Assembly: GCA_018302805.1 (NCBI GenBank)
Contig: JAGVZD010000002.1
Span: forward strand, 1-46,723
Length of the DNA stretch: 46,723 nt
Source: Candidatus Woesearchaeota archaeon
GTDB lineage: Archaea; Nanobdellota; Nanobdellia; SCGC-AAA011-G17; JAGVZF01
Reading direction: 5' to 3'
The stretch's first letter is position 1, and each line of letters opens with the position of its first letter. Of this stretch, positions 1-46,723 are shown piece by piece. A model generated the notes under the pieces. That model was not told the DNA's origin. It was given only the letters and a program-made list of their open reading frames with translations, and searched no databases. Both the position numbers and the translations under genes were made by a program.

Positions 1-2
1 CA

Positions 3-257
3 GGTAAGAACCTTGTTGGGTGTACACTATATTCCACTTGTGAACCATGTCCTATGTGCTTTTATATGGCTTGGGTAACCGAAATATCTCGCTTAGTATA
101 TGGAGCAACAATTAGTGATTCTATTGCCGTCGGACTACCAGAAATTAAAATTAGTGTAAAAGAACTTAATAAAAGAGGAGCTAACAAAATGGAAATTGAG
201 GGAAATTTTCTAAGGGATGAATGCATAAATTTACTTAAAGAATTTCACAAAAAATGA
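3..257 (+). CDS. nucleoside/guanine deaminase family protein, C-terminal part
   Basis: This gene runs in from the left edge; only the C-terminal 84 residues are present. The visible part opens just before a zinc-binding TCEPCPMC motif (bases 36-59). That is the second half of the cytidine/deoxycytidylate deaminase zinc site (PCxxC), with the HAE half lying off the window. Guanine deaminases (GuaD) and TadA-type tRNA adenosine deaminases share this motif. The SxCEPCPMC form looks closer to guanine deaminase, but the missing N-terminus prevents a firm choice. It would hydrolytically deaminate a purine or pyrimidine base in the cytoplasm. The next gene starts 112 bases downstream on the same strand. 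Confidence 0.8.
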   Translation, partial: GKNLVGCTLYSTCEPCPMCFYMAWVTEISRLVYGATISDSIAVGLPEIKISVKELNKRGANKMEIEGNFLRDECINLLKEFHKK

Positions 258-369
258 TTTATGCCTTTTGGGCTGTTTCTGTGTATAAATTAGCCCTATT
301 TTATCACTATTTACACAAAGCCTTCAGAATAGAAAGCTTTTTAACTAGAAAAGAGAAAAATTGCAGGCC

Positions 370-1203
370 ATGAACAATATTCAGAAATCAATCGGCCTTG
401 CTGCTGCAAAAATTGCAGAGGATATTGATGCAGATTGTATTGTTTCTGTTGAAAGAGTAATAAGTGAAAAATATAATATTGATGATCCTGAGATAGAAGT
501 AAAGGTTTCTTTTTTTAGAAAATTTAAGAAAGCTGTTTTTAGAAAAACTGAATATACAAAAAAATTAAGGGATTTGGATCAAGAGACTGTAGCTTTGCTC
601 AAAGAATTCTTAATGGAAGGAGTAAATAAAGATTATATTAAAAAAGGCGATAGAGTTGTTTGTGTTCTAGATGAAGCTATTGGGAGTATTTTAAATGGGC
701 TTCTTATAATTGATGTTGATAAATTATTCTTTGACATGAGTACACATAAAATAACTCAAAATGTAACTCCTGGTGTTATAGAATCTGTTTTAAGTATTTC
801 AAAAGAGTTATGTCAAGAAGGTAGAGAAGGAAAAAAAATTGGCACTACTTTTATTATTGGTAGAAGAGATGATGTTGTCAAACATACAAGACAATTAATA
901 ATTAATCCTTTTACTGGATATGCAGATGATGAAAGAAGTATTATGGACCCTGGTTTAAGAGAGACTATTAAAGAATTCTCACAACTGGATGGAGCTTTTG
1001 TTATTGATAATGATGGTACTATTATCACAGCTGGAGCTTATATTACAGCTAATACTGATAATATTGAAATTCCTAATGGTTTTGGAACAAGGCATAGGAG
1101 TGCTGCAGCAATTACAAAAGAGACTGATGCTATTGCAGTTGTAATCTCTGAAAGTAATAGTATTAGAGTTTTGAAAGACGGAAAGATTATAATGAGGATT
1201 TAA
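370..1203 (+). CDS. dacZ: diadenylate cyclase (DacZ-like, c-di-AMP synthase)
   Basis: This protein condenses two ATP into cyclic di-AMP. The C-terminal third is a DisA_N-type (DAC) domain with both signature motifs: DGAFVID (DGA near residue 208) and GTRHRSAA (RHR near residue 242). The N-terminal half, about 150 residues, includes a pyruvate-kinase-like region as in archaeal DacZ. There is no DNA-binding HhH domain, so it is not full-length DisA. I chose the ATG at 370; an in-frame TTG nine bases upstream is the alternative. In other organisms c-di-AMP controls potassium and osmolyte transport. A Kef/TrkA-type antiporter at 5178-6893 is a plausible effector, but that link is inference. Confidence 0.9.
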   Translation: MNNIQKSIGLAAAKIAEDIDADCIVSVERVISEKYNIDDPEIEVKVSFFRKFKKAVFRKTEYTKKLRDLDQETVALLKEFLMEGVNKDYIKKGDRVVCVLDEAIGSILNGLLIIDVDKLFFDMSTHKITQNVTPGVIESVLSISKELCQEGREGKKIGTTFIIGRRDDVVKHTRQLIINPFTGYADDERSIMDPGLRETIKEFSQLDGAFVIDNDGTIITAGAYITANTDNIEIPNGFGTRHRSAAAITKETDAIAVVISESNSIRVLKDGKIIMRI

Positions 1204-1242
1204 TAAATTTAGATTTAAAGTAAGGCAAAGCGGTCTGCTTAT

Positions 1243-1602
1243 TTAATCGTTAAGAGTTAGAATCACTACCGGTTCTACCCAGATAATCTGTTCATTTTTT
1301 ATCAGGGATTCGGCAAAATCTCTCTCTTCACCAATGGGTACAATAACTCTGGCACCTTTTAATTTATCATCATAAAATTCAATTGTTAAGCCATAATTTT
1401 GAATAATGGTATTTGCCTGGTTTTCCGTTATATATTGGGCAAAGGATACAAATATTAGTCCTTCTTGATATGATAATGGACTGTCAAAAGCTTCTAACAT
1501 TCTATCTAAATCCCTTTGATCGGTCTGGGTACATCCATTAACTAGAATTATGGCTACAATAATTATTGAAAATTCTAAGAAATTTCCTTTCATTTTATTC
1601 AT
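1243..1602 (-). CDS. small lipoprotein resembling a protease prodomain
   Basis: This is a 119-residue protein with an N-terminal hydrophobic segment ending in a lipobox-like VNGC, which predicts export and lipid attachment at the Cys near residue 24. The rest is one small domain. Features such as VSFAQYITENQANTIIQNYG, a central GARVIVP and a closing IIWVEP resemble propeptide domains of subtilisin-like proteases (fervidolysin-type prodomain). No protease domain follows, so it may be a stand-alone inhibitor or chaperone domain. The resemblance is by eye only. It lies convergent to dacZ. An ATG at 1593 is a possible second start. Confidence 0.55.
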   Translation of the reverse strand: MNKMKGNFLEFSIIIVAIILVNGCTQTDQRDLDRMLEAFDSPLSYQEGLIFVSFAQYITENQANTIIQNYGLTIEFYDDKLKGARVIVPIGEERDFAESLIKNEQIIWVEPVVILTLND

Positions 1603-1717
1603 TGTTTCAAGAATTCTATAAACTTTATATTATTATCGTTTTTGTATGAACAATATTGATTTTCTTTATAAGATAAAATCTAAACTTTTTTAAGTATAAC
1701 TATCAAGCTAATTCTAT

Positions 1718-1804
1718 GAGCCTGTAGCGCAGCTTGGATAGCGCGGCAGCCTCCTAATTTTGGAAGACAGCTGTAGGTCGTGGGTTCGAATCCCACCAGG
1801 CTCG
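1718..1804 (+). tRNA. tRNA-Arg (anticodon CCT), one intron
   Basis: The acceptor stem GAGCCTG pairs with CAGGCTC (1797-1803), discriminator G. The D-arm is GCGC/GCGC. The anticodon stem GCAGC (1746-1750) pairs with GCTGT (1770-1774). The T-arm is GTGGG-TTCGAAT-CCCAC. The 19-nt region between the anticodon strands reduces to the loop CTCCTAA once 12 nt (1757-1768) are removed, giving anticodon CCT. No CCA is encoded. Mature length would be 75 nt. Confidence 0.92.
1757..1768 (+). other. tRNA-Arg intron (37/38)
   Basis: A 12-nt insertion at the canonical position after base 37. The predicted BHB pairs CTCC (bases 32-35) with GAAG in the intron with one mismatch, so the fold is weaker than in the other tRNAs here. 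Confidence 0.75.
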
Positions 1805-1876
1805 CTATTGTAAAAATGAGTTGCAACAAATAATAATAAAATCTCCTTATAAATATTTATAGTAAAATTTAGTAGT

Positions 1877-2413
1877 CTAAATAATAAATCTCAAAATTGC
1901 TGCATTCTCTAATTTTTGGATCGCCATCAAATCTTCTAATTTCTTATTGTCAATTATTGCTCGAAAAATTCTTGATGGACCAGCATGAGTCATAACTAAA
2001 ATAGTTTCATAATTATTTAAATCCTTTAAATAAGTATAAAATTTGTTTATCCTATCCCAAACATCCCTTAGGCTTTCTCCTTGACATGGTCTACCTTCAT
2101 ATAAACCCCCTGGTAATTTATATAATTCTTCTGAAGTTAAAACCTTCCCTTCATATTCTCCGTAGGATCTTTCTCGTAATAAGGATGTAGTTACCATGGG
2201 AATACTGTGATATTTTAGGACTTCATTGGCTGTATGCAAACATCTAGAAAGATCACTTGAATAAATTATGTCTAATTTAAGGCCTTTTAGTGATTCTGAT
2301 AATTTCTTAGCTTGCAATTTCCCTTGTTCGGACAACCTACCTTGGCGCCAGCCCGTTGTAATATTTTGTATATTTTCTTCAGTTTCTCCATGTCTTGTGA
2401 CTATTAATTCCAT
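1877..2413 (-). CDS. histidine phosphatase family protein
   Basis: This is a member of the phosphoglycerate-mutase/histidine-phosphatase superfamily. The catalytic motif TRHGETEEN lies at the N-terminus and holds the phospho-accepting His. The second conserved His occurs in VMTHAGPSR. A central SSDLSRCLHTA motif and a GESLRDVWDR segment are typical of the cofactor-independent phosphatases in this family. Likely substrates are small phosphorylated metabolites; the sequence does not specify one. I chose the ATG at 2413 because the AT-rich TATA-like box at 2434-2449 is centred about 28 bases upstream. A GTG at 2431 would add six residues. It is transcribed divergently from the HIT gene. Confidence 0.85.
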   Translation of the reverse strand: MELIVTRHGETEENIQNITTGWRQGRLSEQGKLQAKKLSESLKGLKLDIIYSSDLSRCLHTANEVLKYHSIPMVTTSLLRERSYGEYEGKVLTSEELYKLPGGLYEGRPCQGESLRDVWDRINKFYTYLKDLNNYETILVMTHAGPSRIFRAIIDNKKLEDLMAIQKLENAAILRFII

Positions 2414-2433
2414 ATTATTGAATTGCACCACAA

Positions 2434-2449
2434 ATTTTATATAATATAG
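2434..2449. promoter_or_regulatory. shared divergent TATA region
   Basis: The AT-rich element ATTTTATATAATATAG lies between two divergent genes. It is about 28 bases from the ATG of the histidine phosphatase (2413) and about 32 bases from the ATG of the HIT protein (2475), so it can serve both as an archaeal box A. Confidence 0.5.
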
Positions 2450-2474
2450 TTTTTAATTATTAAGAAGAGGAAGC

Positions 2475-2873
2475 ATGGATGATTGTATCTTCTGTAAAAT
2501 AATAAGAAAGGAAATTCCAAGTAGAATTGTTTATGAGGACAAACTTAGTTTTGCTTTCTTGGATATTAAACCTTATAATTTAGGGCATACTTTGGTAATT
2601 CCAAAAAAGCATTATCGATGGGTTTGGGATATAAAAGAGATTGATGAATTTTATAAATCTGTACGGAATATTGCTAATGCAATAAAAAAGGGATTAGGTA
2701 CTGACTATGTTGTATCATTAGTTTTTGGTGAAGCAGTCCCTCATGCTCATGTACATCTAATCCCTAGATTTAATAATGATGGTCATGGCAACGCAATTAA
2801 ATTAGGTAATTTCAAGAATATTTCTGAAGATGAACAATTAGATTCACTTAAAAAAATCCAAAGCTTTTTATAA
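2475..2873 (+). CDS. HIT family nucleotide hydrolase/transferase
   Basis: This 132-residue protein has the full histidine-triad signature HAHVHLIPR near residues 91-99, where the middle His forms the nucleotidyl intermediate. The N-terminal CIFCKIIRKEIP is the typical start of HINT-branch proteins, with a partial zinc-binding CxxC. Members hydrolyse AMP-lysine, AMP-NH2 and similar adenylated side products. The length is normal for the family. A purine-rich GAGGAAG precedes the ATG. It is followed 28 bases later by tRNA-Met on the same strand. Confidence 0.93.
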   Translation: MDDCIFCKIIRKEIPSRIVYEDKLSFAFLDIKPYNLGHTLVIPKKHYRWVWDIKEIDEFYKSVRNIANAIKKGLGTDYVVSLVFGEAVPHAHVHLIPRFNNDGHGNAIKLGNFKNISEDEQLDSLKKIQSFL

Positions 2874-2901
2874 CTTATTTTGAAGCTATTTCTTATATTT
2901 T

Positions 2902-2990
2902 GGCGCTGTAGCTCAGCCTGGTAGACCTTTTGGCCAGTTAGCAATGGTCTCATGAGCCATGGGCCGGGAGTTCAAATCTCCTCAGCGCCA
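2902..2990 (+). tRNA. tRNA with CAT anticodon (Met-type), D-arm intron
   Basis: The acceptor GGCGCTG pairs with CAGCGCC, discriminator A. The anticodon stem ATGGT/GCCAT encloses the loop CTCATGA (anticodon CAT). The T-arm is GGGAG-TTCAAAT-CTCCT. The D-arm is too long by 15 nt; removing 2925-2939 restores GCTC-loop-GAGC and gives a 74-nt mature tRNA. This is an elongator Met type or possibly an Ile2 tRNA modified at C34; the sequence alone cannot decide. It lacks the features expected of the initiator. The 3' end overlaps the stop codon of the minus-strand LAGLIDADG gene. Confidence 0.87.
2925..2939 (+). other. tRNA-Met intron in the D-arm (about 22/23)
   Basis: A 15-nt insertion splits the 3' strand of the D-stem. 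Exon CTGGT pairs with intron GCCAG, leaving bulges AG^A and TT^A, which gives a BHB-like fold with a small inner CC-TTTT-GG hairpin. Exact cut sites may shift by one base. Confidence 0.7.
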
Positions 2991-3758
2991 TATATTATAA
3001 TATTCTAAATTCAGTTTATCTCTAATCCTTCTCTTATTATTTGGATAAGGGTATTTTAATTTTTCATCATAAACTTTTGAGTATTCATAAAAAGTATTTA
3101 ATTTGCAGAAATGTTTGGAGTTAATAAAACCTATTTTTCGGCAAAATAAATCCAAGTTACGCGGACCATTAAATTGAAACCTATATTGATCTTGAAGGTG
3201 TCTAAATCCACCATCTAGTTTTAGCCTTTTTGCCTTGTAAATGTGTCCTTGTAAACCCGAATCTGATAAAAATTTAAAAATTCCAAGAATTAGGGGTTTG
3301 GATATTCCATTTGCTTCAATTCTGGGATAAAATTTGTTGGGATTTTTTGTCAATACTAAACTTCCATCTGTTGCAATGAATCCCCTTGTAACGTTTATCA
3401 TCAGGTTATATTTATTAAAAAAATCGGGAATTGATATCATAGGACCCTTATGGCCCACAATAAACCCAAGGTCTTTTAACTTATTAAACAAAATTATATC
3501 TTCAAATCTAAGATCTAAGCTCCCAAGATTGGGCCTTTCGTGATATTTAACATCTCTGTTATTTAAGTCTTTAACTAGTGGTATAATTAAAGAATCAAAG
3601 AATTCTTTATCACCATAAATGCTTCCTGTTATACAAATCGTATGCTTAGTATGTCTTTTGTAAACTCCGTTAGATAGGCACCCATCACCTAGCATTATTC
3701 CATAAAATAATGCTAACTTTTCTTCATAATTTAAAAATTCAATTCCTTTAAAAGCCAT
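2982..3758 (-). CDS. free-standing LAGLIDADG homing endonuclease
   Basis: This 258-residue protein has two LAGLIDADG-type motifs: LALFYGIMLGDG (residues 15-26) and VTRGFIATDG (residues 123-132). The motif-end Asp residues (D25, D131) are the expected metal ligands, so it looks like a complete monomeric two-motif endonuclease. It would make a double-strand break at a long recognition site and promote copying of a mobile element. It is not inside an rRNA intron or intein. Instead its last codons (W, R, stop) are the reverse complement of the acceptor end of tRNA-Met, overlapping by 9 bases. No frameshift is seen. The link to tRNA intron movement is inference. Confidence 0.85.
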   Translation of the reverse strand: MAFKGIEFLNYEEKLALFYGIMLGDGCLSNGVYKRHTKHTICITGSIYGDKEFFDSLIIPLVKDLNNRDVKYHERPNLGSLDLRFEDIILFNKLKDLGFIVGHKGPMISIPDFFNKYNLMINVTRGFIATDGSLVLTKNPNKFYPRIEANGISKPLILGIFKFLSDSGLQGHIYKAKRLKLDGGFRHLQDQYRFQFNGPRNLDLFCRKIGFINSKHFCKLNTFYEYSKVYDEKLKYPYPNNKRRIRDKLNLEYYNIWR

Positions 3759-3870
3759 GTATAAATTAAGTAATTTAATAATTAAAATATATGTGAGAAA
3801 TAATATTAATATTGCATTTGCTAAATAAATTTAAGCAGCGTCATTAAAATAAACCTCTTATCTAGAAAAC

Positions 3871-3878
3871 TTTAAATA
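3871..3878 (+). promoter_or_regulatory. TATA box for the small membrane protein
   Basis: TTTAAATA is centred 26 bases upstream of the ATG at 3901, consistent with a leaderless transcript. Confidence 0.55.
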
Positions 3879-3900
3879 ATCACAGACTTGATAAATTATA

Positions 3901-4164
3901 ATGAATGCAAGAATAAAATATGGTATTTTATTCGGAATTCTCGGTCTTATTTTAGGTATTATGGCAGCCCTATTCTTAGGTGTTATGTTATATGGTATTT
4001 TTTGGCTTTTTATTTTTGGTGATGATAAATGGCCATCTTATGCATACTCATTAATTTATGTTATAATAACTATTGTTTTTTTAGTGATTGCATGTGTGTT
4101 TGTATATCTAGGAGTTAAACGTGGTTCAAAAAAAGACTCTAATAAGAAATATAGAAAAAATTAA
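3901..4164 (+). CDS. small two-helix membrane protein, unknown
   Basis: I do not recognise this 87-residue protein. It has two long hydrophobic segments (about residues 7-39 and 48-73) separated by a short polar loop GDDKWPSY, and a basic tail rich in Lys (KRGSKKDSNKKYRKN). The positive-inside rule puts the tail in the cytoplasm. A TATA box 26 bases upstream supports the start. The neighbouring gene is convergent. Confidence 0.6.
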   Translation: MNARIKYGILFGILGLILGIMAALFLGVMLYGIFWLFIFGDDKWPSYAYSLIYVIITIVFLVIACVFVYLGVKRGSKKDSNKKYRKN

Positions 4165-4211
4165 AAGTATTTTTAAGTTTCTAAAATAAATTTAAACTAA
4201 AAATAGTAACT

Positions 4212-5129
4212 TTAATTATAGGTTAATCTTAAGAAATCTTTTATTTTCATATTATTTACGTACTTCTTGTCTTTCAATTCTAAATAATATTTACTTTTTA
4301 CTACTTTATTCTCTTCTATTCTGCAATTTCCCCATCCGGGGTTCTTCCAATCAATTCCCCAATTATAATTGATATAGCAAAACGCCTTAACATTATTATG
4401 GTTTTTAATCCATTTAAAATATGGATCAAACCACTCATTCCAGCAATCTTCTCCTTTTAATATACCTACCCTTGCTGCAGACGATTCACAAATAATTAAA
4501 GGTTTTTTATGTTTTTTCGATTCTTTATAGAAATCTTCAGTTACTTTGTCTTTGTTATCTTTAAAATGTCTAACTCCAAATAAATCATTACCGAACCAGT
4601 CAATATAGTTGTCGCCAGGATAGAATTTCAAAATGTCCTTAATGTTTTTGTTAAAAGCAGTACAGGCACACCAAATAAAAGCTACATTTTTGATATTATT
4701 TTTTCAAAAAGAATTAACAATATATCTAAAAGCCCTAATGTAGTCTTTAGCATTATAATTGTGAGAAGGATTATTAAATTCGTAGCCGATTCTTAAAAAA
4801 GTCGGATTCCTTAAATTTTTTATTTTTTTGCAAAGAGATGTCAATTCTTTGTCGTATTTTCTTTCAAAAATTTCCCTACATTGAGAACCTTTTTCTCTAG
4901 TCTTTAGATTTAACCCAATTTGAGGAATTAACTCTTTTGATATATTTTGCATTTCTTTTAGTTTTTTAGAAAAATTAAGACTAATTTCATTAATCCTAAT
5001 ATACATCATATAAAGAATTGGTTTAGATTTATATAGGGCACTAGAGTAGTTTTTAAAAGTAGTTGGACTTTGTCCTGCACCATGGATTACTTTATTTCCT
5101 ATAGGCTCAAATTTTTGATTATAATCCAT
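4212..5129 (-). pseudogene. glycoside-hydrolase-like protein interrupted by an in-frame TGA
   Basis: Two reading frames in the same phase, 5129-4704 and 4701-4212, are split by a single TGA at 4706-4704. Read through, they give one protein of about 305 residues resembling TIM-barrel glycoside hydrolases of the GH26/GH5 kind. The first half has FLRIGYEFNN (putative acid/base Glu117). Directly after the TGA comes NVAFIWCACTAF, a usual barrel strand. The second half has PLIICESSAARVG (putative nucleophile Glu). Both sides being in phase rules out a simple indel. The likely cause is a CGA or AGA to TGA change. TGA acts as a stop elsewhere here (the LAGLIDADG gene), so recoding is unlikely. No signal peptide is seen. 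Confidence 0.65.
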
Positions 5130-5177
5130 AAAATAAATAGTTTTTACTTACTTAAAAAATTTTGGAAAATAGAAATG

Positions 5178-6893
5178 CTATATCAATCCAGCTTTAATTT
5201 CTTTTAAGATATTTTTATAATAATACTTACCCCATTTCCTAATCTGGGTTTTATTTAAATGATCTAAATAATCTGCTATTTTTTGACCTGTTATAAATTC
5301 TGGAAGAACTACAAAATCTGCGCCATTCTCATACAAAACTTTAAGTTCAATTAAATCTTTTGTAGTTACAAAAATTAATCCATTTTTGTTAACTTTTCTA
5401 AATTCCCTAATGATTTCTAAATTATTTTCTAGATTATGGATTGTAGAAATTACATAATGTGGTTTTACTTTAAATAATTCCTCTATAAAATCTTGATCAG
5501 AAACATCACCAAATATGCAATCAATACCCTGTTTTTTCAAATTGGAAATCACATCAGGATTAAAGTCAACTGTCAGAAATTTCTTATTTGATTTATTCAA
5601 TGATTTAATAACATTATAACCTGTTCTGTGCCCACCTAATAAAATAATATCATATTTTTTATTCTCTAAAGAAACAATTTCTTCTTTTAATTTTTTTCTC
5701 TCAAAAATAGTTAGATATCTTGAGAATAATACATATAATTTGTCATTATATAATATCAAATATGTTGAAATTGTAATGGTAATTAAACCTACTAATGTTA
5801 TTAGTGTTGTTATTCTCTCGTTTAAATGATTAACCTTAAGACCAAGATTTACTAAAATGAGTGAGAACTCGCTAATTTGAACAATAGCTAAACTAATTAA
5901 GAAATTTGTTCTTTTTTTATAACCTATAAAGGCACCAATAACTAATAGTATTAACAATTTCCCAATTATGACAAATATTGATAAGATTAAAGCTGGAATT
6001 ATAACTGACTTTATTGAATTTACAGCCATACCTAGACCAAGATTTACGAAAAATATTACTATGAAAAAATCTCTTAATGGTTTTATTTTATTTAGTATAG
6101 TATAATTATAAGGGATTACAGTTAAGCTAACGCCTGCTAAGAATGCACCTATTTCGACACTTAAGCCTGCAATATAAGCTAGGGAAGCCAAAAGAAAACA
6201 CCAGGCAATACTTGCAATGAATAGTAATTCTGGAGAAGAATACATCAAGTTAAATATTCTTTTTAGGAAATATTTACTTGAGATTACAACAAAAATTATT
6301 AATGAAAGACCTTTGATGATGATGATTGTAGCTGATAATAAATTAAATGAACCATTTCCTAAACTTGTGACTAAAATTAAAGCTAATATTGCTACAAAAT
6401 CCTGAACTAATAATACACCTACTAAAATTTTCCCATATAATGTGTCTATGCTATTTTTATCAGACAATAGTTTTACTATGATAACAGTGCTGCTAAAAGT
6501 TATTGCTAAGCCAATATACAGTGATTCAACATTACTAAATCCAAGGGCTTTAGATATAAAATAACCAAAAAAGAATGTTATTATAATTTGGAGTAAACCT
6601 ATTATTAAAGATGATTTACCAGTTTTCTTCAATGTAGAGAAATTGAGACTTAAACCTATTAAGAAAAGAAGGAAAGCTATCCCTATTTCAGCAAATAAAT
6701 GTATAGTTTCAGAAGGTGTTGCTATTTTCAAAAATAATGGTCCGAGAATTATTCCAGTGAATATATATGCTAATATTGGGGGTTGTTTTAATACCTTGGC
6801 AATAATAGAAAGAATTGTTGCAATTAATAGTATTATACTTATATTTAAGAGAAGACTAGAACTAAATACTGATGTCATCTCTTCTATAACCAT
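5178..6893 (-). CDS. Kef/CPA2-type cation:proton antiporter with TrkA-N domain
   Basis: This 571-residue membrane protein has about 12 hydrophobic helices over residues 1-385, with CPA2 hallmarks such as AYIFTGIILGP, FLLFLIGLSLN and GLSVEIGAFLAGVSL. A cytosolic RCK/TrkA-N Rossmann domain follows (about 412-545), with a dinucleotide-binding strand YDIILLGGHRTG and an acidic TVDFNPD. The TrkA-C subdomain appears to be missing. It would exchange potassium or sodium for protons, gated by NAD(H) or another ligand. It stands alone with its own TATA box. c-di-AMP regulates such transporters in other organisms, and dacZ lies nearby. Confidence 0.9.
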   Translation of the reverse strand: MVIEEMTSVFSSSLLLNISIILLIATILSIIAKVLKQPPILAYIFTGIILGPLFLKIATPSETIHLFAEIGIAFLLFLIGLSLNFSTLKKTGKSSLIIGLLQIIITFFFGYFISKALGFSNVESLYIGLAITFSSTVIIVKLLSDKNSIDTLYGKILVGVLLVQDFVAILALILVTSLGNGSFNLLSATIIIIKGLSLIIFVVISSKYFLKRIFNLMYSSPELLFIASIAWCFLLASLAYIAGLSVEIGAFLAGVSLTVIPYNYTILNKIKPLRDFFIVIFFVNLGLGMAVNSIKSVIIPALILSIFVIIGKLLILLVIGAFIGYKKRTNFLISLAIVQISEFSLILVNLGLKVNHLNERITTLITLVGLITITISTYLILYNDKLYVLFSRYLTIFERKKLKEEIVSLENKKYDIILLGGHRTGYNVIKSLNKSNKKFLTVDFNPDVISNLKKQGIDCIFGDVSDQDFIEELFKVKPHYVISTIHNLENNLEIIREFRKVNKNGLIFVTTKDLIELKVLYENGADFVVLPEFITGQKIADYLDHLNKTQIRKWGKYYYKNILKEIKAGLI

Positions 6894-6915
6894 TTTGAAA
6901 AAAGTGTTTTAGTTG

Positions 6916-6923
6916 TTTATAAA
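6916..6923 (-). promoter_or_regulatory. TATA box for the antiporter
   Basis: TTTATAAA is centred about 27 bases upstream of the start codon at 6893, predicting a leaderless transcript. Confidence 0.6.
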
Positions 6924-6965
6924 TTTAATTCTTTTTATAGCAATAGTATTAAGAAGAATAAAAAT

Positions 6966-7256
6966 TTATTTCTTTGCTAAAGTTATTTCTATTGTGCTAA
7001 CCCTGATTAATTTTTGTTCCTTGTTTTCGAATTCTTCGCTGTCAATTTTTATATCTTTTATTGTGACCGTATTTTCAAGGAATCTCTTAGTAGACACTTC
7101 TGCTATGTCCACCGCCCTGGAGATGAATTTTCCTCTTGCTTTAATAACTACTTCTGCTGCACCTTGTGTTGTGAATTGCATTACAACACCTGTAACATAG
7201 TTCATAAATGGTTTTCCTCCAACAAAAACAATGTGATCATCTGCATTTTCTGCCAT
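6966..7256 (-). CDS. albA: DNA/RNA-binding protein Alba
   Basis: This 96-residue chromatin/RNA-binding protein begins MAENADDHIVFVGGKPFMNY, the typical Alba start with the conserved Lys that contacts nucleic acid and is acetylated in Sulfolobus. The VVIKARGKFISRAVDIAEV segment is the family core. I chose the ATG at 7256 rather than the one at 7271 because a perfect GGAGGT (7264-7269) lies 7 bases upstream of it, and the upstream ATG overlaps that site. It follows eS17 closely and is probably co-transcribed with it. Confidence 0.95.
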   Translation of the reverse strand: MAENADDHIVFVGGKPFMNYVTGVVMQFTTQGAAEVVIKARGKFISRAVDIAEVSTKRFLENTVTIKDIKIDSEEFENKEQKLIRVSTIEITLAKK

Positions 7257-7263
7257 ATTAGTT

Positions 7264-7269
7264 ACCTCC
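7264..7269 (-). promoter_or_regulatory. ribosome binding site deciding the Alba start
   Basis: GGAGGT on the minus strand lies 7 bases before the ATG at 7256. Confidence 0.75.
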
Positions 7270-7277
7270 ATCTGTCT

Positions 7278-7481
7278 TTACTTTTTTTCCTTCAGCTCTT
7301 TTTGTTTTTTTAATCGTGTTAAGTACCCTGCAATTGAATTTTTTAGTTTCTTCGAAGGTATGTCCGCATAAAAAGTTGCTATCTTTTTATTAGAATCAAA
7401 ATCTGATTTGACTTCGTCAGGATGCTGCTTAAATATTTCTATTGCTGTTCTCTTCACAAGTATTGTTTTAATTCTTCCCAT
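7278..7481 (-). CDS. rps17e: ribosomal protein eS17
   Basis: This 67-residue archaeal/eukaryotic small-subunit protein has the family start MGRIKTILVKRTA, then FKQHPDEVKSDFDSNKK and DIPSKKLKNSIAGYLTRL, covering the complete domain. It is first in a two-gene unit with Alba. A TTTATAAA at 7504-7511 lies 27 bases upstream of the ATG, so the transcript is probably leaderless and separate from the long ribosomal block. Confidence 0.95.
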   Translation of the reverse strand: MGRIKTILVKRTAIEIFKQHPDEVKSDFDSNKKIATFYADIPSKKLKNSIAGYLTRLKKQKELKEKK

Positions 7482-7503
7482 ATTGTCACTTTATCAGAAT
7501 AAC

Positions 7504-7511
7504 TTTATAAA
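7504..7511 (-). promoter_or_regulatory. TATA box for the eS17-Alba unit
   Basis: TTTATAAA, centred 27 bases upstream of the eS17 start and lying just beyond the primase stop codon. Confidence 0.6.
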
Positions 7512-7513
7512 TG

Positions 7514-8809
7514 TTATGTTTTCTTTCTAGTCCTCTTATTTAATCCAGCTTGGAAGCTCATCCTTGATGCATAATTTAGTGGATTTTTGAATTTGTCACA
7601 GTAACTACACTTTATATTTAAGCTAGAATAGTACGCTTCATTATCGCAATTGGGCGGCATAATATCTTGGGTTTGCCTTTTATGCCAACTTAATTGAGTT
7701 TTTATATAATTATCGGGTAAGGGTTCACTATTTTTCTTATTCCAAGAATAAATTAGGGGTTCTATGTCTGTAAAAGAATAATTAGATTTCTTTAGAAAAG
7801 TAATCAATATAAAAAGAGCTCTTTTCTTTCCATCTGCTTTCATCCCACTCAGAATTTTTTTAATGCAGTCTGGAAAGTAAATATCACTGATTTTTACAGA
7901 ATCTGTATATTTTTGAGTACCGCCTACTCTTGGGATTTCTGGAGCTTTCTGTTTGGTTTGCCAGTCCAAAGCTTGAATAAATAATTGTTTTGCTTCATTT
8001 TCAACAAAATCGTCTGTATTTAGGAAATTTACTGTAGCTTCTACGTTTTCTAGCTTAGCACTGGATAAATCAAAATTCTTTAATGAGTTTTTAGTAATGG
8101 GAATACTAGCTAATCCTGATTTTTCATTAATTGAATATGGGGCTCTAAACATATGCCTACTTGAAATTAAAATAGAATCAATATCAAGTAACGAATAGGG
8201 ATTAAGCTTACCTTCAATTACTAGGGATTTATAATCAATCTTATATTTATTTTCGAGCTCCTTAAGTGTATATTTCTGCTGTATTTCCTTAGCCAGTGGT
8301 TCTTTTATCATACCTTTGATGAAATTTGCAATTATTCTTGAAAATTCTGGAAACATTAGATTAACATCGAGATTATTAGCCTTTTTTGGTATTGCTTTAT
8401 AAGGGAGAGCTATATGAAAACCCTTATTGCCTGAGAATTTTATACTGGGGTTTTGAATATCATAATAGTTTAATGCTTCTAAGATTAATTCTGCTGTTAT
8501 TCTTGACATTTCTATATCAAGACCGTCTATATCAAGAACTAGATCCCAACCTATTCTCAAATTGTCTAATTCTTTCCTAGACATTCCAGTTTTTAAGATT
8601 AAAGGATTGGACCAAAGCTCTTCAGAGACATGAAATGAAGTCACTCCTTGTCTAGCTAACTCCACTATATCTTCATCGAATTGTAATATATCTGGTCTTT
8701 TCCCAAAACCTTTATCTCCAAATTTAAAACTTACTTCCCTATTTGAAGATATATTTAAAATAGACCTCTTAATATCATTTCTTGAATAATAATTAATTAT
8801 TGGGTGCAT
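7514..8809 (-). CDS. priS: single-chain DNA primase (PriS catalytic domain plus PriL-like Fe-S domain)
   Basis: This 431-residue primase synthesises RNA/DNA primers for replication. The PriS part has the catalytic WDLVLDIDG (D93, D95), the nucleotide-binding SGNKGFHIALP (126-136) and a SSRHMFRAPYS segment (216-226), with a further Asp pair near 209-211. From about residue 310 it resembles the PriL C-terminal Fe-S domain: PDC (C315), PPNC (C388), KC (C401) and YC (C404), the four Cys expected to bind 4Fe-4S, ending FKNPLNY. Nanoarchaeum equitans also has a one-chain primase. The N-terminal PriL domain appears absent. It follows prefoldin alpha by 3 bases, at the end of the ribosomal block. Confidence 0.85.
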   Translation of the reverse strand: MHPIINYYSRNDIKRSILNISSNREVSFKFGDKGFGKRPDILQFDEDIVELARQGVTSFHVSEELWSNPLILKTGMSRKELDNLRIGWDLVLDIDGLDIEMSRITAELILEALNYYDIQNPSIKFSGNKGFHIALPYKAIPKKANNLDVNLMFPEFSRIIANFIKGMIKEPLAKEIQQKYTLKELENKYKIDYKSLVIEGKLNPYSLLDIDSILISSRHMFRAPYSINEKSGLASIPITKNSLKNFDLSSAKLENVEATVNFLNTDDFVENEAKQLFIQALDWQTKQKAPEIPRVGGTQKYTDSVKISDIYFPDCIKKILSGMKADGKKRALFILITFLKKSNYSFTDIEPLIYSWNKKNSEPLPDNYIKTQLSWHKRQTQDIMPPNCDNEAYYSSLNIKCSYCDKFKNPLNYASRMSFQAGLNKRTRKKT

Positions 8810-8812
8810 CTT

Positions 8813-9211
8813 TTACTCTAGAAGACTTTGGATATTTTCTATATGATTATATATCTTTATTAATTCTTGCTTTAAGGCATCTTCTGCTTCTTTAAGTTCA
8901 TCTATTTTTTGTTTTATTAATTGCTCTGTTTCATAAGGACTTTTTTGGACCAAAACATTTGCACCTACATTCACCAAGAGTTTTTCTGTATCTTCTAGTT
9001 CTGCCTTAATAAAAATTCCTGGAAGAACTTGAGTAAAAATTTTAGGTTTATTCTTTATTTCCTTAAATTCATTTAAATGTTGTATTTGATTAGATAACTC
9101 AGTAATCTGGTTAGAAACTAGTGTCAATTGATCTTGAATTTGCTGAAATTGATTGGTAAGTATTTGTAATTCTAAATAATTTTTTTGTAATTCTTCTTTT
9201 TCGTTTGGCAT
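8813..9211 (-). CDS. pfdA: prefoldin alpha subunit
   Basis: This 132-residue protein has a coiled-coil, beta-hairpin, coiled-coil layout. The first helix (about 1-50) is Gln/Leu rich. The middle QVLPGIFIKAELEDTEKL and LVNVGANVLVQKS match the alpha-type hairpin, and a second long helix follows. The hexamer captures unfolded proteins and passes them to the thermosome. Its start overlaps the last base of eL14, so the two are translationally coupled. Confidence 0.88.
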   Translation of the reverse strand: MPNEKEELQKNYLELQILTNQFQQIQDQLTLVSNQITELSNQIQHLNEFKEIKNKPKIFTQVLPGIFIKAELEDTEKLLVNVGANVLVQKSPYETEQLIKQKIDELKEAEDALKQELIKIYNHIENIQSLLE

Positions 9212-9552
9212 TATTTTTTGGATTTTTTCTTTGGTAAAGGTTTAGAAGGCTTAATAGGTTTTTCCTCTACTGATTTATTTTCCTTGGTTTTGCGGTTTTT
9301 TATAAAATTTTGTTGTTTTTTAGGATGAATTTTAGCAGCTTCTAATGCCTTTCTAACTTCAACTGTGCTTGCTTTTTTATCAATTTTTAGAATTTGATCT
9401 AATGGTTCTAGATGTTTAATATTACATCTCTTACGTCGGACATAACCATCTATAACAACAAAATTATTATCCAAAGTATCTATGATCACTGCTATATTTC
9501 CAGCATCCCTTCCTGCGGTTTTAAGACATAGTCTACCTATTGACATTAACAT
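9211..9552 (-). CDS. rpl14e: ribosomal protein eL14
   Basis: The KOW-like core IGRLCLKTAGRDAGN, then NNFVVIDGYVRRKRCNIKHLEP, is diagnostic of eL14. The C-terminus is a long Lys/Pro-rich tail (about residues 75-113). Two starts are possible, ATG at 9552 and ATG at 9546. The gene overlaps the end of eL34 by 20 bases and abuts prefoldin alpha. In many archaea cmk sits between eL34 and eL14; here it is missing. Confidence 0.93.
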   Translation of the reverse strand: MLMSIGRLCLKTAGRDAGNIAVIIDTLDNNFVVIDGYVRRKRCNIKHLEPLDQILKIDKKASTVEVRKALEAAKIHPKKQQNFIKNRKTKENKSVEEKPIKPSKPLPKKKSKK

Positions 9553-9817
9553 TTTTCAAAGTAATCTCCTTTATTTTTTCTCTTGAACATGAGGAACACA
9601 AATTACCCCCAAAGGGCCTGCTTATAACTTTTTTAGATTTTGGCAGGTTCCTAAATTTTGAAGGTAATTTTCTGGGAATACCATGAAGTTCTTTCTTGCA
9701 GATTGCGCACTTAGGAGTTTGTGGATTTCTTCTATCAAATTGAATAACTACCCTTCCACCAGGAGTTTTAACTCGTTTTCTTCTGAATGTCCTTGATTTT
9801 GATTTTGATGGTAACAT
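9533..9817 (-). CDS. rpl34e: ribosomal protein eL34
   Basis: This 94-residue large-subunit protein includes SRTFRRKRVKTPGGRVVIQF and two CxxC pairs (CAIC near 36 and CSSC near 77) that form a zinc ribbon. RPFGGNLCSSC is the usual family ending. It lies directly after the DUF106 gene with a one-base gap and overlaps eL14. Confidence 0.94.
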   Translation of the reverse strand: MLPSKSKSRTFRRKRVKTPGGRVVIQFDRRNPQTPKCAICKKELHGIPRKLPSKFRNLPKSKKVISRPFGGNLCSSCSREKIKEITLKNVNVNR

Positions 9818-9818
9818 T

Positions 9819-10274
9819 TTAGTAATAAACCTTCAATATTTTTTTAAATAGCTGGTTAAAAACAAGGCTGGATAATATATAAATCCCTATCCATCCAAAA
9901 CCACTATTTAGACCTACCTTAGGTATATTAAATGGTAAGGTTAATATAACTTGCGAATCAGGAATTGATTTCCTTAGCCATGTGAAGATAAAGAATAGAG
10001 GTATAAAATTTATTAACATTGGTTTAAACGTATGCTTCATCTGCTCAAGAGACATCTCAAACATTCTCTTCTGCATTTCCATGATCTTACCAGGATCATT
10101 TTTATTTATTTTTGATTCTTCTTTTATCTTCTTTTTTAATTCTTCAGTTTCTAATCTTAATTTTTTTAATGATTCCTGATTTGTAAAATACTTATAGGAT
10201 AGGTTTACGATAAAAGAAGCTATTGCTGAAATTATTACTACAAATAATAAAGGATTATCTGTTATAAAAGACAT
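9819..10274 (-). CDS. DUF106 membrane protein (archaeal Oxa1/YidC/EMC3-type insertase)
   Basis: This protein of about 151 residues has an N-terminal helix, a charged coiled coil (about 30-75, Lys/Glu rich), a FEMSLEQMKHTFKPM motif, and two further hydrophobic segments. This is the layout of archaeal DUF106 proteins, related to YidC/Oxa1/EMC3 insertases that help membrane proteins fold beside SecY. I chose the ATG at 10274; a GTG at 10283 would overlap the SecY stop. Its place right after secY is the normal archaeal arrangement, though the adenylate kinase gene often found between them is absent. Confidence 0.85.
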   Translation of the reverse strand: MSFITDNPLLFVVIISAIASFIVNLSYKYFTNQESLKKLRLETEELKKKIKEESKINKNDPGKIMEMQKRMFEMSLEQMKHTFKPMLINFIPLFFIFTWLRKSIPDSQVILTLPFNIPKVGLNSGFGWIGIYILSSLVFNQLFKKILKVYY

Positions 10275-10275
10275 T

Positions 10276-11682
10276 TTATTCACCCATCATTTTTCTTAAA
10301 GCAGGATGCATATCTACCATATGCTGCTGTGCTATATCTTCATATAATCTATATATAATCATTACGGATAATAATATACTTGTACCATTTGTTAATGCAC
10401 CTATAACATCAGCTGTTGCAGCCAAAAAACCAATTGCAATAGCACCCATAATAGTTAGAGGTTTAATATACCTGTTAAGTAATCTTTCTAAAACTCTCTC
10501 ATCCCTTCTAAACCCAGGGATTTGAAGACCTGAAGCCATCATCTGCTTAGCTTGACTCTTTGCATCCATACCTGCAGTATTCACCCAAAATATTGAGAAA
10601 ACAACTGAACCTGCTATAAGGAATAAAGAATAAACAAATGCATGGGCCAAATCAATGGAAACAAATGATCCTCTGATAAAACTTCCAACTAAATCAGGAG
10701 GGAATAACCATGCTATTATACCAGTAGAGGGAGTATTTCCTGAAAATGTTCCAAGGAGGGGTTTACCTGCATTTTCTAATAATCTTGCCCATAATTGAAT
10801 ATTTGCTAATAATGCTGCAATTAGAATAACTGGAATATTGCTTGTATAAATAAACTTTAAAGGCCATCTAATACCATGACCCCTAATGCTTCTGATGCCT
10901 CCAAAACTCAAAGGAATTTCCACTTTCATAGCTTGGGAATAAACTGCAAATATAAAAATGATCACTGTCGCAGCAATTCCAGCAAAAGCTAGCAAGGCAC
11001 CTCTTGGATCTTGGTTTATTAGAGAAGTAACCATTACTAATAATGCACCTACTGGTGGTTGACCAGATCCAAAAGCCCAAACACCACTTTGAGATAGCGG
11101 AGAAAATATTCTAATCATAAGTTGTGAGGCAACACCGGCGACGATAAAAAGGCTAATTCCTGATCCAAAACCCCATTTATTTATAACTCCATCCATATAA
11201 ATTACAAGAAGACCGCCAAGTATTAATTGAAATATCAAAATTAATGGAGACAATCCTTCTTGTGGGCTTAAACCACCCATAATTACATATATAGTTGCTT
11301 CAAATAATACAAAAACAATAGATAATAAATTCTGAAGACCTTGGAATTTTGCCTTACCTTCATGAGAAGCCATATCATATTTCAAAATTCCTGATCCAAC
11401 AAGAAGCTGGAGTACAATTGATGCTGTTACTATTGGACCAATACCTAAAGACATAATTGATCCAAAAGATGCACCTAAAATTGTAGATAATTGCTGGAAT
11501 CTAATTAACGCATTTTCACCCAAGCCATATAATGGAATAGCAGACAATATATAGAATGCCAATAAGATGATAAAAGTCCATTTTAATTTCTCTTTAAAAG
11601 GTAACTTTTTTTGTTGAGGCCCTTTAACTTCTGGAAGAATTTTTATAATAGAATCTAAGAAACTAGGCATTGCTTGGCTCAC
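10276..11682 (-). CDS. secY: preprotein translocase subunit SecY
   Basis: This 468-residue, ten-helix channel exports and inserts proteins across the cytoplasmic membrane. Family landmarks are the amphipathic N-terminus, the plug-region IPLYGLGENALIRFQQLS, GLGPIVTASIVLQLL-type helix 2 residues, the cytosolic loop with QAMKVEIPLSFGGIRSIRGH, and QIPGFRRDERVLERLLNRY near the C-terminus. Length and order are normal. It overlaps the end of uL15 by 20 bases and is followed one base later by its likely helper insertase. Confidence 0.97.
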   Translation of the reverse strand: MSQAMPSFLDSIIKILPEVKGPQQKKLPFKEKLKWTFIILLAFYILSAIPLYGLGENALIRFQQLSTILGASFGSIMSLGIGPIVTASIVLQLLVGSGILKYDMASHEGKAKFQGLQNLLSIVFVLFEATIYVIMGGLSPQEGLSPLILIFQLILGGLLVIYMDGVINKWGFGSGISLFIVAGVASQLMIRIFSPLSQSGVWAFGSGQPPVGALLVMVTSLINQDPRGALLAFAGIAATVIIFIFAVYSQAMKVEIPLSFGGIRSIRGHGIRWPLKFIYTSNIPVILIAALLANIQLWARLLENAGKPLLGTFSGNTPSTGIIAWLFPPDLVGSFIRGSFVSIDLAHAFVYSLFLIAGSVVFSIFWVNTAGMDAKSQAKQMMASGLQIPGFRRDERVLERLLNRYIKPLTIMGAIAIGFLAATADVIGALTNGTSILLSVMIIYRLYEDIAQQHMVDMHPALRKMMGE

Positions 11683-12133
11683 CCGAAGTTTTTTTGTTTT
11701 TTACAATTACTTCTCCACCTAGTGCAGAAACCTTAGCAATTGCATTTTTTGATGCTGCATCACAGATAATCTTAAGTTTCTTTGTAACAATTCCAGAACC
11801 AAGTAGTTTATGATATCCTAGCTTTGTTATATCTACTATGTAAATATTATTTTCTTTATTTTTGGTTAATTGCTCTGCATGAGTATCTATATAGAACAGA
11901 TTTATTGCTTTTTGTTTAAGATGTATAGAAGTAAATCCTTTCTTACCATAATAAGAATGACCATACTTCTTCAAGATACTTGGCTTTTTTTGGTCTGCCC
12001 TTTTCCCAGTACCTGCCATACCTACACCACCTCGGTTACCTGATCCTCGGTGTTTCTTTTTAGCACCCCAACCGTGAGTGGTTTGAGCCCTCATTTTCTT
12101 TGACTTTTTCCGTTTATTTTTTAATGCTAACAT
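11663..12133 (-). CDS. rpl15: ribosomal protein uL15
   Basis: This 156-residue protein carries the conserved THGWGAKKKHRGSGNRGG glycine-rich region followed by the KKPSILKKYG stretch. The C-terminus has the LLGSGIVTKKLKIICDAASK domain. The N-terminal basic leader (KNKRKKSKKMRAQ) makes the upstream ATG the likely start. It precedes secY, with which it overlaps, as in most archaeal spc clusters. Confidence 0.95.
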   Translation of the reverse strand: MLALKNKRKKSKKMRAQTTHGWGAKKKHRGSGNRGGVGMAGTGKRADQKKPSILKKYGHSYYGKKGFTSIHLKQKAINLFYIDTHAEQLTKNKENNIYIVDITKLGYHKLLGSGIVTKKLKIICDAASKNAIAKVSALGGEVIVKNKKTSGEPSNA

Positions 12134-12134
12134 T

Positions 12135-12605
12135 TTAAATCATGTTCATAATTAAATCATTAATTTTATCTTTCCTATATCCTAGAGCACCACCTTTTGA
12201 AAAAGGTTGTTTAATGCCTTTGTTTTCAAATCCTTTAATTGGGGGTTTCAATCTGAAGAAAAGTCTTAATCCAGGAATGTCTTTCAATTCTTTTTCAAGA
12301 TCTATAAAATTTTTAGAAAATTCATCTAATGACATTCCTAATTTCATTGAAATATATTCCTCACTAATTTGTTTATTTCCAGGAAGCTTTCCTCTGCTTT
12401 TTAGCAATGCATCAAAGGTGGCTTCATTTATTTCACCCCAAGTCACATAGTCTTTTATTAAATTAATCATACCTAAAACTTGAGGGGTATTTTTTAGAAT
12501 AACACAAGTATTTCTCTTATATAATCTCAAAATTTTAAATGTGTCTTTAACTTGTTTAACTGCTCCAATTTCTCCCCTAATACGAATTATTGCAATCCTA
12601 TTCAT
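12135..12605 (-). CDS. rpl30: ribosomal protein uL30
   Basis: The core MNRIAIIRIRGEIGAVKQVK, then LRLYKRNTCVILKNTP and GMINLIKDYVTWGEI, is the archaeal long form of uL30. FSKGGALGYRKDKINDLI closes the protein. I chose the ATG at 12605, one base after the uS5 stop. An upstream in-frame start at 12623 would sit inside uS5 and adds residues not seen in the family. Confidence 0.94.
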   Translation of the reverse strand: MNRIAIIRIRGEIGAVKQVKDTFKILRLYKRNTCVILKNTPQVLGMINLIKDYVTWGEINEATFDALLKSRGKLPGNKQISEEYISMKLGMSLDEFSKNFIDLEKELKDIPGLRLFFRLKPPIKGFENKGIKQPFSKGGALGYRKDKINDLIMNMI

Positions 12606-12606
12606 T

Positions 12607-13395
12607 TTATATATTTCCCTCAACCAAACCCGAAATTTTATTATAATTGGATTTTACTTTTGTTTTGGTCAAATTCTTTAGTGCATCAAAATAAGCATAC
12701 ATTAAATTGATTTTAGTTCTAGTTTGACCATACGTTTTTGAGTGAATATCTTTTATACCTGCCAGATTCAACAATTTTCTGGTTTCTTTTTCCGAAGCTA
12801 AACCTGTGCCTTTGGGGGCAGGAATTAATTCAACTTTTACACTACCACATCTTCCATATACCTTAAAGGGTATTGAGTGAGGACTTCTACATGAGCATGC
12901 CCAACTACCACACCCTCGCCTTATTGTAATTAAACTTGTTTTTGCTGCTCGTAAAGCTTTCTCTCTTGCAGGTACTGTTTCTTTTGCTTTCCCTATGCCA
13001 ATACCCACATGTCCATTTCTATCACCAACAATAACTAATGTTGAGAATTTTGGTTTATTCCCTTCCTTGGTTTTACGTTGTGTTTGTCTCCAAATACTTC
13101 GTTTACCACCACCAAATTTTCCCTTAGACTGACCTATAAATGCAAAATCTGATTCTAAATTTGGTATAAGCATTTCAACTATTTGAGGTTCAAGAATTCT
13201 TAAACCTGAGCTGAGAATCTCATCGACATTAGTAATTTCCTTATTCAAGACTCTTAATCCTAATTTTGTTTTTGGCTTCCATGAGTCTGTAGCCTCCTTT
13301 TTTGCAACACCAATGGGTGCTTCTTCCAAAGGAATATCTACTGGTGGCTCGGGTACTACTACTTCTTCTATTTTAGTGTCTTCTTCTTTTGTCAT
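12607..13395 (-). CDS. rps5: ribosomal protein uS5
   Basis: This is a 262-residue protein. Residues 1-45 form an acidic, Pro/Glu-rich extension (VVVPEPPVDIPLEEAP) longer than usual. The double-stranded-RNA-binding-like core has TLVIVGDRNGHVGIGIGKAK and the C-terminal domain has VKVELIPAPKGTGL. A Cys-rich insert GCGSWACSCRSPHS resembles the archaeal version of this loop. It lies between uL18 and uL30, sharing a base with uL18. Confidence 0.95.
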   Translation of the reverse strand: MTKEEDTKIEEVVVPEPPVDIPLEEAPIGVAKKEATDSWKPKTKLGLRVLNKEITNVDEILSSGLRILEPQIVEMLIPNLESDFAFIGQSKGKFGGGKRSIWRQTQRKTKEGNKPKFSTLVIVGDRNGHVGIGIGKAKETVPAREKALRAAKTSLITIRRGCGSWACSCRSPHSIPFKVYGRCGSVKVELIPAPKGTGLASEKETRKLLNLAGIKDIHSKTYGQTRTKINLMYAYFDALKNLTKTKVKSNYNKISGLVEGNI

Positions 13396-13973
13396 TATTT
13401 CTCCTTGTCAATAATACTTTTTATTTGGTCAACAACAACGCCAATCTTGTTCATGTCAAGATTTTTTTGCTGATAAGTTGAAAATTGAATTTTATTAATT
13501 GCATTAATTTTAGTAAAATAATCTCTGATATGATCTCCATGAATCTTTGATTTATCTGGAAAAATTTTTTCATTAGACTGATTTGTTTCTACACCTGCAT
13601 CAATTAATCCTTTTATTGCGGCATATGGTCTTGATTTTTTATTAGGAGAAAAAATACCAAGATCAATTACTACCTTATTGATTTTTTTATTAATAATTTT
13701 CTTACCGAATAAATAACCTGAAAGATATGCAGAAGGTATATTTCCTCTGTGATAAGGCCAGCCGAATTTTTTAAGTTGAGAAGAATGAGTGGTTATAATG
13801 ACTTGATCATGATCATTATTAAATAGAATTAATTGAAGTATAATATTATTAGTGTGATTTCTAATAACAACTCTTGGAATTCTGGAACTTAGATACTTTA
13901 CTCTCTTTCGATAATTAGTTTTCCTTTCCATTTTCCTTCTATACATTACAGTATATTTTTTACCTGATGACAT
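13395..13973 (-). CDS. rpl18: ribosomal protein uL18
   Basis: This 192-residue 5S-rRNA-binding protein has the archaeal N-terminus YRRKMERKTNYRKRVKYL and SRIPRVVIRNHTNNII. The conserved GWPYHRGNIPSAYLSGYLFG and the C-terminal KIHGDHIRDYF are archaeal/eukaryotic traits. Its start overlaps the end of eL19 by 14 bases. Confidence 0.95.
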   Translation of the reverse strand: MSSGKKYTVMYRRKMERKTNYRKRVKYLSSRIPRVVIRNHTNNIILQLILFNNDHDQVIITTHSSQLKKFGWPYHRGNIPSAYLSGYLFGKKIINKKINKVVIDLGIFSPNKKSRPYAAIKGLIDAGVETNQSNEKIFPDKSKIHGDHIRDYFTKINAINKIQFSTYQQKNLDMNKIGVVVDQIKSIIDKEK

Positions 13974-14427
13974 TTTTTTTATTTTGAATAAGGTTATTTT
14001 CTTTCAAATAAATATTGATATGTCTTTTACTTCTAAAAAAACCTCCAGATACCCTTTTATATAGATTTCTATATGTTTCTTTAGCAATAAGATCTTTATC
14101 TCTTAATATCAATAACAATCCCCTCTGTGCCCTAACTTTAGATATCCAATTTCTTTTGGATGGATCCCTTGCGGTTTTTTTTCCTTTTCTAGAACCTATG
14201 CCTCTTCGTCTTCCTAACTTTTGTTGATGTGCTACATATTTGGCATGTCCTCTGGATATCCCTTTTTTCTTTCTAGCAATTATTACTCCATTTTTAATTA
14301 AAGATTTAATATCTGCTTTGGTGATAGATTCTTTAATCAGGTCAATCTTATCTTTATTAAATATTACTCTATCAAAACCACATTTCAAAATTTGTGCAGC
14401 TAACCTTCTTTGAACTTTTAAATTCAT
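13960..14427 (-). CDS. rpl19e: ribosomal protein eL19
   Basis: This 155-residue protein is absent from bacteria. It begins with MNLKVQRRLAAQILKCGFDR, has the basic core KKKGISRGHAKYVAHQQKLG and GIGSRKGKKTARDPSKRNWI, and ends with YKRVSGGFFRSKRHINIYL. It overlaps both neighbours (eL32 stop by 4 bases, uL18 start by 14), which suggests tight translational coupling. Confidence 0.96.
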   Translation of the reverse strand: MNLKVQRRLAAQILKCGFDRVIFNKDKIDLIKESITKADIKSLIKNGVIIARKKKGISRGHAKYVAHQQKLGRRRGIGSRKGKKTARDPSKRNWISKVRAQRGLLLILRDKDLIAKETYRNLYKRVSGGFFRSKRHINIYLKENNLIQNKKNVIR

Positions 14428-15065
14428 TGTTTTTCTCCAGGTGTTATTTTGGTTCTTGTCACGTTCATCCTTGGAGATTTATCTTGAACATCATGTATTT
14501 GTTTTGGTTGAATTTGTTTTTCATGAAGCAATATATCTTGTTTCTCCTTATCTAGGTCTTCCTTTGTCTGTTTTGTTTCTGGTTTTATTTCCTTTGTTTT
14601 TGATTTTTTCTCCTGTTTAAGTTTTACAGATTCTGATCTTTTTCTCTTTCTAGCTTCAAAAATTTGTTTCATACGTTCTGATGCAGAATTTACATCTTTG
14701 AAGTTTAATATTCTAAAGTCTAATTGAGCTACTTTTTCCAGTAATTTAATTTTATTTTTTATTCCTACAGTAGAACTAATAATTAAGGAATTTTTATTTG
14801 GATCTAATTTGTTAACATCATGAATGTTAGAAATTAAAATTGGAATTAAACCATTTTTATCCATATACCTTATTGAAGCTGGCGATCGATAGCCAATAGA
14901 TGGATTTTTAATATGACCTTTTCTCTTCAATCTTAATTTGTTGTGTAAACCCCTCGGTTTTCTCCATGTATCCCTAAGCTTTAATTTTCTATAGTTTCTT
15001 CTAACAAAATGAGGTTTTACTTTCTTCTTATTTTTTCTTAATTCAAGTAAGCTTTGCTTATCCAT
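14424..15065 (-). CDS. rpl32e: ribosomal protein eL32 with charged C-terminal tail
   Basis: The core PHFVRRNYRKLKLRDTWRKP, RGLHNKLRLKRKGHIKNPSI and GYRSPASIRYM is typical eL32 and occupies about residues 20-130. After that comes an 80-residue Lys/Glu/Gln-rich tail (about 130-213) likely to be disordered and longer than usual. I chose the ATG at 15065, which sits inside the last codons of uL6; a longer frame from 15083 is unlikely. Confidence 0.93.
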   Translation of the reverse strand: MDKQSLLELRKNKKKVKPHFVRRNYRKLKLRDTWRKPRGLHNKLRLKRKGHIKNPSIGYRSPASIRYMDKNGLIPILISNIHDVNKLDPNKNSLIISSTVGIKNKIKLLEKVAQLDFRILNFKDVNSASERMKQIFEARKRKRSESVKLKQEKKSKTKEIKPETKQTKEDLDKEKQDILLHEKQIQPKQIHDVQDKSPRMNVTRTKITPGEKQ

Positions 15066-15609
15066 TTTGAATACTTTTCTCAATCATCCAGATACCATCC
15101 ATAAATTTTCTCCTATCTTTATTTGTAATTCTTGTTGATTGTTCTATACTTGAGCTCATCATTCCGGCCAGTTCTTTGTCAACACTCGATACACTTATAA
15201 TATCTCCAGTAACACTTACCTGAACATTTTTAGTTAATTTTACTTTTCTTGGTATTTTTTCTCCCAAGAAATTTTTAATGATAAGTGTTTCCTTATCAAT
15301 TGAAACATTCATTGGAAAATGACCAGAGCATATTTTTAATTTATATAAATAGGGAATGGTTACTCCATCTACCATATTTTTTAAATGTGCTGTAAATGTG
15401 TTTAATACTTTCTTTTCTCTTTTCGAGACTGAACCATATGTATTAAGCATAATTTTATTTTCACTTATCACAATCAAAATCTTTGGATGTGCAAACTTCC
15501 TCATTGTTGACCCTTTCGGTCCATTAACTGTAATTAAAAATGAATTAAGAGTTACATTAACACCTTGGGGTATTTCAATTTCCGAGGAATATTGCTTATT
15601 CTCTGTCAT
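15058..15609 (-). CDS. rpl6: ribosomal protein uL6
   Basis: This 183-residue protein contains the two repeated uL6 domains. IEIPQGVNVTLNSFLITVNG is the N-terminal strand pair, VDGVTIPYLYKLKICSGHFP the linker, and NKDRRKFMDGIWMIEK the conserved end. It begins one base after uS8 ends and overlaps eL32. Confidence 0.95.
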   Translation of the reverse strand: MTENKQYSSEIEIPQGVNVTLNSFLITVNGPKGSTMRKFAHPKILIVISENKIMLNTYGSVSKREKKVLNTFTAHLKNMVDGVTIPYLYKLKICSGHFPMNVSIDKETLIIKNFLGEKIPRKVKLTKNVQVSVTGDIISVSSVDKELAGMMSSSIEQSTRITNKDRRKFMDGIWMIEKSIQNG

Positions 15610-15610
15610 T

Positions 15611-16003
15611 TTAATAACAATATGCTAACAATTTACCTCCAAAACCTTTCTCCATTGCTTCATTATGAGTCATAATACCTTTTTGAGTTGATACAATCAG
15701 GATTCCGAAATTTTTAGCAGGTAAAAATCTTTTTTCGTACTTTTCATAATTATCTTTCTTTACAGAAAACCTAGGTTTTATTGAACCGCAGTTATTGATC
15801 TTACCTAATAAGTGAACATTAATAAATTTACCATTAGTGTTTTCTATATCAGCAAACTCACCCAGGTATTCATTTTCCTTAAGTAAAGTAAGGACATGTC
15901 TAATCAATTTAGAGGATTGACTAATTACACATTCTGCTTTTCCAACCTTCTCATTGTTTAAGATGTGTGATAAAGCGTTTGATAATGTATCATTAAGTGA
16001 CAT
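15611..16003 (-). CDS. rps8: ribosomal protein uS8
   Basis: This 130-residue small-subunit assembly protein starts with DTLSNALSHILNNEKVGK and has the archaeal C-terminus GILIVSTQKGIMTHNEAMEK followed by GFGGKLLAYCY. A strong AGGAGG (16008-16013) lies four bases before its ATG and overlaps the uS14 stop codon, so ribosomes can reinitiate directly. Confidence 0.96.
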   Translation of the reverse strand: MSLNDTLSNALSHILNNEKVGKAECVISQSSKLIRHVLTLLKENEYLGEFADIENTNGKFINVHLLGKINNCGSIKPRFSVKKDNYEKYEKRFLPAKNFGILIVSTQKGIMTHNEAMEKGFGGKLLAYCY

Positions 16004-16007
16004 TTTT

Positions 16008-16013
16008 CCTCCT
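16008..16013 (-). promoter_or_regulatory. ribosome binding site of uS8
   Basis: AGGAGG on the minus strand, four bases from the start codon and overlapping the preceding stop codon. Confidence 0.75.
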
Positions 16014-16242
16014 AGTAATATTTTTTAAATCCAATTTTTTTCGCAATATCTCTGAAGCATTGCCTGCATAATTTTATACCATATTTCTGTATATGGGCTC
16101 CAAATCTTTCGCATCTACTACATCTTCTTGAACCTGAACCTATAGTTCGCTTTTTTGGAGCATTATGCTTTTCATATTTGGCTAATTTAACTGGTTTATT
16201 TTCAAGTTGTTTAAAGACTTTTTGATAGTTCTTAATGGTCAT
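16012..16242 (-). CDS. rps14: ribosomal protein uS14 (zinc-binding type)
   Basis: The C-terminal half is the zinc form of uS14: RRCSRCERFGAHIQKYGIKL then CRQCFRDIAKKIGFKKY, with two CxxC pairs. A basic N-terminal segment of about 25 residues (NYQKVFKQLENKPVKLAKYE) precedes the usual domain, making it longer than the 50-60 residues seen in many archaea. Its start overlaps the uL5 end by 11 bases. Confidence 0.92.
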   Translation of the reverse strand: MTIKNYQKVFKQLENKPVKLAKYEKHNAPKKRTIGSGSRRCSRCERFGAHIQKYGIKLCRQCFRDIAKKIGFKKYY

Positions 16243-16741
16243 CTTCTTTTAACCTCACTTGAAATTTATTTTTAAGGAAATTTATTGAATCTTCCTGAGT
16301 GATTTGGTGACTTATGGGTATACGGATTTTTTTGTATCTTCTTTTACTGATTCTATATCCCTTTCTTTGGAACGTTATTGCTGCTTCTAATCCAATTATA
16401 CCAATTTGTGGATTATATTGAGTGTTAGGAATATCAATATATTCTGGAATTCCAAATGATAAATTACCTTTATTGTCAAAATTTCTAAATGCAAGTGAAT
16501 GGTCTATTGCATCCAATAATCTACTTAACAATAGCTCTGCCTTTTTTCCTCTAATAGTGACTTTACATCCAATTTCCAATCTTGGACGAAGACCCCATGT
16601 AGGGATTCTTTTCATAGTTTTTGTTTTAATTGGTTTTTGCTGAGCTATTGTTTGCAAGAGAATCACAGCCTTGTCCAACTTATCTCCTGGTTGTCCAGTA
16701 CCTATATTCAATGTTATCTTTTCAATTCTTATGTCCCGCAT
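16232..16741 (-). CDS. rpl5: ribosomal protein uL5
   Basis: This 5S-rRNA-binding protein contains MRDIRIEKITLNIGTGQPGD, TMKRIPTWGLRPRLEIGCKV and the GIIGLEAAITFQRKGYRISK core. I chose the ATG at 16741, which has an AAGGA about 8 bases upstream and matches the common archaeal start. An ATG at 16762, overlapping eS4, would add seven residues. Confidence 0.94.
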   Translation of the reverse strand: MRDIRIEKITLNIGTGQPGDKLDKAVILLQTIAQQKPIKTKTMKRIPTWGLRPRLEIGCKVTIRGKKAELLLSRLLDAIDHSLAFRNFDNKGNLSFGIPEYIDIPNTQYNPQIGIIGLEAAITFQRKGYRISKRRYKKIRIPISHQITQEDSINFLKNKFQVRLKEDDH

Positions 16742-16751
16742 TTTATTTTCC

Positions 16752-17462
16752 TTATTTTTCATTTTGGAGAGTTATAATTGGTTTATCAACACCAATCACA
16801 TATGCAAATTTTTTTAATGTTTCGTGAGTTTCTTTGTCTATAGAGAATGTAATCTTTGCAGGTTGCATTCCTATACCTTTGTTGACTGATATTATTTTAC
16901 CAATACTCCCTAGTTTGGTACCACCCATTAAGTAAATAGTGGCACCTTCCTTAAGAGGTAAATGGTTAATTATTTTGTTATTGTTGAGGTCTAGTACTAG
17001 GGTATCTGATACACTATATGTATCTTTATTGACAATAATATTTCTACCATCAGATAAATTTAATTGGATTCTATTCTTCGGTAAAATGGTTTTATTTATA
17101 ACTTTGACAGGTTTTATGTAAGATTCCTCCTTGGCTATTTCAGTTAACAAAAATTTACCTTTCTTATTTAATACTAATCTATAAAATTTATTTAATTTTT
17201 CTATTGATATAGTATCCATTAAACCAATAGCGAAATGTTGATCTTGCCTAATTTTATTATCTATTTTTATTTCCTTATTATTTAATATTTTTTTGATGTC
17301 TCGTTTAGTTAACCCATACTTCAAAATATATCTTAGCAATATGTCAATATTAATGCTGGAATCTAAGCTATATGGGCCTGGCTTTGTTCTTGTGATCCAT
17401 TTTCTATTTTTTCTCGGAATTTGCCAAATCTTTGGTGCCGCAATTCGTGATAAGTGTGCCAT
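16752..17462 (-). CDS. rps4e: ribosomal protein eS4
   Basis: This 236-residue protein has HLSRIAAPKIWQIPRKNRKW at the start, an S4-type RNA-binding domain (about 40-95, ILKYGLTKRDIKKILNNKEI), a central domain with the VVNKDTYSVSDTLVLDL-like strand, and a C-terminal KOW-like stretch (GGTKLGSIGKIISVNKGIGM). It is one base from the uL24 end, a standard archaeal neighbour. Confidence 0.95.
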   Translation of the reverse strand: MAHLSRIAAPKIWQIPRKNRKWITRTKPGPYSLDSSINIDILLRYILKYGLTKRDIKKILNNKEIKIDNKIRQDQHFAIGLMDTISIEKLNKFYRLVLNKKGKFLLTEIAKEESYIKPVKVINKTILPKNRIQLNLSDGRNIIVNKDTYSVSDTLVLDLNNNKIINHLPLKEGATIYLMGGTKLGSIGKIISVNKGIGMQPAKITFSIDKETHETLKKFAYVIGVDKPIITLQNEK

Positions 17463-17463
17463 T

Positions 17464-17844
17464 TTATTTCTTTTCTATTCTCTTTAATCTCCTTTTATCT
17501 TCTAATATTAACTCACTTATTGAAACATTTGATGGGTGTATAGGATAAAACACCTTTGAGCCATCTTTCTTTGTTATTGTCGCATTATCTATAAGAACTT
17601 TATTTAATCTAAGTAGTACCTTAGTGATTTTTCCTGTAGTTTTTTTGAATTGTCCCCTCATTATTTTTACTGTGTCACCTTTCCTAAGAGGAAGACTATT
17701 TTTATGATATTTTGTTTTTAAGGTATCTGATAATTGTGCAGACATTAATTTTAATCTAATATGTTTTGGGGCATTGTACAAAAACTTTCTTTGTTTACGT
17801 GGTTGTTTACTGGACCTCCAAGACATAGAAAATTTAGATTTCAT
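17464..17844 (-). CDS. rpl24: ribosomal protein uL24
   Basis: The 126-residue sequence has the archaeal N-terminus SSKQPRKQRKFLYNAPKHIR, a KOW motif (LRKGDTVKIMRGQFKKTTGK, about 50-70) and the conserved end HPSNVSISELILEDKRR. It helps initiate folding of the large-subunit rRNA. It overlaps uL14 by four bases. Confidence 0.95.
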   Translation of the reverse strand: MKSKFSMSWRSSKQPRKQRKFLYNAPKHIRLKLMSAQLSDTLKTKYHKNSLPLRKGDTVKIMRGQFKKTTGKITKVLLRLNKVLIDNATITKKDGSKVFYPIHPSNVSISELILEDKRRLKRIEKK

Positions 17845-18242
17845 ACTACAATCCTCGCTAGTTTAGCAATTGAAGGCCATCGATAGGAAACTTCTTTAGC
17901 TACTGGACCTTTGATCAAAGTACCTTTTGGATTACCCTTTTCATCTTTTAGAACTACTAATGCATTGTCTTCAAATTTAATTCGTGTACCATCTGGCCTT
18001 CTGTATTCTTTTCTTTGCCGGACTATTACGCAAGGCACTACTTGTTTCCTCATTTCTTGTGTACCCTTTACAACTGATGCCAGAACTAAATCTCCCACAC
18101 CTGCGGAGGGATTTCTTCCATGAACTGTCTTTGATCCTTTTACTGATACAATTATAAGCTTCTTGGCCCCCGAATTATCACAAGAGTCAACTTCAGCTCT
18201 CCTTCCAATTCCTTTTATAATTCTTGATCTTAATGATTTCAT
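17841..18242 (-). CDS. rpl14: ribosomal protein uL14
   Basis: This is a very conserved 133-residue protein: VDSCDNSGAKKLIIVSVKG, RNPSAGVGDLVLASVVKGT, VVPCVIVRQRKEYRRPDGTR and FEDNALVVLKDEKGNPKGT. All family signature stretches are present and the length is normal. It sits one base after uS17 and overlaps uL24. Confidence 0.97.
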   Translation of the reverse strand: MKSLRSRIIKGIGRRAEVDSCDNSGAKKLIIVSVKGSKTVHGRNPSAGVGDLVLASVVKGTQEMRKQVVPCVIVRQRKEYRRPDGTRIKFEDNALVVLKDEKGNPKGTLIKGPVAKEVSYRWPSIAKLARIVV

Positions 18243-18243
18243 T

Positions 18244-18570
18244 TTACAGTATCGATATTATTACAAATTTTTTGGTTTTACTTATTGGTCTACATTCAAC
18301 AACCTTGACGTTATCATTGATTTTTGCATCTATGCAAGGAGGATTATGGACCTTTAATCTGGTTTTCCGCTTTTCGTACCTTTCATACTTCCTTAAATAA
18401 GATGGCCTAATCCATTCAATAATAGCTGTTTTATTTAGATCTTTTGAGACGATAATTCCGGAAAATATCCTACCTCTGACACCCATATTACTATGGAAAG
18501 GACAGTGATTATCAACACATTGTGATTTTGGTTGAGGTACATCTAATCCAATATTCACTTTTGTATTCAT
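18244..18570 (-). CDS. rps17: ribosomal protein uS17
   Basis: The archaeal-type N-terminus CVDNHCPFHSNMGVRGRIFS is followed by an OB-fold core with AIIEWIRPSYLRKYERYEKR and a final NDNVKVVECRPISKTKKFVI. The 108-residue length is typical. The start codon overlaps the end of the RNase P protein gene by four bases. Confidence 0.95.
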   Translation of the reverse strand: MNTKVNIGLDVPQPKSQCVDNHCPFHSNMGVRGRIFSGIIVSKDLNKTAIIEWIRPSYLRKYERYEKRKTRLKVHNPPCIDAKINDNVKVVECRPISKTKKFVIISIL

Positions 18571-18803
18571 TTTAATAATCTATCTTCATGCCTCCCAATA
18601 GTTGATTTTCCGTTAATAATTTTAATTTTATTATTTTCAAATATCTCTAATTTGGTTAAGTGATTTTTTAGTACAATTTTATTTTTAAATTTTGTTTGAA
18701 TCATAATCGAATATTTAGTTTCATCTAAAACTACTCCGTTTAACCCTATCAATGTAGGATTTTTCGAGTCTACTATGTTTATGTATGTGCCAATCATTTC
18801 CAT
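18567..18803 (-). CDS. rnp1: RNase P protein component 1 (Rpp29/Pop4)
   Basis: This compact 78-residue version of the Sm-like Rpp29 subunit has MIGTYINIVDSKNPTLIGLN GVV-type core strands (GLNGVVLDETKYSIMIQT), and ends IGRHEDRLLK, the usual RPEDR-like motif. It binds the RNase P RNA and aids removal of tRNA 5' leaders. Its place between aIF1 and uS17 is the normal archaeal position. It shows that RNase P is present in this reduced genome, relevant to the tRNAs that are joined to mRNAs here. Confidence 0.9.
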   Translation of the reverse strand: MEMIGTYINIVDSKNPTLIGLNGVVLDETKYSIMIQTKFKNKIVLKNHLTKLEIFENNKIKIINGKSTIGRHEDRLLK

Positions 18804-18815
18804 TTTTGGTTATTA

Positions 18816-19124
18816 TTAATCCGTACTTATTGCACCAGGATTGAAGCCCAGATGAACAAGTTCATCTTTGACCTTTTGTACGTGATCTCCTTGCAATTCA
18901 ATTATGTTATTCTTAACTGTGCCACCACACGCAAGTTTTGACTTCAGTTGCTTTGCAACATTCTTAATGTCAATATCGCTTTTGCTTATCCCTTCAACAA
19001 TAGTTGCTATTTTACCAAAGCGACGTTTAACTTTTCGTATGCTTATCCTCTGTTCTTCTTTTGCAATTACTTCACATACACAAAGCTCTTTATTTAGTCC
19101 ACATTTTGGACAAACATCAGGCAT
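18816..19124 (-). CDS. translation initiation factor aIF1 (SUI1)
   Basis: This 102-residue protein starts with a zinc-ribbon-like CPKCGLNKELCVC. The SUI1 domain follows, with KRRFGKIATIVEGI, LKSKLACGGTVKNNIIELQG and DHVQKVKDELVHLGF. It acts in start-site selection on the small subunit. It overlaps the uL29 stop and precedes rnp1. Confidence 0.93.
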   Translation of the reverse strand: MPDVCPKCGLNKELCVCEVIAKEEQRISIRKVKRRFGKIATIVEGISKSDIDIKNVAKQLKSKLACGGTVKNNIIELQGDHVQKVKDELVHLGFNPGAISTD

Positions 19125-19338
19125 TGCTTTTCTTTACCTCCTCTTGTTGGTTATTCATACTTGTTTTAATTTTAGCGATAGTCTTTTTTATAAGTTTGAT
19201 TCTTCCCGGGTTTTCAGGAAGAGTCCCCATTGCAATTTGAGATCTGTATTTAATGAGTTCTCTATTTAAATCTGCCATTTTAGTGATCAATTGATCTTTA
19301 TTCATACTCCTAATTTCCTTATTTCTCAGTATTGCCAT
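19117..19338 (-). CDS. rpl29: ribosomal protein uL29
   Basis: This 73-residue two-helix protein has the family sequence ILRNKEIRSMNKDQLITKMA then LNRELIKYRSQIAMGTLPEN and PGRIKLIKKTIAKIKT. The length is normal. It overlaps the end of uS3 by 20 bases and the start of aIF1 by 8. Confidence 0.94.
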   Translation of the reverse strand: MAILRNKEIRSMNKDQLITKMADLNRELIKYRSQIAMGTLPENPGRIKLIKKTIAKIKTSMNNQQEEVKKSNA

Positions 19339-20077
19339 TCTTCTTCTTTGATTTAGGTTTTATTGATTTAACAGGTTTCTTTTTTTGGTGTTTTTCAGTT
19401 TCTGTATTTTCTAAGACAACTTCTTCTTTTATTTCCATCTTATTTTCAATAGGTTCTACAATGAGGGGTACTTTTTCGATTTCCCTTAAAGTAATTTTAT
19501 CAGGTAATTTAATATCGGGAGTTAGTATTATTACTTTTACTCCGACTGATCCAGACTTCAAGTGTGCAACTGCGTATCCAACATTAACAAAATTCTCTGC
19601 TATATCTCCTGATTTTTTTAAGTATCCTGCTGAAAATCTCCAAGATTTAGCCCTGCTACTTGGAATACCTCTACCAGAAATGATTATTTCTGCGCCCAGA
19701 GCACCTGAATTTATTATATCCTGTAACCTCTGATATCCTAAAGATTTAAACCTTTTTGGACCGAATCTCTCGAAAGTGTGAACAATAGATTTAGCGATTG
19801 TTTTTGCACTAAGATTAGGATTAATTACTTCAGCAACCTCAACTTGCGGATTTTCCATTTTAAATTTTGTTTTTAATATCTCTGTTAAATCTTTTATCTT
19901 AGAACCTCGTCTTCCGACAATTAATCCTGGTTTTGAAGTATGGATTATTATTCTCTCCCCTAATGGAGTTCTTTGAATTTCAGTATGAGAGTAACCATCT
20001 TTATCTAAGGTATTAGAGATAAATTCCTCTATCTTAAATTCCTTAATTTTCCTTGCAATAAATTGTCTTTCAATCAT
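19319..20077 (-). CDS. rps3: ribosomal protein uS3
   Basis: This 252-residue protein has an N-terminal KH domain with the GRRGSKIKDL loop (about residues 55-65). The uS3 C-domain follows with RGIPSSRAKSWRFSAGYLKK and SGDIAENFVNVGYAVAHLKS, then a Lys/Glu-rich tail of about 40 residues (ending KPKSKKKNGNTEK). The gene start is one base after the end of uL22. Confidence 0.96.
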   Translation of the reverse strand: MIERQFIARKIKEFKIEEFISNTLDKDGYSHTEIQRTPLGERIIIHTSKPGLIVGRRGSKIKDLTEILKTKFKMENPQVEVAEVINPNLSAKTIAKSIVHTFERFGPKRFKSLGYQRLQDIINSGALGAEIIISGRGIPSSRAKSWRFSAGYLKKSGDIAENFVNVGYAVAHLKSGSVGVKVIILTPDIKLPDKITLREIEKVPLIVEPIENKMEIKEEVVLENTETEKHQKKKPVKSIKPKSKKKNGNTEK

Positions 20078-20078
20078 T

Positions 20079-20549
20079 TTATGTAGAGGTTATTTGTTTT
20101 TCCTCCAATTGTACTTCAATATGTGTCCTTTTCATTTTAATTCCTCGATGTCTTCCTGGATGATGCATTCTGTTTCCCTTATTAGCAATCATCTTAGATA
20201 TTATCAAGTTACTAGCATCAAGACCTTTATTTTCTGCATTGGCCTCAGCAGAATTCAGAAGCTTAAGGATCTCCTTTGATGCCTTGTTCGGATATCTACC
20301 CGCGGCAATTCCAGGCTTGTGACCAGTGTCCATATTAAATCTTAGATATGGTATTGCAGTCTTCTTTACTATTACATTACTAAGTATTTTTTTTGCTTTC
20401 TGAAGGTCCTTATATCTGAGGAAATTACATATTTCTATAGATTGTTTTGTAGATATGGGTAAATTATCAGCTTTAGCTAAAGCTGTATGATCTGCATTTG
20501 TACTTGCAGATGATTCCTTAATTTTTTTTATTTTTGTTGATGTTACCAT
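20079..20549 (-). CDS. rpl22: ribosomal protein uL22
   Basis: This 156-residue protein has ALAKADNLPISTKQSIEICN, then the exit-tunnel loop region ending in HHPGRHRGIKMKRTHIEVQL. The KPGIAAGRYPNKASKEILKL stretch is archaeal. It sits between uS19 and uS3 as expected. Confidence 0.95.
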   Translation of the reverse strand: MVTSTKIKKIKESSASTNADHTALAKADNLPISTKQSIEICNFLRYKDLQKAKKILSNVIVKKTAIPYLRFNMDTGHKPGIAAGRYPNKASKEILKLLNSAEANAENKGLDASNLIISKMIANKGNRMHHPGRHRGIKMKRTHIEVQLEEKQITST

Positions 20550-20551
20550 GT

Positions 20552-20947
20552 TTATTTAACTGATACTGATGCACTTGATTTAGTTGCTCCAATTCCTGGC
20601 GCAGAGTGTTTAACTTTTACTCTGGTTTGTGTGAATTCTCCAAGATAATGGCCAAGCATTTCTTCTATAATAGTCACTGGACTAAACTCCTTACCTTGAT
20701 GAACTAAAATTGTTAGACCAAGCATTTCAGGTAAGATTACCATGTCACGGCAATGTGTTTTTATTTGCTTCTTAGACATTCCTGAATTATGTTTTCTTAT
20801 TTTTTCCAGTAAACTTTTCTGAGCAGGCGTAAAGCCCCTCTTTAAGCTTCTTCTTTGTCTTGAATTAATTAATTCCATAAAAGATTCAATTGATAATTTC
20901 TTGAGTTCTTCAATATTTTTTCCATAAAATAATATTTCTTTGGCCAT
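20552..20947 (-). CDS. rps19: ribosomal protein uS19
   Basis: The sequence begins MAKEILFYGKNIEELKKL and contains KTHCRDMVILPEMLGLTILV then HQGKEFSPVTIIEEMLGHYL and GEFTQTRVKVKHSAPGIGAT, all diagnostic. I chose the ATG at 20947, one base after uL2 ends; a frame open to 20980 would run into uL2 coding sequence. Confidence 0.96.
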   Translation of the reverse strand: MAKEILFYGKNIEELKKLSIESFMELINSRQRRSLKRGFTPAQKSLLEKIRKHNSGMSKKQIKTHCRDMVILPEMLGLTILVHQGKEFSPVTIIEEMLGHYLGEFTQTRVKVKHSAPGIGATKSSASVSVK

Positions 20948-20948
20948 T

Positions 20949-21674
20949 TTACTTCTTCTTACCTGTTCTTCTTGCTGCAATTAAACCAACCTTTCTTCCA
21001 GGAGGCGCATTTCTGCTAACAGTTTTTGGTTTACCAATATGCTTACCCCTCCCTGAACCAAATGGATGATCTACTGCATTCATTGATACACCTGATGTAA
21101 TTGGATATAATCTATTTCTTGCTTTCATGGCATAGAACTTTTTGCCTGCTTTACCAAATGGTTTTTCTAATCTACCTGCACCACTTACTACCCCAATAGT
21201 TGCTCTACACGAAGCATTAAATTCTTTTGTTTTCTTGCTTGGAAATTGCACAATTACTTTGTACTCGGTTTTTGATACAATTTGTGCGGATGATCCTCCT
21301 GTCCTAATAAATTTCCCGCCATCGCCAGGATTACCTTCAATATTGAATATACTAGTTCCAATTGGGATACTTTTTAATGGTAAAATATTTCCAATAGATA
21401 TGGGGGAGCTATTTCCAGAATATATTACCTGTTTAGTCACAGTACCATGTGGCGCTGCAAGCAAAATTTCTTCCCCAGTTTCAAATTTCACTTTTGCAAG
21501 TGGAGCTGAATGTCCAGAGCAATGTAATAAATCTATAATAATTCCCGAAACTGAACTATTTTGCTCTTTATCATCGTAATTTCTATAGGATAGCTTTCCA
21601 ACAAAATTATGACTTGGAGCCCTATAAGTAGATGTTCCTCGTCCTCTATGCCTGGCAATTATTCTCTTACCCAT
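20949..21674 (-). CDS. rpl2: ribosomal protein uL2
   Basis: This 241-residue peptidyl-transferase-centre protein starts MGKRIIARHRGRGTSTYRAP and has the invariant SGVSMNAVDHPFGSGRGKHI segment with the functional His, then GKPKTVSRNAPPGRKVGLIA. Full length and uninterrupted. Confidence 0.97.
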   Translation of the reverse strand: MGKRIIARHRGRGTSTYRAPSHNFVGKLSYRNYDDKEQNSSVSGIIIDLLHCSGHSAPLAKVKFETGEEILLAAPHGTVTKQVIYSGNSSPISIGNILPLKSIPIGTSIFNIEGNPGDGGKFIRTGGSSAQIVSKTEYKVIVQFPSKKTKEFNASCRATIGVVSGAGRLEKPFGKAGKKFYAMKARNRLYPITSGVSMNAVDHPFGSGRGKHIGKPKTVSRNAPPGRKVGLIAARRTGKKK

Positions 21675-21675
21675 T

Positions 21676-21936
21676 TTATATCAAACCTAGTTGTGTCGCG
21701 ATGTCTATCGCTGGTGTATCTGGAGATAATTTAACATATGCTTTTTTTAAGCCCTCTCCGGTTATTAAAGTGTTAACGTGAAGTACTTTAACATTAAATG
21801 CTTTTTCTACAGCATCCTTTATTTGTGTTTTGTTTGATTTTCTTTCAACTATAAGTATCAACTTATTCTCCATTTCCATTACTCTGACTGATTTTTCAGT
21901 TGCCAGAGGATATTTAATGATTCTGTATGGATCCAT
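21676..21936 (-). CDS. rpl23: ribosomal protein uL23
   Basis: This 86-residue protein shows MDPYRIIKYPLATEKSVRVM, then FIVERKSNKTQIKDAVEKAF-type sequence (here LILIVERKSNKTQIKDAV) and FNVKVLHVNTLITGEGLKKA. It forms part of the tunnel exit where SRP binds. One-base gaps separate it from uL4 and uL2. Confidence 0.95.
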   Translation of the reverse strand: MDPYRIIKYPLATEKSVRVMEMENKLILIVERKSNKTQIKDAVEKAFNVKVLHVNTLITGEGLKKAYVKLSPDTPAIDIATQLGLI

Positions 21937-21937
21937 T

Positions 21938-22768
21938 TTATTCTTTTATTTTAATTTTCCTCGACTGATTTAAAAATAATTTTTCTCTTGAAAGTTTTTC
22001 TATTGATTTATTTGACCATATAATTAAACGACCTGGATTTGCACCTGGAGCTAACAATTCTGCATTGAGATTATTGACGACGCAGACATCAAATCCAGGT
22101 ATATTTTCTGCTGCTTTTATTACAGAGCATTTAGAAGATACTACTATGAGAGGTCCTTTCTTAATTCTATATTTCCTTCCTCTCAATCTTGCAGCGCCTG
22201 CTTTTATTTTTCTCTTTAATGTATTTGCTAGTTCTTTTTCAAGACCTAATTTGTTTAATATCTGAGTTAATTCTTTAGTTTTACTTATTTTTTCAAATTC
22301 TTCTATTAAAATAATTGGTGCTTTTGAAGTATAATTTTTTTCTTCTAATAAATCTTTGTTTATTGATGCAGCTATAGCAGATCTGATTGCTTTTCTTCTC
22401 TCACCAATGTTAAGTTTTTGAGTATAATCTTTACCTGCTTTTGGCGGATGTGCTCTTCTTCCCCCAACTGTGTTTGGAGCAAATGCACCTACCCAACCAA
22501 ATTGTGATCCTCTATGCCATATCACTTTTCTTGGGCTTCTTGAAATACCAAGACCATAACTCCTTTTATAATCTCGTCTTCTTTTCGAGATTCTAACACT
22601 TGGTCTCTTGCCAGCTTCTGGAAACGCACCATATGGTTGTCTAGAATTATTCTGGACTGCAAGAGAAGCTTTCTTAATTAAATCTAATCTTATTGGTTCA
22701 TCAAAATGAATTGGTAAATCTACTGAACCTACTTTCTGTCCGTTTAAATCTAAGATATCAGCTTTCAT
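21938..22768 (-). CDS. rpl4: ribosomal protein uL4
   Basis: This protein of about 276 residues starts MKADILDLNGQKVGSVDLP and has the conserved loop RQPYGAFPEAGKRPSVRISK, the GGRRAHPPKAGKDYTQKLN region and a C-terminal globular end. I chose the ATG at 22768; a GTG at 22777 would overlap uL3 further. The gene overlaps the end of uL3 by 11 bases. Confidence 0.95.
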   Translation of the reverse strand: MKADILDLNGQKVGSVDLPIHFDEPIRLDLIKKASLAVQNNSRQPYGAFPEAGKRPSVRISKRRRDYKRSYGLGISRSPRKVIWHRGSQFGWVGAFAPNTVGGRRAHPPKAGKDYTQKLNIGERRKAIRSAIAASINKDLLEEKNYTSKAPIILIEEFEKISKTKELTQILNKLGLEKELANTLKRKIKAGAARLRGRKYRIKKGPLIVVSSKCSVIKAAENIPGFDVCVVNNLNAELLAPGANPGRLIIWSNKSIEKLSREKLFLNQSRKIKIKE

Positions 22769-23735
22769 TTTTAACACTTATATAACTTATATTAATTGGA
22801 TGGGCTTTTTTAAATGGTCTAATTGCTTCAGAGAACCTTATTAATCTTTTATATGGCCCTGGTACAGATCCTCTAAGTAATAAATACTCATTTTTGATAT
22901 TGCCATAATGCTTGAACATTGATTTTGGTGTTATTTTTGAACTGTCTTTTTGAATGTCCAAAATAATATTATTAAAAATAGTTCTTGTGTGAAATCCCAT
23001 TTGTCCTTTCTGAGGAACTCTAAAAGATACTTTTGAAGGGGTCCATGGACCTAAGTTTGCTGGGGCTCTTCTTTTCTTTTCTGATTTGTGAGATTTAAGA
23101 TTTATTCCAAATCTTTTAACAGGACCTTGAAGGCCTTTTCCTTTGGTTATTGCATGAATATCAACAAATTGGCCTTGTTTGAAATAGTCGCTAACTTTTA
23201 ACTCTTTATCTAGCAAGGATTTTGCAAAATTTAATTTTTCCTGAACTTCGGATCCCCCAATATCAACTTCGAAGACCTCTGGCTTTTTCTTTTCTAAAGT
23301 TGTTAATTTGGGTTGAGTATAAATTAGAATTTTTATATCTTTGATATTACCTAGATTAATATCATCTATATTTTTATTATATTTTTTAGGTATTTTTAAT
23401 TTCCTAGATAATTCTTTGTCTAATTTCGAATTTAAGAAATCTGTGTGTACTTTTAATTGATTATCTTCATGCTTATAAAACCTAATTGCATAAACTTTAA
23501 TAGGAGGACATTCAATAATAGTAGCAGGAGTATAGATATTTTCTTCTTTAGTTGCTGAATGAGGATTTGAATCTTTTAAAAGTAAATGGGTCATGCCTAC
23601 TTTGTAACCACAAAATCCCATTAATTTAAGTTCATTAGTCTTTTTCCAAGCTCTAATTCGTGGATATATTCTACTAGCTCTCTTCCTCGGCCAGTATTGC
23701 AAACTTCCTGCTCTTGGTTTATGTGCTCTTGGCAT
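22758..23735 (-). CDS. rpl3: ribosomal protein uL3
   Basis: This 325-residue protein opens the ribosomal block. It starts MPRAHKPRAGSLQYWPRKRA and has FCGYKVGMTHLLLKD, VDIHAITKGKGLQGPVKRFG and GQMGFHTRTIFNNIILDI, all uL3 hallmarks. The next upstream gene is 150 bases away, and a TATA box at 23824-23831 marks the likely promoter for the whole cluster. Confidence 0.96.
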   Translation of the reverse strand: MPRAHKPRAGSLQYWPRKRASRIYPRIRAWKKTNELKLMGFCGYKVGMTHLLLKDSNPHSATKEENIYTPATIIECPPIKVYAIRFYKHEDNQLKVHTDFLNSKLDKELSRKLKIPKKYNKNIDDINLGNIKDIKILIYTQPKLTTLEKKKPEVFEVDIGGSEVQEKLNFAKSLLDKELKVSDYFKQGQFVDIHAITKGKGLQGPVKRFGINLKSHKSEKKRRAPANLGPWTPSKVSFRVPQKGQMGFHTRTIFNNIILDIQKDSSKITPKSMFKHYGNIKNEYLLLRGSVPGPYKRLIRFSEAIRPFKKAHPINISYISVKNES

Positions 23736-23823
23736 TTTTTAATATTATTTTTTAATAGTCTAATAACTTGCAGAATAAGCGGCTTCTTATGTACAGTAGG
23801 GAATTTTAAAGAATTTGCTAGTA

Positions 23824-23831
23824 TTTATAAA
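23824..23831 (-). promoter_or_regulatory. TATA box of the long ribosomal cluster
   Basis: TTTATAAA lies about 92 bases before the uL3 ATG. With a start point about 27 bases downstream this gives an untranslated leader of roughly 65 bases, unlike the leaderless-type spacing seen at many other genes here. No convincing hairpin was seen in the leader. Confidence 0.5.
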
Positions 23832-23885
23832 GGTTGTGGTAGAGATTTGAATAAATTGGGAATTGAGGCGATGACAATTTAAATT

Positions 23886-24374
23886 TTATCCGCCAGAATC
23901 ATCAGAAGAACTTCGCTCATATTGAGAACCTTCTGAAACTAATTGAATCTCTATATTTACATCAAAAGGTTTAGAAAGATCTTTCATAAGGATTATTAAT
24001 TCTTCAATATTTTCTCTGCCATTGGCTTCTAAAACCCATTTACTGTTAGAAACTGTATTTCTTGCTTGATTACTTATCCATAATGTTCCTAGATCAAAGG
24101 CATATTGCTTTTGTTTCCATTTAATTCCAAGAAAATTTTTTTGAATTGGATCCCTAGGTTTTAAGATAGTAATAGCATCAGGATCTGGTTCTTCTACTCT
24201 CCATCCACATGAATTCCCGATTATATAATTTTTACTCTTAAGATATTCTGCAATTTTATAGGCTGGAGTTTCATAATAAGATACCTTATTTTCTTTAATT
24301 TTTTGAGTTATTTGAGAATTATCTGAATATTGTCCTGAAGATTCAATCTTTCCTAAATAATCATCTATTGGCAT
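23886..24374 (-). CDS. unknown protein, sharing an N-terminal pattern with its neighbour
   Basis: I do not recognise this 162-residue protein. It begins MPIDDYLGKIES, resembling MPIDQYFDKLEG at the start of the gene just upstream. The middle is mixed, with an isolated CGWRVEEPDPDA, and the C-terminus ends in a Ser/Asp/Gly-rich tail (ERSSSDDSGG). No signal peptide or membrane helix is visible. It starts 3 bases after its neighbour ends, so the two are surely co-transcribed and probably act together. Confidence 0.6.
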   Translation of the reverse strand: MPIDDYLGKIESSGQYSDNSQITQKIKENKVSYYETPAYKIAEYLKSKNYIIGNSCGWRVEEPDPDAITILKPRDPIQKNFLGIKWKQKQYAFDLGTLWISNQARNTVSNSKWVLEANGRENIEELIILMKDLSKPFDVNIEIQLVSEGSQYERSSSDDSGG

Positions 24375-24377
24375 TTT

Positions 24378-25094
24378 TTATGTTTTAATTTTTACACGTC
24401 GTACCCCGAGTCCAGGAGACCGGTACGTAGCACCCCTATTGCAGTCCAGACCAGCCCTACCTGAATTAGCGAAGAACACAGCGACAGAATTATTTATTGG
24501 AGCAAAATACCATAAATTTCCACTTTTGATATTACTTGGGGGCAATCCATGCCTTGTTAAAGTATCAATCCATTGTTCTAAATCTATTCCAGGATTTTTA
24601 TTGTCCGACAAGTAATCTTCTAATAGTATGAAATGTGCAGGTTGTAATTTGTTATTGAAAGTTCTATGATCATAATTTATTATTAATGATTTATCAGTTG
24701 GATTAACTTTAAAATCTGCATCTAACCATTCTCCTTGCCAAGGATCTTTTATTTCTAAAATATCATAAGCCATTTTGAGTAATATTGATTCGTCAATTCT
24801 TTGCCCATTTCCATCAAAACCTCTGCCAATTTTTAATAAGGATAAAAAATCTACATATTGTCTTATATTTAGCATAAATGAATTTTCACGATGCAATGCA
24901 TGATGAGCATTAAACCAGTTTAATCCAAAATGTGATTTTTCACAGGAGATTAATAAATCCCGATAAGAATATGATCCATGTGATTTACCTTCAAGAAAGA
25001 TATATCCTTTGTCATTTGCACTTTTGGAGGTGAATCTAATTTTATCAGAAGTTCGTACACCTTCTAGTTTATCGAAATATTGGTCAATTGGCAT
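24378..25094 (-). CDS. unknown protein with a possible retroelement-diversified C-terminal domain
   Basis: This is a 238-residue protein. Residues 1-200 have ordinary AT-rich codons, with stretches such as CEKSHFGLNWFNAHHALHRE. The last 35 residues (NNSVAVFFANSGRAGLDCNR and on to a GLGVRRVK ending) switch to GC-rich DNA, about 54 of 100 bases at 24392-24491. A hydrophobic start, scattered small residues and a G-x-GVR end recall C-type-lectin-fold variable proteins of diversity-generating retroelements, which are reported in DPANN archaea. No reverse transcriptase or template repeat is in this window, so this is an inference from composition and pattern. It has its own TATA box. Confidence 0.55.
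   Translation of the reverse strand: MPIDQYFDKLEGVRTSDKIRFTSKSANDKGYIFLEGKSHGSYSYRDLLISCEKSHFGLNWFNAHHALHRENSFMLNIRQYVDFLSLLKIGRGFDGNGQRIDESILLKMAYDILEIKDPWQGEWLDADFKVNPTDKSLIINYDHRTFNNKLQPAHFILLEDYLSDNKNPGIDLEQWIDTLTRHGLPPSNIKSGNLWYFAPINNSVAVFFANSGRAGLDCNRGATYRSPGLGVRRVKIKT
24392..24491 (-). other. GC-rich segment, candidate variable repeat
   Basis: By hand count about 54 of 100 bases are G or C, against roughly 30 percent around it. It encodes the end of the preceding entry's protein. Many codons have free first and second bases with a C or T third base (GTC, TTC, GCT, GAC, TGC, TAC), as expected where adenines of a template have been mutated. Confidence 0.35.
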
Positions 25095-25116
25095 AATTCT
25101 ACTATGGAAAAAGCCC

Positions 25117-25124
25117 TTTATAAA
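25117..25124 (-). promoter_or_regulatory. TATA box of the two-gene unknown operon
   Basis: TTTATAAA centred 27 bases before the ATG at 25094; predicts a leaderless transcript. Confidence 0.6.
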
Positions 25125-25223
25125 TATTTCTAATTTTACTTTCTTTGTAGTAGTAAAAATTTATTAGAATTTAAAATTGCCCTTAAACTGATAGAATTTG
25201 ATTTGATTTTTTGTTAAAGAATT

Positions 25224-25883
25224 TTAAATATCCTGTGATTTTGTCTCCTGTTGTCTCTCTTTTAATTTTTTTTCTCTTTCTGGAGAATCATGCCACTTCC
25301 TGTATCTATCCCAAATTTCAGACCAAATATTATCAAAATATCTAGGAGAAACAATCGCTGCATCATTCCTCAATTTCTTAAGACTAACAACATGGGGATA
25401 TTTATTGTCAAACGAAAATAAATAACTATATGTTTTTTCTAAATCTAATTTACTTAAGAAATCAGTATAGCTCAATTCATCTTCTTTAAATCCACAATCC
25501 TCTATTCCAGTTATCTTTTCATAGATTTTATTATCGAGGGAACCTGATTCAATGAATTTCGATTGAATATTAGAAGGATTTTTACTCTTTTTTAAGTCAA
25601 TTTTATAATCAGATAAAGATTCAAGAAGTGTATTATAATCAGATGTGGGAATTAATCTTAAATTTGGGTAATCGTGGTTATCCTTAGCTCCTTTGGAGTA
25701 TAAATATGATTGAAACTTTTGAATTTCTGGTTCTGGAACATAAACTGTAAAAATGTCAATATTCTCTGTTGGTTTATTTAGGATTAAATCAAGACCAAAT
25801 CTACCTGTAGCAAACCAATGGTACTTAGAACTCTTTAATGTGTCTACAATATCTCCTTTCAAATAAAATTCTCTAATATCCAT
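25224..25883 (-). CDS. degenerate nucleotidyltransferase-like protein
   Basis: This 219-residue protein has an N-terminal pattern like minimal nucleotidyltransferases: TGRFGLDLIL (27-34), then TENIDIFTV (39-47). In active enzymes the second element is D-x-D; here it reads N41-I42-D43, and the first element has GRFG where GG is usual, so the active site looks impaired. The rest is helical and charged, with a Lys/Glu/Gln-rich C-terminus. It sits 30 bases after an intact nucleotidyltransferase gene and may be its partner. The family call is tentative. Confidence 0.5.
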   Translation of the reverse strand: MDIREFYLKGDIVDTLKSSKYHWFATGRFGLDLILNKPTENIDIFTVYVPEPEIQKFQSYLYSKGAKDNHDYPNLRLIPTSDYNTLLESLSDYKIDLKKSKNPSNIQSKFIESGSLDNKIYEKITGIEDCGFKEDELSYTDFLSKLDLEKTYSYLFSFDNKYPHVVSLKKLRNDAAIVSPRYFDNIWSEIWDRYRKWHDSPEREKKLKERQQETKSQDI

Positions 25884-25913
25884 AAATAATCAAAGGTAAA
25901 TAGTTTTATTAAG

Positions 25914-26732
25914 CTATGCTCGAGCTAATTTGCAATACCCAGCCATATATTCTTGGCTAGGTCTAACTAGAACTTCTTCATTAGGCTTACCAATTGTATT
26001 ATAAAGACTAATGACTTTAGCAAGTTTAAGTTTCTGTTTACTACCTAGTTCAGCATAAATATCATTTACCATATACTTTTCAATTTCAGCTAATCCAAGT
26101 AAATTATAAATATCTGCAATATCTCTATCTCTTGGTAATCCAGTTTTTGTTTCTACATTTAGTTTTAACTTTATCAAGTCGATAATGCTCATTGCTCTGA
26201 TATTGTGTCCTAATATATCAATATCTCTTGATCTACTCCATATCTTTTCATCAATTTCCTCTCTACATAATACAATATCTCCTGCAGATTTGGGAACATA
26301 AAGATCTATTTTAAAAGGAGGTTTACTGGGATTTCCTTCCAATTCCCTAAGTAATTCAAGTTCATCTTTGATATAAGCAACATCCTTATCTGGAAAATGG
26401 GATGTATTTACTTCAACTTCTTCAAAAGCACCTTCTAGAACAGATTCAATGCTATAATCTCTTGAAACAAGATCAAGGTCGTGTGAACCCCTCCATCTAC
26501 TAAGTATTTTATCTCCTCTTGCACTATATAGATGAGCCAAAACCGCATAGCCTCCAATAAGCATATATTTCTCTTGTAATCCTGTAGAATTTAACTTTTC
26601 ACAAACAGCAATTAAATAATTAAACGCTCTTGAGAAGTCCTCTGATTTATTATTTAAATCTCTTAAAATAGACTCCATTCTATTAGAGTCTACCTTATCT
26701 ACAAATGCAAAGGCAATATCTTCTAATCCCAT
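25914..26732 (-). CDS. AbiEii/MNT-like nucleotidyltransferase
   Basis: This 272-residue protein has a nucleotidyltransferase active site: IGGYAV (59-64), HDLDLV with D85 and D87, and a third carboxylate in FKIDLYV (D143). The later SIIDLIKLKLNVETK and RDRDIADIYNLL segments match the AbiEii/DUF1814-like class, which includes toxins that modify tRNA or proteins and housekeeping enzymes of unknown role. The N-terminal 50 residues are helical. It is the first gene after a divergent promoter and is followed by a degenerate relative. Confidence 0.75.
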   Translation of the reverse strand: MGLEDIAFAFVDKVDSNRMESILRDLNNKSEDFSRAFNYLIAVCEKLNSTGLQEKYMLIGGYAVLAHLYSARGDKILSRWRGSHDLDLVSRDYSIESVLEGAFEEVEVNTSHFPDKDVAYIKDELELLRELEGNPSKPPFKIDLYVPKSAGDIVLCREEIDEKIWSRSRDIDILGHNIRAMSIIDLIKLKLNVETKTGLPRDRDIADIYNLLGLAEIEKYMVNDIYAELGSKQKLKLAKVISLYNTIGKPNEEVLVRPSQEYMAGYCKLARA

Positions 26733-26754
26733 AAATCAAATGAAAATTTTACTC

Positions 26755-26762
26755 TTTATAAA
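26755..26762 (-). promoter_or_regulatory. TATA box of the nucleotidyltransferase
   Basis: TTTATAAA centred 27 bases upstream of the start codon at 26732. Confidence 0.6.
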
Positions 26763-26804
26763 CCTTTCTATTTTTGCTACTTATAGATAGTAAAAAAGGT
26801 AAAT

Positions 26805-26812
26805 CTTATAAG
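26805..26812 (+). promoter_or_regulatory. TATA-like box of the DHH-like gene
   Basis: CTTATAAG centred about 34 bases before the ATG at 26843, on the other side of the same divergent intergenic region. Confidence 0.45.
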
Positions 26813-26842
26813 ATAGGGCATATATGTAATTAAGTGATTTAA

Positions 26843-27799
26843 ATGTATGAAACAATTGATTTAATTGTACTTCCTAGACAGACCTTGAACCAAGAAGACT
26901 TTCTAGCCAAACCGCAATGTTCTATAGCTTTGGATGGTGTTGTCCGAGGGGGGCCTTTTAGAGATGAAGAAACTAGACATGTTAACTTTGATCATCATGA
27001 TGGAGTTGATAGAGAAATCACTATGAGCACATGTAAACAAGTATTTATGGCAATAAAGGGTGGCTTATTTAAATCTTATAGGCAAAATGGAAAGCCATTT
27101 GCTTATGTTTATGTTAATGATTCTGATCAAGATACATCATTATCTGTATTTGAATTGGAAAATAATAAAATGTTAGAAGGATCTCAAAGTAATCCTTTAT
27201 TTAATAGATTACTTGAATTAACAGATAAATTAGACATAACTGGAGGAGCCTTTCCGCTTAATCTTAGCGATAAATTGATGAGGCAACATTCATGGATATT
27301 CCAGCCTTATTCAGAATTGAGGAAATCAGGAGCACTGGCGACAGCAAATCATCAAGTTATACAAGATAATATTGAATCAATAATGCTTAGGATTAAAGAA
27401 TATCTTATGAATAGAGGTGGGGAAGCTGAGTTAGATATTAGACACAAGATTTTATATGACTCTCCATATGGATATCGTATAATTCATGAAATTGGTGGTA
27501 ATGATGCAAGATACTATTTATTTGGTAATGGTATGGATGCCTTTGTAAGCTTAGTTGCGGAAAGACCTGATGGAAAAAAAGTATGGAGCATTGGAAGGAG
27601 AAGCGGTTATATCCCATTTCCAGTGCAAGAATTATATGATGAATATAATAAAGCAGAAGGTCTTACTAGGGAAAATGGTTGGAATGGTTCTACATTAGTT
27701 GGAGGATCCTCAAGATTTTTCGGGAGTATACTTAATGATAAAGATCTGAGATATTTAACTGACGAATTTCTTGAAAAAAAATATGGAAAAAAAGTTTAA
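26843..27799 (+). CDS. DHH-superfamily-like protein, tentative
   Basis: This 318-residue protein contains HVNFDHHDG (D50-H51-H52) and VYVNDSDQDTSLSVF (D93, D95, D97). These resemble the metal-binding DHH motif and following acidic motif of DHH phosphoesterases (RecJ, nanoRNases, pyrophosphatases). Near residue 285 is a glycine-rich GGSSRFFGS, reminiscent of the substrate-binding GG motif of the second domain. The resemblance is partial and the full fold cannot be confirmed by reading. It is transcribed divergently from the nucleotidyltransferase and followed 57 bases later by a small unknown gene. Confidence 0.45.
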   Translation: MYETIDLIVLPRQTLNQEDFLAKPQCSIALDGVVRGGPFRDEETRHVNFDHHDGVDREITMSTCKQVFMAIKGGLFKSYRQNGKPFAYVYVNDSDQDTSLSVFELENNKMLEGSQSNPLFNRLLELTDKLDITGGAFPLNLSDKLMRQHSWIFQPYSELRKSGALATANHQVIQDNIESIMLRIKEYLMNRGGEAELDIRHKILYDSPYGYRIIHEIGGNDARYYLFGNGMDAFVSLVAERPDGKKVWSIGRRSGYIPFPVQELYDEYNKAEGLTRENGWNGSTLVGGSSRFFGSILNDKDLRYLTDEFLEKKYGKKV

Positions 27800-27865
27800 G
27801 ACTGAATCTATAAAATTAAGATTAAGTTTTTATAATTATTTATTTTATTTATTTGTGTGGTAAAA

Positions 27866-28207
27866 ATGAATAAAAAATCTATTGAAAGTATTGAAAAAGA
27901 TGCTAAACCTTTGGATTTAATTATATTGGCACTTCCAGCTAGTGTAATGACATGTAGCACTTCAATGGGCGGAACAGATTATGCTGTGGGATTTTTTGAA
28001 GGTGTTAAAGATGGCTGTGTTTATCTAACTCAAATTCAAAAATCTGCTTATCTGGAGTCAAAGGCTTGTAAGTTTCCAAAAGAAGATATTGATGCATATC
28101 AAATATTAAGAAGATATAAACCTAATCCGAGTGAAGATGGAATTGATGAGGTACTATGTGAAATATTGGGCATACATATCCCTGATTATGATCCAGAAGG
28201 TGATTAA
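27866..28207 (+). CDS. unknown 113-residue protein
   Basis: I do not recognise it. I chose the ATG at 27866; an in-frame GTG at 27857 is the alternative. The middle has PLDLIILALPASVMTCSTSM and GGTDYAVGFFEGVKDGC, suggesting a small alpha/beta domain that may bind a ligand through its turns, and the C-terminus is acidic (PDYDPEGD). No signal peptide. It may be transcribed with the DHH-like gene. Confidence 0.5.
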   Translation: MNKKSIESIEKDAKPLDLIILALPASVMTCSTSMGGTDYAVGFFEGVKDGCVYLTQIQKSAYLESKACKFPKEDIDAYQILRRYKPNPSEDGIDEVLCEILGIHIPDYDPEGD

Positions 28208-28219
28208 TCATTAGGAAAA

Positions 28220-28924
28220 TTAAGCTTCAAATTTAATTTCTTTTTCAAATGTTATTCCATCAACTTCAATGAATCTTTTAATTTTTCCTTTTCTTTTTGC
28301 ATTGACTCTAGCTTTTGCAGGATCATTCGCAAATTCTTTTGGAATAACTAACTCTTCGATTATAAAAGTATGTTTAATTTTAACTTTTGAAAAATCTTTA
28401 TCATAGTCAAATAAAAATTCTTTCGCAAAACTAATATCTTCTGTCTTAAATGTACAAAAATCTGCTTTTGCTGCTTTGTCAGCCCCAGGTTTTGCGGATT
28501 TAGGCAATTTTTGTTTGGTTGTTAAGTTACCATAATCTGTGTTGAATGTAAGCAAAAACAAAGCATTTGGGAACTGTTTTAATGCATTTAATAAATCATC
28601 TTGCGAAATATCTGCAGCTATTTGAAATTTTTTTATACCTGCAAATTGGGAAACATCTGCAATAGGAAATTTAACTTTATCCTTAAATTCCTTATTGTTA
28701 GTTATAACTACACCGCTAATATGTGCAGTATCTTTAATCTTAAGAGCTAATAAGGAAACAAATTCTTTTGCAAATTCGTAGCTAGTTTTTATTTTAAGAT
28801 TTTTTTTAGTTTTATCAATTTCTATAAGAGCTTTATCTTCAAAAATCCCTTTACTATATCTTTCAAACTGAAGATGTACACTTCCATCTATTTTATTTTC
28901 GAATAATTTTTTTATGAAATTCAT
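28220..28924 (-). CDS. unknown conserved-looking cytosolic protein
   Basis: I do not recognise this 234-residue protein. It starts MNFIKKLFENKIDGSVHLQF and is rich in Lys, Phe and Asp, alternating short strands and helices. No membrane segment or known motif is visible. A basic stretch KARVNAKRKGKIKRF (about 200-215) could bind nucleic acid. Its start overlaps the end of cutA by 4 bases, so it is the second gene of a pair. Confidence 0.5.
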   Translation of the reverse strand: MNFIKKLFENKIDGSVHLQFERYSKGIFEDKALIEIDKTKKNLKIKTSYEFAKEFVSLLALKIKDTAHISGVVITNNKEFKDKVKFPIADVSQFAGIKKFQIAADISQDDLLNALKQFPNALFLLTFNTDYGNLTTKQKLPKSAKPGADKAAKADFCTFKTEDISFAKEFLFDYDKDFSKVKIKHTFIIEELVIPKEFANDPAKARVNAKRKGKIKRFIEVDGITFEKEIKFEA

Positions 28925-29226
28925 TTTTGAATGTCGTTAATCCATTTTAAGAAAACTTGATTTACATCATTAACACTTAAAGAAACTATCATTGGCCTCT
29001 CATATGAATGATGTTCCTTGACATATTTCTCTATTTCCTTGAAGTTATTCTTTGCTGATTGGATTACTAATGCAAATTCCCTGTCATGGATAACTTCATC
29101 TTTCCACCAATAAAAAGAACTAATTGGGAGGTAATTAACACATGCTGCAATTTTCTTTTTAACAATTCCCTGTGCTATGTTTCTTGCTTCTTCCCGAGTA
29201 TCGCATGTAACATAGACTAAAAGCAT
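28921..29226 (-). CDS. cutA: divalent cation tolerance protein CutA
   Basis: This 101-residue trimeric protein starts MLLVYVTCDTREEARNIA and has AACVNYLPISSFYWWKDEVI and the EHHSYERPMIVSL motif typical of CutA1. It binds copper or other divalent metals; its physiological role is unclear. I chose the ATG at 29226, which matches the family length. The frame stays open upstream into the tRNA-Gln gene, but those residues are not CutA-like. Confidence 0.92.
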   Translation of the reverse strand: MLLVYVTCDTREEARNIAQGIVKKKIAACVNYLPISSFYWWKDEVIHDREFALVIQSAKNNFKEIEKYVKEHHSYERPMIVSLSVNDVNQVFLKWINDIQK

Positions 29227-29291
29227 AAAATTCAAATCAAGATTGCATTTATAAAAGTTTTTAAATTTAAAAAATATCCAAGTATTGATAT

Positions 29292-29380
29292 AGTCCCGTA
29301 GTCTAGCGGTCAAGAGGCTTGGCCTGATAAGATAGCGGACTCTGGATCCGTTGACCCAGGTTCGAATCCTGGCGGGACTA
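29292..29380 (+). tRNA. tRNA-Gln (anticodon CTG), D-arm intron
   Basis: The acceptor AGTCCCG pairs with CGGGACT, discriminator A. The anticodon stem GCGGA/TCCGT carries the loop CTCTGGA. The T-arm is CCAGG-TTCGAAT-CCTGG. Removing 16 nt at 29315-29330 gives a D-stem GTCT/GGAT with a nine-base loop and a 73-nt tRNA. Confidence 0.87.
29315..29330 (+). other. tRNA-Gln intron (about 22/23)
   Basis: A 16-nt insertion in the D-arm. Exon GTCA pairs with intron TGAT (one G-T), bulges AG^A and AA^G, and the inner helix GGC-TTG-GCC is perfect, giving a full BHB. It occupies about the same structural position as the intron of tRNA-Met. Confidence 0.75.
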
Positions 29381-29383
29381 TTT

Positions 29384-30121
29384 TTAGATTAGAATAAAAT
29401 CTCCTTTTGAATAAGGTGGCGACGAAAGGCACAATATCTCAAGGGGTTGCTTTAAAGTATTTTTAAGAGAATGATGGATATTTTGAGGGATGTAAATCAA
29501 TGAACCTTTACCTATATTTTCATCTTTATCATCCAATTTAATTGTCCCTTCCCCTCGGATTACGAAATAAACTTCTTCACTCTTTATATGGTAGTGTTGT
29601 TTTGCTTTTTTTAATCCTTTAAGATAGCCTACTGCAATTCCAATATTAGAATTTGTTCTTTCTTTAAGAGAATTTAATTCATAAACTGTTGCACCATCAT
29701 GAGAGATATGAGATTCAGTTAATAAGTTAAGTTCCTTGACTTGTGGTTCTTCAAATTCTCTTAATATTAATTTAATATCTCTAGGATCAAAAGAAGGTGT
29801 TGATATAACTAAGTGCTCTAGATCTTCACTTTCTGATATATTTTTGAGTTTATGTGGAACTCTTACATCTATTGATACATATGCTCCTTTCTTAACGTTA
29901 TAGGCTTGATTATTAAGATATAAAATTCCTCTTCCGCTTAAGATAAAATATTTTTCATTTGTAAAATAGTGGTTATGGAGAAGTGAAACATTTTTTGGAT
30001 ACATAAGGACATGAGCTAAACTGACTGATTCAAGTTTTATAACCTCACGAAGAATTTGATTACAAATATTTTCTACTGTCGGTATATCATATATGTTCAA
30101 GATATAAGGTTGCTTAACCAT
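29384..30121 (-). CDS. bicupin protein
   Basis: This 245-residue protein has two cupin barrels. The first (about 40-110) has LLHNHYFTNEKYFILSGRGI, the HxH...E metal motif, and RVPHKLKNIS. The second (about 165-240) has AKQHYHIKSEEVYFVIRGEG and YIPQNIHHSLKN with a matching set of His and Glu. Both barrels therefore look able to bind a metal. Substrates range from sugar phosphates to small acids and cannot be deduced. It begins 4 bases from the convergent tRNA-Gln end. Confidence 0.85.
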   Translation of the reverse strand: MVKQPYILNIYDIPTVENICNQILREVIKLESVSLAHVLMYPKNVSLLHNHYFTNEKYFILSGRGILYLNNQAYNVKKGAYVSIDVRVPHKLKNISESEDLEHLVISTPSFDPRDIKLILREFEEPQVKELNLLTESHISHDGATVYELNSLKERTNSNIGIAVGYLKGLKKAKQHYHIKSEEVYFVIRGEGTIKLDDKDENIGKGSLIYIPQNIHHSLKNTLKQPLEILCLSSPPYSKGDFILI

Positions 30122-30148
30122 AATACATCAAAGATTGTATGTATTTAC

Positions 30149-30769
30149 TCATTTATTATTTTTATGCCTTTTAAAGGCTTTTGATACGTGCATAAAATAC
30201 CAAGCTATAATTACTGCAATTAAGATTATAATTATAGAATCTGCTATAAAACTATATTTATGGATTAACGTCCAATTTTCAGCTAATATAAAACCTAAGA
30301 ATAAAAGAAAGGTATTCCAAATTGTACCTCCAATTAATGTGTAAATAACAAATTTAGTAAGATTCATTTTTCCCATGCCTGCAGGAATTGAAATTATATG
30401 TCTTACAACTGGAATGAATCTCCCAATGAAGATCGTTTTCTCTCCATTTTTTTTAAAGAAATCTTCTGTCCATTGCAGGTGTGCTTCTTCTAATAATAAA
30501 TATTTGCCAAATTTTCTTATAAACTTATCTCCATAAAATTTCCCAATGTAATACGAGATTAACGAACCGATTAATGTGCCTAATGAGCTAAATATTATTG
30601 CCAGGGTCAAAGATAGTTTGCTTGTTGCAACAAGAAATCCAACAAATGGCATTACTAATTCTGAAGGGATAGGAGCGATCATACTTTCGAGAGCCATCAA
30701 TATTAATATCCCAAGATAATTTATTGCCAAAATTATCCCTGTAATAGTTTCAATTAAAGCTGAAAACAT
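30149..30769 (-). CDS. DedA/VTT family membrane protein
   Basis: This 206-residue protein has about five hydrophobic segments. Its conserved marks are the ALESMIAPIPSELVMPFVGF N-terminal motif and GRFIPVVRHIISIPAGMGKM, the arginine-containing motif of the DedA family, which is linked to lipid-carrier flipping and proton-dependent transport. It is 27 bases upstream of the bicupin in the same direction. Confidence 0.9.
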   Translation of the reverse strand: MFSALIETITGIILAINYLGILILMALESMIAPIPSELVMPFVGFLVATSKLSLTLAIIFSSLGTLIGSLISYYIGKFYGDKFIRKFGKYLLLEEAHLQWTEDFFKKNGEKTIFIGRFIPVVRHIISIPAGMGKMNLTKFVIYTLIGGTIWNTFLLFLGFILAENWTLIHKYSFIADSIIIILIAVIIAWYFMHVSKAFKRHKNNK

Positions 30770-30854
30770 AAATTTTGAGAAAAATTTTAAGTTAAGAAGG
30801 TTCCGGTTCCAAAAATCATTTTGATACTCTTTTATAGTAATAAACTTAGAAAGA

Positions 30855-30862
30855 TTTATAAT
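30855..30862 (+). promoter_or_regulatory. TATA box of the serine protease
   Basis: TTTATAAT centred 25 bases before the ATG at 30884. Confidence 0.55.
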
Positions 30863-30883
30863 TTTTCTTATATTTAAATATGA

Positions 30884-31966
30884 ATGGCAAGCAAAAAATC
30901 AGATTCTAGTGTGAATGAGAACCAAGAAAAGAAGAAAGCAAATTGGCCTTTGTACGTAATTAAAGTTTCAATTTATGCATCAATTGGATTAGGGATTTGG
31001 AATATATCTGAAAAATATCTAGCTCCACAGATTAACAAATATTTCGATTCACGGATTAACAAACTTAATGATCAAAGACGTACTGAAATTTTAGCTAAAT
31101 TAGAACATAGTATAAGAGAGTATTACTTAAATTCTACATATATTAATGCTTCTAAAATCAACTATGCTAAGGAAAGTGAATTACTGTCAAAGTTACAATT
31201 ACAGAACTTTTCAGATAGTAAGCCTGATCGAGATAAGTCGATAGAAAATTTAGTAGAGAATACTGTAAATATTGGGCATATTTTTGTACCTTCTTTAGAT
31301 ATAGATAATTTAGTTGAAGATGTTTTAGGTTATGATGGGAGATCAAATATAATCTTCTGGAATTCTGGACCATCTTCGAATGCATTTATTATAAGCAATG
31401 AAGGACATCTTGTTACTGCACTTCATGTTGTAGAAAATTATTTTAATGATTACAATAAAGTAGTTGTAATGGATGATAAGAAAAAAATTCATAATGTCAC
31501 AGCCATTTTAGCATTTTCTAAACTTTATGATCTTGCACTTTTGAAAACAGATATAAAAGGAAATATATCAGTACCGATACTTGTTAATGAGGATACTCTA
31601 CCTAAAAATGCAACCTTATACAGTATTGGTAAAAATGTTATAGGTCGTCCTGATTTTGAATTTACAGCGGAGAAAGTGTATATTAAAAATAAAGACACTA
31701 TAAGTATAGAGAGGATTGTTTCTGCAGGTATCCTAAAGAGAGTGAGCGATGATATTATAATAAGTAGAGAGGGTACTTTATTGGGAAAGAATGTATTAGC
31801 TAATAATTTTAGTCGAGGTGGTTACAGCGGAATGTTTGTATCTGATGAATATGGAAGGATTGTCGGTGTACATTCATTAGGTGGATCTGAGGGAAGCAGA
31901 TTATCACCTGCATCAAAAATTAAAGAACTCGTTGATTTCTATCTAGCCTCATTAAAAGGCAAATAG
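30884..31966 (+). CDS. membrane-anchored trypsin-like serine protease
   Basis: This 360-residue protein has a cytosolic basic N-terminus, one transmembrane helix (about 22-41) and a helical linker with DQRRTEILAKLEHSIREYYL. A chymotrypsin-fold domain follows, with the triad His181 (TALHVVEN), Asp216 (YDLALLKTD) and Ser315 (RGGYSGMFV). The oxyanion motif is GGYSG rather than the usual GNSGG. No PDZ domain follows, unlike HtrA. Likely role: processing or quality control of exported proteins. Confidence 0.88.
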   Translation: MASKKSDSSVNENQEKKKANWPLYVIKVSIYASIGLGIWNISEKYLAPQINKYFDSRINKLNDQRRTEILAKLEHSIREYYLNSTYINASKINYAKESELLSKLQLQNFSDSKPDRDKSIENLVENTVNIGHIFVPSLDIDNLVEDVLGYDGRSNIIFWNSGPSSNAFIISNEGHLVTALHVVENYFNDYNKVVVMDDKKKIHNVTAILAFSKLYDLALLKTDIKGNISVPILVNEDTLPKNATLYSIGKNVIGRPDFEFTAEKVYIKNKDTISIERIVSAGILKRVSDDIIISREGTLLGKNVLANNFSRGGYSGMFVSDEYGRIVGVHSLGGSEGSRLSPASKIKELVDFYLASLKGK

Positions 31967-31986
31967 TTAAAAAGAGAGAATTTTCA

Positions 31987-31995
31987 TATTATAAA
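31987..31995 (+). promoter_or_regulatory. TATA box of the ABC transporter pair
   Basis: TATTATAAA centred about 25 bases before the ATG at 32016. Confidence 0.5.
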
Positions 31996-32015
31996 TATTT
32001 TATAAATTGAGAGAA

Positions 32016-33038
32016 ATGGGAATCATTAAAATAAAAGAGGTTAGTAAAAGTTTTAGGGATAAATCTCAAGAAATCCTAGATAGAAAAAATGATAAGGCTA
32101 AATTTAAATTTTTAAAATATATCACTTACAGAAAGTTAGTAAAGGCTCTTAATTGTGTAACTTTTTCTGTTAATAAAGGCGAAATTTTTGGTTTGCTTGG
32201 ACCTAATGGTGCTGGAAAAACAACATTGAGTAAAATGATAGTGGGACTGCTTAAACCTGATAAAGGGAGAGTATTAGTTTTTGATAAACAAGGTGATGAT
32301 ATTAATAAAGAAAGTAGGAGATTTAATGTTGTTTTTGCCAGAGCAAACCTATTTTATGAATTAAGCGGTAGAGAAAATCTAGAATTTTATTCTAAGTTAT
32401 ATGGAATTAAAAATTATAAAAAAAAGATTCAAAGGTGGATAGAAATTTTTGAGGTTGATAAGAAAGCAGAGAGCAAGACATATACTTATTCTACAGGAGA
32501 GGCAATGAGATTTAAAATAATTAAAGCACTTTTAAATCAGCCAGAACTATTGGTTTTAGATGAACCTACTATTGGGTTAGATGTCAATATGGCGATCAAA
32601 ATAAGAGAGTTATTAAAGCAATTAAATAAGAAATACAATGTTACAATTTTTCTAACTACACATTATATGGAAGAAGCAGATTATTTATGTGATAGAGTAG
32701 CAATTTTAAATAAAGGAAAAATTTTAAAGATAGGTACTGCAAAGGAAATAAAGGGATTATTGAGGAAGAATAAAATTGTAGAAGTTCAAATTAAAAATTT
32801 TAATAGCCTAGTTTTAAAGAAAATTAAAGATTCTGGATATGTCAAAGATTTAGAATTTATTGGAGTTGAAGAAAAAATCAGAGTAATCCTGAAACTGACT
32901 GCGAAGGTTGAAGATTTTATTACTTTCTTGCATAAAAATAATCTGAAGGTAAGTTCAATAAATGTGGAAGAACCAAGTTTAGCAGATGCATATCTCTATT
33001 TAACTGGTCAAGAGTTGGTGAGCGATGAGCTTCTTTAG
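32016..33038 (+). CDS. ABC transporter ATP-binding protein (ABC-2 class)
   Basis: This ATPase of about 340 residues has Walker A GPNGAGKTT (62-70), Walker B LLVLDEPTIGLD with the catalytic Glu, and the H-loop FLTTHYMEEAD. The signature, normally LSGGQ, reads YSTGEAMRF, a variant seen in drug/polysaccharide ABC-2 exporters with STG motifs but here extended by one acidic residue. A C-terminal domain (about 235-340) is of the DrrA/NodI kind. The ATG at 32016 is preferred over the TTG at 32007. It overlaps the permease gene by 14 bases. Confidence 0.9.
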   Translation: MGIIKIKEVSKSFRDKSQEILDRKNDKAKFKFLKYITYRKLVKALNCVTFSVNKGEIFGLLGPNGAGKTTLSKMIVGLLKPDKGRVLVFDKQGDDINKESRRFNVVFARANLFYELSGRENLEFYSKLYGIKNYKKKIQRWIEIFEVDKKAESKTYTYSTGEAMRFKIIKALLNQPELLVLDEPTIGLDVNMAIKIRELLKQLNKKYNVTIFLTTHYMEEADYLCDRVAILNKGKILKIGTAKEIKGLLRKNKIVEVQIKNFNSLVLKKIKDSGYVKDLEFIGVEEKIRVILKLTAKVEDFITFLHKNNLKVSSINVEEPSLADAYLYLTGQELVSDELL

Positions 33039-33828
33039 GGATTTATGGATACTAACGATATTAGACTTCAAGAGATATTATACTTGGTCAGAAAGAATTG
33101 TATTTGATGTACTATTAAGCATAATTGGTTTCTTGAGTTTTGTATTAGTTTGGCAGGCTGTCTTTAAAGGAGGTTTTGAAGGTATAGGACCTTTGACAAA
33201 AGATAATTTCATTGTATTTATATTGTCTGGAAGTATTGTTTGGGAATTTATTAGCGTAAATTTAACAGGCGATGGTATATGGGCTTTTATAAGGGAGAAA
33301 TATCAGGGAACATTGCCTTACCTATTAGTTAGTCCTGCAAATAAATTAGCTTTTGTGTATAGCAAAGTCATGATTAATTTGTTTAAAATATTAATCAATG
33401 TTATATTGTCTTTGTTTGTTGCTTTTGTTTTCTTTGATATTAATTTTAATGGAAGTATTTTGTTAGCTATCTTTTCATTACTTCTTATTTTTGTTACATT
33501 TTCTGGGATTGGAATTGTAATTGCAAGTTTAGGTGCGTGGAGAGAAGGCATTGCAAATGTCTCTTTTGTTCTTGGTTCTATATTATACTTAGTATCTGGG
33601 GTATATTATCCAATAGAAATTTTTCCGGAAACAATGCAAAAAATATTTTTTGTACTACCAACAACCCAGTCAATCAACTTACTAAGAGAAATAGTAATTA
33701 ATAATGCATCTTTTCTTAATGTGTTTCCAATTTTAAGTTACCTGTTAATCTGGGGAATTGCTTTAATAATTTTAGGTCTTATAATTTTTAAGAAATTAGA
33801 AAAGAAAATTAGTTTATTAGGTATTTAA
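33025..33828 (+). CDS. ABC-2 type permease
   Basis: This 267-residue integral membrane protein has about six hydrophobic helices and the ABC-2 landmark LVSGVYYPIEIFPETMQKI near residue 190, followed by LPTTQSINLLREIV. It pairs with the preceding ATPase to export a substrate such as a drug, lipid-linked sugar or polysaccharide. The 14-base overlap indicates translational coupling. Confidence 0.9.
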   Translation: MSFFRDLWILTILDFKRYYTWSERIVFDVLLSIIGFLSFVLVWQAVFKGGFEGIGPLTKDNFIVFILSGSIVWEFISVNLTGDGIWAFIREKYQGTLPYLLVSPANKLAFVYSKVMINLFKILINVILSLFVAFVFFDINFNGSILLAIFSLLLIFVTFSGIGIVIASLGAWREGIANVSFVLGSILYLVSGVYYPIEIFPETMQKIFFVLPTTQSINLLREIVINNASFLNVFPILSYLLIWGIALIILGLIIFKKLEKKISLLGI

Positions 33829-33841
33829 TTAATTCGATAGA

Positions 33842-33849
33842 CTTATAAA
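33842..33849 (+). promoter_or_regulatory. TATA box of tRNA-Glu
   Basis: CTTATAAA about 29 bases upstream of the tRNA-Glu 5' end. Confidence 0.45.
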
Positions 33850-33874
33850 TTTCTTTAAAATATTTTGAAACTAT

Positions 33875-33986
33875 GCTCCGTTAGTCTAGCCCGGTCAAGG
33901 ATTCGGCCCTCTCGAGCAAACTTTTCTTAAAAGTTTAATCAAAATGGAGAAAGGCCGAGACCCGAGTTCAAATCTCGGACGGAGCA
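33875..33986 (+). tRNA. tRNA-Glu (anticodon CTC), hairpin intron
   Basis: The acceptor GCTCCGT pairs with ACGGAGC, discriminator A. The anticodon stem CGGCC/GGCCG (33904-33908, 33953-33957) encloses 44 bases that reduce to the loop CTCTCGA once 37 nt are removed. The T-arm is CCGAG-TTCAAAT-CTCGG. Mature length is 75 nt. A hairpin and a T-rich run follow. Confidence 0.92.
33915..33951 (+). other. tRNA-Glu intron (37/38) with shared hairpin core
   Basis: This 37-nt intron contains the core AAACTTTT-CTT-AAAAGTTT followed by AATCAAA (33918-33943), also found twice in tRNA-Val. BHB: exon CTCT pairs with intron GGAG, bulges CG^A and AA^A. Confidence 0.85.
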
Positions 33987-33988
33987 TT

Positions 33989-34018
33989 TAATGCTTGAGA
34001 GCATTTAAATAATTTTTC
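33989..34018 (+). terminator. hairpin and T-rich run after tRNA-Glu
   Basis: AATGCT-TGAG-AGCATT forms a hairpin, extended by AT pairs with one bulge, and is followed by an AATTTTT run. It is a plausible 3' boundary of the tRNA transcript. Confidence 0.45.
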
Positions 34019-34056
34019 ACAATCTCTTTCCCGGAGGGGTGGTAGGAGGCAAATAA

Positions 34057-34518
34057 ATGAAAGGGATATTAAAAGGATCCTTAGCAGCAATTGTATTTGC
34101 TATCGGAGTTGAGGCAATTTCATGCAGTGAGGCAACAAGGCCTTTTGAACAAGGATTGGGCTGCACGCTGCAGGATACTACTTTGGTATCTGTAAATGAT
34201 CAAAGGTCACTTCGATTTGAAGCTGAAAGTAGCACCTATTATGTAAGGATTTTGCATGTAAGGCCAGAACCAGAGGATGTGCCCAACCCAAGTGCACATA
34301 TCGTTTCTATGTTGGTCAATAACTCAAGATACGTAAGTGGACTGTTGAGTAATGGTCAAGACATTGATAGGCTCTATTTAAGAGGAGAAACTACATCCAC
34401 CGAACCAACAGGTGGTGACGAAGCAATTCTAGACATTACGTACGCTAGGGGGCGCATTCCACCAAGTGAAGGTGCTGAAAGAGGAACTGTTGGTCTGAGA
34501 TTCATACGGTGTAGATAA
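34057..34518 (+). CDS. predicted lipoprotein of atypical composition, unknown function
   Basis: This 153-residue protein has an N-terminal hydrophobic segment and an ISCSE that could be a lipobox Cys near residue 23, so it is probably exported. The mature part has no motif I recognise. Its DNA is clearly GC-richer than the surroundings and uses codons such as CTG, AGG and GCC more often. It has two purine-rich ribosome sites (GGAGG and AGGAGG) just upstream, unlike most single genes here. It lies between tRNA-Glu and a UbiA relic, which suggests recent acquisition. Confidence 0.6.
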   Translation: MKGILKGSLAAIVFAIGVEAISCSEATRPFEQGLGCTLQDTTLVSVNDQRSLRFEAESSTYYVRILHVRPEPEDVPNPSAHIVSMLVNNSRYVSGLLSNGQDIDRLYLRGETTSTEPTGGDEAILDITYARGRIPPSEGAERGTVGLRFIRCR

Positions 34519-34521
34519 ACT

Positions 34522-34540
34522 TACTTTTCTTTTTTTATTT
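34522..34540 (+). terminator. T-rich terminator after the atypical lipoprotein
   Basis: A run of T with few interruptions follows the stop codon, typical of archaeal termination. Confidence 0.45.
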
Positions 34541-34651
34541 AATCAAAAGAGGTAATGCCCAAATTAAAGATAATGCTAAGATCGAATAACTTACATGCCT
34601 CATAAATTTGTTAGTGTACCGATTAGGATTTCTACAGAGTCTGAAGAAAGT
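34535..34651 (-). pseudogene. C-terminal relic of a second UbiA-like prenyltransferase
   Basis: A frame of 38 codons plus stop reads TFFRLCRNPNRYTNKFMRHV then SYSILALSLIWALPLLIK. Aligned by hand with the C-terminus of the intact UbiA gene at 36300-37181 (KNPNLYTNSYIRHVSY and on to VALPLL), 19 of 30 residues agree. Nothing upstream continues the homology; the promoter of the radical SAM gene occupies the cut edge. The radical SAM gene is thus flanked on both sides by same-strand UbiA 3' ends. Confidence 0.75.
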
Positions 34652-34658
34652 GCATATA

Positions 34659-34666
34659 TTTATAAA
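34659..34666 (+). promoter_or_regulatory. TATA box of the radical SAM gene
   Basis: TTTATAAA centred 25 bases before the ATG at 34688. Confidence 0.6.
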
Positions 34667-34687
34667 AGTGGAGAAATTTAATTTTAA

Positions 34688-36277
34688 ATGCCAAATGCTT
34701 TATTAGTTTATCCAAAGAATCCTGTTACATTTTGGAGTTTTGATGAAGCTTTAAAGATTGCTGGGAAAAAATGTTCTTTTCAACCTGCAGGATTACTTAC
34801 AGTTGCAGGAATGTTACCAGAAAGATATGCGCCTAGAGTCATAGATGAAAATGTTGAACCTTTAAGAGATACAGATTTAGAATGGGCAGATGTTGTTTTA
34901 ACTTCATCTATGATAATACATTTGGATTCACTTGAAGAAATTATTAAACGAGCTAAAGAACATAGAAAACCTGTATTGTCGGGAGGTCCATTAGCAACAC
35001 AATATTTTAATGATATTAAAGGTGATGCAACTTTCTTCTTAGGCGAAGCTGAAGCAGGATTTGTTGACACATTAGATGAAATTGTAAGGCAAAGATTTAT
35101 ACCTGGAAAGCGAGTAGTTGATAAGCGAAAAAAGTTTGAATCCTTAAATAATACTCCTTTACAAAGATTTGATTTAATCAAGGATAATCTGCAAAAATAT
35201 GCTTCGATGGCTATACAAATTACCAGAGGTTGCCCGGAATCCTGCACTTTTTGTAACATACCCTCATTGTATGGAAAGAAAACAAGATTAAAATCTGCAA
35301 GCGATGTAATTCAAGAACTGCAATTACTCTATGATCTTAAATGGAGAGGATCGGTAATGATTGTAGATGATAATATTGTTGGTAATCAGACAGCAATTAT
35401 CCCGATTCTGAAAGAAACTGCTCATTGGCAAGAGAGGCATAACTATCCTTTTAGCCTCCATACTCAAGGAAGTTTAAGAATGTATGAAGATCCTAAGTTA
35501 ATGGACGCTATGTACCAAGCTGGATTTAATCTGGTTTTTTGGGGGTTAGAATCTCCAGCTGCTGAAAGTTTAAAGGCTATGGGTGCTCAAAAAAATCTGC
35601 AAGCAACTAATGAACGTGGAAGGAGATCAATGCTTGAAAAAGTTCGTGAAATTCAAAAATATTATTTTAGGGGTCAAGCTGGTTTCATTATTGGTTTTGA
35701 TGCAGACCCCCCTGATATTGCTAAGAGGATGAAGGCATTTATTGATGAATCAAGGATTAGTGTTGCAATGGTTGGTCCCTTAGGAGTCTTGCCAGATACT
35801 CCGGATTGGATAAGATACTCTAGAGATAATAGACTTGTAGAAAGTGTGAGGTATAATGGAGATTCTGGATTGTTTGCCAAAGAATTAAGTTATATTCCAA
35901 GATACCAAGATGGAAGTGAAATGGATCCAGAAATTGTTTTAGGAAGGCATCGTGAAGTTGTACAACATATAAACAGTCCTGAGAATTATTTTGCAAGGAC
36001 ATTAGATTATATTAATCATAGAGAAAGAAAACCAATTAGGCAAACTAGGATTGATTTTGCTAATTTTAAAGCTGCATTTAGATCTTTTTATTATCAAGGA
36101 ATTAAGAGTGATTACAAAAAAACTTACTGGGATTATTTATGGAAAGTTGCATCTCATGATTTAAGAGATATTCCAGATGCGATTACTTATGCTGTAGAAG
36201 GCCATCATTTAATTACGCTAACTAAAAAAGGGTTGGAAGAATTTAAGGGTAAAATTGGATTAGAGAAGAGTGTTTAA
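34688..36277 (+). CDS. B12-binding-domain radical SAM protein (DUF4070 type)
   Basis: This is a 529-residue protein. Residues 1-140 form a cobalamin-binding-like Rossmann domain (SGGPLATQYF near 98-107), without the DxHxxG motif in clear form. The radical SAM core has the CxxxCxxC cluster motif GCPESCTFCN (C182, C186, C189) that binds the 4Fe-4S, and a GSVMIVDDNIVGNQ segment. The C-terminal part resembles the DUF4070 region of related enzymes, which include methylases and ring-forming enzymes acting on lipids. With UbiA next door a lipid or isoprenoid substrate is possible, but that is inference. Confidence 0.85.
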   Translation: MPNALLVYPKNPVTFWSFDEALKIAGKKCSFQPAGLLTVAGMLPERYAPRVIDENVEPLRDTDLEWADVVLTSSMIIHLDSLEEIIKRAKEHRKPVLSGGPLATQYFNDIKGDATFFLGEAEAGFVDTLDEIVRQRFIPGKRVVDKRKKFESLNNTPLQRFDLIKDNLQKYASMAIQITRGCPESCTFCNIPSLYGKKTRLKSASDVIQELQLLYDLKWRGSVMIVDDNIVGNQTAIIPILKETAHWQERHNYPFSLHTQGSLRMYEDPKLMDAMYQAGFNLVFWGLESPAAESLKAMGAQKNLQATNERGRRSMLEKVREIQKYYFRGQAGFIIGFDADPPDIAKRMKAFIDESRISVAMVGPLGVLPDTPDWIRYSRDNRLVESVRYNGDSGLFAKELSYIPRYQDGSEMDPEIVLGRHREVVQHINSPENYFARTLDYINHRERKPIRQTRIDFANFKAAFRSFYYQGIKSDYKKTYWDYLWKVASHDLRDIPDAITYAVEGHHLITLTKKGLEEFKGKIGLEKSV

Positions 36278-36299
36278 GACTATATATTTTAATATAGCT

Positions 36300-37181
36300 T
36301 TATAATAATGGTAAGGCAACTAGTAAGGATATAATTAGTAATACATAACTTACATGTCTAATATAACTGTTTGTATATAAATTTGGGTTTTTTATTACTT
36401 TTAAATAAAAGGGGGCAATTAGTAAAACTATAGGGGTTAAATAAATTAAATTATATGGTAGTGAACCGATGTTCTCAATATTAAAGAATTTATCATTAAA
36501 TAACATTAAGAAAAATGAAGCTATCGCTATAAACATTAAAGCGAAGGCAGAAATTTTAATTCTATCTTTATTATAAGTTGTTACTGAACTTTTATACTTT
36601 AATTTTTTTTCTAAATCATAATGATGAAGTCTATAAAATAAAAATCCAGATGTTTTTGTCAATGTTACAAAAATTAAGCCTAAAATGGGGATGTTAAAAG
36701 ATGTTGTAAATAAAAACCATCCCGCTAAAAATCTCAGAATTTGGCCCAGCATACCGCAAGAGATAAAGTCCCAATTAGCAGATTCTTTAAATCTAAATGG
36801 TTTCAAAGTATAAGTTAATTGGTTGAATAAGGTAAATATTATTATTAAAAGAAAATAAAAACTAATGAGTGAAGATAAAATAATAGACAAAGAAATTAAA
36901 ATTGAGGCAGATATTGTGGCAGTTTTTTTACTTAATTGGCCTGATATTATAGGCCTTTCTTTCTTTTCTTTATGAAATTTGTCCACATAAATATCACTTA
37001 AGTCATTTAATATATAAAGACCAGACCACATTAATACCCCTAAGACTAAAAAACCAAAAAAGAACTCTTTTATAGGAGGTAATTTATTTAATGCTAAATA
37101 AGATGCCAGTAGCATCACCCATAAAGTTTTTAGCCATAATAGAGGCCTACATGATTTAATAATATTTAATAGAGTTTTCAA
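36300..37181 (-). CDS. UbiA-family prenyltransferase
   Basis: This 293-residue, about eight-helix protein has the first Asp-rich motif NDLSDIYVD (N59, D60, D63, D67) followed by KERPIISGQLS, the standard UbiA signature. The second motif is weaker (HHYDLEKKLKYKSSV). Members transfer prenyl groups to aromatic or lipid acceptors, including archaeal DGGGP synthase. The weak second motif and long distance from ribosomal genes leave the substrate open. The gene is convergent with the radical SAM gene. Confidence 0.88.
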   Translation of the reverse strand: MKTLLNIIKSCRPLLWLKTLWVMLLASYLALNKLPPIKEFFFGFLVLGVLMWSGLYILNDLSDIYVDKFHKEKKERPIISGQLSKKTATISASILISLSIILSSLISFYFLLIIIFTLFNQLTYTLKPFRFKESANWDFISCGMLGQILRFLAGWFLFTTSFNIPILGLIFVTLTKTSGFLFYRLHHYDLEKKLKYKSSVTTYNKDRIKISAFALMFIAIASFFLMLFNDKFFNIENIGSLPYNLIYLTPIVLLIAPFYLKVIKNPNLYTNSYIRHVSYVLLIISLLVALPLL

Positions 37182-37206
37182 ATCACTATTTCATAATTTT
37201 ATGATG

Positions 37207-37214
37207 TTATAAAG
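37207..37214 (-). promoter_or_regulatory. TATA box of UbiA
   Basis: CTTTATAA on the minus strand, centred about 29 bases before the start codon at 37181. Confidence 0.5.
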
Positions 37215-37222
37215 TTTATGAT

Positions 37223-38419
37223 TTAATTACGTCTGTGTAAATTATTATGTCTTCTTGGTTTATTGAATCCGGATCTATAATCAAAATCTCTTCTTCCAAC
37301 ATCAAAGTAAACTCTTTTAAATTCTTCTCTAGGAAGCTTTAAAATTTTAATGGGATACTTTTGCAGGACAGCGGAAAAGAAAGAATGGTCATTAGAGGAA
37401 AGTAATGTTATTGCTTTTCCTGATTTGCCTGCGCGGGCAGTTCTACCAATTTGATGCACATATTCTTCTGGATTTTTTGGAACACTATAATTAAAGATAT
37501 GTGTAACATTTTTTATATCTAGACCCCGAGCAGCTATAGCAGTTGCTACAAGAACATGAGGTTTTCCCTTGTGAAAGCCATTTATAACATTTAATCTTTT
37601 GTTTTGTGACATACCTCCATGGATAACTTGCGCATCTATGTCATTCTTAATTAAATTCCTTGCAGTAAGATCTGCGTTTCGTCTAGTCGAACAAAAGACT
37701 ATGGCTAATTTAGGATTTTCTTTTTTGATTAAGTGCACTAGCATTGAGAATTTCTCTTTTATGTCAACATCATAATAAAATTGATTAAGGTAACTTTCTT
37801 CCACATGTGGTTGAGATCTAATAACTACTGGTGATTTCATGTAGTGATTTTTCAGTTTAGCAATATCATCAGATATAGTGGCCCCAAATAATAATGTCTG
37901 TCTATTTTTTGGAGTCGCCTTCAATATAATTTCTATGTCTTCGATAAATCCCATAGTAGACATTTTATCCGCTTCATCTAAAACAATGACTTTAATTTTT
38001 GATAGGTCTAAAGATCTTCTCGATAAATGATCTACTAATCTTCCAGGAGTGCCAACTACAATATCTGCTTTCCTAATGTGAAATTCTTGAGGTTGCAATG
38101 AAACCCCACCATAAACTACTGTTGTGTATAACTTAAAATATTTTGTAAGTTTTCTGATTTCCCTAGCTACCTGTTCAGCAAGTTCCCTTACAGGAACAAC
38201 AATTAGAATTTGCACTCCTTGCCCAGTTTTTATATTATCAAGAATAGATGAGCCAAATGCTATGGTTTTTCCCGAACCTGTTTTAGACATGGCAATTATA
38301 TCATGACCTGATTTTATTTGAGGTATAACCTTTATTTGGATATCTGTAGGTTCAATTATGTCTTCTTCAGATAATGCTTTAACTATTTCTTGTTTTATCC
38401 CTAATTCAGTAAAATCCAT
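37223..38419 (-). CDS. DEAD-box RNA helicase
   Basis: This 398-residue helicase has all core motifs: a Q-motif (EPTDIQIKVIPQI), motif I (MSKTGSGKT), Ia (VPVRELAEQVAREI), Ib (TPGRLVDHL), II (VLDEADKM), III reading GAT instead of SAT, IV (AIVFCSTRR), V (ATAIAARGLDI) and VI (HQIGRTARAGKSG). The C-terminus is basic (RRHNNLHRRN). It would unwind structured RNA, for example in ribosome assembly or cold adaptation. Confidence 0.95.
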   Translation of the reverse strand: MDFTELGIKQEIVKALSEEDIIEPTDIQIKVIPQIKSGHDIIAMSKTGSGKTIAFGSSILDNIKTGQGVQILIVVPVRELAEQVAREIRKLTKYFKLYTTVVYGGVSLQPQEFHIRKADIVVGTPGRLVDHLSRRSLDLSKIKVIVLDEADKMSTMGFIEDIEIILKATPKNRQTLLFGATISDDIAKLKNHYMKSPVVIRSQPHVEESYLNQFYYDVDIKEKFSMLVHLIKKENPKLAIVFCSTRRNADLTARNLIKNDIDAQVIHGGMSQNKRLNVINGFHKGKPHVLVATAIAARGLDIKNVTHIFNYSVPKNPEEYVHQIGRTARAGKSGKAITLLSSNDHSFFSAVLQKYPIKILKLPREEFKRVYFDVGRRDFDYRSGFNKPRRHNNLHRRN

Positions 38420-38548
38420 TTTTAATATAGAAAACCTTATAATTTCTAAAAGCTAAATATTCCATTAATCAGTGAGGTTTTAATCGAGTTTATAAACATA
38501 ACTATTTTAGACTTTTTAGATGAATTTGTTATACTTGACTTCATAAAA

Positions 38549-38556
38549 TTTAAATA
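38549..38556 (+). promoter_or_regulatory. TATA box of the Lon-like protease and endonuclease V pair
   Basis: TTTAAATA centred 27 bases before the ATG at 38580. Confidence 0.55.
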
Positions 38557-38579
38557 TTAGTTTTGTATTTATCTAGATT

Positions 38580-39386
38580 ATGGTTAAAAAAATTAAAAAA
38601 TCAGGATTATTTGGTAAAGTTGTATTAGTATTAAGTATTCTACTTATGGTCTATTTAATAACAATAAATGCCTATTTATTTGACTTAAATAAAGATTTAA
38701 AGCAAGAATTAGCAAATTCAAAAGCTAATCTGGAGATTAAGAAAGAAAGTTTCAAATTTAGTGCTGAGAATGAGCAGGGGACTTTAGTAAGCATTTTATT
38801 ACCGGCAGTTAATAGGGATGGTAAAGGAGTCAGTACAGTATTGAAAATTCGTGCAGAAAAGGGGACTGGCAAAACCCTTGCAGATATAGACAATTTATTA
38901 TTCTGGGTAGATACACAAAATAGTATAAGGATGGCAAAAGAAGTTGCGTCTGATATAACCAATACGGATTTAAGCAATGTAGACTTAACATATAGTGTTG
39001 ATGCTGGTGATGCCCAAGTTATATCAGGACCTAGTGCGGGAGCTGCTTTGGCAATTGCAACTATTGCAGGAATTGAGGGCAAATCCCTTAATAAAAAAGT
39101 TATGATTACTGGTAGTATCAATCATGACGGAACTATTGGTCCTGTTGGGGAAATAGCTCAGAAAGCAAAGGCTGCCAAAGAAGCAGGTGCAGAAGTATTC
39201 CTTGTACCTTTACTACAAGGCCAAGAGGTTGTTTATGAAAGACAGGAACATTGTCAGAAATTCGGTAGAAGTCAATTCTGTACAATTGAGCAAATTCCAA
39301 AAAAGGTTAATGTTGAAGATGAAGCAGGCATTAAAATAGTTGAAGTGAGAACTATAAAGGAAGCTTTAGAATACTTCTATAATTAA
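38580..39386 (+). CDS. membrane-anchored Lon-type (S16) protease without ATPase
   Basis: This 268-residue protein has a single N-terminal transmembrane helix (about 11-32), a short coiled coil, and a Lon proteolytic domain with the Ser-Lys dyad: Ser152 in ISGPSAGAAL and Lys195 in GEIAQKAKAAK. There is no AAA+ domain, unlike LonB. A Cys-containing insert (EHCQKFGRSQFCTIEQ) near 226-241 could form a disulfide outside the membrane. It is followed 1 base later by endonuclease V. Confidence 0.9.
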   Translation: MVKKIKKSGLFGKVVLVLSILLMVYLITINAYLFDLNKDLKQELANSKANLEIKKESFKFSAENEQGTLVSILLPAVNRDGKGVSTVLKIRAEKGTGKTLADIDNLLFWVDTQNSIRMAKEVASDITNTDLSNVDLTYSVDAGDAQVISGPSAGAALAIATIAGIEGKSLNKKVMITGSINHDGTIGPVGEIAQKAKAAKEAGAEVFLVPLLQGQEVVYERQEHCQKFGRSQFCTIEQIPKKVNVEDEAGIKIVEVRTIKEALEYFYN

Positions 39387-39387
39387 A

Positions 39388-40020
39388 ATGGATTTAGAAA
39401 AACTCAAAAAAGAACAAATTGAGTTATCCAGTAAAGTTTCAATTATTGGTACTCATAAAGAAATTAAAACTATTGGTGGTTGTGACCAATTAGTTATTGG
39501 AGATGAGATATATTCTTGTGTTGTTTTGTGTGATGCTGATAATTTTTCTGTTCTAGAAAAAACTTTTGCTATCAGAAAAGTTGATTTTCCTTATGTTCCT
39601 GGGTTTCTAGCATACAGAGAAGCACCGGTCATTATTGATGCTTTCTCAAAATTAAAAAATAAGCCTGATTTAATGATGATAGATGGAAATGGGATCTTAC
39701 ATCCGAGAAGATTTGGTATTGCATCACATCTTGGGGTTACATTAAATATAGCTACAATTGGAGTTGCTAAAAAATTATTGATAGGCAGAGTTGAGAAAGA
39801 CAAGGTATTTGTTGGGGAAGAGTTAAGAGCTATGAGATTAGAAACAAAAAAAGGAGCAAATCCAATATACATTAGCCCAGGACACATGGTAAGTGTTCTT
39901 AGAAGTTATGAAATTGCAAAAAATTCCATAAAGCCACCACATAAACTGCCAGAACCACTTCATTTAGCACATAAGTATGTTAGTAGAATCAAGGAAAAAG
40001 TAAGCCCGGTAGAAGAATAA
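39388..40020 (+). CDS. nfi: endonuclease V
   Basis: This 210-residue enzyme nicks DNA near deaminated bases such as hypoxanthine. Catalytic residues in expected positions are D33 (GGCDQLV), E78 (YVPGFLAYRE), D99 (MMIDGNG) and H114 (ASHLG), with the HPRRFGIASHLG motif. The length is typical of archaeal members. It is coupled to the Lon-like gene and ends 41 bases before tRNA-Val. Confidence 0.95.
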   Translation: MDLEKLKKEQIELSSKVSIIGTHKEIKTIGGCDQLVIGDEIYSCVVLCDADNFSVLEKTFAIRKVDFPYVPGFLAYREAPVIIDAFSKLKNKPDLMMIDGNGILHPRRFGIASHLGVTLNIATIGVAKKLLIGRVEKDKVFVGEELRAMRLETKKGANPIYISPGHMVSVLRSYEIAKNSIKPPHKLPEPLHLAHKYVSRIKEKVSPVEE

Positions 40021-40084
40021 GCTGAAAGATTTATTAAGTTAATCTTTTACAATGTTTTTATGGGCTTGTGGTCTAGTGGCTATG

Positions 40085-40127
40085 TCAGAAACTTTTGAGA
40101 AAAGTTTAATCAAAATTTAAGTAGCAA
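40085..40127 (+). other. tRNA-Val intron 1 (23/24, D-arm) with shared hairpin core
   Basis: A 43-nt intron holding AAACTTTT-GAG-AAAAGTTT then AATCAAA at 40089-40114. BHB: exon GCTA pairs with intron TAGC, bulges TG^T and AA^A, outer helix GTG/CAC. Confidence 0.88.
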
Positions 40128-40163
40128 ACACAACTCTCACTCAGTTGAGGTCCCAGGTTCGAA

Positions 40164-40202
40164 AGAAACTTTTGAGAAAAGTTTAATCAAAGTGCACGAA
40201 AG
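40164..40202 (+). other. tRNA-Val intron 2 (59/60, T-loop) with shared hairpin core
   Basis: A 39-nt intron holding the identical 26-nt core at 40166-40191. BHB: exon TTCG pairs with intron CGAA, bulges AA^A and AG^T, outer helix CCAGG/CCTGG. Confidence 0.88.
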
Positions 40203-40224
40203 TCCTGGCAGGCCCACTTGTAAT

Positions 40225-40935
40225 ATGAATTATGACCAGCATTTTATAAAGGATGATCTTGTTGCAGCCAGGATAGTAAAGTACGCTCGGGTCTCATCAA
40301 AATATAAGGTAATTGAAATTGGTTCGGGTAATGGGGTTATAACAAAGCAATTAGTTAAAAAGAGCCCTGTCACTACTATTGAAATTGATCCTAAATTATG
40401 TGAAGAATTAGAAAAATTAAAACTACCAAACTTGAAAGTAATAAATAAAAATATTTTATCTTACAATATTGATTTTGATATTGCTGTTTCTAATCTACCA
40501 TTCAATATTTGTGAGCCATATTTTAATATTTTAATTAAAAAAGAATTTAAAAGGTGTGTATTTTGTGTTCCAATCTCTTTTTCAAATAGACTAACCAATG
40601 AACAAGGACTTCTTTCTTTGATAATCCCGTTGTTTTTCAAAATAAAAGTTTTAGAGACTATTCCAAGAGAAGCCATTTTACCTATACCAAAGACTGATTG
40701 TGCTATAATTTCTGTTGTCCCACAGAGAATTTGCAGTAAAAAAAATTCTGTTATAAAGGAGATTTATTTACAGATGGATAAGAAGTTAAAGGTGGCAATA
40801 AGAGAATCTTATTGTAAGGTGTTAAAATTAACAAAAAAACAAGCTAATGAAAGATTACCTAAACTTGATTATCTGGAAAAAAGAGTTTATATGTTAAATT
40901 ATATAGAGTGGAAACAACTCATTTTACAAATTTAA
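40225..40935 (+). CDS. ksgA: rRNA adenine dimethyltransferase KsgA/Dim1-like
   Basis: This protein of about 236 residues dimethylates two adenines near the 3' end of 16S rRNA. It starts MNYDQHFIKDD, has the SAM motif VIEIGSGNG, an EIDP acidic loop, and NLPFNI, the motif IV that is usually NLPY. I chose the ATG at 40225; a frame open from 40192 would begin inside tRNA-Val intron 2. Only eight bases separate it from the tRNA, so its message probably starts at the tRNA 3' cut. Confidence 0.9.
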   Translation: MNYDQHFIKDDLVAARIVKYARVSSKYKVIEIGSGNGVITKQLVKKSPVTTIEIDPKLCEELEKLKLPNLKVINKNILSYNIDFDIAVSNLPFNICEPYFNILIKKEFKRCVFCVPISFSNRLTNEQGLLSLIIPLFFKIKVLETIPREAILPIPKTDCAIISVVPQRICSKKNSVIKEIYLQMDKKLKVAIRESYCKVLKLTKKQANERLPKLDYLEKRVYMLNYIEWKQLILQI

Positions 40936-40990
40936 GTTATTAAGATAATTTAAAAATTTTTCTAGATAATTATGCGAATATTAATTTTAA

Positions 40991-41500
40991 CTATAATTTT
41001 GTTTGATTTTTAAAAATTCCTTTATATTTCGCGTTCCCATAAACTCTTTGAAAAATAAATTGACAAATTTTAGTACCTGCTTTAATCTTAATAGGAATAT
41101 GGCTCATATTACTTATTTCTAAAACTTGTTTATTGTTAATTCCTGGCTGCATAAACGGTGCTGAGATATGAACCATTAAACCAATACGGGCAAATCTGCT
41201 CCTGCCTTCTAACCAGCCACAAATATCTGAAGGTAACCTTATTTTCTCTTTAGTTATGCCCAATATTGTATCTTGGGGATTTAAAATTATATCTTTTGAA
41301 GTAATTAGTTTTGTTATTTTTTTATAATCTGCTTTATCTGAGGCAACAAAGATTTTTTTTGAATTAGAGAATATCCTAAATTTATTATCCAAAGTCAAAT
41401 CTATTGAAGCAGGTCCAATATTCTTAATATTAAAAGGAGTTATTTTTATCCTTTTTTTCTTAATCTCCTGGATTAATTCTGGTTTTGTTAATATAGACAT
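40991..41500 (-). CDS. dcd: dCTP deaminase-like nucleotide hydrolase
   Basis: This protein of about 169 residues belongs to the dCTP deaminase/dUTPase trimer family. GWLEGRSRFARIGLMVHISA and PFMQPGINNKQVLEISN carry the active-site Arg-Ser and the Glu of the family. It would deaminate dCTP to dUTP, or do both deamination and hydrolysis. I chose the ATG at 41500 (MSILTKPEL); one at 41524 adds eight residues. Confidence 0.85.
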   Translation of the reverse strand: MSILTKPELIQEIKKKRIKITPFNIKNIGPASIDLTLDNKFRIFSNSKKIFVASDKADYKKITKLITSKDIILNPQDTILGITKEKIRLPSDICGWLEGRSRFARIGLMVHISAPFMQPGINNKQVLEISNMSHIPIKIKAGTKICQFIFQRVYGNAKYKGIFKNQTKL

Positions 41501-41623
41501 TCTTTTCAAAAAAGTTAGATTCAAATATATTTATAAGTGTTGTCAAAGAACTAAATGCTGAATAAGTTAGATAAACAATAATTATGTTAAATATCAATTT
41601 TAAATCGGGACTAGGTTAAAATT

Positions 41624-41707
41624 GCGGCTTTAGTTCACCGGTAGAATCCGAGCTTCCCAATTCTTAGGAATTAGCTTGAGAAGTGGGTTCGATTCCCACA
41701 AGCCGCA
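41624..41707 (+). tRNA. tRNA-Gly (anticodon CCC), one intron
   Basis: The acceptor GCGGCTT pairs with AAGCCGC, discriminator A. The anticodon stem CGAGC/GCTTG encloses the loop TTCCCAA after removing 13 nt. The T-arm is GTGGG-TTCGATT-CCCAC. Mature length is 71 nt. Confidence 0.9.
41660..41672 (+). other. tRNA-Gly intron (37/38)
   Basis: A 13-nt intron at the canonical place. BHB: exon TTCC pairs perfectly with intron GGAA, bulges CA^A and TT^A. Confidence 0.85.
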
Positions 41708-41739
41708 TTCTACTGCATACATTTACAGTAAAAATCAAA

Positions 41740-41747
41740 TTTAAATA
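41740..41747 (+). promoter_or_regulatory. TATA box of the unknown gene before metG
   Basis: TTTAAATA centred 26 bases before the ATG at 41770. Confidence 0.55.
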
Positions 41748-41769
41748 CTTTATCTACTTTATAATTTAA

Positions 41770-42231
41770 ATGGAAAAATATTTAATAAGTGATGAGGAAT
41801 TTGAACATATCGGGATTGAGTTTAATTTAGCCAGAAATCTAGTAAGGTATCTTCAGTTAGTAGATAAAAGAACTAGAAAGATAATACTAGAGGAATTATA
41901 TAATAGAGAATCTAAACCTGATATTCCCTACAATCTTGGAAAAGTATCTTTTAAATATTTTAAAGTTGATGATTGTAAGCCCAATAAGGAAAAGCTTGTC
42001 AGTGATTTTGGTTTAGAGGCTGTATTGGCAATTTCAACCATAAGCCAAAAATCTATTTCTGAATTATTACGAGAACAAAGGTTAATTCCAGATCCTACCC
42101 TATATTTAATCAAAGTGGGAGAACATGATATATTAAGTACGCCAAAAATATTACCTATTGTTAAGAAAGATGAAGTAGAAGAAATAATTTCTGCCTTAGT
42201 TAGTAAGGCACTGGCAAATAAAAAAACTTAA
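41770..42231 (+). CDS. unknown 153-residue protein
   Basis: I do not recognise it. It is mostly helical and charged, begins MEKYLISDEEFEHIGIEFNL, and ends with a helix rich in Glu/Lys (KKDEVEEIISALVSKALANK). No membrane segment is visible. It precedes metG by 25 bases and may be co-expressed with it, although metG also has its own TATA-like sequence at the end of this gene. Confidence 0.55.
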   Translation: MEKYLISDEEFEHIGIEFNLARNLVRYLQLVDKRTRKIILEELYNRESKPDIPYNLGKVSFKYFKVDDCKPNKEKLVSDFGLEAVLAISTISQKSISELLREQRLIPDPTLYLIKVGEHDILSTPKILPIVKKDEVEEIISALVSKALANKKT

Positions 42232-42256
42232 ATAATATTACAAATGAGTTCTTTTC

Positions 42257-43894
42257 ATGAAGAAAGAAAAAAGGTTGATAACTGCTGCATTACCATATAC
42301 TAATAACGTACCACATATTGGAAATATTGTAGGAAGTCATTTGCCCGCAGATATTTTTGCAAGGTATTCTAGATTAAATGGTTTTGATTGTGTTTTTATT
42401 GGAGGTACAGATGAAAATGGAACAACTTCAGAGATTGCTGCACAAAAATATGGGATAGGCTACCAGGAATTATGTGATTTCTTTTTTAAAATTCATAAGG
42501 AAATATATGATTGGTTTGAAATTAGTTATGATAATTTTTCTAGAACAAGTAAGCCTATTCATCATGAAACTGTAAAAGAATTTTTTCTTGTAATGCATAA
42601 AAAAGGGTTTCTAATTGAGAATAAAGTAAGAATACCCTACTGTAATTTTTGTAAAAGGTCCTTAGCAGACAGATATATTTCAGGAATCTGCCCTTACTGT
42701 AGCTATGGCTCTGCTAGAGGAGACCAATGTGAAAAATGTGGAAAGCTTTTGGAACCGGAAAACTTAATTAAACCTAAGTGTTCTGGTTGTGGAAAAAGTG
42801 AAATTGAATTTATAGATAAAAAACATCTTTTCCTAGATTTGACTGAGCTATCTAAGAAACTTGAAACCTGGATTAAGAAAAATAAACATTGGAGAAAACA
42901 AGTATCTAGCATAGCTTTGGCCTGGATAAATGAAGGTCTGAAACCTAGAGACGTTACTAGAGAATTAAATTGGGGAGTTACAGTACCTATTAAAGGCTAT
43001 GAAGATATGAAGATCTATGTTTGGGCAGAAGCAGCAATTGGTTATATTAGCTCCACAAAAGAATGGAATAATGTTAAATGGGAACAATATTGGAAAGACA
43101 AAGATTCAAGGATTTATCATTTCATTGGCAAAGACAATATTCCTTTTCACACAATTTTGTTTCCTGGAGAATTAATGGCACATGGTGGATTTAACTTACC
43201 TTACAATGTTGTGGGATTACAATATCTTAATTATGAAAATAGTAAATTTTCTAAGAGTAAAGGACATGGAATTTTCTGCGAAAATCTTCCAGATGCAGGA
43301 TTAGATGCAGATTATTGGAGATTTTATTTGTCTTATCTGATTCCAGAGACAGGGGATACAGAATTTTTATGGAAAGATTTTCAAGATAGAATAAATAATG
43401 ATTTGATTGGAAATTTTTCAAATTTCATAAATAGAACCTTAAGTTTTACATGGAATAATTTTGATGGGGAGGTAAATGGACATTTAGATAAGGAATTTTA
43501 TAAAGAAATTAGTAAGCAAATAGACTTAATACTTAAATTATATGAAAAAGTAGAACTTAAAGATGCTTTAAGTGAAATATTAAAATTATCTGACTATGGA
43601 AACAAATATTTCCAGGAAAATGAACCATGGAAGACTAAAGATAGAAACATTCTATTTAACTGTGTTAACTTGTGTAAAATTCTTGGATTATTAATACAAC
43701 CTTACCTGCCATCAACATCAAATAAAATACTTGGATTTCTTAATTGCAGAGAAACAGATTGGAAGAATCTAAACGAATTCAATGTTAAAAAGATTAATGA
43801 ACCTAGAATATTGTTTGAAAAATTAGAATCAAAAAAGATTGAAGATTTGAAGAATAAAACTGCAAAAGTAACTGAATATAAGATTAAAAAATAA
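42257..43894 (+). CDS. metG: methionyl-tRNA synthetase, catalytic and anticodon domains
   Basis: This 545-residue class I synthetase charges tRNA-Met. The HIGH motif reads PHIGN (about residues 20-24) and the KMSKS motif reads KFSKSKG. Two zinc knuckles are present (CNFCKRSL with CPYC, and CEKCGKLL with CSGCG). The anticodon-binding helical domain follows (about 390-520). The C-terminal tRNA-binding domain of many archaeal MetRS is not attached; it occurs as a separate gene 485 bases downstream. Confidence 0.96.
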   Translation: MKKEKRLITAALPYTNNVPHIGNIVGSHLPADIFARYSRLNGFDCVFIGGTDENGTTSEIAAQKYGIGYQELCDFFFKIHKEIYDWFEISYDNFSRTSKPIHHETVKEFFLVMHKKGFLIENKVRIPYCNFCKRSLADRYISGICPYCSYGSARGDQCEKCGKLLEPENLIKPKCSGCGKSEIEFIDKKHLFLDLTELSKKLETWIKKNKHWRKQVSSIALAWINEGLKPRDVTRELNWGVTVPIKGYEDMKIYVWAEAAIGYISSTKEWNNVKWEQYWKDKDSRIYHFIGKDNIPFHTILFPGELMAHGGFNLPYNVVGLQYLNYENSKFSKSKGHGIFCENLPDAGLDADYWRFYLSYLIPETGDTEFLWKDFQDRINNDLIGNFSNFINRTLSFTWNNFDGEVNGHLDKEFYKEISKQIDLILKLYEKVELKDALSEILKLSDYGNKYFQENEPWKTKDRNILFNCVNLCKILGLLIQPYLPSTSNKILGFLNCRETDWKNLNEFNVKKINEPRILFEKLESKKIEDLKNKTAKVTEYKIKK

Positions 43895-43916
43895 GAGGTT
43901 CACCAAAAAAAATATT

Positions 43917-44375
43917 ATGATTAGGAAAGCGACAAAAAAAGATATACAAGATATTGCTTTTATCGAATTAAATAGTGGGTATAAATTTAGGGGTCAAATA
44001 AGTACTAATGAAGAAATTGATAGAATAAAAGATGATTTTCTAAATGGTTGTGATTTTTTTATAGAAAAAGAAAAAAGAGCCTATGTTTCAGTACTATTCA
44101 AAAATAGTGTTTGCCATGTAGACTATCTTTCTGTAATTAAACGAGAACATGGGGAGGGATTAGGGGGTTTATTCATGCAATTTATTGAAAAGAAAGCCAT
44201 AAATAAAAAATGTAAGAAGATAAGCTTGGAAGTTAATAGTAAAAATAGCGCTGCTATTAATTTGTATAAGAAATTAGGATATTCTGTAGTCAAGGTAAAA
44301 GAAAAGGTAAATTATGGTAAAAAAGCAACAAAATTTGTGATGGAAAAGGATTTAAATTTAAGTGATAATAATTAG
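43917..44375 (+). CDS. GNAT family N-acetyltransferase
   Basis: This 152-residue protein has an acetyl-CoA-binding region EHGEGLGGLFMQFIEKKA, a variant of the Q/RxxGxG/A motif, then KKISLEVNSKNSAAINLYKK and LGY, the RimI-like motif B. It may acetylate N-termini of ribosomal or other proteins. It starts 22 bases after metG and ends 4 bases before the tRNA-binding gene, so the three form one unit. Confidence 0.88.
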   Translation: MIRKATKKDIQDIAFIELNSGYKFRGQISTNEEIDRIKDDFLNGCDFFIEKEKRAYVSVLFKNSVCHVDYLSVIKREHGEGLGGLFMQFIEKKAINKKCKKISLEVNSKNSAAINLYKKLGYSVVKVKEKVNYGKKATKFVMEKDLNLSDNN

Positions 44376-44379
44376 AAAC

Positions 44380-44706
44380 ATGGGAGAAATAAAATTTGAT
44401 GATTGGCAAAAATTTGATTTTAGAATAGGGGAAATCCTTGAAGTTTATGATCATCCAAATGCTGAAAAGCTTTTTGTCATTAAGGTTGATATTGGAGAAA
44501 AGTTAATTAATTTAGTTGCAGGGTTGAAAAATTATTACGAGAAAGAAGATTTAATTGGGAAGAAAGTTGTTGTTTTTACAAATTTGGAGCAAAAGACATT
44601 AAGAGGGATTAAGAGTGAAGGGATGGTGTTAGCAGCTGAAAAAAATAATAATGTTGTTTTGTTAACAGTTGATAAAAATATTGAAAATGGTGCTAATATA
44701 AGATAG
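44380..44706 (+). CDS. tRNA-binding domain protein (detached MetRS C-terminal type)
   Basis: This 108-residue OB-fold protein has FDFRIGEILEVYDHPNAEKL, then NLVAGLKNYYEKEDLIGKKV and RGIKSEGMVLAA, the EMAPII/Arc1p/MetRS-beta pattern. It would dimerise and add general tRNA affinity to the neighbouring MetRS. I chose the ATG at 44380, four bases after the GNAT stop; a frame open from 44362 overlaps GNAT. Confidence 0.9.
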   Translation: MGEIKFDDWQKFDFRIGEILEVYDHPNAEKLFVIKVDIGEKLINLVAGLKNYYEKEDLIGKKVVVFTNLEQKTLRGIKSEGMVLAAEKNNNVVLLTVDKNIENGANIR

Positions 44707-44707
44707 T

Positions 44708-46492
44708 TTATCTGTTCTTTTCTTTTCTAACTTGAAGATCATATAACCTCTTATAGATTGAACAACTCTTTAAAAGATTCTTATGTCTGCCTTCTGCTAT
44801 TATTTTTCCTTGGTCCATTACAATTATTTTATCTGCATTTAGTATTGTTGATAATCTATGGGCAATTATTACTAATGTTTTATCACCATGAATACTTTTA
44901 ATTGCTTCTTGAATTGCTTGTTCTGATTCAGAATCTAAGTGGCTTGTTGATTCATCCATAATTATTACACTTGCTCCCGTGAATATAGCTCTGGCAATAC
45001 CAATTCTTTGCCTTTGCCCACCAGATAATCTAATTCCTCTCTCACCTATTACAGATTTATACCCTTTAGGCATTTTAGAGATAAATTCATGTGCAGCAGC
45101 TAATTTTGCAGCAAATATAACTTCCTTTTCCTTAAATTTTAATCGGCCATATGTAATATTATCTTTTATGCTTCTATTAAACAGGTTAATATCTTGTGGG
45201 ATGTACGCAATCCTTTTCCTTAAGGAAGCCCTTCTGGCATTCCTTAAGTCAATACCATCCCATAGAACTTTACCTTTGTCAGGATCATAAAATCTGAGAA
45301 GTAAATTTGAAAATGTAGATTTTCCTGCTCCGCTTCTCCCAACTATTGCAACAACCTCTCCTTTCTTAAAATCTACTGTAATATCTTTTAATGCTTGATA
45401 ATTTTTTGAATATGAGAAATTAACTTTATCAAATACAATTTTATTTCTAAGCTCCTTAAGATCAATTGCATTTCTTGAATCCTTTAATGAATCATCTTCT
45501 GAGAGAATTTCAAATAGATGTTTTGATCTGCCAACAACTCTTCTAATTCTAGTAAATATAGAATTTAATTCTCTTAATGGTGCGAATGTTAATTGCTGAT
45601 AGCTAATTAATAATACAATTAGGCCTATTGTATATTCATTTTTGTAAAATTTCCATATACTAAATGTTAGTAAAATAATTCTCATTAGAGTTTCTATTCC
45701 GGTTTGCATTAGGCTTTGAACCAGCCAAAGCTCTTCTTCCTTATACTCTAGGTGATGAATTTTTGCCCATACTTTTTTGTAATTTTTAGATTCTCTTGAT
45801 TCTGTACCAAATGCCTTTACAGATCTTACATTGCCTGCAGCATCATATAGTAATCTTGATGCAAAATGATGTATTTTATTAACAAAATTTTGTCTCTTAG
45901 CGATTTTTTGAGATACAATAAATGTAACAATTACATAAATTGGAATTGGAATTATTAAAATTAATGCAGCCCCTGGAAAACTTATAAATGCAATTATTAA
46001 AACAATTATTAATGTTATTAAATAAACTAAGAAATTATTTCCAAATAATTCGTGAATTATAGTCCAAATTGAACTTGCACCTCTATCAATTTTTCCCGCA
46101 AATTCCCCGGAGTCATGTTTATCATGCCATATTGTGGGAAGGTTAAAGAAATGATTTAGAACTCTATATCTCCAGTAATCTTCAACTTGTGTAGCAATGA
46201 AGAAGCTTAATCTGTTGACCCAAAAACGAAATAGTGTCATTGCTATACCAACCCCAAATAGACTTGTTAACAATATTATATATAATCTAATTTCAAGATT
46301 TGTTGGATTTGCTAATTTTTCTAAATTATCAATGATAAGCTGAACAATTTTTGGAGCTACTGTTTCTAGAATTGCTACAAAAAGAGCACATACAAACATA
46401 ACTATTACTTTCCATTTGAATTTTATCCAGGCTGTTTTAAAAATAACTCTTAATATTCCCAAGAATGTAAGATCTCTTTTTTTTATTTGCAT
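44708..46492 (-). CDS. ABC exporter (fused membrane and ATPase domains)
   Basis: This 594-residue half-transporter has six hydrophobic helices (about 20-320) and an ATPase domain (about 345-590) with Walker A GRSGAGKST, Q-loop IPQDINLFN, signature LSGGQRQRI, Walker B VIIMDES with the catalytic Glu, D-loop SHLD and H-loop IAHRLST. It works as a homodimer exporting a lipid or drug. A GAGGGG lies just before its ATG. The gene begins 22 bases after the end of tRNA-Ile in the same direction, so the two are likely one transcript. Confidence 0.94.
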   Translation of the reverse strand: MQIKKRDLTFLGILRVIFKTAWIKFKWKVIVMFVCALFVAILETVAPKIVQLIIDNLEKLANPTNLEIRLYIILLTSLFGVGIAMTLFRFWVNRLSFFIATQVEDYWRYRVLNHFFNLPTIWHDKHDSGEFAGKIDRGASSIWTIIHELFGNNFLVYLITLIIVLIIAFISFPGAALILIIPIPIYVIVTFIVSQKIAKRQNFVNKIHHFASRLLYDAAGNVRSVKAFGTESRESKNYKKVWAKIHHLEYKEEELWLVQSLMQTGIETLMRIILLTFSIWKFYKNEYTIGLIVLLISYQQLTFAPLRELNSIFTRIRRVVGRSKHLFEILSEDDSLKDSRNAIDLKELRNKIVFDKVNFSYSKNYQALKDITVDFKKGEVVAIVGRSGAGKSTFSNLLLRFYDPDKGKVLWDGIDLRNARRASLRKRIAYIPQDINLFNRSIKDNITYGRLKFKEKEVIFAAKLAAAHEFISKMPKGYKSVIGERGIRLSGGQRQRIGIARAIFTGASVIIMDESTSHLDSESEQAIQEAIKSIHGDKTLVIIAHRLSTILNADKIIVMDQGKIIAEGRHKNLLKSCSIYKRLYDLQVRKEKNR

Positions 46493-46544
46493 ATGCCCCT
46501 CATTGAAAAATTAATGGGCCCAACCGGATTTGAACCGGCGACCT

Positions 46545-46559
46545 ATATCGATTTAATAT
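46545..46559 (-). other. tRNA-Ile intron 3 (43/44, variable-loop edge)
   Basis: A 15-nt insertion just after the anticodon stem. Exon ATCG pairs with intron CGAT, bulges AA^A and AT^A. Confidence 0.72.
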
Positions 46560-46565
46560 TTCGAT

Positions 46566-46581
46566 GGCTGTCCAATCTGGC
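46566..46581 (-). other. tRNA-Ile intron 2 (37/38)
   Basis: A 16-nt insertion at the canonical place. Exon CTG pairs with intron CAG, and the inner helix CCA-GAT-TGG is perfect. Its outer helix needs intron 1 to be gone. Confidence 0.78.
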
Positions 46582-46588
46582 TATCAGT

Positions 46589-46605
46589 ATCACCCTCAAA
46601 TGAGT
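46589..46605 (-). other. tRNA-Ile intron 1 (30/31, anticodon stem)
   Basis: A 17-nt insertion inside the 5' anticodon strand. Exon CATT pairs with intron GGTG (two G-T), bulges CG^A and AT^A, and inner hairpin CTC-ATTT-GAG is perfect. Confidence 0.75.
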
Positions 46606-46681
46606 CGAATGCTCCAGCCAGGCTAAGCTATGGGCCCATAATCTTAGTTGCAGCAACCTTAACAATAGAACATTCGTATTA

Positions 46682-46689
46682 TTTATAAA
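46682..46689 (-). promoter_or_regulatory. TATA box of the tRNA-Ile and ABC exporter unit
   Basis: TTTATAAA about 49 bases upstream of the tRNA 5' end, which leaves a short leader for RNase P to remove. Confidence 0.45.
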
Positions 46690-46723
46690 AGTTGCTACAG
46701 AAGGTTTTTAAGTGTAGTCTTGA

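Follow-up and report, generated by a model that had tools for sequence, protein, structure and literature searches.

The gene at 24378–25094 on the minus strand of the window, that is, of the whole 46,723-nt stretch of DNA analyzed here, is almost certainly a target of a diversity-generating retroelement (DGR), a natural system that rewrites one gene end at random. As a whole, the observations are very probably best explained by a DGR variable protein (VP) that is diversified by a trans-acting DGR and that may belong to a MoxR-vWA sensor array linked by an N-terminal tag. DGRs are common in DPANN archaea, and attachment is the usual guess at what their targets do. In the present genomes, about 1 Mb in size, one family of DGR targets is linked through gene clusters and the shared tag to a MoxR-vWA pair, which forms the core of immune switches proposed for bacteria.

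The VP gene is an open reading frame of 238 aa, in which the predicted C-type lectin fold starts near residue 30 and extends to the C-terminus. Its variable region (VR) was located at 24387–24485 (minus strand, 99 nt), and the part at 24415–24485 (minus strand, 71 nt) was set against the templates of relatives. The constant 3′ end of the VR contains the IMH-like sequence CTCGGGGTACG (24400–24410, minus strand), which is common to the other fresh VRs described below and to the VRs of relatives; at this place, the template repeats (TRs) of the relatives read CTCGGAATAACCC. The N-terminal tag MPIDQYFDKLEG (25059–25094, minus strand) is common to about 34 genes of the same genome and was disordered in the structural model. 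A tagged neighbor (MPIDDYLGKIE, 162 aa; 23886–24374, minus strand), without VR and without Pfam family, lies 3 bp downstream of the VP gene.

The first-pass annotation of the window had described the last 100 or so coding bases as GC-rich with no change of frame and the encoded tail as ending in GLGVRRVK, and both were recovered: the G+C content of 24392–24491 was 54.0% compared to 30.1% for the rest of the coding sequence and 30.6% for the window, all within a single open frame, and the translation ends as described. High G+C content by itself is not decisive, since a tRNA (1707) and the ORF at 11993 also contain 100-base segments of at least 0.54 G+C in the window. Several tail codons had been read as mutated AAY codons, and this was borne out when a template from a sister TR, VARFNANSDRANLNCNRNPQNSK, was compared with the window sequence, VAVFFANSGRAGLDCNRGATYRS: the AAY codons of the template correspond to TTC, GGT, GAC, GGT, and TAC in the window VR, or to unchanged AAT.

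The window protein belonged to no family in Pfam, PHROGs, PADLOC, or NCBIfam, and its sole Pfam match (VTC, E 0.11) was weak, under the cut-off, and rejected; a PDB sequence search with the protein gave no match. An AF2 model based on the window protein aligned to relatives reached a pLDDT of 88.1 and a pTM of 0.85, with residues 1–25 disordered. The PDB neighbors listed for this model were C-type lectin domains (best E 3.2e-3), and its matches in a viral structure library included phage tail-collar fibers and a TvpA-like protein. The protein is thus predicted to have a C-type lectin fold, a ligand-binding fold expected of DGR targets. Two upstream ORFs on the same strand (25224–26732) looked nucleotidyltransferase-like, the first with a sub-threshold Pfam match (E 0.074) and the second with none.

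Further copies of the tail were found in the genome from which the window comes (G000), an assembly of 1.03 Mb in 74 contigs with a completeness of 89.5%. A search with the 48-residue tail gave ten more matches among G000 proteins, three with E <1e-5 and the others weak, and a profile made from ten family members (A1) had 19 matches, i.e., about 20 related genes scattered over the genome. GC-rich tails were present in four genes on four contigs (the window, C28:1620–1736, C47:12926–13020, and C9:5108–5224) and aligned over 99 bp without gaps, save for one 1-nt deletion in C28. The 54 constant columns of this alignment comprised 20 G, 16 T, 15 C, and 3 A, and the 45 variable columns used all four bases. 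Constant columns so poor in A within an AT-rich genome therefore fit copying from a single template with changes at template A. A single template seems to have given rise to four or more VRs lying on different contigs, so the DGR would act in trans on dispersed genes. The VRs were graded by G+C content (fresh, 0.55–0.61; eroded, 0.32–0.46), and erosion of the GGGGTACG end was seen in the other VRs inspected but in none of the four that are GC-rich. Codon identity between C54 and C47 was 0.61 for the body and 0.88 for the VR, which is the expected direction with numbers too small to lean on. One-nucleotide gaps shifting the frame near the C-terminus were seen in the VRs of G000:C28:1620–1736 (L022) and G079:C13 (L082 777–852); they may stem from an assembly error, a dead gene, or a copying error.

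Among 103 genomes of the same order, in which the named relatives are Woesearchaeota, Nanoarchaeia, and Pacearchaeota, the A1 profile had matches in 33 (G000 included), and RVT_1 was present in 24 of the 31 other VP-bearing genomes searched. VRs of the family were found to adjoin a TR, with a reverse transcriptase (RT) in the same locus, in six loci from five genomes (G008, G056, G073, G076, and twice in G081). In these loci the TR/VR mismatches at template A were 16/16, 14/14, 9/9, 14/14, 11/11, 16/16, 15/16, 12/12, 10/11, 12/13, 14/14, 7/7, and 10/10, and the G081 TR was readable in the RT frame as AVARFNANSDRANLNCNRNPQNSKS. These loci identify the family of the window protein as a true family of DGR targets. 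A second VP class, ending in LGVF.C.E/P and not in LGVR, shared loci with the LGVR class (L129 9409–10170, L133 2625–3446, L135 7243–8070, and L136 10713–11603).

The 22 majority-A and 48 never-A sites were defined with the TRs of G008, G056, G079, G081 (two TRs), and G087, six in total from these five genomes. The window VR was changed at 14 of the 22 majority-A sites compared to 7 of the 48 never-A sites (Fisher 6.7e-5), so that its mismatches to the TRs of relatives were mainly at template adenines. The VR from C28 was changed at 15/22 (one being the deleted base) and 1/48 sites, that from C47 at 13/22 and 2/48, and that from C9 at 12/22 and 2/48, with Fisher P-values of 6.7e-5 to 3e-9 over the four fresh VRs. 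In six other G000 paralogues with G+C contents of 0.32–0.46, 16–24 of the 48 never-A sites were changed. Judged from these sequences, G000 appears to hold fresh, slightly aged (that of the window), and fossil VRs, and within this one genome such a series would show at which time each target ceased to be rewritten. The paralogous tails, found on several contigs, would also be expected without any DGR, had gene conversion or a recent duplication carried a GC-rich segment from one paralogue to another, with drift thereafter. Such an origin is very improbable, because the changes fall at the template-A sites of relatives and spare the others, whereas ordinary drift strikes both site classes, as in the eroded copies, and because complete TR/RT cassettes exist for the same family in relatives. 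The A-site bias, the RT/TR cassettes of relatives, and the C-type lectin fold model instead support the proposal of the first-pass annotation that the gene encodes a DGR variable protein.

As that annotation had stated, neither an RT nor a template copy was found in the window. In the G000 assembly, no match was obtained with RVT_1, with a profile of 14 sister RTs (up to E 10), or with two sequence patterns for the TR. Absence of both from the complete genome, together with low read-level variation in the segment, had been proposed as evidence against a DGR; this absence holds literally for the assembly, but the assembly is incomplete and fragmented, and the DGR reading stands because sibling VRs and the TRs of relatives supply the evidence. 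Two RTs were present in a genome of the same genus (G002), and each was accompanied by a TR and a VP of its own (L020 3629–5775; L021 9723–11989). The VPs of G002 look like other families, and that of L021 (11153–11989) has AvpA-type motifs. With no RT or TR in G000 and VPs of other families in G002, the driver of G000 is therefore unassembled, lost, or foreign. The RT and TR are probably encoded in genome sequence that the assembly lacks; their recent loss is a good deal less likely, and action from another replicon or organism is improbable. That a driver still exists in the cell is somewhat favored. A MoxR/vWA operon on G000:C16 was considered as a contig-end home of the missing RT/TR, but neither a VP nor a TR was seen at that place, and it was rejected. 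Viral contigs searched by protein and by DNA pattern gave no match to the family, and a viral origin is thus without support.

If the DGR had been lost from the lineage, all VRs, including that of the window, would be relics at different stages of decay, which would account for the assembly without RT or TR, for the erosion of VRs seen in six or more paralogues, and for the frame-shifting deletion in the C28 VR. We consider such a loss unlikely, as three VRs with only 1–2 of 48 never-A changes and a whole IMH point to recent copying, and as about 10% of the genome is missing from the assembly. The window VR itself may no longer be rewritten, because it shows 7 non-A changes in 48 sites compared to the 1–2 of its siblings.

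The A bias and the fold come from this analysis, and the copying mechanism is drawn from established DGR biology and the complete cassettes of relatives. An A-rich template RNA would be reverse-transcribed with errors at adenines, the error-bearing cDNA would replace the VR next to the IMH, and at the tip of the lectin fold the framework would be kept while contact residues are re-drawn. The VP array may act as a set of ligand sensors, with the tag coupling them to a switch made of MoxR and vWA, along the lines suggested for the ternary conflict systems of bacteria; recruitment by the tag, signal output, and current DGR activity are steps that we infer.

The tag start pattern had 36 matches in G000 compared to 0 in the control, and at least two of the matches (C9:10175 and C50:16761) look unrelated. 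The MPIDxxL tag was found on diverse protein bodies and is probably genome-specific; in relatives, VPs of one locus share a locus-specific N-terminus, e.g., MTKPKRFFGRDPKENLKKVLA twice in G081 C33. The largest cluster, with 17 tag matches in C47:6678–22699, consists of closely abutting genes on one strand. In this operon of the VP family, a MoxR-like ATPase (C47:9659–11131; AAA_3 2e-10) and a 670-aa vWA protein with HECGAH and DSSGSMS motifs (C47:19030–21042; VWA_2 E 0.0035, under the Pfam cut-off) were present. The window gene itself has no MoxR/vWA neighbor. Four tagged C47 proteins without tail match were scanned with Pfam, which assigned them to no family and revealed neither a VMAP nor any known effector (peptidase, TIR, nuclease). 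A second pair of a MoxR-like ATPase and a vWA-like protein was seen in G000 at C16:136–4334 (L141), with no VPs seen nearby.

In relatives, the gene order MoxR, VP, vWA/HELGH, VP, TR, RT was found, and the vWA-like counterpart resembles vWA folds in a predicted model with a pTM of only 0.48. A vWA profile matched 11 of the 103 genomes of the order. In 6 of the 7 VP-bearing genomes with a match, the match adjoined a VP on the same contig, and that of G000 was on C16, where no VP was seen; the C47 vWA of G000 is too divergent for this order-wide profile. Attachment to host or partner cells has been proposed for DPANN DGRs (PMC5006420, PMC7495880), and in line with these proposals the diversified proteins might serve attachment and not conflict, with MoxR-vWA as their assembly chaperones. 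This alternative is conceivable though short of probable: the vWA profile matched only 7 of 33 genomes with VP compared to 4 of 70 without, and MoxR/vWA are not beside the window gene, but no signal peptide or membrane segment was apparent in the window protein when the translation was inspected by eye, and VPs lie in between MoxR and vWA genes in four relatives, in two further named records, and in C47. That the tag serves a MoxR-vWA switch is suggested tentatively, by inference, and the C47 cluster offers a concrete set of proteins for examining its role.

An extra segment was seen between the variable core and IMH* in the TRs of the relatives' loci L109, L110, L111, L114, L142, L143, L146, L147, L149, and L151. 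It can form a hairpin (CTCG-AAA-TCT ... AGA-CGAG), with all pairs kept in 10 sequences and compensatory changes in one pair; the statistics are modest, 41 of 500 shuffles being equally good. The segment is missing from the VRs shown, which share its flanks (18–21 nt where measured), and one G081 VR (L109 11469–11545) retains it in mutated form. A joint reading, in which about 20 dispersed, DGR-diversified lectin sensors of a DPANN archaeon are fed by one trans template and connected by the tag to MoxR-vWA as an immune-repertoire-like conflict system, and in which the template-RNA hairpin of relatives is skipped during cDNA synthesis, is possible and somewhat doubtful.

Compared to Mtd, TvpA, and AvpA, the last being the reference archaeal VP (PMC5006420), the window gene is alike in its C-terminal VR, A-directed AAY substitutions, 3′ IMH, and C-type lectin fold. 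It differs in that no RT/TR cassette was found in the assembly and that the many members of the family are scattered and carry a common N-terminal tag, and the AvpA motifs GXXVVVYAH, HPXXXPFXG, and RFXGV were not found in the window translation. MoxR-vWA ternary conflict systems with DGR targets have been described mainly from multicellular bacteria (Kaur 2020, PMC7159879; Dore 2024, PMC10907252). The bacterial systems (VMAP) likewise show a MoxR-like ATPase, a vWA protein, and C-type-lectin DGR targets clustered together, but the elements described here belong to DPANN archaea with genomes near 1 Mb, the vWA is a protein of its own instead of a fusion with the lectin domain, neither a VMAP nor a known effector was recognized, and tagged paralogues replace the known adaptor domains. 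Clade 5F DGRs of CPR and DPANN were stated to lack conflict-system domains (Dore 2024, PMC10907252); should the present RTs belong to clade 5F, this statement needs revision. Remote DGR targets escape the survey of Roux 2021 (PMC8144416), and compared to the remote-target DGRs considered there, the present genome holds a graded series of eroded VRs in addition to no fewer than four fresh ones on four contigs.
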